DNA of 46,150 nt from a virus, in IMG/VR virus record IMGVR_UViG_3300037247_000371, positions 1 through 46,150 of that record; one strand, given 5' to 3'. Made by a program: the position numbers and the translations under genes. Position 1 is the first letter of the stretch. Each line of letters begins with the position of its first letter. Of the stretch, positions 1 to 46,150 are shown in pieces. The notes below the pieces were generated by a model, which did no database searches, was not told the DNA's origin, and saw nothing but the letters and a program-made list of their open reading frames with translations.

Positions 1-515
1 CTTGCCCACGTTTGTATGCCTTTACTATGGGCCTCCTTTAAACATTCAAATCTTTCTTCGGGATTAGCTGCGCCTGGTTCATGTTCTGAAGATTGTTTTT
101 CATCAATAAATGTAAGGGTTGCACCATACCAGTCCTCGCTTGTTAACAGGTCGAAATCCCTTATCGACCTCAGTCCCCCTTTTGTTAAGATCCTGACGAT
201 AATGCCAGCATCCTTCATCATCTTGATTGCTTGCCTCGTTATATCAAAATACTCATCTATCTGCTGATAAGGATCGCATGTAAAACATAGTTGAACTTCG
301 CGTCCTTTGTATTTATGCACCTCTTTACTGAGATTATGTAAAACGTCTTTTCTCGGCGATGGATTATTTATAAAATCCTCCCTTGTTATCCCTGATTTCC
401 TCAAAACTGCTGGCGCATAACAATAATCGCATCCATGGCCACATCCCCTATATAAATTTGCAGCTAAATCACAATATTCCTTTGCTGCACCCTTTGGTTC
501 GTATATTACACTCAT
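1..515 (-). CDS. Radical-SAM protein, SPL-like (partial, C-terminus off window)
   Basis: About 171 residues are visible and the rest lies beyond the left edge. The cluster C25-x3-C29-x2-C32 (CGHGCDYC) is the radical-SAM [4Fe-4S] motif. The following text (YAPAVLRK, then a FTCDPYQ segment and a RILTKGG segment) resembles the spore-photoproduct-lyase-like radical-SAM group often found in phages. Such enzymes cleave S-adenosylmethionine to make a 5'-deoxyadenosyl radical; the substrate here is unknown. The start at 515 follows a strong AAAGGAGG ribosome site, and the ORF is absent from simple ORF lists only because it has no stop in the window. It is the second radical-SAM gene here (see 7114-7812). 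Fold confident, function not. Confidence 0.85.
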   Translation of the reverse strand, partial: MSVIYEPKGAAKEYCDLAANLYRGCGHGCDYCYAPAVLRKSGITREDFINNPSPRKDVLHNLSKEVHKYKGREVQLCFTCDPYQQIDEYFDITRQAIKMMKDAGIIVRILTKGGLRSIRDFDLLTSEDWYGATLTFIDEKQSSEHEPGAANPEERFECLKEAHSKGIQTWA

Positions 516-587
516 CTACTTCCTCCTTTAATATTATTTAAGATGATTGTATCATTAAATAATATGTATGTAAATAAAATTCAACAA

Positions 588-1142
588 CTACAGTGACTTA
601 AGAGGTTTTACGCAACAATAAACTTTCCTTTTATGTTTTCTTACGTAAGTTTTTTTGTATCCATACAATGACAAATAAGCAAGCAGTTTTTTATACCCGT
701 TCCTACTAAACAAGCTAGGGCATTTTTTAACCATTGTTTTTGAATAGCCTATCTTGTAAAGCATCTTTAGTGGTAGGATTCCATACACAGTTTGAACGTA
801 TGTTATAAAAATTACTGGGTTTATATTGCTATTAAAAATGATCTCTAGTTGCGTAAAAGGAATACCGTATGCATCTACATCTATAATATCGAAGGATGAC
901 AAATCCATAGCTTTTAAGAATTTAGTATTATCGCCTAATAAGTAAGCCCCAGATTTATCAGATTTCATATCTATTCTAATATGTTCTATTTTTTTATCTG
1001 AAACCTTTTTTATCTTATCCCATATATTTGCGTCGCCACCAAAAATATCAAGAACTTTTATGCTCTTTTTGGTTGGTAGATGATTGAGTCGCAAGGCTAC
1101 TTTGTCTTCAAAAAAAGAGTTGTCAGTTTGAACATTGCTCAT
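588..1142 (-). CDS. Rossmann-fold SAM methyltransferase-like protein
   Basis: 184 residues. Residues about 30-110 carry a methyltransferase-like core: a glycine-containing first motif (KVLDIFGGDANIW), an acidic second-strand end (HIRIDMKS), a GDNTKFL segment and FDIIDVDAYGIP. The last resembles the D-x-[YF]-G-x-P motif IV of Trm1-type tRNA methyltransferases, so an RNA or nucleotide target is possible. The ATG at 1142 overlaps the end of the ParB-like gene by 20 nt with GGAAGGT upstream; an in-frame TTG six bases earlier is less likely. The C-terminus is basic (KKTYVRKHKRK), consistent with nucleic-acid binding. It is last in a PLD/ParB/methyltransferase trio and stops with TAG. Substrate unknown. 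Confidence 0.6.
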   Translation of the reverse strand: MSNVQTDNSFFEDKVALRLNHLPTKKSIKVLDIFGGDANIWDKIKKVSDKKIEHIRIDMKSDKSGAYLLGDNTKFLKAMDLSSFDIIDVDAYGIPFTQLEIIFNSNINPVIFITYVQTVYGILPLKMLYKIGYSKTMVKKCPSLFSRNGYKKLLAYLSLYGYKKTYVRKHKRKVYCCVKPLKSL

Positions 1143-1674
1143 AGTCAATACCTTCCACTAACATTATTTTTTCTATCTCTTTTTGAATTTCAACAAACTT
1201 GTCCGGGTTAAAAGAAAGCAGGATATGCGTTTTATTATAAGGCTTTATTTCTTCATTTTTCTCTATTAACTTTTCTTTAGATTCAGATAATTCGTCAACA
1301 TCAAACCCCGTCAAACCCACATCTAAGTCAGTAATAAAATCTTTCAGTAATAGATCATCCCAGTCAGTCCAGAGTCCTGACTTATTATCGCTTATTGCTC
1401 TGGCTAAAGCCATCTTTTTTGAGCCGGTATAAACGATACAAGGAAACTCCTGCATTCCTAATTCTATCCCGGCATCAAACCGATGGTTGCCGCATATAAT
1501 TTCAAATTTTTTGTCTTGTTGGTAAACTTGAAGAGGATTTTGAAAGCCGTGTTCTTTGATTAATTTCTTTAATTTACTAATGGCCTTAAGATCTGTTTTT
1601 TTACGTGGATTGTTTTGTAGGTGTATTAGCTCATTTACTCTCAGGTAAACTATCTTTATTTTTTGATTTTTCAT
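1123..1674 (-). CDS. ParB/Srx-fold N-terminal domain protein
   Basis: 183 residues. The first about 95 residues match a ParB-like nuclease/CTPase domain: an N-terminal LIHLQNNPRKKTD segment, a helix AISKLKKLIKEHGFQNPLQV, and the signature ICGNHRFDAGIELG (compare GHRRxxA of ParB). Phage single-domain ParB proteins often lie beside terminase or methyltransferase genes and may act as nucleases or DNA-binding regulators; plasmid-type partitioning is not implied. The C-terminal half (about 100-183) is unassigned. The start directly follows the stop of the PLD-like gene (TAA then ATG, no gap), and the 3' end overlaps the methyltransferase start, so the three are translationally coupled. Confidence 0.8.
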   Translation of the reverse strand: MKNQKIKIVYLRVNELIHLQNNPRKKTDLKAISKLKKLIKEHGFQNPLQVYQQDKKFEIICGNHRFDAGIELGMQEFPCIVYTGSKKMALARAISDNKSGLWTDWDDLLLKDFITDLDVGLTGFDVDELSESKEKLIEKNEEIKPYNKTHILLSFNPDKFVEIQKEIEKIMLVEGIDYEQCSN

Positions 1675-2331
1675 TTATGTTATCCTCTCTACCTCTTTAC
1701 CGCAAAAAGATTCAACATCTTCAATCCATCCTTTATGAAATTCATACATTTTCTCAGATTCTTCAAATAAATATTGTTCAATTCTTGCGCTTGCAGACAG
1801 GTTTCCAGATCCCTCGACAATATAATGATTTTCTTCGGTTTTGCACAACAATATTTTTGTATGATTCCACGCGTAAATTATGGATATCCCGTTGCCGGAC
1901 ATAGACTTTAATTCTGCTGTCCTTTTTTGCATACTGTGATTAACAAATGCAGATACCAAAATAGTAAGTTTTAATACCTTTTTTTCGTCTACCAACTCCC
2001 TTAATCCTCTAATACTTTTAGAGTCAACATTAAATGTTGTTATGTAGCATTCCTCTATATTTCCAAACTGTAAAATGTAGCGTAATATAGCATAAGTATT
2101 AAGAGCTTTTTCTGTAATTATTCTGATTTGTTCATTGTTTTTGGGCAGGGTAATTAATTCATCGATTTCCTTTATTCTCCGTAATTGCAGGTCGAGAAAT
2201 TTAAAATAAGCCTTTCTGTCCCTGATTTGTTTTACATCTGGGTTTTTGTTTACAGGTGCGATATTTTCATCGTCCACATTAAAATCATCGAGATCAAGTG
2301 AAAAATCTCCTATATTAAAATCTTCTTCCAT
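1675..2331 (-). CDS. PLD-superfamily (HKD) nuclease-like protein
   Basis: 218 residues. One phospholipase-D motif is visible: H157-x-K159 (HTKILLCK) followed by G174-S175-G176-N177 (GSGNLSASARIEQ), the HxK...GSxN signature of PLD-like endonucleases, which usually act as dimers because each chain has one motif. The first 35 residues are acidic and probably disordered. Residues 90-150 form alternating strands and helices before the motif. Similar PLD-like proteins occur beside ParB-like proteins and terminases in phages, where a role in packaging or DNA processing has been suggested. It is followed without a gap by the ParB-like gene. Confidence 0.75.
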   Translation of the reverse strand: MEEDFNIGDFSLDLDDFNVDDENIAPVNKNPDVKQIRDRKAYFKFLDLQLRRIKEIDELITLPKNNEQIRIITEKALNTYAILRYILQFGNIEECYITTFNVDSKSIRGLRELVDEKKVLKLTILVSAFVNHSMQKRTAELKSMSGNGISIIYAWNHTKILLCKTEENHYIVEGSGNLSASARIEQYLFEESEKMYEFHKGWIEDVESFCGKEVERIT

Positions 2332-2363
2332 GCTTATTTAATTATCACATCTTGGCTGTTTTG

Positions 2364-2576
2364 TCAATTATTTAATATCCTCTGCCATACATTAAGCTTC
2401 CCTATTTTGTGCAGCCATATTAAACATCTTATATGTTGTAGTGCGATAGCGTCCGGGGTTCGGGTTCCCTTCTCCCATTTTATCCACGTTCCCTTGTCAA
2501 TGCCGCAAAGGGCAGCCATTTTGATCTGGGAGAGGCCCAGCGTTTGCCGGGCTTCTTTCAGCGCTCGATGTGTCAT
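2364..2576 (-). CDS. XRE-family helix-turn-helix DNA-binding protein
   Basis: 70 residues. ALKEARQTLGLSQIKMAALCGIDKGTWIKWEKGTRTPD is a classic XRE/Cro helix-turn-helix (Q17 region for helix 2, T/W at the recognition helix, WEKG turn). The start ATG overlaps the stop of the upstream gene as ATGA. It is the second gene after the promoter at 2880-2909, whose spacer contains a palindrome, so autoregulation is a reasonable but untested guess. The short C-terminal tail has no extra domain. Confidence 0.85.
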   Translation of the reverse strand: MTHRALKEARQTLGLSQIKMAALCGIDKGTWIKWEKGTRTPDAIALQHIRCLIWLHKIGKLNVWQRILNN

Positions 2577-2830
2577 GCGTCAACAACCTCATAATGATCT
2601 ATTTCCCATTCCATTTCGTCTAAGCTTTCTGCATCACTTTCGTCTTCTTCTGTTTGATAAAAATAAGCAATTAACAAAACATCTTCTCCGTCTTTATTTT
2701 TACAATCATAAAATGCAGTAAACTCCACAAGCCCGTTATCCAAATTGGAAATGGAGTAATCACAGCTTTCACCGTCTATTGCCGCAACTGCATTTTCTCC
2801 TACTTCTTTTACCGCTTCTTTTCTGTTCAT
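2573..2830 (-). CDS. Small acidic phage protein, function unknown
   Basis: 85 residues from the ATG at 2830, chosen because AAGGGAGAG lies seven bases upstream; a longer reading frame to 2893 would begin inside the promoter. The sequence is acidic and beta-rich (NGLVEFTAFYDCKNKDG, then an EEDESDAES stretch). No family recognised. It is the first gene downstream of the promoter 2880-2909, with a 5' leader of about 40 nt, and overlaps the HTH gene by four bases. Confidence 0.7.
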   Translation of the reverse strand: MNRKEAVKEVGENAVAAIDGESCDYSISNLDNGLVEFTAFYDCKNKDGEDVLLIAYFYQTEEDESDAESLDEMEWEIDHYEVVDA

Positions 2831-2879
2831 TTGCTCTCTCCCTTTGTTTCGTTCGGGCTCATCCCTTACTCTTGCCTCT

Positions 2880-2909
2880 ATTATATATCCCAATGGGGTA
2901 TGGTGTCAA
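2880..2909 (-). promoter_or_regulatory. Sigma70-type promoter with palindromic operator
   Basis: On the minus strand TTGACA (2904-2909) and TATAAT (2880-2885) are separated by 18 bp, a near-perfect sigma70 promoter. Bases 2885-2901 in the spacer read as an imperfect palindrome (ATACCC/GGGATAT half-sites) suited to a dimeric repressor. Transcription would start near 2872 and serve the genes from 2830 downwards. The adjacent XRE-type protein is a candidate regulator. Confidence 0.8.
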
Positions 2910-2998
2910 GTTTATTCCGCAATATAATGAAAATAAATCCTCAATGAAATCAACTACTTATAAAAAAAGATCAAAAAAAGTGAAAATAATTAAAATAA

Positions 2999-3077
2999 AT
3001 CTAACCAGGCACTCAAGCCTGACCGCCAACACTCGCTTTGCTTCGCTTTTGTCGGCAGTTTAGTTTTTTTGTTAGGT
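2999..3077 (+). mobile_element. attC-like integron site A
   Basis: Left R box ATCTAAC (2999-3005) and right R box GTTAGGT (3071-3077) both fit the RYYYAAC/GTTRRRY consensus exactly. The inner arms pair as CT(C)AA..CTG(A)CCG against CTAA..CTGCCG, with extrahelical bases on the left arm as in known attC sites. The loop has a GCTTTGCTTCGC stretch. The stop codon of the minus-strand gene 3072-3353 lies in the right R box. Orientation is given as in aadA1/VCR sites. Confidence 0.8.
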
Positions 3078-3353
3078 ATATTGAAATAATACCTGCTGAT
3101 AATTTGCACTCAATTCTTTAGCCGCTTCCCATTGTGTGGGATGCCATTTTTTATAATACGCTTTCTTTTGCTCCATTTTGAAAAGGAATTTTTGAATGCG
3201 CCATAATTTTTTAAAGATCTTTTTTGGAATATCATAACAACGTAAATCATAAAAACCCTTATAAGGAACGTAGACGGGAAAATACATAACCAGGCACTCA
3301 AGAGGGACTGGCCAACCAGCGTTTTCAATTTTTGTACGTTTAGTTTTTCGCAT
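3072..3353 (-). CDS. Basic cassette-encoded protein with attC-derived leader
   Basis: 93 residues from the ATG at 3353, which has GAGG seven bases upstream. That start lies in the loop of attC site B, so the first about 22 residues are encoded by the recombination site and end with the codons GTT ATG. An internal start at 3287 would give a 71-residue core protein beginning MYFPVYVPYKGFYD. The core is basic and aromatic (KKIFKKLWRIQKFLFKMEQKKAYYKKWHPTQW). The stop falls in the R box of site A. No family recognised. Flanking attC sites on both sides make it a complete cassette. Confidence 0.6.
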   Translation of the reverse strand: MRKTKRTKIENAGWPVPLECLVMYFPVYVPYKGFYDLRCYDIPKKIFKKLWRIQKFLFKMEQKKAYYKKWHPTQWEAAKELSANYQQVLFQYT

Positions 3354-3406
3354 CTTAAACCTCAATTTGGGCGGCTCAGGCCAGCCCCTTAGTTTGAGCG
3401 TTATGC
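3284..3406 (+). mobile_element. attC-like integron site B (VCR-like)
   Basis: R boxes ACATAAC (3284-3290) and GTTATGC (3400-3406). The left arm CTCAAGAGGGACTGGCC and the right arm GGCCAGCCCCTTAG pair over 14 bp if three bases (C, A, A) stay extrahelical on the left arm. The text CTCAAGAGGGACTG and CAGCCCCTTAG is almost that of Vibrio cholerae VCR sites as I remember them. The 60-nt loop carries a minus-strand ribosome site and start codon. This is one of the clearest attC copies in the window. Confidence 0.88.
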
Positions 3407-3691
3407 GCTCAATTCATCGAAGCTTGATGACCAATCTGATATTTCGTAATCGCTTGATTTGGCCTTCCAGTATTCTATCAGTTCTTTTTTGGGCAAGCCA
3501 TCGGCAACTTTTGCTTTCACTTCGTCGAACAATTCAGAGTTAGTGTTTAAGATAAAGTAACCATCTTGATCTTCAAGAACCATCGCAATCTCATCTCCAA
3601 ATGCGAAGCTAAAATAACCACCCTCAAAATCAACAACTTTGTTTGTACCAATTACAGCAAAAGAACTCCCAATACTATCCAAATTCCCCAT
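3401..3691 (-). CDS. Acidic cassette protein, function unknown
   Basis: 96 residues. The start at 3691 is preceded by TTAAGGAGGATAAA, a strong ribosome site lying outside the attC. The protein begins MGNLDSIGSSFAVIG and is acidic and beta-rich, with VVDFEGGYFSFAFGDEIAMVLEDQDGY in the first half and a helical C-terminus ending DWSSSFDELSA. Its stop TAA is inside the right R box of site B (GCATAAC on the minus strand). It lies between site B and half-site C, so it looks like one cassette gene. No family recognised. Confidence 0.7.
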   Translation of the reverse strand: MGNLDSIGSSFAVIGTNKVVDFEGGYFSFAFGDEIAMVLEDQDGYFILNTNSELFDEVKAKVADGLPKKELIEYWKAKSSDYEISDWSSSFDELSA

Positions 3692-3719
3692 TTTATCCTC
3701 CTTAATTAGAGTTTTTAGC

Positions 3720-3749
3720 GCATAACAAAGCGCTTAATTTCGACCGCCA
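3720..3749 (+). mobile_element. attC-like half-site C
   Basis: R box GCATAAC (3720-3726), then AAAGCGCTTAATTTCGACCGCC, which has the spacing and composition of an attC left half. No matching right half is seen before the end of the next gene at 3762. The site is probably truncated by a later recombination event, or never was complete. Confidence 0.5.
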
Positions 3750-3761
3750 AATTTGCCGCCG

Positions 3762-3971
3762 CTACTCATTATTTCTCAATGTAACAACATGGGCATCACG
3801 TTCCTCATGATACTCGCCACCAGTTTCTGCTTCAGCCTTAATGGCCTCTCCTTTGATAGAGAACCGCAAATCGATATATTCAGGTAGCTCATCCTTAAGT
3901 TGGTCGAGGCCTTTTACTAAATTTATTACTGCTGTAGGGTATTTCTTTTTCAATACATCTATTGTTTTCAT
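3762..3971 (-). CDS. Small protein overlapping a truncated HNH gene
   Basis: 69 residues. The start at 3971 follows GGGAGAAGGAAA. The sequence KKKYPTAVINLVKGLDQLKDELPEYIDLRFSIKGE suggests an alpha/beta mini-protein with an acidic C-terminus. Its first 77 bases overlap the 3' part of the HNH gene in another frame, which suggests that a recombination joined two blocks here. No family recognised. It ends just before half-site C. Confidence 0.6.
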   Translation of the reverse strand: MKTIDVLKKKYPTAVINLVKGLDQLKDELPEYIDLRFSIKGEAIKAEAETGGEYHEERDAHVVTLRNNE

Positions 3972-4173
3972 TTTCCTTCTCCCAAGATGGGTTTAGATTT
4001 CGTATATCGTCAACATCGTAATCCGGCCTTTCGTCTCTATTGCCTATGTAGAAATTTCTTTGTGAGATTATGTGATCTACCTGCATAGTTTTTAAAGTGA
4101 TCTTTTCGCCGCAATAGGCGCAATGACCATCGTATTTACATAAAACGCCTAATCTCTTTGCTTTGCTTATCAT
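3895..4173 (-). CDS. HNH endonuclease, C-terminally truncated
   Basis: 92 residues from the ATG at 4173 (AAGGA six bases upstream). An HNH core is visible: CKYDGHCAYCGE (first zinc CxxC), VDHIISQRNF (catalytic D-H) and DDIRNLNPS, where intact family members continue with a CxxCN-x-K zinc half. Here that half is absent: after NPS the frame runs out of phase into the following gene as an unrelated WEKENENNRC tail. The enzyme is probably inactive or a recombination remnant. It follows the DnaB-like helicase. Confidence 0.65.
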   Translation of the reverse strand: MISKAKRLGVLCKYDGHCAYCGEKITLKTMQVDHIISQRNFYIGNRDERPDYDVDDIRNLNPSWEKENENNRCIEKEIPYSSNKFSKRPRPT

Positions 4174-4211
4174 TGGCAATCCTTAAAATCCAGCATTAGG
4201 GTATTTCTTCC

Positions 4212-5474
4212 TCAGTAATTACCCCAGTCCGAAAACTTAACAAACTCCTTCTCGAACCTAAGTTTTATTTTACCTGTTGGTCCGCCCCTGTGTTTGCAAA
4301 ATATAAACTCCATTAACTCCTCCGGCTCAGTCTCCTTGATCGAGTAAGGATGGTGTAGCATACCCACCACATCCGCATCTTGCTCTATACCACCTGCCTC
4401 CCTTAAATCAGACAGTCTCGGCCTTCTCTTCTCATCTACACACTTACGAGAGAGCTGTGCAAGGGCTATCACTGGAACGCTCAAGTCCTTACTCATCATC
4501 TTGAAGTTCCTTGATATCTCTTCTAACTCTAAGCGCCTTCCGTCGCATTTTTTGGCAGACTTCACAAGCTGTATGTAATCAATGATAATCAGATCAAGCC
4601 CTTGTTTCATCTTGTGGCGTTTGGCTTTTGTCCATATATCCAAATCAGTTTGATAGGCCATGTCGTCTATGTAGATATTCGACTTAGATAATCGTCCACA
4701 TGAGAACATAAGTTTCCCCCAATGATGATCCTTTATGTGTCCATTCTCAAGCCCTTGAGTATTAATTCTTCCATCTGAAGCAAGAAACCTTACCCCTATC
4801 TCTTCATCCGGCATTTCAATACTAAATATCAATGCGCTGCCACAATTAGCCGCTATATTTAAGGCAAGGGCTGTCTTACCATATCCAGGTCGGCCAGCTA
4901 TCACATAGAACTTAGGTTTAAGGCCGCAAAGAATTTCGTCTATTTTATCTATCCCAACCTTTATTCCTATAACACCTTCATTCTCGTTGGCCGCCTCTAT
5001 TTGCTTCATGGTCTTTGATAATACCTGCTTAATCGTTTTGATGCTGTTTTCGGTTTTGGTAGAGAGGGAAAATGCCTTATCTACCATCTTGCTCAGTATT
5101 ACTTTTGTTTCAATGCCGTCCTCAATGTCACTTGACAACTCAGCCTGAAAGTAAACAACCTCTCTCTTTATGTGTATTTCATTAAGCATTTTGGCATAAT
5201 GTTTTGCCCGGCGATAAGTATGAACTTCATCGGCAAGGGTTGACAGAAGGTGGGCGTCTACAGATTTCCCTTTGAGCGCATCATGAAGGGTAGTTAAATC
5301 TATAGGTTGTTTAGATAAATACATATCAACCATTTTTTCATAAATAATACGGTGAGATGTAGTGTGGAATGCTTCAGTCTTTATTATATCTACGATATCG
5401 AGAAGAATATCATCGCTCAGTAGAACACATCCAAGGATGTTTTTTTCAAGTTGTGGATCGGCAGGTAATTTCAT
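4212..5474 (-). CDS. DnaB-like replicative helicase
   Basis: 420 residues from the ATG at 5474, which overlaps the previous stop as ATGA. The N-terminal DnaB domain (PADPQLEKNILGCVLL) is followed by a RecA-type ATPase with Walker A GRPGYGKT at about residues 194-201, Walker B LIIIDYIQL, the DnaB-type ALAQLSRKCVD-K-RP-LSDLREAGGIEQDAD segment and the C-terminal KHRGGPTGKIKLRF motif. It would unwind DNA at the phage fork as a hexamer. It is coupled to the initiator-like gene just upstream, forming a replication module. Length is slightly short of host DnaB (about 470), as usual for phages. Confidence 0.95.
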   Translation of the reverse strand: MKLPADPQLEKNILGCVLLSDDILLDIVDIIKTEAFHTTSHRIIYEKMVDMYLSKQPIDLTTLHDALKGKSVDAHLLSTLADEVHTYRRAKHYAKMLNEIHIKREVVYFQAELSSDIEDGIETKVILSKMVDKAFSLSTKTENSIKTIKQVLSKTMKQIEAANENEGVIGIKVGIDKIDEILCGLKPKFYVIAGRPGYGKTALALNIAANCGSALIFSIEMPDEEIGVRFLASDGRINTQGLENGHIKDHHWGKLMFSCGRLSKSNIYIDDMAYQTDLDIWTKAKRHKMKQGLDLIIIDYIQLVKSAKKCDGRRLELEEISRNFKMMSKDLSVPVIALAQLSRKCVDEKRRPRLSDLREAGGIEQDADVVGMLHHPYSIKETEPEELMEFIFCKHRGGPTGKIKLRFEKEFVKFSDWGNY

Positions 5475-6169
5475 AATTCTTTCGGCTCCGGCGCTCCAAT
5501 ATTTATATTTGCCCAATTATCTCTAATGGCTCTCATAAAAGCAGAATCCCAATCTGTATATTTATATCCCTTTGCCTTTGCAGCAAGCACGAAGTTTTCA
5601 AGATGAGATTCCAGACTTTTATGCCCCTTGTCTTTTGCCCATTTTTCTACTCTTTCAGAAACTTCAAAGTCTTTGGGGATTGGTGTTTCTCTTTCACTCT
5701 TCTTTCCTTTACTTTCCTTTACTTTCCTTTGCGTACCAATGTCTACATTTAGAGCTAAAATGTTAACATTATAATCGGATACGTTTACAAGAAGGTACTC
5801 TTTTGTAGCATCTACCTTTTTCCTTCTTTTCGTGGCCTCAAAATATCTCTTCTGTATTCCGCAAGAAGTCAAGATGCCATATTTTCTATGGAGGTTTGAG
5901 TTGAAGAAATCTCTCTTCAATAGTTCGGCGATAACGTCATCAACATCCTTCTGATTTATATTGTCGCCTGCCCTTTTTGAAAACAATAAACTTTCATCTT
6001 GCCCCCAGACAAGAAAGTATCCACTTCTATATATTTTGCAAAGCAATTTAATCGCTATTAACTCACCTTTTTCCTCATATCTTGCAGATACAAATTCTAT
6101 CTTTTCGTCAATGAAAAAATCAACATCGATAGGGAAGTAATCAAGCCCTGTCTTGCAAGTCCTACTCAT
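5471..6169 (-). CDS. Replication initiator-like protein (Lin1244/Lin1753 N-terminal type)
   Basis: 232 residues from the ATG at 6169, an ATGA overlap with the HNH gene; the longer frame to 6274 is a shadow of that gene. The segment GLDYFPIDVDFFIDEKIEFVSARYEEKGELIAIKLL matches the Lin1244/Lin1753-type (DUF4373) N-terminus found in phage DnaD/O-like initiators. The C-terminal part (VEKWAKDKGHKSLESHLENFVLAAKAKGYKYTDWDSAFMRAI) is the usual helical tail of such proteins. It probably binds the origin and loads the helicase encoded directly downstream. Confidence 0.85.
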   Translation of the reverse strand: MSRTCKTGLDYFPIDVDFFIDEKIEFVSARYEEKGELIAIKLLCKIYRSGYFLVWGQDESLLFSKRAGDNINQKDVDDVIAELLKRDFFNSNLHRKYGILTSCGIQKRYFEATKRRKKVDATKEYLLVNVSDYNVNILALNVDIGTQRKVKESKGKKSERETPIPKDFEVSERVEKWAKDKGHKSLESHLENFVLAAKAKGYKYTDWDSAFMRAIRDNWANINIGAPEPKEL

Positions 6170-6456
6170 ATCGTTCCGCAGCGCCTTTCTTTTTCTATCA
6201 ACTCTCTCAGGATTGAGAAAAACGCATCCGTAACCCTTGTCTCTGCACCGCCTTTTTCGTGGCATGTTTCGCACTTTGTTACCAGGGCAGCGTTATCATA
6301 ATCCCAGGGCTCAGTATTGGGGATATAGAACTTGTGGTGAACGTGGAGAGTTTTTGAGGTAGTCCAGCAATCCTGGCAAGTCCATCCGTCACGCTCCAAT
6401 ATCTGAAGACGTTTCTTTTGCCAACGCGGATCTTTTAATTTCTCAGAATAAGTCAT
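6166..6456 (-). CDS. HNH-type zinc nuclease-like protein
   Basis: 96 residues. WTCQDCWTTSKTLHVHHKFYIPNTEPWDYDNAALVTKCETCHEK contains two zinc CxxC pairs around a VHHKFY catalytic-like segment, as in HNH proteins. The N-terminus YSEKLKDPRWQKKRLQILERD is the usual lead-in helix of phage HNH proteins. It is coupled by ATGA to the replication initiator. Role may be in recombination or homing; no intron is seen nearby. Confidence 0.8.
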   Translation of the reverse strand: MTYSEKLKDPRWQKKRLQILERDGWTCQDCWTTSKTLHVHHKFYIPNTEPWDYDNAALVTKCETCHEKGGAETRVTDAFFSILRELIEKERRCGTI

Positions 6457-6577
6457 TTACGCCCCTATGTATATTGGCATCTAGATGTCGGTTTTCATTT
6501 AATCGCGCTCATTCTATTACCATCTATCATTATTGATCTTCTTGTATCTTAAGACTCATTCTATAATCATCAATTCC
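6457..6577 (-). other. Chain of stop-start overlapping micro-ORFs
   Basis: The 121-bp gap holds no ordinary gene. On the minus strand it reads as successive tiny frames, each joined to the next by stop/start overlap or contact (ATGA, TAATG, TAGATG, TAAATG): MIIE, MSLKIQEDQ, MIDGNRMSAIK, MKTDI and MPIYIGA, the last touching the HNH start. This could be chance in AT-rich DNA or a device that carries ribosomes across the gap. Confidence 0.3.
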
Positions 6578-6985
6578 TTAATCATCTTCAACTTCTCTAA
6601 ATTCTATAGGTTCACAAATTACAAGTCCCATAGAGGCCACTTGAAGATGATTTTCAGCCATAAATTCGTCAAGGTCGAAATCGTCAAAAAAGAATTTGTC
6701 GCAAGCTTCTGAATACAATGGTGTTTTGCCATCCCACTTAACTTTGTCCCTTTCCTTATATGCCATCACCTTCTTTTTTTCTCTGCATTTGTCGCAGGCA
6801 GTGTAACTTTTAGGTGTAGGCTTTCCACATCCACTGCAAGATATATGAGTACACCCTGCATATCGTGCGGCATCTTCTCCATTTTTACCCCAATATATCC
6901 CGTGCCGATCTACCCACCCCTCGATGCCCTTGACGTGACTAGCTGCGGATTCAGAACTATCTAAAACAATTTTATTTTTCTTCAT
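6578..6985 (-). CDS. Zinc-ribbon phage protein, function unknown
   Basis: 135 residues, with AAAGGAGATGTC before the start. The N-terminal part (HVKGIEGWVDRHGIYWGKNGEDAARYAGCTH) leads into a zinc ribbon CSGCGKPTPKSYTACDKC at about residues 51-68. It is followed by WDGKTPLYSEACDKFFFDDFDLDEF, a recurrent phage arrangement I recognise without a name. It stands between the two HNH/replication genes and the DUF5131 protein. Zinc binding is likely; the role is unknown. Confidence 0.75.
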   Translation of the reverse strand: MKKNKIVLDSSESAASHVKGIEGWVDRHGIYWGKNGEDAARYAGCTHISCSGCGKPTPKSYTACDKCREKKKVMAYKERDKVKWDGKTPLYSEACDKFFFDDFDLDEFMAENHLQVASMGLVICEPIEFREVEDD

Positions 6986-6998
6986 GACATCTCCTTTT

Positions 6999-7067
6999 TC
7001 AGTCTTTTTTCATCCACACCGAATACCAGCGGCTAAATTCACTATTTTCCCGGTGGCGATAATCCAT
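6999..7067 (-). CDS. Possible 22-residue peptide
   Basis: A short frame MDYRHRENSEFSRWYSVWMKKD follows the DUF5131 gene and ends before the ribosome site of the next gene. The composition is protein-like (charged and aromatic) but the ribosome site is weak. The rest of the 7068-7113 gap holds a TTGCCA/TGGCAA hairpin and no gene. Confidence 0.3.
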   Translation of the reverse strand: MDYRHRENSEFSRWYSVWMKKD

Positions 7068-7113
7068 CCGTTAGTTTGCCATTGGGGTGGCAACTATTTC
7101 GTTAATCCTTCTT

Positions 7114-7812
7114 TCATTTGAGCAATCTATCAAGATTCGTCTTCTGCTTGATCTCCACCCCGTATCGATTCAACTCGCTTATCAGCAACCTCACATCATC
7201 GCCACTCGGCTCATCAAGTCCGGTTCCTTTTGAGTCGGCCCCTATGTTTACGAATCCAGGGGAAGCTCCGTTAATACGTAAAGCTAATTCATCCATATTT
7301 CCATAAAAAATAGGCTCAATAGTAATAAATGTTTTTTCCCTATATGACAGCGCGTCCATCTCATCAAGCCTATCTGTGGGGAGGGGTGCAAAATTAGTCG
7401 CATTAGTCGCCACCTCTGCGTCGATTGTTTCAACTGTACACCCCAACATCCTTTCCGGCGGCATCAGGGAAAGAAAGCCGTGATACCTCGCCGGATTCTT
7501 AGTCTGATAAATATATTCGTTTTCAGGATATCGATTGCAGTGGTCAAGTATTCTCTCAATCCATTCGTCGGGTACGCCCTCAGCCCACATGTCATTACAA
7601 TGCTCGATAAAGATCGTCCGGCCCGATCCGTAATTGACATCAAGTTCTTTTTCGATCAACCGTAATTCCCCGGCATAGCGCCCACCCTTGAAACGCTTTT
7701 CCATTGCCTGGACATAGCAATAACTGCATTTATGAAGACATTCTCCGCCGATGTGGGTATGGGTAAAATCTACCCAAGAATACATGTTACCTTTTGATTT
7801 TGTTAAAGCCAT
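7114..7812 (-). CDS. DUF5131 (phage Gp37/Gp68-type) radical-SAM-like protein
   Basis: 232 residues. The start MALTKSKGNMYSWVDFTHT leads to C25-x3-C29-x2-C32 (CLHKCSYC), the [4Fe-4S] cluster motif. Further family marks are FIEHCNDMWAEGVPDEWI, YIYQTKNP and FITIEPIF. I recognise this as the DUF5131/Gp37-Gp68 group, widespread in phages and plasmids and of unknown function. It is preceded by a long purine-rich ribosome-binding tract. attC-like site D lies just upstream, so in attC polarity it could be the first gene of the cassette array. Confidence 0.85.
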   Translation of the reverse strand: MALTKSKGNMYSWVDFTHTHIGGECLHKCSYCYVQAMEKRFKGGRYAGELRLIEKELDVNYGSGRTIFIEHCNDMWAEGVPDEWIERILDHCNRYPENEYIYQTKNPARYHGFLSLMPPERMLGCTVETIDAEVATNATNFAPLPTDRLDEMDALSYREKTFITIEPIFYGNMDELALRINGASPGFVNIGADSKGTGLDEPSGDDVRLLISELNRYGVEIKQKTNLDRLLK

Positions 7813-7857
7813 ATATCATCTCCTTCCCTCTCTCTCCTCTCCTCCCTCTCCTTCCTA
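7813..7857 (-). other. Polypurine leader with several Shine-Dalgarno repeats
   Basis: From 7853 down to about 7819 the minus strand is an almost unbroken run of A and G containing AGGAAGGAG, GGGAGGAG and GGAAGGAG. One copy close to the ATG would be enough for initiation. The remainder could act as standby ribosome sites or form a triplex-prone tract. Confidence 0.55.
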
Positions 7858-7876
7858 AAATACTAGCAATTAATTT

Positions 7877-7928
7877 ACCTACATTATAGGCACCCATTTG
7901 TGGTGGCCGCTTATTTCGGGCGTTATGT
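7877..7928 (+). mobile_element. attC-like site D (short or degenerate)
   Basis: The right half is clear: GGTGGCCGCTTATTTCGGGC then R box GTTATGT (7922-7928). The left half is short: GGCACC pairs with GGTG(G)CC across a seven-base loop, and the left R box is degenerate (ACCTACA). The stop codon of gene 7923-8204 lies in the right R box, as in the other sites. On the minus strand it contains a TATAAT that might serve as a -10 box without an obvious -35. Confidence 0.55.
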
Positions 7929-8204
7929 GGTCACTTCCATTTTTGACATTACTTTTCTTAGGGCCTCACCTGCATGGGCTGCGCTTACTCCAGTTTTCCC
8001 AAGTGCCTCACAGTGTCGCCTAGTCCCTTCTTCAATTTCTTCATCTGTCATGTCAAGAATATCATAGCCAAAGAACAGCATATGGGCTTTAATATTCGCT
8101 ATTACTTTTTTCTTTTTTCTACGTTCAAACCACATAACAAGTCGCTCAAGACGGGACTGGCTAGGGGCGGTTTTCAAATTTTCGTCTCCTTTCTTCGTTG
8201 GCAT
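7923..8204 (-). CDS. Cassette protein with attC-encoded N-terminus
   Basis: 93 residues. The ATG at 8204 has AAAGGAGG four bases upstream and sits in the loop of site E. The first about 23 residues, ending SQSRLERLV before the methionine at 8135, are therefore encoded by the recombination site. The core from MWFERRKKKK includes DILDMTDEEIEEGTRRHCEALGKTGVSAAHAGEALRKVM, a helical acidic/basic module without a known name. The stop is in the R box of site D. A nearly identical leader peptide is found at 26107-26379. Confidence 0.7.
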   Translation of the reverse strand: MPTKKGDENLKTAPSQSRLERLVMWFERRKKKKVIANIKAHMLFFGYDILDMTDEEIEEGTRRHCEALGKTGVSAAHAGEALRKVMSKMEVTT

Positions 8205-8255
8205 AAATCCTCCTTTGGGGTCACTCAGCCAGCCCCTTAGCTTAATTCGTTATGC
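8132..8255 (+). mobile_element. attC-like integron site E
   Basis: R boxes ACATAAC (8132-8138) and GTTATGC (8249-8255). The left arm GCTCAAGACGGGACTGGCT pairs with AGCCAGCCCCTTAGC over 15 bp when C, AC and A are left extrahelical, the classical attC pattern. The loop of about 80 nt carries the minus-strand ribosome site and ATG of gene 7923-8204. Right arm and flank are almost identical to those of site J. Confidence 0.88.
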
Positions 8256-8438
8256 CCTAGGTGTAGGCATTCGCATAAGTTGATGTCCACAATAGATGCA
8301 CTCACCGAATTGCATCAAATGGTTACAACTTCCCCTCTTTATTGGCTCAGGCCCCTTGTCAGCACCAGGGCAAGTATCACAATCATCATGCCCATAATAT
8401 TTATCTTCTTTATCAAAACATCTTCTGTCGCAACTCAT
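8250..8438 (-). CDS. Cysteine-rich zinc-ribbon cassette protein
   Basis: 62 residues from the ATG at 8438, preceded by GGAGGT at optimal spacing (outside the attC). It has paired cysteines: CDRRC, CDTCPG, then C-x8-C-IYCGHQL, which suggests one or two structural zinc sites. The stop is in the R box of site E and the gene starts just after site F, so it is a complete cassette. Function unknown. Confidence 0.7.
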   Translation of the reverse strand: MSCDRRCFDKEDKYYGHDDCDTCPGADKGPEPIKRGSCNHLMQFGECIYCGHQLMRMPTPRA

Positions 8439-8453
8439 CCTCACCTCCATCGG

Positions 8454-8551
8454 GCATAACCAGGCGTTTCAGTTGGAAATTTACCACGCAGCCTGGTCGG
8501 CCATTTGAAGTTTTGTCCAGTGGCAAATTCCACTGAACTTGATCGTTATAA
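8454..8551 (+). mobile_element. attC-like integron site F
   Basis: R boxes GCATAAC (8454-8460) and GTTATAA (8545-8551). The left arm TTCAGTTGGAAATTTACCAC pairs with GTGGCAAATTCCACTGAA if one T and one A stay extrahelical on the left arm. The stop of gene 8546-8740 lies in the right R box. No ribosome site in the loop. Confidence 0.8.
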
Positions 8552-8740
8552 TTCCTCTATTCCACCTTCTTGCATGTTGGCTCTATACCATTTCTCCGAT
8601 CCCACCACTTTCATTTCAACAGTGTCATCTCTCATGCAAATCGCGAATCTATTTCCTTCCTCCGTCTCCAAAATTACGGAATTGAAAACCTCCTTCAAAA
8701 CTATAGTTCCACCATCTACCGGATCAACTTCTATTTTCAT
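8546..8740 (-). CDS. Small beta-rich cassette protein
   Basis: 64 residues beginning MKIEVDPVDGGTIVLKEVF. The ribosome site AAAGGAG lies directly after the R box of site G1. The predicted strands (TIVLKEVFNSVILETEEGNRFAICMRDDTVEMKVVGSEKWY) suggest a small barrel. The stop TAA is in the R box of site F, so the gene fills the whole cassette. Function unknown. Confidence 0.7.
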   Translation of the reverse strand: MKIEVDPVDGGTIVLKEVFNSVILETEEGNRFAICMRDDTVEMKVVGSEKWYRANMQEGGIEEL

Positions 8741-8755
8741 AATAATCTCCTTTAA

Positions 8756-8825
8756 TTATAACCATTTAATCAAGTCTGACGTTTTTTCACTGCGTTCAAA
8801 AAAGCAGCTTATCAATCCGTTATAA
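8756..8825 (+). mobile_element. attC-like integron site G1
   Basis: R boxes TTATAAC (8756-8762) and GTTATAA (8819-8825) are complementary. The left arm TCAAGTCTGACGTTTTTT pairs with AAAAAAGCAGCTTA after leaving C, T and A extrahelical, the same three positions as in site B. A CACTGCGTTC loop closes the hairpin. Its right R box is shared with site G2. Confidence 0.8.
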
Positions 8826-8875
8826 CCAAAAAATGAACCAGACAGGAAACCTGCCTGTTATTTTGGCTGTTATGT
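8820..8875 (+). mobile_element. attC-like integron site G2, abutting G1
   Basis: R boxes TTATAAC (8820-8826) and GTTATGT (8869-8875). The left arm AATGAACCAGACAGG pairs with CCTGCCTGTTATT, with G and C extrahelical and one A/C mismatch; the loop is short. G1 and G2 overlap in one R box, so nothing but attC lies between them, i.e. an empty cassette. Confidence 0.75.
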
Positions 8876-8912
8876 GTTTAGGATAAAATTCCAACGATGA
8901 AGGCTCCAATAA

Positions 8913-9344
8913 TTATTGAAGCAGAAACTTTCCATCCCCTCTAAAAATCACTATCGCCGAAGGAAATTTTGCTCCATCCCCTGCACCCTGAAACCGTAGC
9001 CGTCCTTTCACGAACCTGATCTCGCTTGCCGTCATTACCCATTGGTGCCACCACTTGTTGTCTGTCCGGGATGGCACAAGGCACACCACAGTCGCACGGC
9101 TCTCGGCTGCTTTCTTGAGCCACATACCTATGTCGCGACCATAAGGTGGGTTCATCCATACAATTTCCCCTGCCCAATCTTTTTTTAGTCCGTCCGTTTC
9201 CTTGTCGTAATATTTTTGGCATTTTGCAAGCTCCTTATTGGCACAAACGTCTACCGTAAATCCAAACTCACGGTGCAATTCATCAAAAAATCTTTGGGGT
9301 GTTCCCCATTCAAATTTACCTGTTGTGTTATCTGTAAAACTCAT
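8913..9344 (-). CDS. dam: Phage DNA N6-adenine methyltransferase (Dam type)
   Basis: 143 residues from the ATG at 9344 (GAGGAGGTGCTT upstream). EWGTPQRFFDELHREFGFTVDVCANKELAKC and the catalytic NPPY at residues 65-68 (VWMNPPYGRDIGMWLKKAAE) identify the short phage Dam family. VVCLVPSRTDNKWWH and the RLRFQGAGDGAKFPSAIVIF ending are also typical. It methylates adenine in phage DNA, giving protection from restriction or timing of replication. It lies between attC sites G2 and H and is therefore a cassette gene. The 8876-8912 gap holds no clear ORF. Confidence 0.92.
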   Translation of the reverse strand: MSFTDNTTGKFEWGTPQRFFDELHREFGFTVDVCANKELAKCQKYYDKETDGLKKDWAGEIVWMNPPYGRDIGMWLKKAAESRATVVCLVPSRTDNKWWHQWVMTASEIRFVKGRLRFQGAGDGAKFPSAIVIFRGDGKFLLQ

Positions 9345-9354
9345 AAGCACCTCC

Positions 9355-9453
9355 TCATTTTAAGAAAAACCGGCCTAACCAAAGGCTGCAAGCGACCTCT
9401 TTCACTGCGTTCAATCGATCCGAGTTGCTTCCTGTTTCCGTTTTCTCGCTCAT
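9355..9453 (-). CDS. Leader peptide encoded across attC site H
   Basis: 32 residues. The ATG at 9453 follows GAAAGGAGACCC in the site H loop, and the frame runs through the left arm and R box. It stops at a TGA that overlaps the ribosome site of the Dam gene, so the two are probably coupled. The first part (SEKTETGSNSDRL) resembles the leader of gene 17937-18251 (TPESNTDRL). Likely a by-product or a translation-enhancing leader. Confidence 0.45.
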   Translation of the reverse strand: MSEKTETGSNSDRLNAVKEVACSLWLGRFFLK

Positions 9454-9498
9454 GGGTCTCCTTTCAGGGGCAAAGCCGCCTGAGTTCAATTGTTATGC
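9373..9498 (+). mobile_element. attC-like integron site H
   Basis: R boxes GCCTAAC (9373-9379, perfect RYYYAAC) and GTTATGC (9492-9498). The arms pair less well than elsewhere: CT(G)CAAGCG(A)CC against CTCAGGCGGC on the reverse side. The loop TCAATCGATC..GTTGCTT..GGTCTCCTTTC is closely similar to that of site I. It marks the right end of the D-H array. Confidence 0.7.
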
Positions 9499-9801
9499 GC
9501 CCGTCTCCCTCGGCGCTTTCAAGAAATGCCACATTGGGCATTGGTCTTCTTTGCAAATTAAGTGGCCTATTCCCATCCCAAAAGGGCTGCATGCTTCCAT
9601 CCGCTTCCAGGGCCAGTCTTTAGCAATCTCGGAGAATGGCGCATAACCAGCCATTGCAGCGGGACTTTCTGACACGGTGTCTTTTGGGGCTGTAAGGGCT
9701 GTTTTAATTAATTTATAAACCTTGTCAACATCTGCGTTCCTCAGTTGATGAGCGTCAGCCTTTATAAAGCTAATCTTTATTAATCTATTCTGTGCGTCCA
9801 T
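9493..9801 (-). CDS. Phage protein of unknown function
   Basis: 102 residues. The start at 9801 has GGAGGAT eight bases upstream. The first half (LIKISFIKADAHQLRNADVDKVYKLIKTAL) is helical; the end has CSPFGMGIGHLICKEDQCPMWHFLKAP with three cysteines and a histidine, a possible metal site. The stop coincides with the R box of site H, so the array was inserted at the end of this gene. No family recognised. Confidence 0.65.
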   Translation of the reverse strand: MDAQNRLIKISFIKADAHQLRNADVDKVYKLIKTALTAPKDTVSESPAAMAGYAPFSEIAKDWPWKRMEACSPFGMGIGHLICKEDQCPMWHFLKAPRETGA

Positions 9802-9804
9802 CTT

Positions 9805-9873
9805 TTAATCCTCCAGTAGCCTTATGTCGTTCTCCAGGTCTTCGATTACCCTGTCAAAGTCGGCACGTTTCAT
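9805..9873 (-). CDS. Possible 22-residue acidic peptide
   Basis: MKRADFDRVIEDLENDIRLLED, an amphipathic acidic helix. It begins just after the stop of the NinG-like gene and ends at the ribosome site of the next gene. The size and position fit a small phage gene, but the ribosome site is weak. Confidence 0.35.
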   Translation of the reverse strand: MKRADFDRVIEDLENDIRLLED

Positions 9874-9875
9874 GA

Positions 9876-10301
9876 TCAAAACCAGCCCACGAATTCAATC
9901 CTGCCAGTTTCACCCTGCGCCCTTAATTCCTTCATTCTTTTCAACTCTTCCCTGAAGTGCTTTGCTACCGCACCCTTCCCTTTAGTTTTCCTCGCCTCTT
10001 TTGCCAGAGAAACATCTTCTCTTTTTTCAACCAATATTCCTATCTCTACAGAGGATAGGACTTCATTCCTACGATCTTCCGTCCCTCCATAATGAGAATG
10101 ACAACCGTAGCATAAGGCCTCAGAATTCATTGGTTCAAGACGTATAGCCCAAGCCCTCCGTCCATAATGGTGAGAGCAGTCAAGCCCCTGCCTATATCCT
10201 TCTGGAAAATATTTATTGCATTTTTCGCAAGTCCAGTTTGCTCTTTCTCTGGTGCATTTGGAGAAAGCATCGTCAGCCGGTGTTCTTTTTATTCCTCCCA
10301 T
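9876..10301 (-). CDS. NinG/Rap-like HNH recombination nuclease
   Basis: 141 residues. WTCEKCNKYF, then LDCSHHYGRRAWAIRLEPMNSEALCYGCHSHYGG, give two zinc CxxC pairs and an HNH core that resembles the C-terminal half of lambda NinG (Holliday-junction nuclease Rap). The tail (REELKRMKELRAQ) is helical. It follows the YqaJ exonuclease and ERF annealase in the same operon and is probably part of the recombination system. A generic HNH enzyme is the alternative. Confidence 0.7.
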   Translation of the reverse strand: MGGIKRTPADDAFSKCTRERANWTCEKCNKYFPEGYRQGLDCSHHYGRRAWAIRLEPMNSEALCYGCHSHYGGTEDRRNEVLSSVEIGILVEKREDVSLAKEARKTKGKGAVAKHFREELKRMKELRAQGETGRIEFVGWF

Positions 10302-10379
10302 CTACCTACCTTTCTCTGCCTTTTGTCTCGCAGTTATGGCCCCTGCTAGTGTCTTAAATTGGCCTAAGTTTACTCGCAT
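10302..10379 (-). CDS. Possible 25-residue peptide upstream of HNH gene
   Basis: MRVNLGQFKTLAGAITARQKAEKGR, with AATAGGAGCGAAT as a good ribosome site and a TAG stop that touches the HNH start. It may be a small gene or a coupling leader. It overlaps the preceding 40-residue frame in another register. Confidence 0.4.
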   Translation of the reverse strand: MRVNLGQFKTLAGAITARQKAEKGR

Positions 10380-10476
10380 ATTCGCTCCTATTTTTAGACA
10401 ATAAAAAACCTGAGATTTGTCTACGTTTAAGTGCCTTTATTGTAGGGAGCTTCTTTCTTTTACTTGATTTTTTCAT
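10354..10476 (-). CDS. Small basic peptide coupled to YqaJ gene
   Basis: 40 residues, beginning MKKSSKRKKLPTIKALKRRQ. It starts in an ATGA overlap with the exonuclease stop. Strongly basic, so nucleic-acid binding is possible. No family recognised. Confidence 0.45.
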   Translation of the reverse strand: MKKSSKRKKLPTIKALKRRQISGFLLSKNRSEYASKLRPI

Positions 10477-11081
10477 ATCACCTTTAGTTGTTCATAGGTT
10501 TCATTAAGCTCGAGGGTGAATTCATCCAACAACTTTGAGAGCTTTGCAATCCATATCTCGTCGCGCTCGATAATGATGTGGAAGGGCCTGAATCCAGGAA
10601 AGTACGAAAAGAAGTGCCACCTGTCGTACCCGGTTATATAGAGGCTACCCTGTACTTGATGAAAATACGCCGTTGGCAATTCGCCTTTTTCTAGGTACTC
10701 CTTGTGAACAAATAGCGACGGGCACTTAATCTCTAACCCCTCCTGCTTATCAACGATAAGGCCATCCGGCGATGCTCCCCTATCCCTCCTCTCATCGTAG
10801 TAGCAGAAACCGACCTCTTCAACTTTCAGGCCAGTATATAGGCTAAAAAATGCCCTTGCCTCCGGTTCCCTTTCGCTGCCGTCGTCCATTCTGCCGCTCG
10901 AAAAGTTCTTTTTGCGAGTTTGTGGATTCTTATTTTCTATTAACTCGCAGATTAGTTTTTCTGACGATTTCGACGGCTCGCCTTTTGACGTTATTATTCG
11001 GCTAAATTCTGAAGCCGTTGGGATGATTGCCCGTGCCTCTGTCCATTCCGGTTCCCCTTGCTCCACGTCAAGGATAATCAT
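10473..11081 (-). CDS. YqaJ/lambda-Exo family recombination exonuclease
   Basis: 202 residues. Catalytic positions of the PD-(D/E)xK fold are all visible: E72 (REPEAR), D106 in SPDG, E117-x-K119 (LEIKCP) and Q142/Q144 (YFHQVQGSLY). The enzyme would degrade one strand of double-stranded DNA to give 3' single-stranded ends. The ERF annealing protein encoded directly upstream (4-base overlap) would then use them. This pair is a phage homologous recombination system like lambda Red. Confidence 0.93.
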   Translation of the reverse strand: MIILDVEQGEPEWTEARAIIPTASEFSRIITSKGEPSKSSEKLICELIENKNPQTRKKNFSSGRMDDGSEREPEARAFFSLYTGLKVEEVGFCYYDERRDRGASPDGLIVDKQEGLEIKCPSLFVHKEYLEKGELPTAYFHQVQGSLYITGYDRWHFFSYFPGFRPFHIIIERDEIWIAKLSKLLDEFTLELNETYEQLKVI

Positions 11082-11800
11082 TTCTTGCCCTTCGCCGTCT
11101 TGATTGCATGTTCGGCTTTTTTGATATCACTAACTAATATTTTATCAAGCGATTTTGCTCCCATGTAATCAAGAAACATACCAAGGTCAATTTGCTTACT
11201 TTCTATTGCAAGATTGAATTTCTCCAGTTGATCTTCATCGATGTATTCAGCTTCGGCTCCCTTTCCGTCATCGTCGGATTCATGGGTTGCAAGTCCAGTG
11301 ATCGCCAAAAGAGTGTACCTTTGAAGATATGTAATCGTAGACCCTACTGCCTGGATACTGTTTTTTCCACCACTGTTATCAGCCCCGGCGCTTAATGTTG
11401 TGCTTTCCGAGTGTCCGAGAATGTGGGTAATTTTGCACGTCACGGAGATGGCTTTTTCTGCCTCCCCAGTTTCCCATGCCGCCGACAAACCATGACTACT
11501 AAGGGCCGTGTTTATTTTCTCAGTTATGTTGGCAAGCGTTGCATGACGGTAGTTAGTTGTTCCATAACTGACATGTGCATCCTTTTCAATCCGTGGCGGG
11601 TTTACTTTGAATGCAGTCATTGCCACATGGTAAGCTTTTTTAGCCTCGTTCGCCTCGTATCGTTCTTGCAGTTCCATCATTTTCTCGATAGTTGCCACAT
11701 CAGCGCCTTTCTCAATCGCCAGTGCTACAACGTCACGAGTTTGATTAACTTCCCCACTAATAGGAATTTCAATAGGTATCACTTCGTTTTTTTTCGTCAT
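11078..11800 (-). CDS. erf: ERF-family single-strand annealing protein
   Basis: 240 residues from the ATG at 11800 (AAGGAGGAAGTG upstream); a longer frame to 11836 has no ribosome site. The segment IEKMMELQERYEANEAKKAYHVAMTAFKVNPP and then YGTTNYRHATLANITEKINTALSSHGLSAAWET, AVGSTITYLQRYTLLAITGLATHESDDDGKG are the hallmarks of the ERF superfamily. It anneals complementary single strands during recombination and replication. It lies between the DUF1351-like coiled-coil gene and the exonuclease. Confidence 0.93.
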   Translation of the reverse strand: MTKKNEVIPIEIPISGEVNQTRDVVALAIEKGADVATIEKMMELQERYEANEAKKAYHVAMTAFKVNPPRIEKDAHVSYGTTNYRHATLANITEKINTALSSHGLSAAWETGEAEKAISVTCKITHILGHSESTTLSAGADNSGGKNSIQAVGSTITYLQRYTLLAITGLATHESDDDGKGAEAEYIDEDQLEKFNLAIESKQIDLGMFLDYMGAKSLDKILVSDIKKAEHAIKTAKGKK

Positions 11801-11810
11801 CACTTCCTCC

Positions 11811-12866
11811 TTAATAATTAATAGTAATATGGTCAATCAAACCTTTTGCGATAACCGTGATGATCTCTTCTGCTACGTCATCGCTAAACCCTTGCTTTAT
11901 GAGTGCTAACTTTGCCGCCCGATTAATCTTTCCCCGGTGGGCCTTATTCTCAGCTTTCTTTTTCAGTCTCTCAGCTTCTTCGGCCTCTTCTTTCTTCAGG
12001 CGCTCCTCGGTTTCCTTGACTGCATCGGCAAGATCCTTGTCGTGTTTCTCTTTCGCCTCTAGCTTATCCTTTTCCGCCGTTTCGGCCCTAAGACTCTCTT
12101 CCAGCTTTTCTTTTTCAAGCCTATCCTTCTCTTCCGTTGCCTTACGTTCTACTTCTTCAGCCTCGGCCCTCGCCTTCTCTTCGGCTTCCTTTGTAGCCTC
12201 CTCAGCAGCTTCTTTCGCAATCTTCTCTTCACGGTCCTTCTGTTCTCTTTCGAGGCGTTCTTTTTCAAGTCGCTCGGCTTCGGCCTTTTCCTTTTCGGAA
12301 TGCTGTGTAACGATGAATTTTGCTTCCAGTTGCGTAAGTACCGATTCCCTGACCTTAGTTGCCGCCAACTCGAACTCCTCAAAAGACTCATCGATACTGA
12401 TAGCCTTGAGGTCTTTAATATGTATAGCCAGCTTTTCAGAAGTCAAAAGATTTACGCGCTCCAACGCGGCAATATCATCAAGGGAGACCTTTATACCCTC
12501 AATCCTTGCCTCGATATCGGCAACCCTTTCCTTTTCGGCTTCCTCCCATTCGGTAACAGGCTTTCGAGCTTCGTCCCTTAGTACATCACAAGTATCTTTC
12601 AGTTTCTTACGTTCGGCATCGATAATATCAACCTTTACCTTGTACTGCTCCTTTAACGCCTTACCGTGACCGTCGAGAAGGGTTTTCGATGTGGCAAACT
12701 TGCGAGCAAATGACTTTATTTCATCCCTTCCTTTTCTTGTTGTCACGTCCGGCACCACAAAACTATCAAGGGCCTCCCTCAGTCTTGCTATGATTGGTTC
12801 ACTTCCATCCTTCTGAAAGACTACTGCCACGCTTTTCTCTTCGATTACTATCAGTTCATTCTCCAT
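11811..12866 (-). CDS. Long coiled-coil protein, DUF1351-like
   Basis: 351 residues from the ATG at 12866 (GAGGAGG upstream). After a first domain (about 1-130) it is a very long charged coiled coil of K, E, R and A residues (about 190-320, e.g. EAERLEKERLEREQKDREE), ending in a small helical domain (IKQGFSDDVAEEIITVIAKGL). Phage DUF1351-type proteins of this layout are regularly found beside RecT/ERF annealases, as here. Its role is unknown. Overlaps the previous gene by 11 bases. The long plus-strand frame opposite it is an artefact of the lysine/glutamate codons. Confidence 0.7.
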   Translation of the reverse strand: MENELIVIEEKSVAVVFQKDGSEPIIARLREALDSFVVPDVTTRKGRDEIKSFARKFATSKTLLDGHGKALKEQYKVKVDIIDAERKKLKDTCDVLRDEARKPVTEWEEAEKERVADIEARIEGIKVSLDDIAALERVNLLTSEKLAIHIKDLKAISIDESFEEFELAATKVRESVLTQLEAKFIVTQHSEKEKAEAERLEKERLEREQKDREEKIAKEAAEEATKEAEEKARAEAEEVERKATEEKDRLEKEKLEESLRAETAEKDKLEAKEKHDKDLADAVKETEERLKKEEAEEAERLKKKAENKAHRGKINRAAKLALIKQGFSDDVAEEIITVIAKGLIDHITINY

Positions 12867-13101
12867 CTTCTTCCTCCTCTTTAATTTCTTCAATACTATC
12901 CACAGTGACCTTTGCCTGCTCAATTTGTTCAAATACGAGCCCCCACGTTGCGCCGGTATACCAGTCCATTTTTTCTATGTAGGCCGCACATTCCTGAGAA
13001 AGGTCTCCTGTTGCTGAATATTCTGTAACGCTATATCGCAATGAATGATACCGTCCCCCTGCGATTTTCTTTAGCTTAGACTTTGCTTTCCGAAAATTCA
13101 T
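12856..13101 (-). CDS. Small protein, function unknown
   Basis: 81 residues. An earlier ATG at 13110 lies directly on the GGAGG and cannot use it, so 13101 is preferred. Basic N-terminus (NFRKAKSKLKKIAGGRYHSLRYSVTEYS) and very acidic C-terminus (DSIEEIKEEEEDGE). No family recognised. First in the recombination operon after the tRNA-like element and a 30-residue frame. Confidence 0.65.
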   Translation of the reverse strand: MNFRKAKSKLKKIAGGRYHSLRYSVTEYSATGDLSQECAAYIEKMDWYTGATWGLVFEQIEQAKVTVDSIEEIKEEEEDGE

Positions 13102-13134
13102 CTTCTTCATCCTCCTTTATTGTCTTATAAGGGG

Positions 13135-13227
13135 TTAAGATTTATTCATCTTGTTAATTGCTTTCTCTACAGCCTCCCCGAAACCACAACTCCCATTATA
13201 ATATTTTATCTCCAAATACTGAACCAT
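13135..13227 (-). CDS. Possible 30-residue peptide
   Basis: A frame beginning MVQYLEIKYYNGSCGFGEAV and ending in a basic helix, with AAGGTGG near the start. It lies between the tRNA-like element and the recombination operon. Confidence 0.45.
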   Translation of the reverse strand: MVQYLEIKYYNGSCGFGEAVEKAINKMNKS

Positions 13228-13374
13228 AACCACCTTCAAATCTAATATGTCGAGGAGGAGAAAAAGTCCATCCCTGGCGAAAACTTCTTGACCCTCTCTA
13301 TTTGATTCTCACTTTTTTCATATACCTTATTAAGGCAATCAGGATGAAAGAGTTTAAGACCTGATATTTTAAAG

Positions 13375-13492
13375 CGGCGGGTATCGGATTCGAACCGATG
13401 CTGCCAGCGACTAATGAATGGATAGTCCGCGTGTACTTTGCGGTAGTTGCCACGTTTCGCCCCGGTGGCCTGCCATATTAACCTAACCCGCC
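13375..13492 (-). tRNA. tRNA-like element with enlarged centre (118 nt)
   Basis: The 5' strand GGCGGGT (13486-13492) and the 3' strand ACCCGCC (13376-13382) form a perfect 7-bp acceptor stem with a G discriminator. The T arm is canonical (ATCGG-TTCGAAT-CCGAT, 13383-13399). The D arm fits GGTT-AATATGGCA-GGCC, with GG in the loop. The region between D and T arms is 67 nt instead of about 22: four pairs CCGG/CTGG could form an anticodon stem around a 53-nt loop, leaving a normal 4-nt variable loop. Removing about 45 nt would give a 73-nt tRNA. The insert contains small hairpins (CCGC/GCGG, GACTA/TAGTC). No anticodon can be assigned. CCA is not encoded. It starts directly after a terminator. Confidence 0.55.
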
Positions 13493-13543
13493 AAAAATAA
13501 AAAACCCCTAAACAAACGGTCGCAGTATCTGTAAAGGGGTTTT
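13493..13543 (-). terminator. Intrinsic terminator before the tRNA-like element
   Basis: On the minus strand AAAACCCCT pairs with AGGGGTTTT (13501-13509 with 13535-13543), with a further ACAGA/TTTGT inner stem, followed by TTTTTTATTTTT. It would end transcription of the small-gene block to the right. The T-run abuts the first base of the tRNA-like gene. Confidence 0.85.
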
Positions 13544-13647
13544 CAGGTCCAAGCCTTTCGGCTAAAACTTTATTGAAATATCCCAGTCCTGCGACGGCTG
13601 TAATTTCGTTTATGTAAATCATATTAGACCATACTTTCTCTATCGTG

Positions 13648-13848
13648 TCAATCACTACTTTCAGGCTTGTTTTCCAATTGCTTCATTTGAGCCAGCCAAT
13701 AAACATCATTGTAATCATAATTTCCAGAATTCATTGATTTAATTAAGCACTCTCGACAATATCGAGGTTGCATTATTCCTTCTTCTCGACAGGCGTTGCA
13801 AAGTTCTCTTTCCTCTCCACACACCGCACAAATTGCTATATCTGCCAT
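13648..13848 (-). CDS. Small zinc-ribbon protein
   Basis: 66 residues beginning MADIAICAVCGEERELCNAC, then YCRECLIKSMNSGNYDYNDVYWLAQM. Three CxxC pairs suggest one or two zinc ribbons. It starts directly after the stop of the upstream cysteine-rich gene (TGA then ATG). Probably the last gene before the terminator at 13543. Function unknown. Confidence 0.65.
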   Translation of the reverse strand: MADIAICAVCGEERELCNACREEGIMQPRYCRECLIKSMNSGNYDYNDVYWLAQMKQLENKPESSD

Positions 13849-14019
13849 TCAATCCTCCTCGCAATATTTGCATTCATCCCAGCACTTTTTCCAATAATGA
13901 TCAGACATCATACATTCATCCCTTTTCCATTTATCACAGGTATCGGTGCATACGATGCTGTCCCGTTCACATTCTATGGCCTCGGGAGGTTCGCGACGAT
14001 CTGGGATTGTTAGCTCCAT
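13849..14019 (-). CDS. Cysteine-rich small protein
   Basis: 56 residues. The C-terminal half CTDTCDKWKRDECMMSDHYWKKCWDECKYCEED has a regular CxxxC pattern that looks like repeated twin-cysteine helices. The start overlaps the end of the membrane peptide gene 14010-14123. No family recognised. Confidence 0.6.
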   Translation of the reverse strand: MELTIPDRREPPEAIECERDSIVCTDTCDKWKRDECMMSDHYWKKCWDECKYCEED

Positions 14020-14123
14020 AATATTTCCATAAAAATACCGATGACTATTGTGGCTGCAAGAAAGCCGTAGATAAAACCGATCGTTTTGCCCTCCCTGAAT
14101 GCTCTTTCTATGTGAGTTTCCAT
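14010..14123 (-). CDS. Single-span membrane peptide
   Basis: 37 residues. After METHIERAFREGK follows one hydrophobic segment (TIGFIYGFLAATIVIGIFM). AAAGGAAGTAAT is a good ribosome site. Such peptides are common in phage accessory regions; inner membrane location is inferred, function unknown. Confidence 0.6.
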   Translation of the reverse strand: METHIERAFREGKTIGFIYGFLAATIVIGIFMEILWS

Positions 14124-14147
14124 ATTACTTCCTTTGTAATAATAGGG

Positions 14148-14459
14148 TTATTTCTTTTGCAAAAAGTCAGCAACGGCTTTGGCAAACCACTCAGGGTTAA
14201 TCAAATATCTTCTAATCGTTTGGTCACTTACACTTAACCCAGAGTGGAAATGACCTCGACTGAACTCATCGAACCACTCTTGCTTTATTGCCCATGTCCA
14301 AAGTTTGCCAAAGCCTTCCCACGTCAGGAAGTTGTCGTGCATTCCAACATTTGACATGCTGCTTCTTTGTCCACACTTGTCGCAAGGGGTTGATCTATCA
14401 GGCCAATCATGCCAGCATTCACCCATTGCCTCTGTTAAAAATTTATTCAATTCTTCCAT
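14148..14459 (-). CDS. Phage protein with zinc-like motif
   Basis: 103 residues. ECWHDWPDRSTPCDKCGQ near residues 14-32 could bind zinc. The C-terminal half (FGKLWTWAIKQEWFDEFS, then INPEWFAKAVADFLQKK) recurs in phage proteins of unknown function. The ribosome site is weak, so translation may depend on the upstream gene at 14488-14655. Confidence 0.65.
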   Translation of the reverse strand: MEELNKFLTEAMGECWHDWPDRSTPCDKCGQRSSMSNVGMHDNFLTWEGFGKLWTWAIKQEWFDEFSRGHFHSGLSVSDQTIRRYLINPEWFAKAVADFLQKK

Positions 14460-14487
14460 CTTATTTAAGGTTTATAGTTAAACAAAT

Positions 14488-14655
14488 TTAAACCCAAGCT
14501 ACGAAGAATTTTCCACCCCAAGTAGCTCCTGGATATTTCATAAGGAAACCTTTCAAATCTTTCCATTTCATTCCTTGGGAATCAACCCTTTTCAGCAATC
14601 CGTTCCTTTCCAGATTCCTTTTTATCTTTCTCGTTATCACCGTTCTGTCCTTCAT
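14488..14655 (-). CDS. Small basic protein
   Basis: 55 residues beginning MKDRTVITRKIKRNLERNGL and ending YPGATWGGKFFVAWV. The ribosome site AAAGGGAGGACTAGA is strong. Basic, perhaps nucleic-acid binding. No family recognised. The 14656-14798 gap upstream has GGCTGGCAG/GGCAGCCAG repeats but no gene. Confidence 0.6.
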   Translation of the reverse strand: MKDRTVITRKIKRNLERNGLLKRVDSQGMKWKDLKGFLMKYPGATWGGKFFVAWV

Positions 14656-14798
14656 TCTAGTCCTCCCTTTAGAGTTTATATTGATTTGGGGCTGGCAGCG
14701 CAGTACGGCTCATATTGATCTTCCAGCAGGGGAGTTTCTTATAGGCCCCGTTGTCGTTCTCACTGGTTCTGGCAGCCAGCACCAAAATTGTTGAAGAG

Positions 14799-14984
14799 TT
14801 ACTTTGCCTTTCTATGCTTCATTTTTGTGGACTTTCTCACGCGGTTCATGTTTAGCTTTCTCTTCCTGGTTGACCCCCGCCCTCTTCTTCCGTTGCCTCT
14901 ATATCCGTTATTGCCAATATCCTTGAAAACATCCATCGGCCAAGCGGAAAGGCCTCTAGCATATACCATCAATTCATTTAACAT
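14799..14984 (-). CDS. Small basic protein with Arg/Lys tail
   Basis: 61 residues with AAGGAG six bases before the ATG. An uncharged N-terminus (MLNELMVYARGLSAWPMDVF) is followed by a glycine/arginine and lysine-rich tail (GYRGNGRRGRGSTRKRKL...). It may bind nucleic acid. The mRNA start is preceded by the stable UUCG hairpin at 15009-15024. Confidence 0.55.
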   Translation of the reverse strand: MLNELMVYARGLSAWPMDVFKDIGNNGYRGNGRRGRGSTRKRKLNMNRVRKSTKMKHRKAK

Positions 14985-15008
14985 AGTCGCTCCTTAGATT
15001 AAAGTAGA

Positions 15009-15024
15009 CGGCCCCGAAGGGCCG
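15009..15024 (-). terminator. UUCG-capped hairpin, weak terminator or leader element
   Basis: On the minus strand CGGCCC-TTCG-GGGCCG is a perfect 6-bp stem with a UUCG tetraloop. The following TCTACTTTAATC is only a poor T-run, so it may be a leader stem or an mRNA 3'-end stabiliser rather than a terminator. Confidence 0.5.
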
Positions 15025-15037
15025 CCTATGGCCGAAC

Positions 15038-15119
15038 GGGATAACGTCACGGGAAAAGGATTCCCAAGGATGAATCCGGCCAATCTGTAATTTGTTTGAT
15101 TTGTTTTCAACGTTATCCC
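15038..15119. repeat. 10-bp perfect inverted repeat with structured interior
   Basis: GGGATAACGT (15038-15047) is exactly complementary to ACGTTATCCC (15110-15119). The 62-nt interior includes further small complementary pieces (e.g. GGGAA...TTCCC). The whole 15024-15140 gap is non-coding and may encode a structured RNA. Confidence 0.5.
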
Positions 15120-15140
15120 TAAGCGTTAAAGTAATTATAC

Positions 15141-15535
15141 CTACCTTGTTTTAAGATTGCAATCCTTAATATTTATTATTATCCTGTAAACCTCTCTCGC
15201 CTCTTCAATATCTCTTAAATTTGCCGTGTGATACTTCCATCCTATTTTTTCGCTAATGAGGACATAAAGTTCTTTCCTTTTTCGTTTATCTCCACCCCAC
15301 ATAGGGTCGAGTATTTTATGTATTTCCTTTCGGACCTTTCTTAATTCAGGTGTAGGTATGTGTCCTAGTGGCTGCGTTCTGTTCTTCGTTTTGTGATGAC
15401 AGCCGACAAAGTTCCCGCAAACGTCGCACTTCCAAAACGGAAGCCTTGTAAATCTTCCCTGTGAAAATAAATCTCGATGCCATTTGTTAGTCTTGCATCT
15501 ACCTTTTTATTGCAGCCACAACAGTAAATCTCCAT
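15141..15535 (-). pseudogene. Zinc-finger phage protein (DUF3268-like) split by a frameshift
   Basis: The frame beginning MEIYCCGCNKKVDARLTNG runs to EDLQ and then leaves phase near 15443-15448. In the -1 frame it resumes as LPFWKCDVCGNFVGCHHKTK and continues (PLGHIPTPELRKVRKEIHKILDPMWGG ... EEAREVYRIIINI) to a TAG at 15141. Together they make the well-known phage zinc-finger family: CxxC near the start, PFW-CD-CG-xxVGCHHKTK, PLG. One missing base restores the protein. No canonical slippery heptamer is seen, so a mutation or sequencing error is more likely than programmed frameshifting. An ATG at 15550 is an alternative start. Confidence 0.75.
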
Positions 15536-15620
15536 AATTAATATTCCCATAAATTCAACTACTTATTATATGTTACCGAAAATTACTTCGGGAACGACAT
15601 CTTTACATTTGGGACATTCT

Positions 15621-15788
15621 TTAATCTTCAGTTAAATCTAATATCTGAACGAGTTCGCCTGTTTTACTATCCCTATAAAAGACATTATTTTCTCTTGCCA
15701 GTCGGTATATTTCATCAGGGATATGCCCGGCTAGCCGATCTTCCTCGGTCAACTCAATTATTATATCTTGTGTCATCTTCTCAGTCAT
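15621..15788 (-). CDS. Small acidic protein
   Basis: 55 residues beginning MTEKMTQDIIIELTEEDRLA; starts in an ATGA overlap with the NinB stop. The text GHIPDEIYRLARENNVFYRDSKTGELVQI is protein-like. No family recognised. Just after it, another frame holds a short CPKCKD segment without a start codon. Confidence 0.6.
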   Translation of the reverse strand: MTEKMTQDIIIELTEEDRLAGHIPDEIYRLARENNVFYRDSKTGELVQILDLTED

Positions 15789-16177
15789 TTCAGCATGGCC
15801 TCATGATACAGGTCGTCGGGATGTGGCAGCACCGTTCCCGTCTCGCTTGCCTTGATATCGATATTGTTTAAGAGTAAGGTAAAGTCCTTAGTATTGAGGA
15901 GTGACGTTCTTCGCTGCCGAGGCACCGCGTTGCCCATGCAAGTCAGTTCATCCTCGACAAATGGCCAGCATTGATTGACGGCTATCTCGTACATTTCTTT
16001 GTCGGTGTAGCCGAGGTCTTGCCCCCATATATGCAACCACATGAAAAGAAGCCTGTTCTGAGCATTGCTTCGATTTTTCTTATAGGGCTTTAATTCAAGA
16101 TCCCAAGGTTTCTTTAAATTGAGCGCGGCTATCTTTTCAAATGCCCGCTCCCTTCCTGATTCGTCTTTAATTATCAT
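15785..16177 (-). CDS. ninB: NinB/YbcN-type recombination protein
   Basis: 130 residues. LKPYKKNRSNAQNRLLFMWLHIWGQDLGYTDKEMYEIAVNQCWPFVEDE matches the NinB family (basic RS-AQNRL core, then helix with LGYT). LNTKDFTLLLNNIDIKASETGTVLPHPDDLYHEAM is the typical C-terminus. Lambda NinB (Orf) is a recombination mediator that helps load annealing proteins at single-strand binding protein. It starts in an ATGA overlap with the upstream gene. Together with ERF, YqaJ and NinG-like genes it forms a Red/Nin-like recombination set. Confidence 0.88.
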   Translation of the reverse strand: MIIKDESGRERAFEKIAALNLKKPWDLELKPYKKNRSNAQNRLLFMWLHIWGQDLGYTDKEMYEIAVNQCWPFVEDELTCMGNAVPRQRRTSLLNTKDFTLLLNNIDIKASETGTVLPHPDDLYHEAMLK

Positions 16178-16380
16178 ATCACTACCTCCCAGTTATTCCA
16201 GGGAAACATATCAACAGCCCCATCCGGCTTCCGTATGGTTCCGTTCTCGATGAGCCGATCGACAGCACACGCCCTCGCCCGGTCGCTCGTTACCCAATAA
16301 TAAGGAAAGCCGCCGTGAGCCATAATTTGGTTGATTACCTTTTGCTCCTTACCGAGTTTTGTTCTTCCGTCTATTATCAT
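16174..16380 (-). CDS. Small phage protein upstream of ninB
   Basis: 68 residues. KEQKVINQIMAHGGFPYYWVTSDRARACAVDRLIENGTI looks like a winged-helix-type fragment. It is coupled to ninB by a four-base overlap. No named family recognised. Confidence 0.65.
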   Translation of the reverse strand: MIIDGRTKLGKEQKVINQIMAHGGFPYYWVTSDRARACAVDRLIENGTIRKPDGAVDMFPWNNWEVVI

Positions 16381-16393
16381 TGTTTCTTCAATC

Positions 16394-16498
16394 TCAGATG
16401 CCCGTTATTGACGGTGAGGGCTTCAAAGAAATTCTTATAAAATACTTTTGACTTCTGCCTTCGAAAAGTAACGCTAATATCTTCTCTCTCAATTTCAT
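16394..16498 (-). CDS. Possible 34-residue basic peptide
   Basis: Starts one base after the stop of the upstream gene and reads MKLREKILALLFEGRSQKYF, then a short basic tail. Size and position fit a small phage gene, but there is no other support. Confidence 0.35.
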   Translation of the reverse strand: MKLREKILALLFEGRSQKYFIRISLKPSPSITGI

Positions 16499-16499
16499 C

Positions 16500-17045
16500 T
16501 CACACCTTGTCCTTTGGGATTTCGAGGATCATTTTCATGGGAGGTTTACTTAGTAATATTGTAGGATTGAATTGATAACTATTAAAAACCGGATAAATAC
16601 AATTAATATCGTGGCTGTTCCATGTAACATCAACCTCAATCCTCTCCACGCTCTCATCTTCCACCGGAGGGTAGAGGCGGGTCCATCCACTTTTACTGTG
16701 AATTACATCTTTCCTTATATCCTTGTTTCCGGTCATGAAGCCCAGTATACCTTTTTCTGATAAAACCCCTGATTGGCTCATCATGTTTAAACCGAGGCTA
16801 ATGCAAGTAAAGAAATTTAATCTACATTGATCGCCATCATAGTATTCCCATAGCTCTCCACGCGTCTCCGGCCTGATTTCCTCTTCTTCGTAATGGGGGC
16901 TCCAGTCACCCACTATATCCTCCAACATCACAAGGGAGTCATCATCGTCCCACCTCAGTATGCTAAATTCATCACGGAATGCAATTCGGTTTGATGTCGT
17001 GCTTTCTATTTTGCCGTCAACTTCTAGGGCTTCTGCTACATTCAT
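16500..17045 (-). CDS. Phage protein of unknown function
   Basis: 181 residues from the ATG at 17045 (AAAGGGAGGTGTAAG upstream); the frame is open to 17081 but that start lacks a ribosome site. The protein is acidic and beta-rich (DEFSILRWDDDDSLVMLEDIVGDWSPHY ... WTRLYPPVEDESVERIEVDVTWNS). It looks like a single globular domain. No family recognised. Confidence 0.7.
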   Translation of the reverse strand: MNVAEALEVDGKIESTTSNRIAFRDEFSILRWDDDDSLVMLEDIVGDWSPHYEEEEIRPETRGELWEYYDGDQCRLNFFTCISLGLNMMSQSGVLSEKGILGFMTGNKDIRKDVIHSKSGWTRLYPPVEDESVERIEVDVTWNSHDINCIYPVFNSYQFNPTILLSKPPMKMILEIPKDKV

Positions 17046-17071
17046 CTTACACCTCCCTTTAGTTTGTAATA

Positions 17072-17242
17072 TCAAACCCATATCATTATGAGGCCACTTA
17101 CTGCCATAGCCGCAAACCCTATAAATCCCACCGAAACGACTGCAAGCTTATACCATTCAGCAGGATCGTCTTCTGAGCATTTACGAATAAATAGTGCCGA
17201 AAATAAAAAAACCATTCCTGTTTGAAAAATACTATCTAACAT
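17072..17242 (-). CDS. Two-span small membrane protein
   Basis: 56 residues with TTGGAGGTGTGAA as ribosome site. Two hydrophobic segments (QTGMVFLFSALFI and KLAVVSVGFIGFAAMAVSGLIMI) flank a charged RKCSEDDPAEWY loop, so a hairpin in the inner membrane is likely. Holin-like size, but far from the lysis genes. Function unknown. Confidence 0.65.
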   Translation of the reverse strand: MLDSIFQTGMVFLFSALFIRKCSEDDPAEWYKLAVVSVGFIGFAAMAVSGLIMIWV

Positions 17243-17337
17243 TTCACACCTCCAATATTATTGATATTCAAAAACCCGTGTCTTGTCGGGCCGCGTCTCT
17301 ATTCCGTACCTTGTTAGACCAAATAGCGTCGAGTTTC

Positions 17338-17526
17338 TTAATGTGGTTTTGGCGGGTCATTCGTTTTCTTCCTACATCCGCACTCGAACCGTGGGGCATA
17401 ATGTTCATCACACCACCCACAAGACCAGTGGCCTGTTTCCCCGGCTTGGTTGCAGTTTACTCTTTCTAGGTCGTCATGTTCAGGCTTCCTGCCAGTTCTG
17501 TCCTCAAAATCATTCCCATCTATCAT
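17338..17526 (-). CDS. Small cysteine-rich protein
   Basis: 62 residues from the ATG at 17526, which has GAGGAGGAGAAT directly upstream. CNQAGETGHWSCGWCDEHYAPRFECGCRKK has five cysteines and two histidines, probably a zinc site. The first bases overlap the end region of gene 17541-17699. Confidence 0.6.
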   Translation of the reverse strand: MIDGNDFEDRTGRKPEHDDLERVNCNQAGETGHWSCGWCDEHYAPRFECGCRKKTNDPPKPH

Positions 17527-17540
17527 ATTCTCCTCCTCAA

Positions 17541-17699
17541 TTATGGTTGACATTGTTTGCACTCCTTACACACCTCATCGTCTCTGGCAAAATGTCTTTC
17601 TCTGGCCTCGGATATCGGTATGATCTCACCATCAACAACGTTGCAAAGGATATGCCTTTCCTCTTTTGATATTCCGGGGGCGTTGTCGTGAGCGTTCAT
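17541..17699 (-). CDS. Small zinc-binding-like protein
   Basis: 52 residues beginning MNAHDNAPGISKEERHILCN and ending DDEVCKECKQCQP. Four cysteines could form a zinc site. It overlaps the upstream stop as ATGA and contains the ribosome site of the next gene in its 3' end. Confidence 0.6.
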   Translation of the reverse strand: MNAHDNAPGISKEERHILCNVVDGEIIPISEARERHFARDDEVCKECKQCQP

Positions 17700-17911
17700 T
17701 TAGCACTTCCATAACTTAGCAGCCTCACTGGGCGACAACCTTTAATCTTTGCCGCCGACTTCATGGCAGAATTCAGGGAGCTACCTATGATACCAGCCTT
17801 TACATACCAAATGCAAAGGCAGTATAGACAAAAACCGTGTGAAGAACTGGTATTGTCGAGGGGCTCCTTGTCTCCCAGTACTTGATTGCAGTTGCTGCAT
17901 ACGCTTATCAT
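17696..17911 (-). CDS. Small zinc-ribbon-like protein
   Basis: 71 residues. CSNCNQVLGD and CLYCLCIWYVKAG give two CxxC pairs, then a basic tail. AAAAGGGAGGCATC is a strong ribosome site. Unknown function; part of a chain of small overlapping genes. Confidence 0.6.
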   Translation of the reverse strand: MISVCSNCNQVLGDKEPLDNTSSSHGFCLYCLCIWYVKAGIIGSSLNSAMKSAAKIKGCRPVRLLSYGSAK

Positions 17912-17936
17912 GATGCCTCCCTTTTATATGTAATTA

Positions 17937-18251
17937 TTACTGTGTTAAATTATCGCACATTGGTGTACGCGGCTCCCATCCTTCTAGCTGCGTCACCCAT
18001 ATATTTGCGGGCACTCCATGTCCGCCTTGTGGCCCATACCAGATATCACTACGTCGAGACCCGTCAGGATTTGTACGGTAAACTGTGGCAACTAAAGTGT
18101 CCTCGCAAAAGCTTTTAATCTGCCCCGTGTTGTCCGTTCTTTTGCTTTTAATATGCTGCCCAACAAAAAACATAACCAATTTATGCAACCGACCGCTAAC
18201 CTCGGTGCTCAATCGATCTGTGTTGCTTTCTGGTGTCATTGTCTTGTCCAT
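17937..18251 (-). CDS. Cassette protein with attC I-encoded N-terminus
   Basis: 104 residues. The ATG at 18251 follows GAAAGGAGACCT in the site I loop. The first about 26 residues are encoded by the attC and end in the codons GTT ATG. The core (MFFVGQHIKSKRTDNTGQIKSFCEDTLVATVYRTNPDGSRRSDIWYGP) is beta-rich and unassigned. The gene runs a few bases past a GTTAAAT (17944-17950) that would be the other junction of the cassette. Function unknown. Confidence 0.65.
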   Translation of the reverse strand: MDKTMTPESNTDRLSTEVSGRLHKLVMFFVGQHIKSKRTDNTGQIKSFCEDTLVATVYRTNPDGSRRSDIWYGPQGGHGVPANIWVTQLEGWEPRTPMCDNLTQ

Positions 18252-18293
18252 AGGTCTCCTTTCTAAATGCGGCCGCTGATAATGGCGTTATAT
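18170..18293 (+). mobile_element. attC-like integron site I (isolated)
   Basis: R boxes ACATAAC (18170-18176) and GTTATAT (18287-18293). Arms TTATGCAACCGACCGC and GCGGCCGCTGATAA pair with several extrahelical bases. The loop shares TCAATCGATC..GTTGCTT..CTG and GGTCTCCTTTC with site H. A GTTAAAT at 17944-17950 fits the GTTRRRY consensus and would delimit a single inserted cassette (17944-18293). Confidence 0.72.
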
Positions 18294-18338
18294 TTATTCC
18301 GGTGTGAGGCCTGTTCAGTTTTCCTTCTGACTTTTTAA

Positions 18339-18443
18339 TCATGACTTGCCCTCCCCTATTTCCTTGTCAAGATCAACCCATGCCTTGAATTGAGGCATCA
18401 ATAGGGCATCTGCTATGGCTGCAAGCTCTACCCATTTATATCG
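18339..18443 (-). pseudogene. In-frame continuation after an amber stop
   Basis: Reading on in frame past the TAG (18444-18446) of the upstream gene gives RYKWVELAAIADALLMPQF, then KAWVDLDKEIGEGKS and a TGA. This is protein-like, but it has no start of its own. It could be the lost C-terminus of the RHH protein or the remnant of a second gene. A further frame from 18342 (MIKKSEGKLNRPHTGINI...) begins in an ATGA overlap and runs into site I, perhaps a gene cut by the cassette. Confidence 0.4.
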
Positions 18444-18605
18444 CTAACACTCCCGTTGTCCTAGCCATAGGTTAATGGCTTCGATAATTCCTTCCGTTAC
18501 CGTTTTTTGATCTGTCTTGCAAGCACCTACAAATCTTGCCCACAGAATAACGGGAACTTTCTTGATTGATTTATCTTGCGTCTCTTGAATTTCTTTTGCT
18601 GTCAT
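18444..18605 (-). CDS. Ribbon-helix-helix-like small protein
   Basis: 53 residues. KKVPVILWARFVGACKTDQKTVTEGIIEAINLWL has the beta strand, helix, turn (KTVTE), helix pattern of CopG/Arc-type DNA-binding proteins. GGGAGGCATAAT is the ribosome site. It ends with TAG, after which the same frame stays open. Located directly after the nuclease-like/LacI-HTH gene, it may be a regulator. Confidence 0.65.
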   Translation of the reverse strand: MTAKEIQETQDKSIKKVPVILWARFVGACKTDQKTVTEGIIEAINLWLGQREC

Positions 18606-18606
18606 A

Positions 18607-19278
18607 TTATGCCTCCCTTAAGGTATTAGATATTTTTTCTATGGTTTTACTTTTCAGCTTATGCCTATTGTTATAATAATTAAAGATCGTTGATACAGAA
18701 AGTCCTGTGATATCGGCTTTGTCTCTCAGTGTCATTTTTTCATGTCCCAATGCCAGTGAAGATGAACCTAGAAGGTGGACAACTTCTATTGGGTCGTACT
18801 TGTATCCCCCCTGAAGATAACGAACCAAAGCCGGATACCTTACACCATTCACCCTAGCAAATGTTGCTATATTATGCCCACTAGCAACTATCGCTTGCAA
18901 TAATTCTTTTTGATTAGCAGTGGCACCTTCTCTTTTTAGCAGCTTACTGAGTGGAGTTGATATGTACTTTCTTGGCCCTGCCGCTGGCTTTACGCTAGAA
19001 ACTCTCGGGCCGTGTGGTTTATATAATGAACCGTCTGGCTTTACTATCTCTAATCTAAGGTCGGGATATTCAGAAGCAAACAGCTTATATTTCTTCCTGT
19101 TGTAACTATATGCCTGTCTAGTGCCCACAACCTCATAGAATATACCATCATCTACAACATAAAAATCTGGACGGTATGAATGGTATGGCGGAGGTAATTT
19201 AAACTTTTTTGGTTGCTCAAAGTAAAGCTTGCCGCCTCTTTCTAATAATGCAGCAAACTGGTCCTCGGATGCGCTCAT
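18607..19278 (-). CDS. PD-(D/E)xK-like domain fused to LacI-type HTH
   Basis: 223 residues. N-terminal part: PPYHSYRPDFYVVDDGIFYEVVGTRQAYSYNRKKYKLF resembles a restriction-endonuclease fold with D38 of PDF and E49, though the usual ExK lysine is replaced (EVV). C-terminal residues 182-223 (TLRDKADITGLSVSTIFNYYNNRHKLKSKTIEKISNTL) match a LacI-family HTH. Middle residues 118-165 look like a second helical DNA-binding part. AAAGGAGCGGTTC is the ribosome site. A promoter with a perfect palindrome lies just upstream, so it is probably autoregulated. It may be a transcription factor using an inactive nuclease fold for binding. Confidence 0.65.
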   Translation of the reverse strand: MSASEDQFAALLERGGKLYFEQPKKFKLPPPYHSYRPDFYVVDDGIFYEVVGTRQAYSYNRKKYKLFASEYPDLRLEIVKPDGSLYKPHGPRVSSVKPAAGPRKYISTPLSKLLKREGATANQKELLQAIVASGHNIATFARVNGVRYPALVRYLQGGYKYDPIEVVHLLGSSSLALGHEKMTLRDKADITGLSVSTIFNYYNNRHKLKSKTIEKISNTLREA

Positions 19279-19309
19279 GAACCGCTCCTTTCGTTAATTT
19301 GATAAAACA

Positions 19310-19338
19310 AGTTTACCACAGTAAACACATGAATGCAA
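19310..19338 (-). promoter_or_regulatory. Promoter with palindromic operator before the HTH gene
   Basis: On the minus strand TTGCAT (19333-19338) and TAAACT (19310-19315) are 17 bp apart. The perfect inverted repeat GTTTAC-TGTG-GTAAAC (19311-19326) covers the -10 box, the place for a repressor. A LacI-type HTH protein is encoded directly downstream. It restarts transcription after the late terminator. Confidence 0.72.
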
Positions 19339-19364
19339 GCTTTATTTTAAATTAATTTTCAGGC

Positions 19365-19397
19365 AATAAAAACCCCGCTACGTTTCCGCAACGGGGT
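19365..19397 (-). terminator. Late-operon intrinsic terminator
   Basis: On the minus strand ACCCCGTTGC-GGAAAC-GTAGCGGGGT is a 10-bp stem (two G-U pairs) followed by TTTTATT. Two smaller hairpins lie just before it (GGGG/CCCC at 19410-19424 and CCGGG/CCCGG near 19435-19453). It follows the last lysis-region gene. Confidence 0.9.
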
Positions 19398-19462
19398 AAT
19401 TAGGAGTATGGGGAGTTTAACCCCACTTGATGAGGCCGGGGAGATGAAGCCCGGTTATTTGT

Positions 19463-19672
19463 TTATTTCTTTACAGCCTTCACTGCCTTCACTGCCTTCA
19501 CTGCCTTATGTCCGAGGCCGGTTCCCGTGAATGCGTAAGCGATATTTTTTACAGGGCCGGTATATTCCGGGTAGCCTGCGGCCGTAAGTATATCGGCAAC
19601 TGCGAAAAGTATAGCTCCGATGGCCGTCTTCTTGCTGCTAAAGAACTCCCATAATTTCATTATCTGAATCAT
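19463..19672 (-). CDS. Small membrane protein, holin-like candidate
   Basis: 69 residues with AAAGGAGCAATACG before the start. One hydrophobic segment at about residues 15-34 (TAIGAILFAVADILTAAGYP), then a glycine-rich stretch and a basic tail of repeated KAV triplets. Size, single span and basic end fit a class III-like holin or a phage membrane protein, and it lies at the end of the lysis region. The tail is coded by a 9-bp tandem repeat (19476-19507). Confidence 0.6.
   Translation of the reverse strand: MIQIMKLWEFFSSKKTAIGAILFAVADILTAAGYPEYTGPVKNIAYAFTGTGLGHKAVKAVKAVKAVKK
19476..19507 (-). repeat. 9-bp tandem repeat in the membrane-protein gene
   Basis: Three full GCCTTCACT units plus a partial one encode the KAV-KAV-KAV tail. 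Unit number can change by slippage without breaking the frame. Confidence 0.8.
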
Positions 19673-19771
19673 CGTATTGCTCCTTTCTCCATTTTTTTAA
19701 TTCTATTTTATCCTTAGTCCACCCATATAAAAAAAATAAACGCTGATGTAACCGGGATTATAAAGAGCAAC

Positions 19772-20428
19772 TCAGGCATTATCAGCACTCCACTTAAGCC
19801 TCAAACCCACCGCCGTAACCTGGCTATCCTCAATCGATCGGTAAACCGTACTCCAAAAACAAGAGACTGTTTTATTTATCCGGCCCTCTACCTCACCCTT
19901 ACTGATATAGTCCGATGAGTCGTCAATATTAGGCTGATAAAAGACAACGACTTTCCAATTCTCCGTAGAACCCTTTAATCGGAGGGACCATCTTTGATCG
20001 ACATAATCGCCCGGCTTTCGGCTTTGGTGGAGTATGCCAAAACTAACGGATGCTTTTCGAGCGCCTTTTTTGTAGATGTAATACTTCGGTCCAGCGCCGA
20101 GAAATATTTCCGAATCGATTCCAAGCGCTCTATCAAACGATCCGCTTCCGTCAACCCACGCGCTCCAGTCCTCATTTATTACCGGGTCCCATCCTATGCC
20201 TATGCCTCCGTTATTTTTCGTCGTTAATTCCCCAGTCTTGCCGTATTCCCGGTACAGGTAATATTCGAGGTTTGGCTGAGGCTTCTTTGATACCCGTATC
20301 TTAACGGCATTGCTCGTGATCGATCCTCGGTCAACGTGCCAGTCCCGATGGTGCAAGAGGTCGAGGGAGAGGTCGAAAGCATTGCCAGATGATGGTATCA
20401 ATATAAAAAAAATTAGCAGTCTATACAT
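19772..20428 (-). CDS. DUF481-like outer-membrane beta-barrel protein
   Basis: 218 residues. Signal peptide MYRLLIFFILIPSSGNA, then alternating amphipathic strands with aromatic edges (LEYYLYREYGKTGE, IGIGWDPVINEDWSAWVDGSG, SEIFLGAGPKYYIYKKG, KASVSFGILHQSR, VVVFYQPNIDDSSDYI) ending VGLRLKW. This fits the DUF481 (YdiY-type) barrel family. It would sit in the host outer membrane after lysis-stage expression, perhaps blocking further phage adsorption, but this is inference. It overlaps the endolysin gene by eight bases. Confidence 0.65.
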   Translation of the reverse strand: MYRLLIFFILIPSSGNAFDLSLDLLHHRDWHVDRGSITSNAVKIRVSKKPQPNLEYYLYREYGKTGELTTKNNGGIGIGWDPVINEDWSAWVDGSGSFDRALGIDSEIFLGAGPKYYIYKKGARKASVSFGILHQSRKPGDYVDQRWSLRLKGSTENWKVVVFYQPNIDDSSDYISKGEVEGRINKTVSCFWSTVYRSIEDSQVTAVGLRLKWSADNA

Positions 20429-21032
20429 TTAAACCACCCCAACTAAGCTCATTCATGTTAAGAGCCGCCTGCTTCCTGAATTTATATGCCGACTTTATCC
20501 TCTCCCATGTCCACAAGTCCTCTTGTTTCCACCATTCCACGGGGGGGTTATTAAAATCACGAAGGTTGCCTATGCCTCTAAATCCAACACCATCCAGATT
20601 GTAGGCGCTATTAGACTCCAGAGTTAGCACCCGGTCGGTTTCCTCGTGATGATCGACAATGATAAACGTATGCCCCCCATTCCACTTGCCTCGCCATCCT
20701 TGAACAACTGTCCATGGCTTAATATCGGTATCGTCCATGACGGACCCCATGCCGCTTTCAATAACCGCCGTGACCGGAGAAAAGAAATCATCTGCCGACA
20801 ATATCATCATCTGACCGTGACGCTTCGAGCCCCATTTAAACTCTGGATGCGTATCGGCCCACGCTTTCACGAGGAGTGCCTCCACAAAGGTACAGCAATT
20901 GTTAGTCTCAGGTGGTGACAGGGGGACACTGAGCCCCGGTAGGGGGAAAGGATATCGGGCCGCGTGCAGTTCATAGGTAAACGGGTGAAACTTTTCAAGC
21001 AGATTAATTAAAACTGATTCTTTGATATTCAT
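20421..21032 (-). CDS. Cysteine-peptidase type endolysin (NlpC/P60 or CHAP-like)
   Basis: 203 residues. The likely catalytic set is C46 or C47 (ETNNCCTFVEALL), H121 (NGGHTFIIVDHH) and a polar third residue in LTLESNSAYN (E138/N140), in the order Cys-His-polar used by NlpC/P60 and CHAP peptidoglycan hydrolases. No signal peptide or separate cell-wall-binding domain is visible. AAGGAGCGCTAAAAA is the ribosome site. It lies next to a membrane-anchored XhlA-like protein. Assignment as the phage endolysin is by motif and position. Confidence 0.7.
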   Translation of the reverse strand: MNIKESVLINLLEKFHPFTYELHAARYPFPLPGLSVPLSPPETNNCCTFVEALLVKAWADTHPEFKWGSKRHGQMMILSADDFFSPVTAVIESGMGSVMDDTDIKPWTVVQGWRGKWNGGHTFIIVDHHEETDRVLTLESNSAYNLDGVGFRGIGNLRDFNNPPVEWWKQEDLWTWERIKSAYKFRKQAALNMNELSWGGLNV

Positions 21033-21298
21033 TTTTTAGCGCTCCTTATTTCATCCTTTAAATCTTTGGCAAGGCTTTTCAGCATTTTCCCAAATTCCTC
21101 AGTATGATATCTAAAATCTTCTTTCGTCTCTTTTCGCATAGCATCTATAGTCTCATTAAAAGTCTTCATACCAACTTTAACCGCCACAGATTTACTAACA
21201 TCAAAAACCCGATAGGCTAGTATACTATATAGGGTAGCAAAAAGGCCCGCCAGTATACCTAACAACCATTTAATATTTTCAGGGTCTTTTTCGGGCAT
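21029..21298 (-). CDS. Membrane-anchored helical protein (XhlA-like lysis candidate)
   Basis: 89 residues. One transmembrane segment at about residues 10-28 (KWLLGILAGLFATLYSILAY) followed by a long charged helix (FNETIDAMRKETKEDFRYHTEEFGKMLKSLAKDLKDE). The layout resembles XhlA/haemolysin-like phage proteins or an i-spanin. It overlaps the endolysin gene by four bases, supporting a lysis role. Confidence 0.65.
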   Translation of the reverse strand: MPEKDPENIKWLLGILAGLFATLYSILAYRVFDVSKSVAVKVGMKTFNETIDAMRKETKEDFRYHTEEFGKMLKSLAKDLKDEIRSAKK

Positions 21299-21318
21299 AT
21301 CAGGGCCACCCTATATCG

Positions 21319-22410
21319 CTAATTACCAATTCTCGTAACATCCAATCTAGTTCTATGGCGATGAAAGAATTTTCCTGCTTGGGCTGGTTTATCTCGTATC
21401 GTTACCACATCTCCAACATCAAGAAATACTGTTGCCGATCCTGAATCAGAACGCGCCCCTAAAAGATCTTCAAGCTTTGCTTCGTCTATCCACCATTCAT
21501 GTCCGCTAGAACACACAACATTATCAACGTGGCGTATTTTAGTTTTTACAATCCCATTTAAAATATATCTTGTCTGATTGCCATCATTAGGAAATGAGAA
21601 TGCCAGCGTTGAATTTTTGTAATCGGCCTGTGAACCAACATTTTTAATATCTTCAGTAGCATCCCTTAAATTATCCCATTCCAAGCTTAGATTATTAAAA
21701 GCAAGCACCTCTAAGAAATGATTTGCCCCGCCAATATACTGATTATTTCCCAGCTTAACAAAATGAGGAACGTGATTTATGCTAAAGTCTATATCATACT
21801 CAAAACACCATTCTTCGACTCCGTTACCAGACCCGGATTCAACTATCATAATTTGGTCATTATCAGGATAAAATAAGAAACTTAGAGATGAGTTGTTGTT
21901 ATATGTGGCTGTGCCGAGAGTTGCGGATAATGCAGTTGCAACAGGAAAACTTTCTGGTGGGGTACCGGGCGAGGTAGGGCTTTGCGATACAGCTGATTCG
22001 TTGACAAAGATTGCGAAAGAATAATTAACCTCTGGCTGTCCGTGCATACCAGTATCTCTCCCCAACTTAAAAGTGCCCTCGCCACCCGCCAGAACTGTTA
22101 TCTCGCCAGTAGATAAGCTTGTCGATAGATTACCAAATGATCCCCCTTCTTGTATATTGTCTTTCCATTGATAAAAAATATTGGCTGTGCTGTAGGCCTC
22201 AAAAAAGCCAACAGAATCTTCGTAGGAAAGAAATGCTGTTTGAGGTCCGACATAAAGATGATTCCCATCTGATACCGTCAGATTCCCCACTACGCTCAAG
22301 GGCAAATTGATTTTAAATTCATTTGAATTTACATCGTACCCGGCCCCTCCACCATAAGCTGAAGAAGATAGAGCTAAAAATATGGCTATAAATAAGAAAA
22401 GTCTTTTCAT
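21319..22410 (-). CDS. Secreted or virion-associated protein with signal peptide
   Basis: 363 residues from the ATG at 22410. Signal peptide MKRLFLFIAIFLALSSSAYG, then a beta-rich protein with fibre-like text (FKINLPLSVVGNLTVSDGNHLYVGPQTAFLSYEDS) and a GTPPESFPVATALSATLGTATYNNNSS stretch. A tail-fibre or decoration relative is likely, but Sec signals are unusual for virion proteins. It belongs to a row of four such genes. No named family recognised. Confidence 0.65.
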   Translation of the reverse strand: MKRLFLFIAIFLALSSSAYGGGAGYDVNSNEFKINLPLSVVGNLTVSDGNHLYVGPQTAFLSYEDSVGFFEAYSTANIFYQWKDNIQEGGSFGNLSTSLSTGEITVLAGGEGTFKLGRDTGMHGQPEVNYSFAIFVNESAVSQSPTSPGTPPESFPVATALSATLGTATYNNNSSLSFLFYPDNDQIMIVESGSGNGVEEWCFEYDIDFSINHVPHFVKLGNNQYIGGANHFLEVLAFNNLSLEWDNLRDATEDIKNVGSQADYKNSTLAFSFPNDGNQTRYILNGIVKTKIRHVDNVVCSSGHEWWIDEAKLEDLLGARSDSGSATVFLDVGDVVTIRDKPAQAGKFFHRHRTRLDVTRIGN

Positions 22411-22421
22411 TTTATCCGCCC

Positions 22422-22718
22422 TCACTGACTTGATACACTGTCTATATAATCGGGGTTATTTTCTAACCACCTCTGTTTATTGATCGCCTTTGAAAAGTTA
22501 ATCATGTCGGCAAAGGCTCGTTTAAATTGGGCGAGAACGCTTAACCCCGTTATGGTCTTTGTTTTTTTCAGGCGTTCAACTTGCGTCGTTGTGATCGTGA
22601 ATGTTTCAAGCACTATCCCGGTATCACCATCGCTCACTATTACTTTGAGGCTGCTATAATCGGCAAAAGCCGGCCCTGCCAAAAACATAAAAACAAAAAC
22701 AAAGATTAACTTTTTCAT
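22422..22718 (-). CDS. Small signal-peptide protein
   Basis: 98 residues from the ATG at 22718 (AGAAGGAGAAAAGTA upstream). Signal peptide MKKLIFVFVFMFLAGPAFA, then a short beta segment (SLKVIVSDGDTGIVLETFTIT) and a helical C-terminus. Unknown function; second in the series of secreted proteins. Confidence 0.65.
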   Translation of the reverse strand: MKKLIFVFVFMFLAGPAFADYSSLKVIVSDGDTGIVLETFTITTTQVERLKKTKTITGLSVLAQFKRAFADMINFSKAINKQRWLENNPDYIDSVSSQ

Positions 22719-22740
22719 TACTTTTCTCCTTCTCGTTAGT

Positions 22741-23754
22741 TTAATAACTGCCATGTATTTTGAAGTATCCTCTTCCGGTATCAACGTACTTAAACGCCTC
22801 ACCATCGAAATTCATACCGCTGTGGTTCCCAAATTGAACAGACCCAGCCCTTATCGTCTGGCTACCTTTGGCATTTACAAAGCATTTTCTGATTGCCGGA
22901 GTTCCGCTTGGTTTTGTTAGGACAATAGATATCTCGTTACCTCGCGTTGCGGGGCTTGACGAATACAAGTTAAAGGTGATATTGTTATTCGTAATATCAC
23001 AATCAAAATAAGTATCTGCCGAGGCTACTTCAATAATTGGCGCTGTGGTAGTTGAATAGCTTGAAAAGACAGAACCTGCAAGGTGTAAACTCCCATCTTT
23101 ATCAAGACTCGCTTTCTCCACCCCATCCCAAGACATTTTCCAAAAGTTTTTAATGCCGATTCCTTCGTCAACACTGGTTATATTAATAAAAAGCCCATTA
23201 AAGCCTGCCGTACCGGCTTGGTCTACGTGTTTCTCTATTGTTACAGCATTATAGATCCCCGAAGTATTTGAGACATGTGAAAAAATGAAGTCACCTATCC
23301 TTAGCCCGATTCCGGGAATTGAAAAGTCAGTAGCAGCCAGAATTAATGCAAAATTATCAGCTCTATTTAAAGTCCCTGACGTAAGATCATTAGATGTAAA
23401 ACGTCCGTTTTTGTCGAATTTAAATATTGGAAAGCCTCCATTTTGAACTTCCAAAAGATTGGTCGAACTACCGTCAGCATTAATCGTCGTATGCCCCGTT
23501 GCCGCGACAGACAAACCGCCTGTACCACGAGTACCTGTTGTTAGCGTATATTCTATGGAGATATTATTAAACTTTCCGGTATTAAAGATAGGGGAGTCGC
23601 CTTCTTTTAGGGCGCCACTTGTATATAACGAGAATGTGTCATCTGAAACACCACCTTCGCCAAATAGATCCGGTGGCCCGGAAACCTGAGTAACCGGCTC
23701 GGTAGCGAAAGCGGGCACCGATAAGAGTAGTAGGGTTAAAAGTAACTTTTTCAT
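22741..23754 (-). CDS. Signal-peptide protein with tail-fibre-like features
   Basis: 337 residues. Signal peptide MKKLLLTLLLLSVPAFA, then repeats typical of fibre shafts (GLSVAATGHTTINADGSSTN, FKFDKNGRFTSNDL, SLDKDGSLHLAGSVF) and a compact C-terminal part (ATRGNEISIVLTKPSGTPAI...GRGYFKIHGSY). The text is like phage side-fibre or chaperone-free fibre proteins. Why it would be exported is unclear. A two-base gap separates it from the preceding gene. Confidence 0.65.
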   Translation of the reverse strand: MKKLLLTLLLLSVPAFATEPVTQVSGPPDLFGEGGVSDDTFSLYTSGALKEGDSPIFNTGKFNNISIEYTLTTGTRGTGGLSVAATGHTTINADGSSTNLLEVQNGGFPIFKFDKNGRFTSNDLTSGTLNRADNFALILAATDFSIPGIGLRIGDFIFSHVSNTSGIYNAVTIEKHVDQAGTAGFNGLFINITSVDEGIGIKNFWKMSWDGVEKASLDKDGSLHLAGSVFSSYSTTTAPIIEVASADTYFDCDITNNNITFNLYSSSPATRGNEISIVLTKPSGTPAIRKCFVNAKGSQTIRAGSVQFGNHSGMNFDGEAFKYVDTGRGYFKIHGSY

Positions 23755-23755
23755 A

Positions 23756-24175
23756 TTAATTCCCCCTTGTTATAACATACACATCGAAAGAGCCGCCCCC
23801 GGTTTTAGATACAAGTCGCGCCTGTAAATGCGTCCACGGTTTTAGGGCGTAATGACCTGCCGGTAGTCCATTACTATCCGGCAGAGTAAGAGCCGCCACA
23901 AAAGGTCCATTTTCCCCGACAATGGTACCCTCCAGCACGATCTCCCAAGCCGAAGGACTCCCGTTCACCACTACCTGCATAGTAGACTGGTCGGGGAGAA
24001 AGCCCAATGGTATTTTGAATATAGCTCCGACGGTTGATACATTATCGAATACCTGTATGACGGGCGTTCCCGGCACCCTTAGAGCCTCGCTCGTCCCTCG
24101 ATGTTTCGATCCGGCGTGGGCTATTGTTACTGCGAATAGTATGATGATTGTGATTACTGCGGTGTACATTTTCAT
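23756..24175 (-). CDS. Signal-peptide beta-sandwich protein
   Basis: 139 residues. Signal peptide MKMYTAVITIIILFAVTIAHA, then a single domain with strands TPVIQVFDNVSTVGAIFKIPLG, STMQVVVNGSPSAWEIVLEGTIVGENG and SFDVYVITRGN. Looks like a small carbohydrate- or surface-binding sandwich. No family recognised. First of four adjacent secreted-type genes. Confidence 0.65.
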   Translation of the reverse strand: MKMYTAVITIIILFAVTIAHAGSKHRGTSEALRVPGTPVIQVFDNVSTVGAIFKIPLGFLPDQSTMQVVVNGSPSAWEIVLEGTIVGENGPFVAALTLPDSNGLPAGHYALKPWTHLQARLVSKTGGGSFDVYVITRGN

Positions 24176-24218
24176 TTTAAACCTCCATTGTCCCTATTAT
24201 TCTTGGGGACATTTTAAT

Positions 24219-26093
24219 CTATTTAATCTGATGCGGTATCGTCAAGGAATATGGAAATCTATATTTTCGCAAATCCTCATTGACAACATCAATAAACGCT
24301 ATATCTTGTCCATTTAGGGCTGATACACGGTTACCCCCCCCACCTGTTATCGTAAACGAAGTTCCGTTAATCTCAGTCCAATCCGTATCGTCCCATCTAT
24401 ATATACGCATAATATTAGAAGTATCATCAATTAACACTATATCCCTACTGTTTAGAGATGTTATGGATGGGTTGCCCCCGAGGCCGGGGATATTTAATTC
24501 ATTACCCACCAATACCCAATCGGTACCATCAAAGCGATACGTTCTAAGGTCATCTTGTGAAGGATCTATATAGGCTATTAGATCACTATCTAATGAGGTT
24601 ATAGATGATGAAGCCGCCCCGCTTATCGACAATGTGTTGCCAACTTGCGCCCACGTTGAACCATTAAAACGGAAAGTTCTTATTTTGTTAGCATCAGATA
24701 ATACGACATCCGTATCCGATAATGTGGCAAGCGATGGGGTACTGGACATTGTTATTGTTAAACCACTACCTACAAGCGCCCATACTGACCCATTATGACT
24801 ATATGCTCTTAATGATTTAATAGTTTGCGACACAAAAGCCACATCGTTATCTGTTAATCTTGTTAGCGCAGCTTGTTCTCCAGGCCCTAATGTTATGGTA
24901 AATCCACTACCAATAAGCGCCCATACTGACCCATCGAATCTATAAAGCCTCAAAGAATCAAGTTGAGAATCCAAAAACGCCACATCTGTATTATTCATAG
25001 CGGCTATGATTGCCGATGATATTCCTGGTATATTAAGGTCTGAGCCTATTTTGCTCGGATTGGACCAATTAGGATTTATCAAAAACCATGATGGTAAATC
25101 GCTTATTACTGATAAAAAACTACCTTCGGGGCCTTTTGATAGCCTTTTTAATACCCCATCATCCCGATAGTAAATATCGCCGTCGGCATCGGAACCAATA
25201 TTGAATGATAACCCACCTAAAAATTTACCTATATTTGACCATGATGGGATTCCAGACGCAAGCTTTAGCCATGTATCATCTGCCCCCTTACCAAGCCTTT
25301 TTAATACCCCGGCATCACGGTAATAGATGTCGCCGTTAGCATCGGAACCGAGGTCGTATTCTAACCCATCCCGGAACTTGTAAGCCCCTCTGCTTCTTAC
25401 AACTTGCTCATTTGATTCATCTACAATGGTTAATATGTTTGAATCATTTGACGAATTATCCACAAGAACATTTGTCAAGGTGCCGCCGCCAGCATTCCGG
25501 GCAACCCCATCTATTTTATTTCCGTTTCTATTCGTATTTATATGATAAGCTGTCGTTAAAATACCTGTTGATGCGTTCTCAATAACTACTTTACCAACTA
25601 CTCTATCACCAGCAAATGATATAGCCTTATCCGTTGTGCCAGTATGTGATAAAACAAGATTGAGTACTCCTTCAATAATAATATTACTATTAAACAGTAT
25701 TACCGAGGATGCTTCTAATGTTGCTCTTGTGAACGTTGATCCTTCCAGGATTCTTAAAGTTATGCCTCCGGGAATAGTCATGCTAGATGTTAGAACTTGC
25801 GTTTCTTTTATTAAAACCCTGTTTCCCGACGTTGGCGCATCAGCAATATAAGCCGCCAAGGTTGCATAATCGCCCTCGTCGGCATCAGAGTCAATAACAA
25901 TCCAATCCTCGACTTGTGCGCTGAAATATATAGCGAATCTATCTACAAGATTCCAGAACCAATTAAAGTTCTGAGCGGGGGGCTTTACACCAAACAGCCA
26001 CCCGGACGTTTTGCGGCCCGGCGAGGGCGTTACGATCTCCCCGGCTGCATCCCAGTCTATTTTTTCCCCTGGTTTTGGATTGTTTCTTGCCAT
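24219..26093 (-). CDS. Tail fibre with beta-helix and propeller-like repeats
   Basis: 624 residues. The N-terminus (NPKPGEKIDWDAAGEIVTPSPGRKTSGW...GVKPPAQNFNWFWN) is a common baseplate-attachment region of fibres. Residues about 70-230 look like a right-handed beta helix (ITLRILEGSTFTRATLE, NIIIEGVLNLVLS). Next come two copies of GSDA(N/D)GDIYYRD(A/D)GVLKRL. From about 345 to the end there are six units of about 46 residues with a core LR-x-YRFDGS-x-W-x-xVG and a T-x-L-x-x-x-D-V-A-x-ID edge, probably a six-bladed propeller. It would recognise the host receptor. Confidence 0.85.
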   Translation of the reverse strand: MARNNPKPGEKIDWDAAGEIVTPSPGRKTSGWLFGVKPPAQNFNWFWNLVDRFAIYFSAQVEDWIVIDSDADEGDYATLAAYIADAPTSGNRVLIKETQVLTSSMTIPGGITLRILEGSTFTRATLEASSVILFNSNIIIEGVLNLVLSHTGTTDKAISFAGDRVVGKVVIENASTGILTTAYHINTNRNGNKIDGVARNAGGGTLTNVLVDNSSNDSNILTIVDESNEQVVRSRGAYKFRDGLEYDLGSDANGDIYYRDAGVLKRLGKGADDTWLKLASGIPSWSNIGKFLGGLSFNIGSDADGDIYYRDDGVLKRLSKGPEGSFLSVISDLPSWFLINPNWSNPSKIGSDLNIPGISSAIIAAMNNTDVAFLDSQLDSLRLYRFDGSVWALIGSGFTITLGPGEQAALTRLTDNDVAFVSQTIKSLRAYSHNGSVWALVGSGLTITMSSTPSLATLSDTDVVLSDANKIRTFRFNGSTWAQVGNTLSISGAASSSITSLDSDLIAYIDPSQDDLRTYRFDGTDWVLVGNELNIPGLGGNPSITSLNSRDIVLIDDTSNIMRIYRWDDTDWTEINGTSFTITGGGGNRVSALNGQDIAFIDVVNEDLRKYRFPYSLTIPHQIK

Positions 26094-26106
26094 TACTTAT
26101 CTCCCT

Positions 26107-26379
26107 TTATGCGCCAAAGAGAAAGTTAGATGTTCTGTCGATCATCCACTTTCTTGCATTACTGGTTTCTTCTTTTATGCTAATTCCAAAATCTTCAAAA
26201 GCCATACTTAATTCAATTACGGCCCGCGACAAACTCCCTTCTGTCACCTTCAATAGCTCCCCGTCGGGCACTACATCTTCTGGGAGTTGCAAGCGATCAC
26301 GTAAACGCATAGTCAGGCGCTCAAGGCGGGACTGGCTTTGGGCGGTGTTCGATTTTTGGTTCTCTTCTGCTTTGGTCAC
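26107..26379 (-). CDS. Cassette protein inserted before the tail fibre, attC J leader
   Basis: 90 residues from a GTG at 26379 (AAAGGA seven bases upstream) in the site J loop; an earlier GTG at 26400 lacks a ribosome site. The leader ends SQSRLERLT before the methionine at 26310, almost the same as in gene 7923-8204. The core (RLRDRLQLPEDVVPDGELLKVTEGSLSRAVIELSMAFEDFGISIKEETSNARKW) is helical and unassigned. It sits between the baseplate DUF2612 gene and the fibre, where most related phages have no gene or a fibre chaperone. Confidence 0.6.
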   Translation of the reverse strand: MTKAEENQKSNTAQSQSRLERLTMRLRDRLQLPEDVVPDGELLKVTEGSLSRAVIELSMAFEDFGISIKEETSNARKWMIDRTSNFLFGA

Positions 26380-26431
26380 TGTTTTATCCTTTGGGGCCAC
26401 TCAGCCAGCCCTTTAGCTTGTCTTGTTATAT
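26307..26431 (+). mobile_element. attC-like integron site J (isolated, in the tail region)
   Basis: The right R box is GTTATAT (26425-26431); the left is imperfect (GCATAGT, 26307-26313). The left arm GCTCAAGGCGGGACTGGCT pairs with AGCCAGCCCTTTAGC with the usual extrahelical C and A. The right arm and flank match site E nearly base for base. TTATGCG at 26105-26111, the same text as follows other R boxes, would be the opposite junction of a single cassette. The DUF2612 stop codon lies in the right R box. Confidence 0.78.
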
Positions 26432-27211
26432 CGACTGTACTTTTGAGAGTCCACCGCCCCCGCCGTCTACAACCTCATAAGACAATGGGAAAGATGTGAA
26501 TATATCAGTGTCGAGGGTTAGCGTTGTGGGGCCGTCAAGATTCGTTACAATAGCCTTTACGTTTCCCGTGACCTCGACTACCTCGCTGCCTATAATCGCG
26601 CCGTCTGCGATGAACCCGGCGCCACTGTCAACCAGTTTAAAAGACGTGACAGAAGTATTCTCCCCTGTCGAAAATAAGTCATCAAATCCCAAAGTTCCGA
26701 TGCTATTCTCAAAACCAAAAGCGTTCTCAGGTGATATGATAGAAGATACGACGGCAACACCAGCCGCAACAACATCCTGCATCAACGTAAATGCTGCCGA
26801 AGCTAAAGCATCGGGGACCGGCGTGTCTGAAAATAATTCAACGCCAGCCGGGTAAGAAGGAATAACTTGAACCAGATTTCCCCCTGTTATTATCTTCCAT
26901 ACCGATAAGACTCTGTTTATATCACCCTCGGAAACGTTGACCCCCGCCCTGGCCTTTAAAAATAGCTTGTAGGTAGCGTCATCCTGTCCGTTTCTATCCT
27001 GACCGACTATAGTGCCGATTCCGTCGAGCTGTACACCCTCACTATTGTCGATATCGAGCCTACCCTGCAAATCAAATAAAACGTCTTCAAGGTCTTGTAT
27101 TTGCTGACCGCCTAAAGAATCAAGCAATGCCTCGATTCCAGTCTTTCCTTTATACTGAAAAAGAAGTCGGTCTTTTGCTTGTTGTGCGTGATTTGTTATT
27201 TTATCGGTCAT
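26426..27211 (-). CDS. Baseplate protein, DUF2612-like
   Basis: 261 residues. The first about 130 residues (QYKGKTGIEALLDSLGGQQIQDLEDVLFDLQGRLDIDNSEGVQLDGIGTIVGQDRNGQDDATYKLFLKARAGVN) are the DUF2612 signature seen after baseplate J genes in myophages. The C-terminus (after residue 160) is a beta-rich extension with a GGGGG hinge, perhaps a fibre attachment. It overlaps the J-like gene by four bases. Its stop lies in attC site J. Confidence 0.82.
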   Translation of the reverse strand: MTDKITNHAQQAKDRLLFQYKGKTGIEALLDSLGGQQIQDLEDVLFDLQGRLDIDNSEGVQLDGIGTIVGQDRNGQDDATYKLFLKARAGVNVSEGDINRVLSVWKIITGGNLVQVIPSYPAGVELFSDTPVPDALASAAFTLMQDVVAAGVAVVSSIISPENAFGFENSIGTLGFDDLFSTGENTSVTSFKLVDSGAGFIADGAIIGSEVVEVTGNVKAIVTNLDGPTTLTLDTDIFTSFPLSYEVVDGGGGGLSKVQSI

Positions 27212-28725
27212 ACGTGTGCTATTATTATGTTAGAGGTATCCCAAAGTGATATTTCAACAGCAACCCCCGGCGTTATTCCGTCATCAATTACGATATTATC
27301 ATCAAGGGTAGGACTCGGCGCTACCCCTATCCTTACAACCACGTCGGTTATTCCGGGCACTTCGCCAAATTGATTTATGAGGGCGTTGGATCCGAAGACT
27401 ATAACATCTTGTCCAGTGCCCAAACTGTCGCCCCACAATACTATCAAGGTTTCAACCTGACTATCACTATCTGAAGGATAGTCGCTTGTCACCGTTAAGT
27501 CAAGTTCGAGATAAATATCTACTCCAGTTGGACGAGAGAATTTTACCACATTATCATTGCCTTCGTCATCAATAAAATTACCAATTTCATCACCATGCGG
27601 CTCAATACCAGCCGAACCTGATTCACCGATCGCGTTGAATATCTCTTGATCTCTTTCCGTCGATCCACCTGCCTGATAGACAAAGACCTCAAAAGCCTTT
27701 CCGGGTATGCCTCTTACGTCTACTGATAGGGTGGTGTTATCAATCACCTTAACGTCTTCAAGTTGTACAGCCCCTTCAACATCATTAAGCCTTAATACGT
27801 GGTTTCTGATAGCCGCCCTCGGCCCTGCTACGCTTGTAACGAGTCTCGTTCTTCTTCTTATTCGCGCCGCCGCCACTGTTTCAAGGTCACGACCGACCGT
27901 TGCATCGTTAGGGTTCGTGGTAGAGTTTAAACCGGCTATAGGATTGTCTATTACCGTCAATGTATCAGCGTTTGCAACCGTCGGGCCTGTTACCGTTGCC
28001 GTCATTGTAGTAGTTCCCTGATATACTCCCGGCGTTGTTTCGTCTATCGTAATAGTAACCGATCCCCCAGCGTCGAGCGTATTCGTTGAACTCGTCAAGT
28101 CTATCTGAGGTTGTGTCCCGTCATCGCCCGAGAAAGTCACGACAACCGCCCCCCCAAAAATGCTTACTATAACGCCGCTAAGTCCCGAAAGAGCGTTTAG
28201 CTCTGCTTGTACATCCATAGCAGTATGATCCCATTCGATTAAATTCGTGGATTCACTGCCGAATACAAGCTTGAAACTTCCGCTTGTAGGGGTTGCGCTG
28301 AATGTTATCGTCTGTACTTCATCCGTACCCGCTATCAAAGTCACCTCATTGTCGGTTATGAACTTTGATCCACTATCGTTATCGACACTTAAAATAGTTC
28401 CCGCCGCGATGACCGTTGAAACCACTCCGAAAAAAGCCTGTGGTGATATTGTCGATTCAAGGGCTTTTAACCTCGTGAAAGCGTTCATCGTAGCCGCACT
28501 ATCAAAGCTTGCCCCCTCGGCGGTGTCGGGATACTGGGAATCATATATGAGTTGTATAAGTTCCCATAACAAAGACTCCCTTTCTGAAAATATGGAGACC
28601 TGCTGACCGATAACGCTTTCCGGCGTTGTGTTGATTTGATCACCGTATGAAGCCCGTAACACAGCCTCAATTTCAAGCTTTATCTCGGCAAGCCTTTTAA
28701 TCGTCAACCCTGTTTCGTCAAGCAT
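27208..28725 (-). CDS. Baseplate J-like wedge protein with inserted beta domain
   Basis: 505 residues. N-terminus (LTIKRLAEIKLEIEAVLRASYGDQINTTPESVIGQQVSIFSERESLLWEL) and the segment DATVGRDLETVAAARIRRRTRLVTSVAGPRAAIRNHVLRLNDVEGAVQLEDV are typical of phage baseplate J/gp47-like proteins, which form the wedge of the contractile baseplate. Residues about 135-232 (VQTITFSATPTSGSFKLVFGSE ... AVVVTFSGDDGTQPQIDLTSS) are an inserted Ig-like domain. This makes it longer than the usual 350-400 residues. Confidence 0.9.
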   Translation of the reverse strand: MLDETGLTIKRLAEIKLEIEAVLRASYGDQINTTPESVIGQQVSIFSERESLLWELIQLIYDSQYPDTAEGASFDSAATMNAFTRLKALESTISPQAFFGVVSTVIAAGTILSVDNDSGSKFITDNEVTLIAGTDEVQTITFSATPTSGSFKLVFGSESTNLIEWDHTAMDVQAELNALSGLSGVIVSIFGGAVVVTFSGDDGTQPQIDLTSSTNTLDAGGSVTITIDETTPGVYQGTTTMTATVTGPTVANADTLTVIDNPIAGLNSTTNPNDATVGRDLETVAAARIRRRTRLVTSVAGPRAAIRNHVLRLNDVEGAVQLEDVKVIDNTTLSVDVRGIPGKAFEVFVYQAGGSTERDQEIFNAIGESGSAGIEPHGDEIGNFIDDEGNDNVVKFSRPTGVDIYLELDLTVTSDYPSDSDSQVETLIVLWGDSLGTGQDVIVFGSNALINQFGEVPGITDVVVRIGVAPSPTLDDNIVIDDGITPGVAVEISLWDTSNIIIAHV

Positions 28726-29078
28726 TATGGTAATACCTCGCTAAAGTCTAATACGCCCTCTGTGGTACGTGCCCTGAATTCTATGTTTAAAGTCCTTGCA
28801 GAATCTAAATCGGCGGTGAATTTCAACAGTTCAATCACGCCAGGCGTTGTTATAATTTGACGCTTGAAAAGTGTATCTACAATTATCGGGTCAATATTCT
28901 TTTTAAGGATATGCTCCATGTAGGGAATGCCTATCCTTTTATCGATGAAGTATTCACCTAAAAAGATTTTTAATCGTTGCGACAAATGCTGACTAATTGC
29001 ATCGACTCCGGTTGTCAGCACAAAGTCATTGCCAGTCAATTCAAGATCGCCGTCGTCATTTAATTGCAGGTCGCTCAA
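28725..29078 (-). CDS. Baseplate wedge protein (gp25/DUF2634-like)
   Basis: 117 residues. LQLNDDGDLELTGNDFVLTTGVDAISQHLSQRLKIFLGEYFIDKRIGIPY is the characteristic start of W/gp25-like baseplate proteins, here of the DUF2634 kind. It precedes baseplate J by a single-base overlap, the usual order. Structural role in the wedge. Confidence 0.87.
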   Translation of the reverse strand: MSDLQLNDDGDLELTGNDFVLTTGVDAISQHLSQRLKIFLGEYFIDKRIGIPYMEHILKKNIDPIIVDTLFKRQIITTPGVIELLKFTADLDSARTLNIEFRARTTEGVLDFSEVLP

Positions 29079-29773
29079 TCTAAATTCACCTTTGTTGACA
29101 GGGCCGAAGTTAATACATTGCTAGGAATGCTGGTTGGGCTTCCGGGCAAAGCTGAAACGTGGGTATGAAGTGCATATAACGTCGATAACGTATCGCCCAA
29201 AACTGCTTTTTCCGAACCGCTTCCCAGATTAATAGTCGTCGCCAGAGCATCGATAACGGTTGCCGCATCGATCTTTATATTGCCGCCAACAATGTTTATA
29301 TTTCCATCGCCCGTTAATTCGACTTCTGCGTCGCCATTTTTAACAAATAAACTTGTCGAGCTTACTACTGGTAATGCTGTTTTAAACGGCCTCACACCGG
29401 GAATAAATATCGCATCGCTTATATGATGATGACGCGGGTCATCCGGCGAAACGCTTGCCCCCTCCCCGGAAAGCCATGTGTCCAATGATCTTTCCGAAAA
29501 TAGGATTATCCCTAAATCTCCAGCTTTCAAAGGCAGGTGGATAAAAGCACTCCCATTATTAGCAGATTGCCATTGAACTGGCACGTTATTTATTACGGGA
29601 AGGTCAACCGCCTTGTCTTCGTTTTTATACTTAGTTTTTAACAAAGGCTCAATCTCGGCCTTTTGAGTGGATGAATCATAGCTTTTTATTTTTGCAGGCA
29701 AGCAAGTGTGAACTTCAAGCATCATGTCCCTGAAGAATTCAATCCTTGACTGTGCCCACTCTTTAGTACTCAT
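29075..29773 (-). CDS. Baseplate spike protein (Gp138 N-terminal type)
   Basis: 232 residues. TCLPAKIKSYDSSTQKAEIEPLLKTKYKNEDKAVDLPVINNVPVQWQ begins an OB-like domain as in phi92 gp138-type spikes. After LPLKAGDLGIILFSERSLDTWL come HHHISDAIFIPGVRPF and a beta-helical end (AEVELTGDGNINIVGGNIKIDAATV). It is probably the trimeric puncturing spike under the hub. Position between hub and wedge genes agrees. Confidence 0.85.
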   Translation of the reverse strand: MSTKEWAQSRIEFFRDMMLEVHTCLPAKIKSYDSSTQKAEIEPLLKTKYKNEDKAVDLPVINNVPVQWQSANNGSAFIHLPLKAGDLGIILFSERSLDTWLSGEGASVSPDDPRHHHISDAIFIPGVRPFKTALPVVSSTSLFVKNGDAEVELTGDGNINIVGGNIKIDAATVIDALATTINLGSGSEKAVLGDTLSTLYALHTHVSALPGSPTSIPSNVLTSALSTKVNLD

Positions 29774-30609
29774 ACAGTTTTAGCCTCACAATCGACAAAC
29801 CATGATGCGCCGTGCGTATCGCCCGTAAACTTTGATTTTAGTATCTTAAAAAAGCCATCCACCTCTTTACTTTTAATGCTCACTAAACGCCCCGGCTTAA
29901 ACCTTGTGGTCTGCATTAACGCCTTAAAGTCAACACCATCTTGCTTCGAACTATCGGCACCTATCAATCCAAGCCGTGGACTCCCTATTAATCCGGTGGT
30001 GGGGGTCAGTAAGATAGCATCCTCCCCGGTATCTTCGTCCTCACCTAAAATCTGAGTTTCATTGTCTTGAATTGAGAATTCTAGCCCTTGTTTTTTTGTC
30101 AATTGATCTACTACGCTACTAACTAATCCAGAGGCCGTAAATCCATTCTGGACAACCTCGTCTTTAATATTTGCAACAGATCCGATTATTGCCTTTCCGG
30201 TATCTTTCATTATCTGAAAAGCATCCTCGATTATAGTCTTTACCTGAGTTCCAGCGACGTAGCTCTTTTCTATCCGGGCCTTCGTAAGGCTTTCGTCTCC
30301 ATCGCCCACTTCAATGGTGGTAATAAAATCAGCTCCATTTCTTGCCGAAAAGGCCCTCTTTATATCTCCCGTAAAAAGAAGGTCGACATTTTCCCCATAC
30401 CCAACCTCCAGGGTCAATGACAAATCTTCTTTAGATTTCAAGATGCTTTTATGATCTTCATTCAGGTTGTAAATCATTATTTTAGCTGTATTGGGCGTTT
30501 TTTTATCAGTCTTTGTGATATCAAAGGATACCCTAAGTCCTTCGATCTTAAATCCTTCGCCCCCCTTCGGCCCCATCGTTACCACGGCTTTTCTATTCCA
30601 TAATTGCAT
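29770..30609 (-). CDS. Baseplate hub protein (gp27/gpD-like)
   Basis: 279 residues. LRVSFDITKTDKKTPNTAKIMIYNLNEDHKSIL and LEVGYGENVDLLFTGDIKRAFSARNGADFITTIEVGDG are the conserved text of hub proteins in contractile phages of this group. FKPGRLVSIKSKEVDGFFKILKSKFTGDTHGASWFVDCEAK is the typical C-terminus. It joins the tube to the spike. It overlaps the spike gene by four bases. Confidence 0.85.
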   Translation of the reverse strand: MQLWNRKAVVTMGPKGGEGFKIEGLRVSFDITKTDKKTPNTAKIMIYNLNEDHKSILKSKEDLSLTLEVGYGENVDLLFTGDIKRAFSARNGADFITTIEVGDGDESLTKARIEKSYVAGTQVKTIIEDAFQIMKDTGKAIIGSVANIKDEVVQNGFTASGLVSSVVDQLTKKQGLEFSIQDNETQILGEDEDTGEDAILLTPTTGLIGSPRLGLIGADSSKQDGVDFKALMQTTRFKPGRLVSIKSKEVDGFFKILKSKFTGDTHGASWFVDCEAKTV

Positions 30610-30926
30610 TATGCGGACTCGTATAACATAAAGACATTTTCTTGAAGATCGAACCTGCCAGGGCTCACATTTTCATCGACTTTATTAAGTACAAACAAGT
30701 TACCGGACGGTAATTTCTCGTCTACAAATCTATCCAGCAAAGAAACCCCGGCCACAACAGATACCCCGGAAATAATAGGTTCTTCGGTGGCGGTCTGTAT
30801 ATCAAAAACCCATCTGTCGGTCCGGCTATTATATCGGAACTTAAAAGAATAGGTTGTGGCATCCAAATCAGTTTGAAATGAGAATGCAGGGACGTCGTTT
30901 CTTAAGGGTAATTGTACGATGCTCAT
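30609..30926 (-). CDS. Baseplate plug protein (Pam3 gp18-like)
   Basis: 105 residues. VQLPLRNDVPAFSFQTDLDATTYSFKFRYNSRTDRWVFDIQTATEEPIISGVSVVAGVSLLDRF resembles the small plug domain described in cyanophage Pam3-type baseplates. It would sit in the hub centre. Adjacent to hub and Dit-like genes. Confidence 0.8.
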   Translation of the reverse strand: MSIVQLPLRNDVPAFSFQTDLDATTYSFKFRYNSRTDRWVFDIQTATEEPIISGVSVVAGVSLLDRFVDEKLPSGNLFVLNKVDENVSPGRFDLQENVFMLYESA

Positions 30927-31639
30927 TGTGGAGCGCCCCCGAACAAGCCGACTCGGATTTTTTCGGCAAATGTTGTCCCGTTGGATGCCGTTTGTGCATC
31001 AGGCGCTACGCTCGGCTTTTTACCGCCCTTTACGTTTTCCACGGCCCCATCAACCGTAGTTACTGCCACGGGTATATCCACGGTCTCGCTTTCGATTATC
31101 CGTATCTCTTTAAATGAGGCTTTAAATTCAAGTGAATTAAAATTTCTAACATCTCTCGGCATATCCAGTTTTTCCATTATCATATTGGTATATGTTTTAA
31201 TGGAAGTCACTATTACAAGGGGAATATTTTCCTCATAAATATATTCAAGTATATCAAAAGCGTCCTTAGATGGTTTATCCCCATCCTTTAATAACTCGCT
31301 TCCCAACTTAGAAACCGCACCCGTTACAACGGCCCCACCTAATCCGTCAACTAAACTTCCCGTAATGCCTGCGATATTCCCCGCTATGGCCCCCGCAACA
31401 GTAAGAGGATCATCCGATATAACCCCATCAATAGAAATCTCTCGACCTCCCTTAATGACATGATCTGAAATATTCCCCCCGTCCTCTACTTCGTGTTGCG
31501 TAGCCTTTGATTTTAGAGAATGCTGCTCGGCTTTGGTAGCGTCTATTTTTAACAATTCTAACGTTTCGCCATCGTCTCCAGACAAGTAGGAAATTGAAAC
31601 TCTTTTATCGCTCCCTGCTAAGTCGAATATGCTCGCCAT
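30923..31639 (-). CDS. Dit-like baseplate/tail protein
   Basis: 238 residues. The first part (FDLAGSDKRVSISYLSGDDGETLELLKIDATKAEQHSLKSKATQHEVEDGGNISDHVIKGGREISIDGVISDDP) is the common N-terminal domain of Dit-like proteins in this myophage type. NIPLVIVTSIKTYTNMIMEKLDMPRDVRNFNSLEFKASFKEIRI follows. It directly follows the tape measure gene. Confidence 0.82.
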   Translation of the reverse strand: MASIFDLAGSDKRVSISYLSGDDGETLELLKIDATKAEQHSLKSKATQHEVEDGGNISDHVIKGGREISIDGVISDDPLTVAGAIAGNIAGITGSLVDGLGGAVVTGAVSKLGSELLKDGDKPSKDAFDILEYIYEENIPLVIVTSIKTYTNMIMEKLDMPRDVRNFNSLEFKASFKEIRIIESETVDIPVAVTTVDGAVENVKGGKKPSVAPDAQTASNGTTFAEKIRVGLFGGAPQ

Positions 31640-33204
31640 TAGAATTCCCTCGGCGAAGAGGTTGCGCGGTCTGCTTGCCTCATTAAGCCACTTACTGCAT
31701 TTTCAGTGCCGGATTCTATGGCAACTGCCGCAGCCTCAGCCGACAGTTCTGGGGGCAAAGGTGGCAGTGTTATGGGGGCGTTTAGATTGACTACGGTGCT
31801 TGATGTTTTATTCCCGGACTCAAAGGCATTTCCTAAAGTACCTAACCCGGCACTGCCCGGACTCCCAATTTTAATATCTCCAATTCCCGATAAGCTTTTC
31901 AAGGGATTCAATAATAAGAATTCATTGAGAAACCCGAATAATAATTTCGTTTCATCGACAATGACTCCGAAGGTATCGCGTATAGTAAAAAGAATATCTC
32001 TCGTAATTCCAAACGCTTCGGGGAGCTTCTTTTCGAACGCTTCAATTATTAGCCCTGTGATAGAATCCTTGCCTTGAAAGAAACCGATAATATCTTCAAC
32101 AACCAATCCTAGTGCAACCAACCCGGCTCCAATAAGTATAGGCATTAACAGGGCGGTTGCATTCATTAAACTTATTGTAACGCCGAGCAATTTAAATCCT
32201 TTGATTAATTTAAAAACGAGTATTGCCATACCTCCAAGCGCCGACAACGTACTAATAGCCGTAAATCCAAGCATGGCAAACGCTGCAAACTTAATGACCG
32301 TTCCCAGCCCTCCAAACGCATCGGTAAGGTTTATTATGGCCTCAAAAACAGCAACGGCTACCTTGAAAAGAACCTTCATAGCAACCGATACTTGCTTAAA
32401 GAACTTGACAAATCGGGCTTTAATTATCTTTCTGTTGACTTCAAGTATATCTAAAAATGCTTTCTCTATCTCTTTCGCCTGCGGTAAAAGCACCTTGCCA
32501 ATTGCTCTAGCCTGAACAATTAAAACATCTGCAATGTTAGACATGATTCCGAGAAAAGATTTCGCTTGTCTATCCATCAGATTAAAAAATTTGCCGCCTT
32601 CGCTTGACATAGAAATAAAGGCTTTTTCGACCTCGGGAAACCCTATTTTCCCTGCTGATACCAATTTTGTAATTTCGGCTTGACTCTTACCTAATTGCTC
32701 AGCCAACACCTTTGCTAACGGAACTCCAGCTATAGCAAAATCTCTTAATTCTCTCCCGGTTAATTTCGCTTGAGTTTTAACTTGTCCATAATTCAAGGCT
32801 AACCTGGACAAAGGAACTGATAATCCGGCAGAAACATCTCCTAAAGCCTTTAATGTTCCTATCATTTTATCTGATTCAACGCCCATTCCTAATAATTGCC
32901 TAGCTGCGGATTCTACTCCAGGTAACGTAAAGGGGGTTTTGGTTGCGAAATCAGCCAGATCTTTTAATAATTGCTGAGCCTCTTCGACATTGCCAAGCAT
33001 TGTTTCAAAGGCAATTTCAGTCTGCTCGAAATCACCCGCAACTTTCAGAAAGCCACCAATCGCAATAGATGCACCGGCGAAAAGGATGGTCATCCCCTTA
33101 ACGCCGCGCTGAATATTAGCCAGGGAATTGTCGAGTCTGGTTAGATCGGCATCGTCAACTTCGAATCCTAATCTAACAAATATGTCGCGTACTTTTAAGG
33201 CCAT
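31639..33204 (-). CDS. Tape measure protein
   Basis: 521 residues. GMTILFAGASIAIGGFLKVAGDFEQTEIAFETMLGNVEEAQQLLKDLADFATKTPF is the tape-measure domain. Two to three long hydrophobic segments follow in the middle (VIKFAAFAMLGFTAISTLSALGGMAILVFKL; LLMPILIGAGLVALGLVVEDIIGF). By the usual rule of about 1.5 A per residue, the tail would be some 75-80 nm long. The start overlaps the stop of the frameshifted chaperone as TAATG. Confidence 0.9.
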   Translation of the reverse strand: MALKVRDIFVRLGFEVDDADLTRLDNSLANIQRGVKGMTILFAGASIAIGGFLKVAGDFEQTEIAFETMLGNVEEAQQLLKDLADFATKTPFTLPGVESAARQLLGMGVESDKMIGTLKALGDVSAGLSVPLSRLALNYGQVKTQAKLTGRELRDFAIAGVPLAKVLAEQLGKSQAEITKLVSAGKIGFPEVEKAFISMSSEGGKFFNLMDRQAKSFLGIMSNIADVLIVQARAIGKVLLPQAKEIEKAFLDILEVNRKIIKARFVKFFKQVSVAMKVLFKVAVAVFEAIINLTDAFGGLGTVIKFAAFAMLGFTAISTLSALGGMAILVFKLIKGFKLLGVTISLMNATALLMPILIGAGLVALGLVVEDIIGFFQGKDSITGLIIEAFEKKLPEAFGITRDILFTIRDTFGVIVDETKLLFGFLNEFLLLNPLKSLSGIGDIKIGSPGSAGLGTLGNAFESGNKTSSTVVNLNAPITLPPLPPELSAEAAAVAIESGTENAVSGLMRQADRATSSPREF

Positions 33205-33811
33205 TATTTTTTAGGATTCTTCCTTTGATACTCTTCAGCATCTAACTCTATGTCTAGGGATTCATGTGCGTCTGCTATGTCATTGATTGACCAGTATTCC
33301 TCAATTTCATGTAAGGTGGCATCGCCCGCCCGAATGACACGCCAGATAAACCAATCTAGGCCGGTTTCTTTTGGCTGCCAGCCGCTTTTGACTTTAAACT
33401 GTTGATGATACCACCGTCGGGAAAAAAATCAGAGTACTCGTGCTTGAAGGCTTCCCAGAGGACTTTGTACATCCTTGCGAGTTCGCCCTTGAAGTGTTCA
33501 TCAATTGTCGCTTCTTTGTCCAATGAACCAACGCCTTTATGAGTAACCTGACTCAATAGCCTGTTGATTATGAAATCAACCTCACCCTCAGTCGCCCTTT
33601 CATAAAAGCTATTTGCTACAGATTCAAGATCGACATCGGCATCTAACAGAGATTCTAGCCCTTCACCGGAAGCTTTGTTAAGCATTCCGATCAAGGACGG
33701 ACCTAAAATCCTTTTAATGCGCCATAGCAATTTATTTGACTGTATCGCCCCCAGTTGATAAAAGGTATATTCTTCGCCGTTAATTGATTTGGTCATCTCT
33801 TCCCTTGCCAT
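33204..33811 (-). CDS. Tail assembly chaperone GT-type fusion by -1 frameshift
   Basis: Ribosomes that slip back one base on the seven-U run at 33422-33428 (codons GAT TTT TTT) leave the short form after about residue 130. They add 72 residues beginning SRRWYHQQFKVKSGWQPKET and containing GLDWFIWRVIRAGDATLHEIEEYW, to a TAA at 33204. The -1 frame is closed by TGA directly upstream of the slip site and has no start of its own, so frameshifting is the only way to express it. This is the known G/GT strategy of long-tailed phages; the product chaperones the tape measure protein. Confidence 0.82.
33356..33811 (-). CDS. Tail assembly chaperone, short (G-type) form
   Basis: 151 residues. INGEEYTFYQLGAIQSNKLLWRIKRILGPSL and a helical rest are typical of the short chaperone encoded between tube and tape measure genes. 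In-frame end at 33356 (TAG). The last about 21 residues are replaced when the frameshift occurs. Start shares a base with the end of the tube gene. Confidence 0.85.
   Translation of the reverse strand: MAREEMTKSINGEEYTFYQLGAIQSNKLLWRIKRILGPSLIGMLNKASGEGLESLLDADVDLESVANSFYERATEGEVDFIINRLLSQVTHKGVGSLDKEATIDEHFKGELARMYKVLWEAFKHEYSDFFPDGGIINSLKSKAAGSQKKPA
33422..33428 (-). promoter_or_regulatory. Slippery U7 frameshift site
   Basis: U-UUU-UUU in the zero frame of the chaperone gene, followed by CCCGACGG. Both A- and P-site tRNAs can re-pair after a -1 slip. A stop (TGA) in the -1 frame lies just before it. Confidence 0.8.
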
Positions 33812-34203
33812 TAGTTACCTCCAATGATGTAGATTGGCATGGACCCCTGGAATTCCCATGATCTATCCCCGTGCTCTTTTGCAAATTCAGAGTCGGGGAG
33901 TTCGGTGAAAACACCCTCTGGCATAGTGGCGAGAGAAGCCCCGAGATTATCCTTAAACAGAATAGATTCAATTCCGTTTGCGATGGCCTTCGCGCTTAAA
34001 ATAGCATTGTCAGACGAAGACTGAGGCAACACGACGGTTATAGTTCCCAATGTACTCAGGTTTTTAGTGCGGGTAACTTCTCCTTGCGTTCCTTCTGTCA
34101 TAAAGTTTTTCGGCTCATTTTTTGCTATAGTGACCGAATCAAACTTGATTATAGAACCTCCTATAATCAATGACCCGTCTCCAGGACTATATGTTTTGCT
34201 CAT
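33811..34203 (-). CDS. Tail tube protein, DUF3277-like
   Basis: 130 residues. TYSPGDGSLIIGGSIIKFDSVTIAKNEPKNFMTEGTQGEVTRTKN and SWEFQGSMPIYI match the DUF3277 tube proteins that go with DUF3383 sheaths. It polymerises as hexameric rings inside the sheath. Direct neighbour of the sheath gene. Confidence 0.88.
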   Translation of the reverse strand: MSKTYSPGDGSLIIGGSIIKFDSVTIAKNEPKNFMTEGTQGEVTRTKNLSTLGTITVVLPQSSSDNAILSAKAIANGIESILFKDNLGASLATMPEGVFTELPDSEFAKEHGDRSWEFQGSMPIYIIGGN

Positions 34204-34216
34204 AATTTAACCTCCA

Positions 34217-35533
34217 TTAAAGTGATAGTTTTCCATCGATGCCAACCTTGTGAACCGCACCTTGAAAGTTGGCTGAAAACGTGATTCCTGAATAAAATCT
34301 TGCGGCCCTATCGGCAACCGACAAAGTGCTTGCATCGGGTACAGTGACTATAATAGTATCGCCTTGTATGAATCCGTCATCAATTGAAACCTGAAGTTCG
34401 GCCCTGATATCGTTTTCAAGGGTAGCGCCCCCGTCGTTTGTCAAGGGTATTTTAGGCTCATTCAATATGGTGGTGAAAATCCTTTCTGACATCCTTGTGC
34501 TTAGTTTATCCGAACCCCTCATAGTGTCAATAAACTCACCTGAAGCCACAACAGCGTCCGAAGATATAACATTCACGCCGCCTACATTTTCAAAGAAGTT
34601 CAGACTATTAGCCTTCAAGTTTGAAATCTCAGTCGGCGTGAAACTGTCAACAAGGATGCTTTTAAGAACCTTCATCCTCCATGTAACGCTGCCCGGCGTT
34701 TCGGGTGCGAATCTGCCTACATAAGCCGCCTCAGGGTAGTTTTCCTCATCCCCTGAATACATCCCCACCGTCCTGTCACGCACAAGAGCTTTAAGCAGCG
34801 CCCCGATATTGGCGGAGGTTTCTGTCAGCATTGTCGCTTGATCGATTGCATAGAAAAACAGCTTCAACCTTGTTTCGGCGTAGGAGGAAGCTTGCGTAAT
34901 ATCCTGAAGCTGCTCATCTTCGGTTGATCGCCTTGTGTTGATGAGGAAGTACCAATCATCGTTTAACTGTTCGAACCTAATCAACTCAGTACTGAGTCCA
35001 GTATTCGGGATATTTTCAACCTCTGTCAGGTTTGCATCGACAACAAGTGAAAATCCATCCCCGGCAACATCATCATCGAGATCGAACGTTCCGTCTGAAT
35101 TGTCGGTTGCCGTAACAGGCTCTGACCCACCCGCAATATCAGCAACGAGTCCGGCGGCTATTTCCAAATTCGTCGCATCTCCGTCTGAAGTGAAGGTAAA
35201 CGCCGTCCCGTTTATTGTCACCGTATAGAGTGTTAAATCCTCAACTGTTGCAACTGTCACGGTGTTTTGTTGTGCTACGTTCGCAACCCTCTTTCCTATG
35301 ATGATTTGCTCCGGGCTCAAATCCTGGCTAAAGATTGCATTCGCCGCCAAAAATTCCTCGTCTGTTGTGAGGAAATCTTCGGACACGTCCGATAGGCTTG
35401 TATAAATCCTGAAATCTTCTGCAAACGCGGTGTGGATTCCGAAGACCATCGGAGTTCCAAACCCTACTCTTGTGATCCGCGCCGTTTCTCTTGTTATATT
35501 AACAACTACAATATCTTTTATTTCAGTTCCCAT
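34217..35533 (-). CDS. Tail sheath protein, DUF3383-like, with inserted domain
   Basis: 438 residues. VVNITRETARITRVGFGTPMVFGIHTAF begins the DUF3383 sheath; ITQASSYAETRLKLFFYAIDQATMLTETSANIGALLKAL and the end DASTLSVADRAARFYSGITFSANFQGAVHKVGIDGKLSL are conserved. Residues about 91-173 are an inserted domain (YTVTINGTAFTFTSDGDATNLEIAAGLVADI) that has a close counterpart in the decoration protein 38847-39626. It contracts to drive the tube through the cell envelope. Confidence 0.92.
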   Translation of the reverse strand: MGTEIKDIVVVNITRETARITRVGFGTPMVFGIHTAFAEDFRIYTSLSDVSEDFLTTDEEFLAANAIFSQDLSPEQIIIGKRVANVAQQNTVTVATVEDLTLYTVTINGTAFTFTSDGDATNLEIAAGLVADIAGGSEPVTATDNSDGTFDLDDDVAGDGFSLVVDANLTEVENIPNTGLSTELIRFEQLNDDWYFLINTRRSTEDEQLQDITQASSYAETRLKLFFYAIDQATMLTETSANIGALLKALVRDRTVGMYSGDEENYPEAAYVGRFAPETPGSVTWRMKVLKSILVDSFTPTEISNLKANSLNFFENVGGVNVISSDAVVASGEFIDTMRGSDKLSTRMSERIFTTILNEPKIPLTNDGGATLENDIRAELQVSIDDGFIQGDTIIVTVPDASTLSVADRAARFYSGITFSANFQGAVHKVGIDGKLSL

Positions 35534-35545
35534 GCGTACCTCCGT

Positions 35546-36085
35546 TTAAGTGGGTATTATTGTTTCGATAGTTCCTACGGTTCCTGTGATTTCCGTTGTT
35601 TCGACCTCGCCCGGCACGTCCTCCCTGACTATACAATCAGACATAAAAAAGTCCACGGTTGCCCGCCCTTCATGTTTAGTATCCAATAAGGCGGATATGT
35701 CTAAAACGTCACCTGTATCGAGAACAGAAACTCCAGCTGCCGTCAATATATCCCTTTTAGTGTTAAGATAAATCGCGTCTGATATTTGAGACCCCATTTC
35801 AAGCCATCCCAGATTTGAAAATACGTTGGCGGTCACGGTGAAAGCTCGCCTGAATGGTTTCTCAAATGTATCCAGGGAAACGCGGGTCATTTCAGGCGTT
35901 CCTTGAAGTGAAGGCCCCCCTGAGATATTCAAGGTTATATAGGGAAGTTCAGGTTTAACGGCTTTGCGCGGGTCTACTACATCCTGTTTATCCCATATCA
36001 CCTTGTCATTACCAAAGCCAGACGCGGATATGATAAAGTCGAATATCGCTTTTTCCTTAACCTCGTCTAGTCTGTACTGTCCCAT
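35546..36085 (-). CDS. Neck/tail terminator protein (LIC_12616-like)
   Basis: 179 residues. KAIFDFIISASGFGNDKVIWDKQDVVDPRKAVKPELPYITLNISGGPSLQGTPEM is the signature of this neck protein family next to DUF3383 sheaths. It probably ends the tube and connects to the head. Ends with a TT-rich TGTVGTIETIIPT tail. Confidence 0.82.
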   Translation of the reverse strand: MGQYRLDEVKEKAIFDFIISASGFGNDKVIWDKQDVVDPRKAVKPELPYITLNISGGPSLQGTPEMTRVSLDTFEKPFRRAFTVTANVFSNLGWLEMGSQISDAIYLNTKRDILTAAGVSVLDTGDVLDISALLDTKHEGRATVDFFMSDCIVREDVPGEVETTEITGTVGTIETIIPT

Positions 36086-36086
36086 G

Positions 36087-36416
36087 TTATTGAGCGTCTA
36101 TTAACAGTCCGATTGATTTATAATGTGGTATCCTTGATGGTGTCAAATCGCTCACTTTCAGTATCTCGTATTGACGACCATTTTTATCTCTTGTGATTAA
36201 GTCACTTTCTTTTAGTTCAACGCTCGAATAAATCCTTATTGGCTGTCTTAATCTGTCCGAGTCTGCTAGCTGTATTAAATCACTGCCGCCTAATGGCTGA
36301 ATATTTACAAGCGTCGTTGTTACATCATCGGCAGCCGAAACCCTGTGTCCATCAACATACGTTCCTCCAGCGCCTTCTCGGTTAATTGTAATCGATTCAC
36401 TTTGCTTTAGACCCAA
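36087..36416 (-). CDS. Head-tail joining or head closure protein
   Basis: 109 residues. INREGAGGTYVDGHRVSAADDVTTTLVNIQPLGGSDLIQLADSDRLRQPIRIYSS reads like the small beta-barrel head-closure proteins of tailed phages. Placed between the gp10-like and neck genes, as expected. It overlaps the former by 20 bases. Confidence 0.7.
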   Translation of the reverse strand: MGLKQSESITINREGAGGTYVDGHRVSAADDVTTTLVNIQPLGGSDLIQLADSDRLRQPIRIYSSVELKESDLITRDKNGRQYEILKVSDLTPSRIPHYKSIGLLIDAQ

Positions 36417-36939
36417 ATTGCTGACCCCTCATCCTTACCTTGCCCTGAAGTCTTGTGGTGATTGAGGCTCTCATCCTGCCCGTGTCGATTAGCGGCCTGT
36501 TGACACCTAAAGAAGTTTTCTTTGTCACTATTTCTGAAAACGCCGTACCTTTTCCACCCCTTGCCTTTGCCCTCATTGTCGATGGTGCGTTCGGGGTAAA
36601 AGACCCCGTGTTTATCTTCTCGACAACCTTCTTCTGTCCTAACAATCCAAGCCTGCCGATTAACTTTGTCTTCGTTGATCGACCCCTCAAAACTTCAAGA
36701 GTTCCCTTCCTTAAGAATCTCTTAAACTCGCCCTTTGCCTCATCCGTACCGGCCCGCAAAAATGATCTTTCTGGGATCTTATCAGTACCGAATTCATTAG
36801 AGGCGGTATAAATAACAAGATCGCTCCCCTGCTCCCCAAAGACACCAACATCAACGCTATCAGGCCCCTTAAATCTCTTTCTAAGCTTACGAAAGCCGGG
36901 GTCGCTGTCCTTAACCTTTACTTTAACCCTTGAAGCCAT
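36397..36939 (-). CDS. Virion morphogenesis protein (HK97 gp10/Mu gpG-like)
   Basis: 180 residues. VDVGVFGEQGSDLVIYTASNEFGTDKIPERSFLRAGTDEAKGEFKRFLRKG and the later RPLIDTGRMRASITTR are typical for gp10-like/virion morphogenesis neck proteins. The C-terminus is very basic (GKVRMRGQQFGSKAK). Confidence 0.82.
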   Translation of the reverse strand: MASRVKVKVKDSDPGFRKLRKRFKGPDSVDVGVFGEQGSDLVIYTASNEFGTDKIPERSFLRAGTDEAKGEFKRFLRKGTLEVLRGRSTKTKLIGRLGLLGQKKVVEKINTGSFTPNAPSTMRAKARGGKGTAFSEIVTKKTSLGVNRPLIDTGRMRASITTRLQGKVRMRGQQFGSKAK

Positions 36940-37313
36940 TAAGGAGTTATCACGGCGAATCCAGCTATGCAGCCTTTTCGTATGTCAAGGTACGTTCTCC
37001 CGTATGGGGTTTCATCGTATCCGTTTGCATCCTTGGACGTGGACCCGAAGTATTCAATCTCTTCATCCCCCACCTTCTCCCTCTTCAACGCACCACCCCC
37101 GCCAGTTCCCGTACTTGACGAAAAAGCCAAACTCAAAAGATGCGCTGCTAAATACCTTTGAGCCCTTTCCTGCTTTGTCCCATAAATAGAAGACGTGATT
37201 TGCCCTGCTACATCGCCTAATATTAAGTCAACAACCCCGTCGGTGTTTGTATCAATAAACGTTGTTAATTCCGGGGCTATTGCCTTGATATTAACGGCGG
37301 TGGTATCAGCCAC
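36939..37313 (-). CDS. Head-tail connector, DUF4054-like
   Basis: 124 residues. APELTTFIDTNTDGVVDLILGDVAGQITSSIYGTKQERAQRYLAAHLLSLAF and GYDETPYGRTYLDIRK match DUF4054 connector proteins. It joins the portal ring to the neck. It overlaps the next gene by a base. Confidence 0.83.
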   Translation of the reverse strand: MADTTAVNIKAIAPELTTFIDTNTDGVVDLILGDVAGQITSSIYGTKQERAQRYLAAHLLSLAFSSSTGTGGGGALKREKVGDEEIEYFGSTSKDANGYDETPYGRTYLDIRKGCIAGFAVITP

Positions 37314-37707
37314 TCTCGCCTGCCTCTACCTTATTGTCAAAGGCATTCAGTTTGCCGATTTGCTTGTCGATCTCTTTCAATACCGACACACGGGGCTTGT
37401 CTCTTTCGTTTTCAAGATCCCTCAGCTTTTCAAGGTTAGCCACGTCCATTTCATTTTCAATGAGAGTAGCGACCTCCCTTGCCGTCAGTGCCTCATAATC
37501 AAGCTCGCCGTCTCCAGCGGCCTCCTCGTTTAAGGCGTGAAGGAACTTGTCGTAGTATTCGAAACGAGTCTCGTTGTATTCCTTGACCTTCTCCCATACA
37601 GCCGAGTCAACATCATTTCTACCCGGTACGAACTTGACATATTTGACCTGTTTTCCCTTCCCGTATGGCAGCGTCAGTGTATTGACCTTATCATAAATGA
37701 TTATCAT
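37306..37707 (-). CDS. Head-region protein, paralogue of the adjacent gene
   Basis: 133 residues. The first about 50 residues (NTLTLPYGKGKQVKYVKFVPGRNDVDSAVWEKVKEYNETRFEYY) share their pattern with the 58-residue protein encoded directly upstream (HSITFPYYDGRGIMQKVIIVPGDNEVDGKEWEIVKENFREAYF). The C-terminal half is a charged helix (TLIENEMDVANLEKLRDLENERD). Role unknown, perhaps a minor capsid or joining protein. Confidence 0.7.
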   Translation of the reverse strand: MIIIYDKVNTLTLPYGKGKQVKYVKFVPGRNDVDSAVWEKVKEYNETRFEYYDKFLHALNEEAAGDGELDYEALTAREVATLIENEMDVANLEKLRDLENERDKPRVSVLKEIDKQIGKLNAFDNKVEAGESG

Positions 37708-37880
37708 TTGCTCTCCTTTAATCTCTTAAAGTATGCCTCTCTAAAGTTTTCCTTGACTATTTCCCATTCCTTGCCGTCAACCTCATTATCACCCGGTACT
37801 ATGATGACCTTCTGCATAATACCGCGACCATCATAATACGGAAACGTAATTGAATGAGACCTTGTGCTTGTAATTACCAT
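37704..37880 (-). CDS. Small head-region protein, paralogue of 37306-37707
   Basis: 58 residues beginning MVITSTRSHSITFPYYDGRG, directly after the capsid gene (TAA then ATG) and coupled to the next by ATGA. It corresponds to the N-terminal domain of the following protein, indicating tandem duplication. Function unknown. Confidence 0.7.
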   Translation of the reverse strand: MVITSTRSHSITFPYYDGRGIMQKVIIVPGDNEVDGKEWEIVKENFREAYFKRLKESK

Positions 37881-38822
37881 TTAAATCCCGGTAAGAAACA
37901 TGCAGGCAATCGGATACCGAACAATCGTTCCACCGTGACGTGATTCAACGGGGATCATGAATTCAAGCCCTCTTTCCTGTACAGGGTGGGTCGTCATTTC
38001 GAGGGAAATGATTTGCTGAAGGACTTGGGCCGTTCTCTCATAAAGCACCATTCCGTCCTCAGTATCGCCCGTAAAGGCAAGGTCAAGCTCATCCGGGATT
38101 GAGTCAATCGTAGTGATGCCGAACGAATTACCGGGCTTTGTCAGATATTCAAGGATCGTCGTGTCGCTGGTTGAACTCCGTGGAGTGGTAGCGATAAGAT
38201 TCCATTGCTCGATCGGCAACAGAACGGTGTCGCCACTAAACCGCTTTTTGCTGTTCACCCTGATTGTCGTTACCGCCAAAGTAAAGTCAGCGATGATTTC
38301 ATCCGGCGTTTTGAGTGCCCAAGGAATACCACCCGACCCGGCGGGTGCGGCTACGATGGGAATGTTGACGTTATTCAGAAATCCGGGAAGGCCGGTGTCA
38401 TCATGCCCCCTCCATGCGATTTCAGACTCTTCCTCTCGGATCGCCTGCCTTGCCGACTCGGCTTTCATTGTGTCAAGGGGCGTATTTGCCATTGCGGCGC
38501 TTCTGAGTTCCTGGCGATTATACCCGAATGAAGTCCCGAGACTCTTGATCGGGCTTATGAACTCGCTTCCAAACACATCGGCCCGTGGCAGGTCGTCGGC
38601 GTAGTTGGCAATGACCTTCGCCATACCCACCTTGTCAAACTGACGATATGTGTACGAATTCGCCCCCGAACTCACATCACTCTTTACTGGGATAAACGTC
38701 CTGTAAACAAGTTCCTTTCTTACGATCTCATAAAGTGTAGCGTCTATTGATTCAAGTTGACGTTCAAAAAAGATCGTCTCATTTGCGTCAAAGTTATGTT
38801 TAACTGCGTCTAATTTTATCAT
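37881..38822 (-). CDS. Major capsid protein, DUF2184-like
   Basis: 313 residues. FERQLESIDATLYEIVRKELVYRTFIPVKSDVSSGANSYTYRQFDKVGMAKVIANYADDLPRADV and FGYNRQELRSAAMANTPLDTMKAESARQAIREEESEIAWRGHDDTGLPGFLNNVN are the hallmarks of DUF2184 major capsid proteins (HK97 fold). The C-terminus GLEFMIPVESRHGGTIVRYPIA is also conserved. It lies after decoration and protease/scaffold genes in the usual order. Confidence 0.92.
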   Translation of the reverse strand: MIKLDAVKHNFDANETIFFERQLESIDATLYEIVRKELVYRTFIPVKSDVSSGANSYTYRQFDKVGMAKVIANYADDLPRADVFGSEFISPIKSLGTSFGYNRQELRSAAMANTPLDTMKAESARQAIREEESEIAWRGHDDTGLPGFLNNVNIPIVAAPAGSGGIPWALKTPDEIIADFTLAVTTIRVNSKKRFSGDTVLLPIEQWNLIATTPRSSTSDTTILEYLTKPGNSFGITTIDSIPDELDLAFTGDTEDGMVLYERTAQVLQQIISLEMTTHPVQERGLEFMIPVESRHGGTIVRYPIACMFLTGI

Positions 38823-38846
38823 TGATTATTACCTCTCTTTCTTAGT

Positions 38847-39626
38847 TTATGGAATGTTTACTTCTACAACGGCAAGCTCTCCAGCCGATGCGGATGTAAC
38901 GTAACTTGCATTTGGTAATGCTACAGCGTCGCCACTGTCGGCATCGCTTCTGAATGATCCGAGTTGCTCGGTTGCCCCGGCAACGAATCTGACGAAAGGC
39001 AACCCGGTCTTAACCACGGCATCCTCGACCGTTACATAGATCCGGCCCTTTTTGAGCAGGTTCATGGCGCTCTGAGGCTCATATCCGAGGTTGTTGATTC
39101 CGCCCTTGTTTTGCTCTACGCCGTGATTATGAACCGAAATCCCGGCAACCTTGCCGACTGTCGTGATATCTCCTGTTGCTTGGGGAAGATGCGCCCTCTC
39201 GTCGGAAAGCCCTGTAGCGTCTTCAACAACAAGAACGCCAAAGGGAACGTTAAGCTCATTCAGGATAATATCGGCAACGCTACAGTTCGTAGTGCCCACC
39301 GCCGTGAAAGCTATCCCGGAAACATCGGCATCAACAAAGAGTTGATCTGCATCATTTATGCTTGCCGTCAAAGGCTCGCTTCCGGCATTGATAGCCGCAA
39401 TCATCAAGTCTCTGAGTTCCGTTACCGTCAACGATGCTGCCGCCACGTTAACGGTAAATGCAACGCCGTTCACGGTGAGGGTAGTTGCGAGGTCAGCGGC
39501 CGTGATCGTAACGTCAACCCGCTGTTTGCTGTTGTTGATCCTGGTTATAATGTCATGGTGGCCGGAATCTGCAAGCCCACCGGCCAAACCTTTTACCATT
39601 ATTGTTTCAACGCTTGCCTGTGACAT
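38847..39626 (-). CDS. Capsid decoration/cement protein with inserted beta domain
   Basis: 259 residues. ETIMVKGLAGGLADSGHHDIIT and the second half (GVEQNKGGINNLGYEPQSAMNLLKKGRIYVTVEDAVVKTGLPFVRFVAGATEQLGSFRSDADSGDAVALPNASYVT) match structural cement proteins of DUF2184 phages. Residues about 36-120 are an inserted domain (TLTVNGVAFTVN ... INAGSEPLTASI) nearly superimposable on that of the sheath. Its role would be stabilising the capsid surface. Confidence 0.78.
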   Translation of the reverse strand: MSQASVETIMVKGLAGGLADSGHHDIITRINNSKQRVDVTITAADLATTLTVNGVAFTVNVAAASLTVTELRDLMIAAINAGSEPLTASINDADQLFVDADVSGIAFTAVGTTNCSVADIILNELNVPFGVLVVEDATGLSDERAHLPQATGDITTVGKVAGISVHNHGVEQNKGGINNLGYEPQSAMNLLKKGRIYVTVEDAVVKTGLPFVRFVAGATEQLGSFRSDADSGDAVALPNASYVTSASAGELAVVEVNIP

Positions 39627-39629
39627 TGT

Positions 39630-40229
39630 TTATGCCTCCTCTTTCTTTTTATGGTAATCTTTCGTGCCGTCAAGAAAAATTTGACGGGGATCTTTCTTTT
39701 CCGTACTCTTGTTATTCTCGGCATCTATAATGAAGCTCCCCAGAGACTTCTTCCATTCTTTTTCCTTCAGCGCCTTCAAGGTATCGAGGACAGCATCAAA
39801 CCTTGCCCTAACATAGTCGTTGGTTTCGCCGTCCGCCTTAAACTCAGGATGAACTTTGGCGATGATATCGACTTGAAGAGTTTTGGAATCTTTCGACTTC
39901 CCGTCTTCGTGCGCCACCTTAACATCGACCGTTTTGGCTACGGCCTCCAGATCAACCCGCCCTTTAATCATATCCTGTACGACCGTAGAGGTAGGATCGG
40001 AAAGCTCATCAAGTTTGACCTGAAGTTTCTTTCCCGATTCGACAGACTCATCATGCTTTGCCTGCAATGTATCGTGGTCTTTCGACATCGAGGTGATGAC
40101 TCCAGCCGCCTCGTCAACTTTCGTGGAGAGAAGATCGACAACGCCCTTCGCCTCGTCTGTCACCTCTTCCATGATAGCGTCCATTCTGAATTTGCCCGCT
40201 ACCACTTCAGGCTTTTTGAATTTGTACAT
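39630..40229 (-). CDS. Nested scaffold protein from an internal start
   Basis: 199 residues, in frame with the protease gene. The ATG at 40229 is preceded by GACGGAGGTAAAT, one of the strongest ribosome sites in the window, after a TKQTKQTKT linker. It would make scaffold alone, in excess over the protease fusion, like lambda Nu3 within C. Confidence 0.75.
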   Translation of the reverse strand: MYKFKKPEVVAGKFRMDAIMEEVTDEAKGVVDLLSTKVDEAAGVITSMSKDHDTLQAKHDESVESGKKLQVKLDELSDPTSTVVQDMIKGRVDLEAVAKTVDVKVAHEDGKSKDSKTLQVDIIAKVHPEFKADGETNDYVRARFDAVLDTLKALKEKEWKKSLGSFIIDAENNKSTEKKDPRQIFLDGTKDYHKKKEEA

Positions 40230-40823
40230 ATTTACCTCCGTCTTAGTTTGTTTTGTTTGTTTTGTTTGGCTTGCCTCGTCTAAGGCATCCATGATTAATT
40301 TAACGTTGCTCCCTGCCCGGCCCTTATCGACTACAGAGGCATGGTTATAAAGTATGTCTGTTTGCATCTTGTCGTAATCACCGTCTATATGATGCGTTCC
40401 AGATGAGTCTATTACGTTGGACTCATACCCCATTGACAACTCGACATCTTCCCCCCTATCCCATTTTGCGAGGATTTCGTCTACTTCCTTCTTATCGTTA
40501 ATGACAATTTTACTGGACACAAAATCCTTATTCCTTACAATGTTCTCCCCTACCATGCCGATCTGTACGTGCTTGGCATTCGAAGAATCAACCATTTCAG
40601 AGGGATGTTGTTTAGTAATAATGGCGAATTTCAGTGAATCAAGGGATTCTTGCTTGAAAACTTCTTCAGGTGAGCGTAACTCCCTTACAAGCTTTCCGCC
40701 TTCATCATAATAATCGAAGACCCCGGCCCTTGTGAGGTTTGCATCGACAACAAGAAACCCTTGAGGAGTAATTTGATGCTTATCTTTCCTTTGAGCGTCT
40801 AAAATTAATGTACTTGTTTTCAA
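39630..40823 (-). CDS. Prohead protease with C-terminal scaffold (DUF2213-like)
   Basis: 397 residues from the TTG at 40823, chosen because GGAG lies five bases upstream and because the longer frame to 40874 runs through a terminator hairpin. N-terminal half: LAITKQHPSEMVD-type segment, VELSMGYESNV and ILYNHASVVDKGRAG mark the DUF2213 protease-like domain. C-terminal half is a charged helical scaffold (ITSMSKDHDTLQAKHDESVESGKKLQVKLDEL). An internal start makes the scaffold separately. It processes and shapes the prohead. Confidence 0.85.
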   Translation of the reverse strand: MKTSTLILDAQRKDKHQITPQGFLVVDANLTRAGVFDYYDEGGKLVRELRSPEEVFKQESLDSLKFAIITKQHPSEMVDSSNAKHVQIGMVGENIVRNKDFVSSKIVINDKKEVDEILAKWDRGEDVELSMGYESNVIDSSGTHHIDGDYDKMQTDILYNHASVVDKGRAGSNVKLIMDALDEASQTKQTKQTKTEVNMYKFKKPEVVAGKFRMDAIMEEVTDEAKGVVDLLSTKVDEAAGVITSMSKDHDTLQAKHDESVESGKKLQVKLDELSDPTSTVVQDMIKGRVDLEAVAKTVDVKVAHEDGKSKDSKTLQVDIIAKVHPEFKADGETNDYVRARFDAVLDTLKALKEKEWKKSLGSFIIDAENNKSTEKKDPRQIFLDGTKDYHKKKEEA

Positions 40824-40834
40824 ATTTACTCCAT

Positions 40835-40872
40835 AAAAAAGCCCGACAACTCTCTTTCGAGAATTATCGGGC
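40835..40872 (-). terminator. Strong intrinsic terminator in the capsid-operon leader
   Basis: On the minus strand GCCCGATAATTCTC-GAAA-GAGAGTTGTCGGGC is a 14-bp stem with a GAAA tetraloop, followed by TTTTTT. It lies only 12 bases before the TTG start of the protease gene, leaving no space for a promoter after it. Confidence 0.92.
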
Positions 40873-40958
40873 AATTAAAGAATCTTCCAACAAGGAGGAG
40901 TTAGAAGGCTTTCATTGAATCCGTATATTTAATTATTGTTTAGTCTATCGACCATCCA

Positions 40959-41099
40959 TTAAACTTCAGTTTCCTTATAAAACTTTATTCCACGGATGCC
41001 ACCAAGGCTAAATGACAACCTAATATTGACCTCGCCACTATATCGAACTTCTTTTAAGCGGCATAGAAAATCTTTAATCAATAAGTAGTTTTGTAGCAA
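40959..41099 (-). CDS. Small DUF2292-like protein, near-leaderless
   Basis: Up to 46 residues from a TTG at 41099; a second TTG at 41081 is possible. LLIKDFLCRLKEVRYSGEVN then IRLSFSLGGIRGIKFYKETEV resembles DUF2292 (YezD-type) mini-proteins. The expected transcription start of the promoter 41108-41137 is about two bases from the first TTG, so the mRNA may be leaderless. The rest of the 40873-40958 leader holds only tiny frames. Confidence 0.55.
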   Translation of the reverse strand: MLQNYLLIKDFLCRLKEVRYSGEVNIRLSFSLGGIRGIKFYKETEV

Positions 41100-41107
41100 C
41101 GTGTATA

Positions 41108-41137
41108 CCTATATCATATTTTGAAATGGTTTGTCAA
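41108..41137 (-). promoter_or_regulatory. Sigma70-type promoter for capsid operon leader
   Basis: TTGACA (41132-41137) is perfect; TATAGG (41108-41113) lies 18 bp downstream, or GATATA at 16 bp. Transcription would run through gene 40959-41099 and meet the terminator at 40872 before the capsid genes. Confidence 0.7.
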
Positions 41138-41141
41138 TAAT

Positions 41142-41338
41142 TTAATCGTCAAGCTTAGAAAACCCGGCAACGACTATATTCAGTAGCTTCTTTCCCTTGA
41201 TGGCCTTTTCTTGTTCATGTATCTCAAATTTTATCTTTTTCTGAAATGCCTGAATATTCTCTTTCGTCAAAGGTTCATATTCTATCAGGTCATTTCCCCC
41301 TTTGCCCTGATTACTATTGTGGTAACGTAATAATTCAT
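41142..41338 (-). CDS. Small protein requiring a -1 frameshift
   Basis: The ATG at 41338 has GGGAGGGACT upstream and starts MNYYVTTIVIRAKG, but that frame stops after 17 codons. In the -1 frame the protein continues GNDLIEYEPLTKENIQAFQK, then KIKFEIHEQEKAIKGKKLLNIVVAGFSKLDD, to TAA at 41142. The switch point is A-AAG-GGG (41297-41303), a heptamer of the canonical X-XXY-YYZ form. It is either programmed frameshifting or a one-base deletion in the G run. The joined protein would be about 65 residues. No family recognised. Confidence 0.6.
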
Positions 41339-41351
41339 AGTCCCTCCCTAC

Positions 41352-41537
41352 TTACACTACATAAAATTTGTGTGTTATGTCTTTGCCGGTAGAGTCGTTT
41401 GTGAATTTCATATGACTATAAAATCCATCCTTGGCAATAGGCAGGGCTGAGATGTTTTTATCTCTTCGGCCTTTTATACCTTTTTTGCGATGTATTGTTT
41501 TCTTATCGCCACCTATATAGACTTCGGCTAAAAACAT
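41352..41537 (-). CDS. Small basic protein
   Basis: 61 residues; GGGAGGCAATGAAAT precedes the start. EVYIGGDKKTIHRKKGIKGRRDKNI then FYSHMKFTNDSTGKDITHKFYVV suggests a small beta-rich basic protein. It lies between the minor head gene and the frameshifted small gene. No family recognised. Confidence 0.6.
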   Translation of the reverse strand: MFLAEVYIGGDKKTIHRKKGIKGRRDKNISALPIAKDGFYSHMKFTNDSTGKDITHKFYVV

Positions 41538-41551
41538 ATTTCATTGCCTCC

Positions 41552-42412
41552 CTATTTAAAATCATCAAGTACTGGAATTGCTACGCATCTGCACTGAATT
41601 TCATTTCCAGGATGACCCGTGTCACTCGGGGGATCATTCCATTTGAACCTTTTCCCGTCCTTCGCACTATGCGATGGCCTGACCCTTTCATCTCTTGACG
41701 TTGACCATACGTATTCTTCCACGCCCAAACTCGTTTGCCTAAGCTCAGTCAATTTCCCCATGAACTTATTAGTCTGGTCACGGGCTATTAATTTGGCTCG
41801 GTTTTTGGCTATCCTCAGTTCTCCCTGTACGGTTGCCGTTATCTTCTGTAAAGACTCCCCCGCCTCGATTCCAGTCCTTAATTTCGTCTCTATCCGAGAC
41901 AATGATTGACTGGGGATATCCTTTATTAAGGCCGTATTCCTCTCCACAAACGACTGAACTTGTGGTTCAAGATAAGTTTCCGATAGTAACGGATTGACCC
42001 CCAAAACAGTCTTTACTTGCCGATCAAATTGACCCCGTTGAAATCGACTTACATTCCTGGCCTGATCTTCTGTCTTTATTTTAAGCTGACTGAGCGGTAT
42101 TTGTAGGGCTATGCCAATCTGTACGTCTCTTATACTCCTTGTTATTATCTCCCCGTAGGATTGATCTAGCTTAACGCTGTCAACCCTTACGGTGCGATTA
42201 AACTCTTCTACAATCCGAGGCAGTGAAGGAATGAGCCTGTCACGTACATCCATGAAGTAGGGCTCTATCAGCCTACTGATTACAATGAAATATTGAGTTT
42301 CAAGGGTTTTTCCTGACGCTTGACGGGCAGGCCGCCTGTTAGGTGAGGGTAACCCCACCCCGGCAGATTGGAGGGCCTTACGTTGGTTTATGGTGGATTG
42401 AATATCAGGCAT
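41552..42412 (-). CDS. Minor head protein, Mu F-like
   Basis: 286 residues. LIARDQTNKFMGKLTELRQTSLGVEEYVWSTSRDERVRPSHSAKDGKRFKWNDPPSDTGHPGNEIQCRCVAIPVLDDF is the classic C-terminal part of the phage Mu F/SPP1 gp7-like minor head proteins (HP-x-C-RC end). It is ejected or associated with the portal. Adjacent to the portal gene as usual. Confidence 0.9.
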   Translation of the reverse strand: MPDIQSTINQRKALQSAGVGLPSPNRRPARQASGKTLETQYFIVISRLIEPYFMDVRDRLIPSLPRIVEEFNRTVRVDSVKLDQSYGEIITRSIRDVQIGIALQIPLSQLKIKTEDQARNVSRFQRGQFDRQVKTVLGVNPLLSETYLEPQVQSFVERNTALIKDIPSQSLSRIETKLRTGIEAGESLQKITATVQGELRIAKNRAKLIARDQTNKFMGKLTELRQTSLGVEEYVWSTSRDERVRPSHSAKDGKRFKWNDPPSDTGHPGNEIQCRCVAIPVLDDFK

Positions 42413-42584
42413 CTTTATGAAATGATTTGAGGTCTATGCTCCCTGAGTTGTTTATGTCTGTAAATGATATAAATAACTCCCTTTTTTCCACATCCCCTAC
42501 TTTTTCGCTCACAACGCTTATTGAGCTTATACCTTCACCTTCAACCTCGAATCCTTTTTCCGTTTCCGTGTATTCAGCCTTCAT
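42405..42584 (-). CDS. Small acidic protein between portal and minor head genes
   Basis: 59 residues, MKAEYTETEKGFEVEGEGIS, then SISVVSEKVGDVEKRELFISFTDINNSGSIDL. It overlaps both neighbours by a few bases. Acidic, beta-rich. Possibly a head-associated accessory. No family recognised. Confidence 0.65.
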   Translation of the reverse strand: MKAEYTETEKGFEVEGEGISSISVVSEKVGDVEKRELFISFTDINNSGSIDLKSFHKDA

Positions 42585-43932
42585 CTCCCGCCTCCTCCTC
42601 CTCGATATTATTCATCTCTGACCTGTCCACCTCCATCAAGATAGTATCATACTTAAATCCATCCTCTGTGAATCGGCTTGCCGCCACCTCCTCTGGCATA
42701 AGAACACCCGAACTCACATAGTTGGCATCGGCCTTAGATTGCGTCTCTTGTGCTTCCGCCTTCTCTTTATTTGAGGGCTTACTAAGTGGGTTAAATTCGA
42801 TGCTCCAATCTTCCGGCTCTCCCTTTTTGTTCTCCTTTGATTTTAGCAACAAGGAGTAGAGGCGCTCAATTTTAGTCCTTAAATCCGTTTCCTGAAAAGC
42901 CGAAACCTCACCATCGTAAATCTTCATTGTTTCATCAATACCGGAAAGCTTGCCGGGTTGTTGCCCAAATAACTTAACCTTTGGAGTCCCTATAGCGGCG
43001 GCAACGATATCTTTCAACTGCTCCATTAATTCCTTGTATCCGGTAATGGGCGTTTGTATCTTGCTGTACTCTTCCCCGTTATCACCCCCCTGAATTAAGC
43101 TTAACCCAATATTAGAGTTTGCCTTAATAGCGTATTGAATTCTCGCCTCTATGCTATTAAAATCCTTGTTCTCGATAAGGTTCATCAGATTGGGCATTTT
43201 TAAAACTTTGGTGATAAAGTCTTGAAGTAATTGGCCTGCCGTCTGATTAGACATGATGAATCTTTTGAGGTCGGATACTATCGACACGTAAATCGAATCA
43301 CACCATCCTTTATTGGCTATCTTCTTTCGTGGGGGGAGGTAAGCGCCGTCAAACTTGATAACGCGGCTTGAATGTATTCTGCTTGCCGTTGATTCGCCAT
43401 GAAGGGGTTGAATGGAGTATATTTCGGGCTCTCTGTAGTTGGGCTTTAGCGGGTCGTCAAACTTCTTTTCGATGTTTAATTGCCACATATCGACCGGGTG
43501 AAGGAAATCTATTTCCGATATATTGTCTTCATTTAAGGATTCTTCTATGTTTTCAACGCCGTCATTCGCCCCCACAACCAAAATAGACCCGCCGTACATT
43601 CTGGCGAGTCTCAATGCTTCTGCCGTATTCTCGATGATCTTTAATTCTTTTCCCTTTTTAACTATCTCGCCAATCAAATCCTTGTCTTCTGTTTTGAGGT
43701 CTACCCATTCCCGCGTAGAATCACATACAAGAACATCTATCGCCCTTCTGAATATCCAATGGCCCTGATAAAACTCATCTACATCGGAAAAGCTTAATGA
43801 GCCCTGACCGACAAAAGTTGCTTGATTGAAGGGGTCATTATTCCCCCCATACCCAGAGAATTTATTGAAATAATTATCAACCCTTCCCTGCTTTGCTGCC
43901 GCGTCTAATCTGGCTTGATCTTTAGCGTCCAT
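42574..43932 (-). CDS. Portal protein, DUF1073-like
   Basis: 452 residues. DEFYQGHWIFRRAIDVLVCDSTREWVDL, LRLARMYGGSILVVGANDG and DIVAAAIGTPKVKLFGQQPGKLSGIDETMKIYDGEVSAFQETDLRTKIERLYSLLL are conserved in DUF1073 portal proteins. It forms the dodecameric DNA gate at the capsid vertex. It follows the terminase genes. Confidence 0.9.
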   Translation of the reverse strand: MDAKDQARLDAAAKQGRVDNYFNKFSGYGGNNDPFNQATFVGQGSLSFSDVDEFYQGHWIFRRAIDVLVCDSTREWVDLKTEDKDLIGEIVKKGKELKIIENTAEALRLARMYGGSILVVGANDGVENIEESLNEDNISEIDFLHPVDMWQLNIEKKFDDPLKPNYREPEIYSIQPLHGESTASRIHSSRVIKFDGAYLPPRKKIANKGWCDSIYVSIVSDLKRFIMSNQTAGQLLQDFITKVLKMPNLMNLIENKDFNSIEARIQYAIKANSNIGLSLIQGGDNGEEYSKIQTPITGYKELMEQLKDIVAAAIGTPKVKLFGQQPGKLSGIDETMKIYDGEVSAFQETDLRTKIERLYSLLLKSKENKKGEPEDWSIEFNPLSKPSNKEKAEAQETQSKADANYVSSGVLMPEEVAASRFTEDGFKYDTILMEVDRSEMNNIEEEEAGDEG

Positions 43933-43943
43933 AGATTATGTTC

Positions 43944-44090
43944 TCATTTGACTTGATTTGGTTGTGGTTGTTGCAAATAAATAATTATATTGCATCGACA
44001 ATCGCCCGAGATTCTCTTGGGCGGTGGCTTTGGGGGAGGGGGAGGCTTTGCTCCCATATTTGGCGGGGCGGGATTCGATTCTTTTTTCAT
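43944..44090 (-). CDS. Small proline-rich protein
   Basis: 48 residues beginning MKKESNPAPPNMGAKPPPPP and continuing KPPPK, then a short DCRCNIIIYLQQPQPNQVK tail. TTGGGAGGGTGTTGAT serves as ribosome site inside the terminase 3' end. A proline-rich linker-like peptide; function unknown. Confidence 0.55.
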   Translation of the reverse strand: MKKESNPAPPNMGAKPPPPPKPPPKRISGDCRCNIIIYLQQPQPNQVK

Positions 44091-44091
44091 A

Positions 44092-45564
44092 TCAACACCC
44101 TCCCAATACTTCGGCTAAACTTCTTTTGCTTTCCATGTGTTCTGCCATTGAGGTGATATCAACATCTTCATCTTCATCTGTATTTGGAAACTTAACTAGA
44201 TTTGTTTCATAATCTGATAACCAAGGGGCATATTTAGGAAAGAATACACGCTCATTCTCCACGTATCCAGCCATAGGGGTAGCTCTCGCATATTTATCAA
44301 GCCCCCCTGTAGGTATCTCTACAAAGGGGATTGACCGCCCGTTTATCTTATCATTCCCTGCTGACTGTTTAACGAGCACTTTCCCAAGCTTTTCATTTTC
44401 AATGCCTATCTTACTACAATCATTCTTAAATGCAAAGAGCTTTAATCTGTGGTTGACCTGCGTATGTTCTATGCGCTCATTTATCCTGTCAAGCAACAGC
44501 CAAACTCTATATCTGCCTGAATAACCCCATGCAGCCATCCCTGTTGGATCGCTTGTCTTTTTAATCTCTATAGCCGGGTCGCAGTATTCATGCCTGATTA
44601 ATTCATTCTTTTTTATTCTTATAGGCTCCTTATCGAATCTATGACAAATATATTCCTTAGTCATAGCGTCAAACTCATAATACCTGAAATACTGAGACTT
44701 GAAAAGAGTACCGCCCCTCAGTGTTGGTGATCCTTGAAACAATGCTGACCAGTCATAAGGCCCCACCATCTTCTTTGCATTCAACAATCTTTGCCGATTA
44801 TATCTCCACGGCCATAAAGCTTCGCCTTTCTTTCTTCCCATGAAGTCATTTTTGTCGGCAAGGGCAGGCATGACAATATGGACTAATTCATAAGGGCTAT
44901 CTTCTCCGAGTTCTTTATGCTGTGCTAATAGCCGGCCCACAAGGTCGTCATCATGCCACCGAGTTGCAAAGATAGCTATTACGGCGTTAGGGTGTATCCT
45001 GGTTCCCGTTACGCTCTGCCACCACGACCAGTTCCTTTCACGCTCCACCGGCGATTCGGCTTGCTTTCTCGTTTTGTGATAATCATCGATAAAGAAAACA
45101 TCGGCCCCAAACCCGGATGCGCCAGCATCTAATCCGGCGGCTAAACATTCTCCACCCTTTTCGGTTTGCCAAAGACCCCGGCCAAATACTGACTTACTAG
45201 GCATCGATCCCCACAAGATCGGCCCCCACTTTTCAAATATATCGCGGGCGGCGGCAGAATGGCGCTCTGCTAGATTTGATGAATATGCCCCTATAATGAT
45301 TTTTAACCAAGGGAAATGACCTAACAGCCAGGCTGTGCCGTGGATAGGGAACTGCTCTGTCTTACCGTGACGTGGCGGTCCGTCAATGATGAGGACTTTT
45401 ATCTTGTCGGTTTTTTTGTGGAATAATTCAATAAATATCTCGCAGCATTTGCGAAGGTAATACGGACTCTGAAATCCAGACACAAGTTTAGGGAATATCC
45501 AAAGGGTTTCTTTGGCTAAAAAGGTGAATTGTTCAATCGTTGGTTTTGAGCACTGGTTTTTCAA
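44092..45564 (-). CDS. terL: Terminase large subunit
   Basis: 490 residues. ATPase: Walker A GPPRHGKTE (residues 62-70), Walker B VFFIDD (156-161), and the coupling segment ATRWHDDDLVGRL. Nuclease domain: EYCDPAIEIKKTSDPTGMAAWGY with catalytic aspartates, then IGIENEKLGKVLV and KYARATPMAGYVENERVFFPK. It packages DNA through the portal and cuts it. It overlaps the small-subunit gene by four bases. Confidence 0.95.
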   Translation of the reverse strand: MKNQCSKPTIEQFTFLAKETLWIFPKLVSGFQSPYYLRKCCEIFIELFHKKTDKIKVLIIDGPPRHGKTEQFPIHGTAWLLGHFPWLKIIIGAYSSNLAERHSAAARDIFEKWGPILWGSMPSKSVFGRGLWQTEKGGECLAAGLDAGASGFGADVFFIDDYHKTRKQAESPVERERNWSWWQSVTGTRIHPNAVIAIFATRWHDDDLVGRLLAQHKELGEDSPYELVHIVMPALADKNDFMGRKKGEALWPWRYNRQRLLNAKKMVGPYDWSALFQGSPTLRGGTLFKSQYFRYYEFDAMTKEYICHRFDKEPIRIKKNELIRHEYCDPAIEIKKTSDPTGMAAWGYSGRYRVWLLLDRINERIEHTQVNHRLKLFAFKNDCSKIGIENEKLGKVLVKQSAGNDKINGRSIPFVEIPTGGLDKYARATPMAGYVENERVFFPKYAPWLSDYETNLVKFPNTDEDEDVDITSMAEHMESKRSLAEVLGGC

Positions 45565-45971
45565 TCGGTTAAAGTATCTTTTAGCTGACTGGCAAGATCG
45601 GGTTTTGATTCGAGTTGTTTCTTTGTGGCCTTCAGCGGGTCTAACGAGATAGCGCCCGTGACTTCTGATTTATCACTTTGCCCTAAATACTGTTTTCCCA
45701 GCCAAACCAGCATAGTTGTATTACCATCCTCGGCGGCTTTCCACTGTTTGCGACGGAGGCTCATTCGTCCCACGGCCATTCCATTTTTATAGATACCGCA
45801 AAACTCATCATCTCTCTGGAGAGTATCAACGCTACATCCGAGGAAATGCGCTATCTCTTCCTGTGTACATTGCAGGACGGCGAGCTTCTTTACTTGCTCA
45901 TAATCAATTTCGAATTTGGGCCGCCCGCCGCTGTTGCCCTCTGCGTATTTGTTGTCTTTAGGCGCTGCCAT
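45561..45971 (-). CDS. terS: Terminase small subunit-like protein
   Basis: 136 residues. FEIDYEQVKKLAVLQCTQEEIAHFLGCSVDTLQRDDEFCGIYKNG is the helix-turn-helix of phage small terminases, followed by MSLRRKQWKAAEDGNTTMLVWLGKQYLGQSDK, typical for the oligomerisation part. It recognises packaging sites. The frame is open upstream to a TAG that ends the previous gene, so the ATG with AAAGG four bases away is the only sensible start. Confidence 0.85.
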   Translation of the reverse strand: MAAPKDNKYAEGNSGGRPKFEIDYEQVKKLAVLQCTQEEIAHFLGCSVDTLQRDDEFCGIYKNGMAVGRMSLRRKQWKAAEDGNTTMLVWLGKQYLGQSDKSEVTGAISLDPLKATKKQLESKPDLASQLKDTLTD

Positions 45972-45980
45972 TATACCTTT

Positions 45981-46150
45981 CTATTGCATACATTTTAACA
46001 AGTCTTTTTTAATATAATAGTTTGCTCCTAGATTGTCCAGAAGATCAACGGCACGTCTACCAAAATTACCCCAATCAACATTTATTTTGGAATGATTTAG
46101 CTTGCCTACTTTAAACATATCAATAAACTTGTGAGTCTTTTTTATTATTT
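45981..46150 (-). CDS. C-terminal part of an unknown gene (cut by window edge)
   Basis: About 55 codons in frame to a TAG at 45981: ...FKVGKLNHSKINVDWGNFGR then RAVDLLDNLGANYYIKKDLLKCMQ. It ends ten bases before terS. Too little to identify. Confidence 0.6.
   Translation of the reverse strand, partial: IIKKTHKFIDMFKVGKLNHSKINVDWGNFGRRAVDLLDNLGANYYIKKDLLKCMQ

Follow-up and report, generated by a model that had tools for sequence, protein, structure and literature searches.

What do integron-type attC sites do in the genome of a phage? Bacterial integrons are stores of accessory genes. The window considered here, the whole 46,150-base stretch of a virus record (G000), had been predicted from its sequence to hold six such sites (D, E, F, G1, G2 and H) between positions 7877 and 9498, alternating with small genes in the early region. 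All of its called genes lie on the - strand, and their products include a terminase, a portal, a head protease, a major head protein, a tail sheath and baseplate proteins, together with a ParB-like protein, a DnaB-like helicase and an exonuclease of the RecE-like kind. The phage belongs to the myoviruses. A search of 50,697 phage records with the first 25 kb of the window returned no near DNA match; no close relative was found in IMG/VR by helicase or portal, and terminase (TerL) and sheath searches led to distant relatives only. The PF00589 profile detected no tyrosine recombinase, hence no IntI, in the window, which comes from a possibly incomplete record. Any cassette array in it is thus integrase-less, and a phage integrase of the tyrosine type is missing as well.

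The sites were searched with two covariance models. R1 was built from 10 attC sites of Vibrio, Shewanella and one phage, with no window sequence, and R2 from 26 non-window sites of Shewanella, class 1 integrons, Nitrosomonadales/Betaproteobacteria and viral contigs. Because some of the R2 training sites had been fetched with arm patterns derived from the window, R1 provides the cleaner independent test. It matched G1, F, A and the arms of B (Table 1), and the class 1 aadA sites, taken as a yardstick, score about 26 bits under the same model. The covariance search with R2 bore the prediction out, matching seven window sites (A, B, E, F, G1, J and K), all on the + strand, with the next best match at 13.9 bits. 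An arm-pairing scan gave six window sites with a score of at least 14.5 (B, E, F, G1, G2 and 21944-22103), against 0.15 per dinucleotide shuffle. The site at 21944-22103, an arm-scan match without model support, was dropped as a chance hit.

The extrahelical bases, which give attC sites their polarity, were located in the left arm on the + strand at all nine window sites, which is where VCR and aadA sites have theirs; the corresponding counts were 63 of 64 for bacterial and 403 of 415 for viral sites. The expected folding advantage over shuffled sequence appeared only weakly, the bottom strands of the window attC having z-scores from +0.9 to -2.8. Several genuine Vibrio attC were no better, with z between 0 and -1.4 for four out of five, and fold energy fails to tell the window sites, or most of the Vibrio attC, apart from shuffles. 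An Rfam scan gave no matches; to our knowledge, Rfam holds no attC family.

Table 1. Features of the window. Scores are in bits, with E-values, which are rough for these calibrated models, in brackets.
Feature	Position	Strand	R1	R2	Remarks
attC A	2999..3077	+	16.3 (0.04)	34.3	R'' ATCTAAC, R' GTTAGGT
Cassette gene	3072..3365	-			Best ATG 3353 within loop of B; stop in R' of A
attC B	3284..3406	+	16.0 (0.05), arms	59.3 (5e-12)	VCR-like arms CTCAAGAGGGACTGGCC / GGCCAGCCCCTTAG
Cassette gene	3401..3691	-			TAA stop in R' of B
Half site C	3718..3760	+			R''-L'' only (GCATAAC...); read from sequence; no model match
Half site D	7895..7928	+			L'-R' only, R' GTTATGT 7922-7928; read from sequence; no model match
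Cassette gene	7923..8204	-			SD AAAGGAGG and ATG in loop of E; stop in R' of half site D
attC E	8132..8255	+		43.6	
Cassette gene	8250..8450	-			Stop in R' of E; start adjoins R'' of F
attC F	8454..8551	+	26.3 (6e-5)	34.5	
Cassette gene	8546..8740	-			Stop in R' of F
attC G1	8756..8825	+	30.7 (3e-6)	38.0	
attC G2	8820..8875	+			Arm scanner score 14.5; no model match; overlaps R' of G1
Dam-type DNA N6-adenine methyltransferase cassette gene	8913..9350	-			PF05869, E 8.5e-29
Degenerate attC H	9373..9498	+			Decayed arms; resembles J by blast; no model match
Gene	9493..9801	-			Stop in R' of H
Decayed site I	9643..9715	+			R'' GCATAACC, good L'' half only; read from sequence; no model match
Cassette gene	17937..18251	-			SD and ATG in loop of J
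Solitary attC J	18170..18293	+		29.3	
Cassette gene	26107..26400	-			Start inside K
Solitary attC K	26307..26431	+		19.7 (0.02)	Between tail genes; decayed R'' GCATAGT
Baseplate/tail protein gene	26426..27211	-			PHROG baseplate/structural families; R' box of K serves as stop codon

Both R boxes, paired arms, extrahelical bases and a model match are thus combined in A, B, E, F, G1 and J; K is marginal, and H and D fall short. Among the six sites of the original prediction, E, F and G1 are firm, but D consists of a right half only, H has decayed arms and no model match, and G2 passes the arm scan without a covariance match. The assignment of integron-type attC to a phage early region and the VCR-like character of the arms were both upheld by the covariance models, the extrahelical-base polarity and the relatives. 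A, B, J and K lie outside the predicted segment, and the prediction had missed the antiparallel orientation of the genes. The arms also resemble those of Nitrosomonadales/Betaproteobacteria attC. With at least two close attC and no intI, the groups A-B and E-G1, each within 3 kb, form CALINs; in the absence of intI the window holds no complete integron. Judged by its bases, half site C is probably a truncated attC, and its pairing with D as two halves of one attC split by replication genes was rejected because the L arms mismatch. G1 and G2 have an R box in common with no gene between them (8819-8875), as in an attC-only cassette of about 50 bp.

The attC top strand is the + strand while the cassette genes are all on the - strand, so that the genes run antiparallel to their attC. 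These are not canonical gene cassettes, in which the gene follows the attC top strand and stops near R''. In the genes ending at 3072, 3401, 8250, 8546, 9493 and 26426, the TTA in a G|TTA R' box provides the TAA stop; the R' boxes holding gene stops are those of A, B, E, F, H and K, plus that of half site D (gene ending at 7923). At the other end, a Shine-Dalgarno sequence (SD) and a start within the loop, open through R'', were found in B, E, H, J and K, as in E with AAAGGAGG-ATTT-ATG, that is, on the bottom strand of five of the six long window attC. The loop of B thus serves the left-hand gene 3072-3365, and that of H holds the SD AAAGGAG and the ATG of a short leader ORF (9355-9489). With stops in R' and starts in the loop, the gene of every cassette has its own stop and start. 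K and E are 79% identical over about 105 bases, a similarity confined to the attC, and different proteins begin from each. Orientation was inferred from ORF coding scores, which were used instead of a longest-ORF tally that gave the same direction with more noise. We rejected the possibility that the reversal is an artefact of the model strand, given that the extra arm bases indicate the same polarity and that the same model returns bacterial controls as normal.

The layout was then surveyed in IMG/VR with a strand-neutral 22-base pattern, which selects one attC arm type and retrieved 120 stretches, in which R2 identified 397 attC. One or more scorable cassettes occurred in 80 contigs, of which 71 were mainly reversed, one was normal and eight were unclear; by cassette (n=310), 209 were reversed, 7 normal and 94 undecided. 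The bacterial controls, which cover one class and two genera, had the opposite orientation: genomes of the class of the Nitrosomonadales locus L018 gave no reversed, 17 normal and 13 undecided cassettes, and the reversed to normal ratio in Vibrio and Shewanella integron pieces was 1 to 16. Gene stops in R' occurred at 86 of 258 viral versus 2 of 70 bacterial sites, and a loop SD with a start on the bottom strand of long attC at 41 of 110 viral versus 1 of 42 bacterial or sedentary chromosomal integron (SCI) sites, the top strand giving none. The viral status of the contigs derives mainly from IMG/VR, with a TerL_6N match in 12 of 42. The reversed layout is recurrent in about 70 other viral genomes. 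Two contigs from different metagenomes, G005 (138 kb) and G003 (36 kb), have an identical stretch of more than 10 kb with the same reversed array (L013, L015, L023 and L024).

Taken together, we consider the sites to be genuine attC, forming two short integrase-less arrays (A-B and E-H) and the solitary J and K, and belonging to an inverted cassette type that recurs in phages (probability of about 0.87). Contrary to the original prediction, attC arrays in phages are not new, since the article text of Qi et al. 2023 (PMC9892861) already describes 17 phage CALINs, as well as phage-borne integrons. Like the window, the CALINs of TJE1, PH101, P12002L and MW202573 are integrase-less attC clusters with methyltransferase cargo, and phage CALIN attC are reported there to be recognised by IntI1 (PMC9892861). 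In PH101 and MW202573, too, the genes run against the attC direction: the GenBank genes of PH101 agree, with three attC on the + strand and the neighbouring CDS all on the - strand, as do the GenBank genes of MW202573 combined with our model. TJE1 differs in being normally oriented; hence not every phage array is reversed, and the rule has exceptions. The text of PMC9892861 states that cassettes share one direction and gives no account of gene orientation relative to attC polarity, R' stops or loop starts. Among published open-licence papers and in the main text of PMC9892861, we found no description of inverted cassettes as a phage rule.

Integron pieces within phage records are also known from the temperate phages V. 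anguillarum p16 and Shewanella M16-3, but these SCI pieces have normally oriented cassettes and are clearly host-derived. Sedentary chromosomal integrons themselves (Vibrio VCR; Nitrosomonadales L018 and L025) resemble the window in attC sequence and structure, in extrahelical positions and in having one small gene per cassette. They differ in that the gene follows the attC top strand, in their Pc/attI/IntI platform and in the near absence of loop starts.

Seven viral contigs encode a full-length IntI scoring above 425 bits (G042, G043, G103, G111, G113, G128 and G139; loci L174-L181). All seven have their attC directed away from intI, the usual integron arrangement, and their cassette genes lead up to and into intI, which lies downstream and co-directional. 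In the five contigs examined, with G103 left out, proteins matched tail-fibre, tail, baseplate, RecE-like or ParB families. G042 and G043 have the same IntI, and a 640-aa ParB-like gene adjoins intI in both. The co-directionality of intI and cassette genes is reminiscent of the reverse integrons of Treponema denticola, where intI is flipped, the cassettes are normal and the gene stop lies in R'' (PMC7691350). Treponema flips intI (PMC7691350), whereas the phages keep the normal geometry of intI and attC and flip the gene within the cassette; the window is thus not a Treponema-type reverse integron. In a tree of a small IntI sample, the viral IntI cluster together, class 1 IntI1 joins them on a long branch within a poorly resolved group, and the Nitrosomonadales IntI of G008 is placed next to this group. 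The tree makes a link between the class 1 IntI lineage and phages possible, and even such a weak grouping with the IntI1 of clinical class 1 integrons makes the link worth testing.

Cassette exchange is visible between related arrays. L097 and L115, 97% identical beside the junction, differ at the R box by one cassette of 267 bases. This cassette holds an entire gene, which begins at an ATG within the loop of the added attC and stops in R'. L032 and L068, 99.9% identical over a 4-kb flank, share one attC, beyond whose GTT three different cassettes are found, and a similar difference separates L101 from L133. Whole cassettes are thus gained or lost with a switch in R' in other viral contigs.

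These arrangements suggest the following mechanism. Each cassette starts at the base that follows the G of an R' box, reaches to its own attC and carries a single gene antiparallel to the attC top strand, the TTA of R' at the cassette edge making the stop, and the Shine-Dalgarno sequence and start lying beside or within the gene's own attC loop. Since a cassette encloses both stop and start, whole genes could be gained, lost or reordered within a phage operon by an integron integrase with their frames intact. Early phage transcription would read the array as a single - strand operon. An integron integrase, supplied by the host or another phage, would recombine attC bottom strands, once folded, at G|TT, so that whole genes are swapped; each incoming gene would join the operon in the correct direction, and exchanges would leave a working operon. 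Transcription in the gene direction would displace the attC bottom strand and may favour its folding. We infer that the window's own cassettes were moved by an IntI supplied by the host, by a co-infecting phage or by an unsequenced part of the genome. Phage genes placed in a bacterial integron would be antisense to Pc, and cassettes from bacteria would likewise read antisense within the phage, so that orientation may also separate the two pools.

We lean towards a phage-own cassette class with inverted genes, R' stops and loop starts, whose co-transcribed operons end, when it is present, in a phage-borne intI, and which would constitute exchangeable counter-defence libraries kept apart from bacterial cassettes by being mutually antisense. 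If true, such a phage counterpart of the integron would explain how small early genes are swapped one by one with operons intact. It would also make two ideas testable, attC as gene start and stop modules, and orientation as the separator of phage and bacterial cassette pools.

The absence of IntI from the window, together with the decay of K, H, C, D and I, means that the array could be a relic. The attC would then be such by descent only, from a host integron piece captured once and now inert as intergenic start and stop sequence. This is a serious alternative, to which we give somewhat over a third of the weight: K has a decayed R'', H is weak, C and I are half sites like D, and no relatives show the window cassettes moving. 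Against it, B, E, F, G1, A and J retain R boxes, arms and extrahelical bases, and related arrays clearly exchange cassettes. In addition, host arrays of the same attC type are oppositely oriented, so a simple capture fails to yield the layout.

It is improbable that the sites are translation or RNA elements of the phage, palindromic stop-hairpin-start modules between operon genes that came to look like attC by convergence. Stops in R' and SD/start signals in the loop would suit such a role, and the foldable bottom strand is the mRNA strand. However, the scores that the covariance models give against attC of Vibrio, Shewanella and class 1 integrons, the R boxes and the presence of both extrahelical bases in the proper arm do not fit convergence, nor do the same layout beside IntI in seven viral contigs and the switching of cassettes at GTT. 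PH101 attC, which have this layout, moreover recombine with IntI1 according to the text of PMC9892861, where five of six phage attC tested are reported to do so. A mis-assembled or mis-binned bacterial integron piece, which a metagenomic viral record and arms of Nitrosomonadales/Betaproteobacteria type might evoke, is hardly credible with sites interleaved with DnaB, RecE-like, ParB and tail genes on one strand, K between tail genes and a gene orientation opposite to that of bacterial arrays.

As for the cargo of the inverted cassettes, most of 137 proteins from reversed cassettes had no match; the others included N6_N4_Mtase (7), Dam (2) and RNA ligase (3), and one each of Tad3, a Thoeris inhibitor, Acb2/Tad1, MazG and HNH. 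The Tad3 anti-Thoeris gene lies at 16296-16664 of its record (G106; L105, L184-L185), which also encodes a terminase and contains an attC array of the reversed kind. Proteins with an Acb2/Tad1-type hairpin domain are encoded in three contigs with reversed arrays (G018, G022 and G039), at least one of them as a cassette, most likely L099 in G039. The window's own cassette cargo probably helps the phage to overcome host defences. Directly to the left of half site D, the gene at 7114-7812 resembles PHROG 2045, and its product contains cysteines in a motif, CLHKCSYCYV, that recalls radical SAM proteins.
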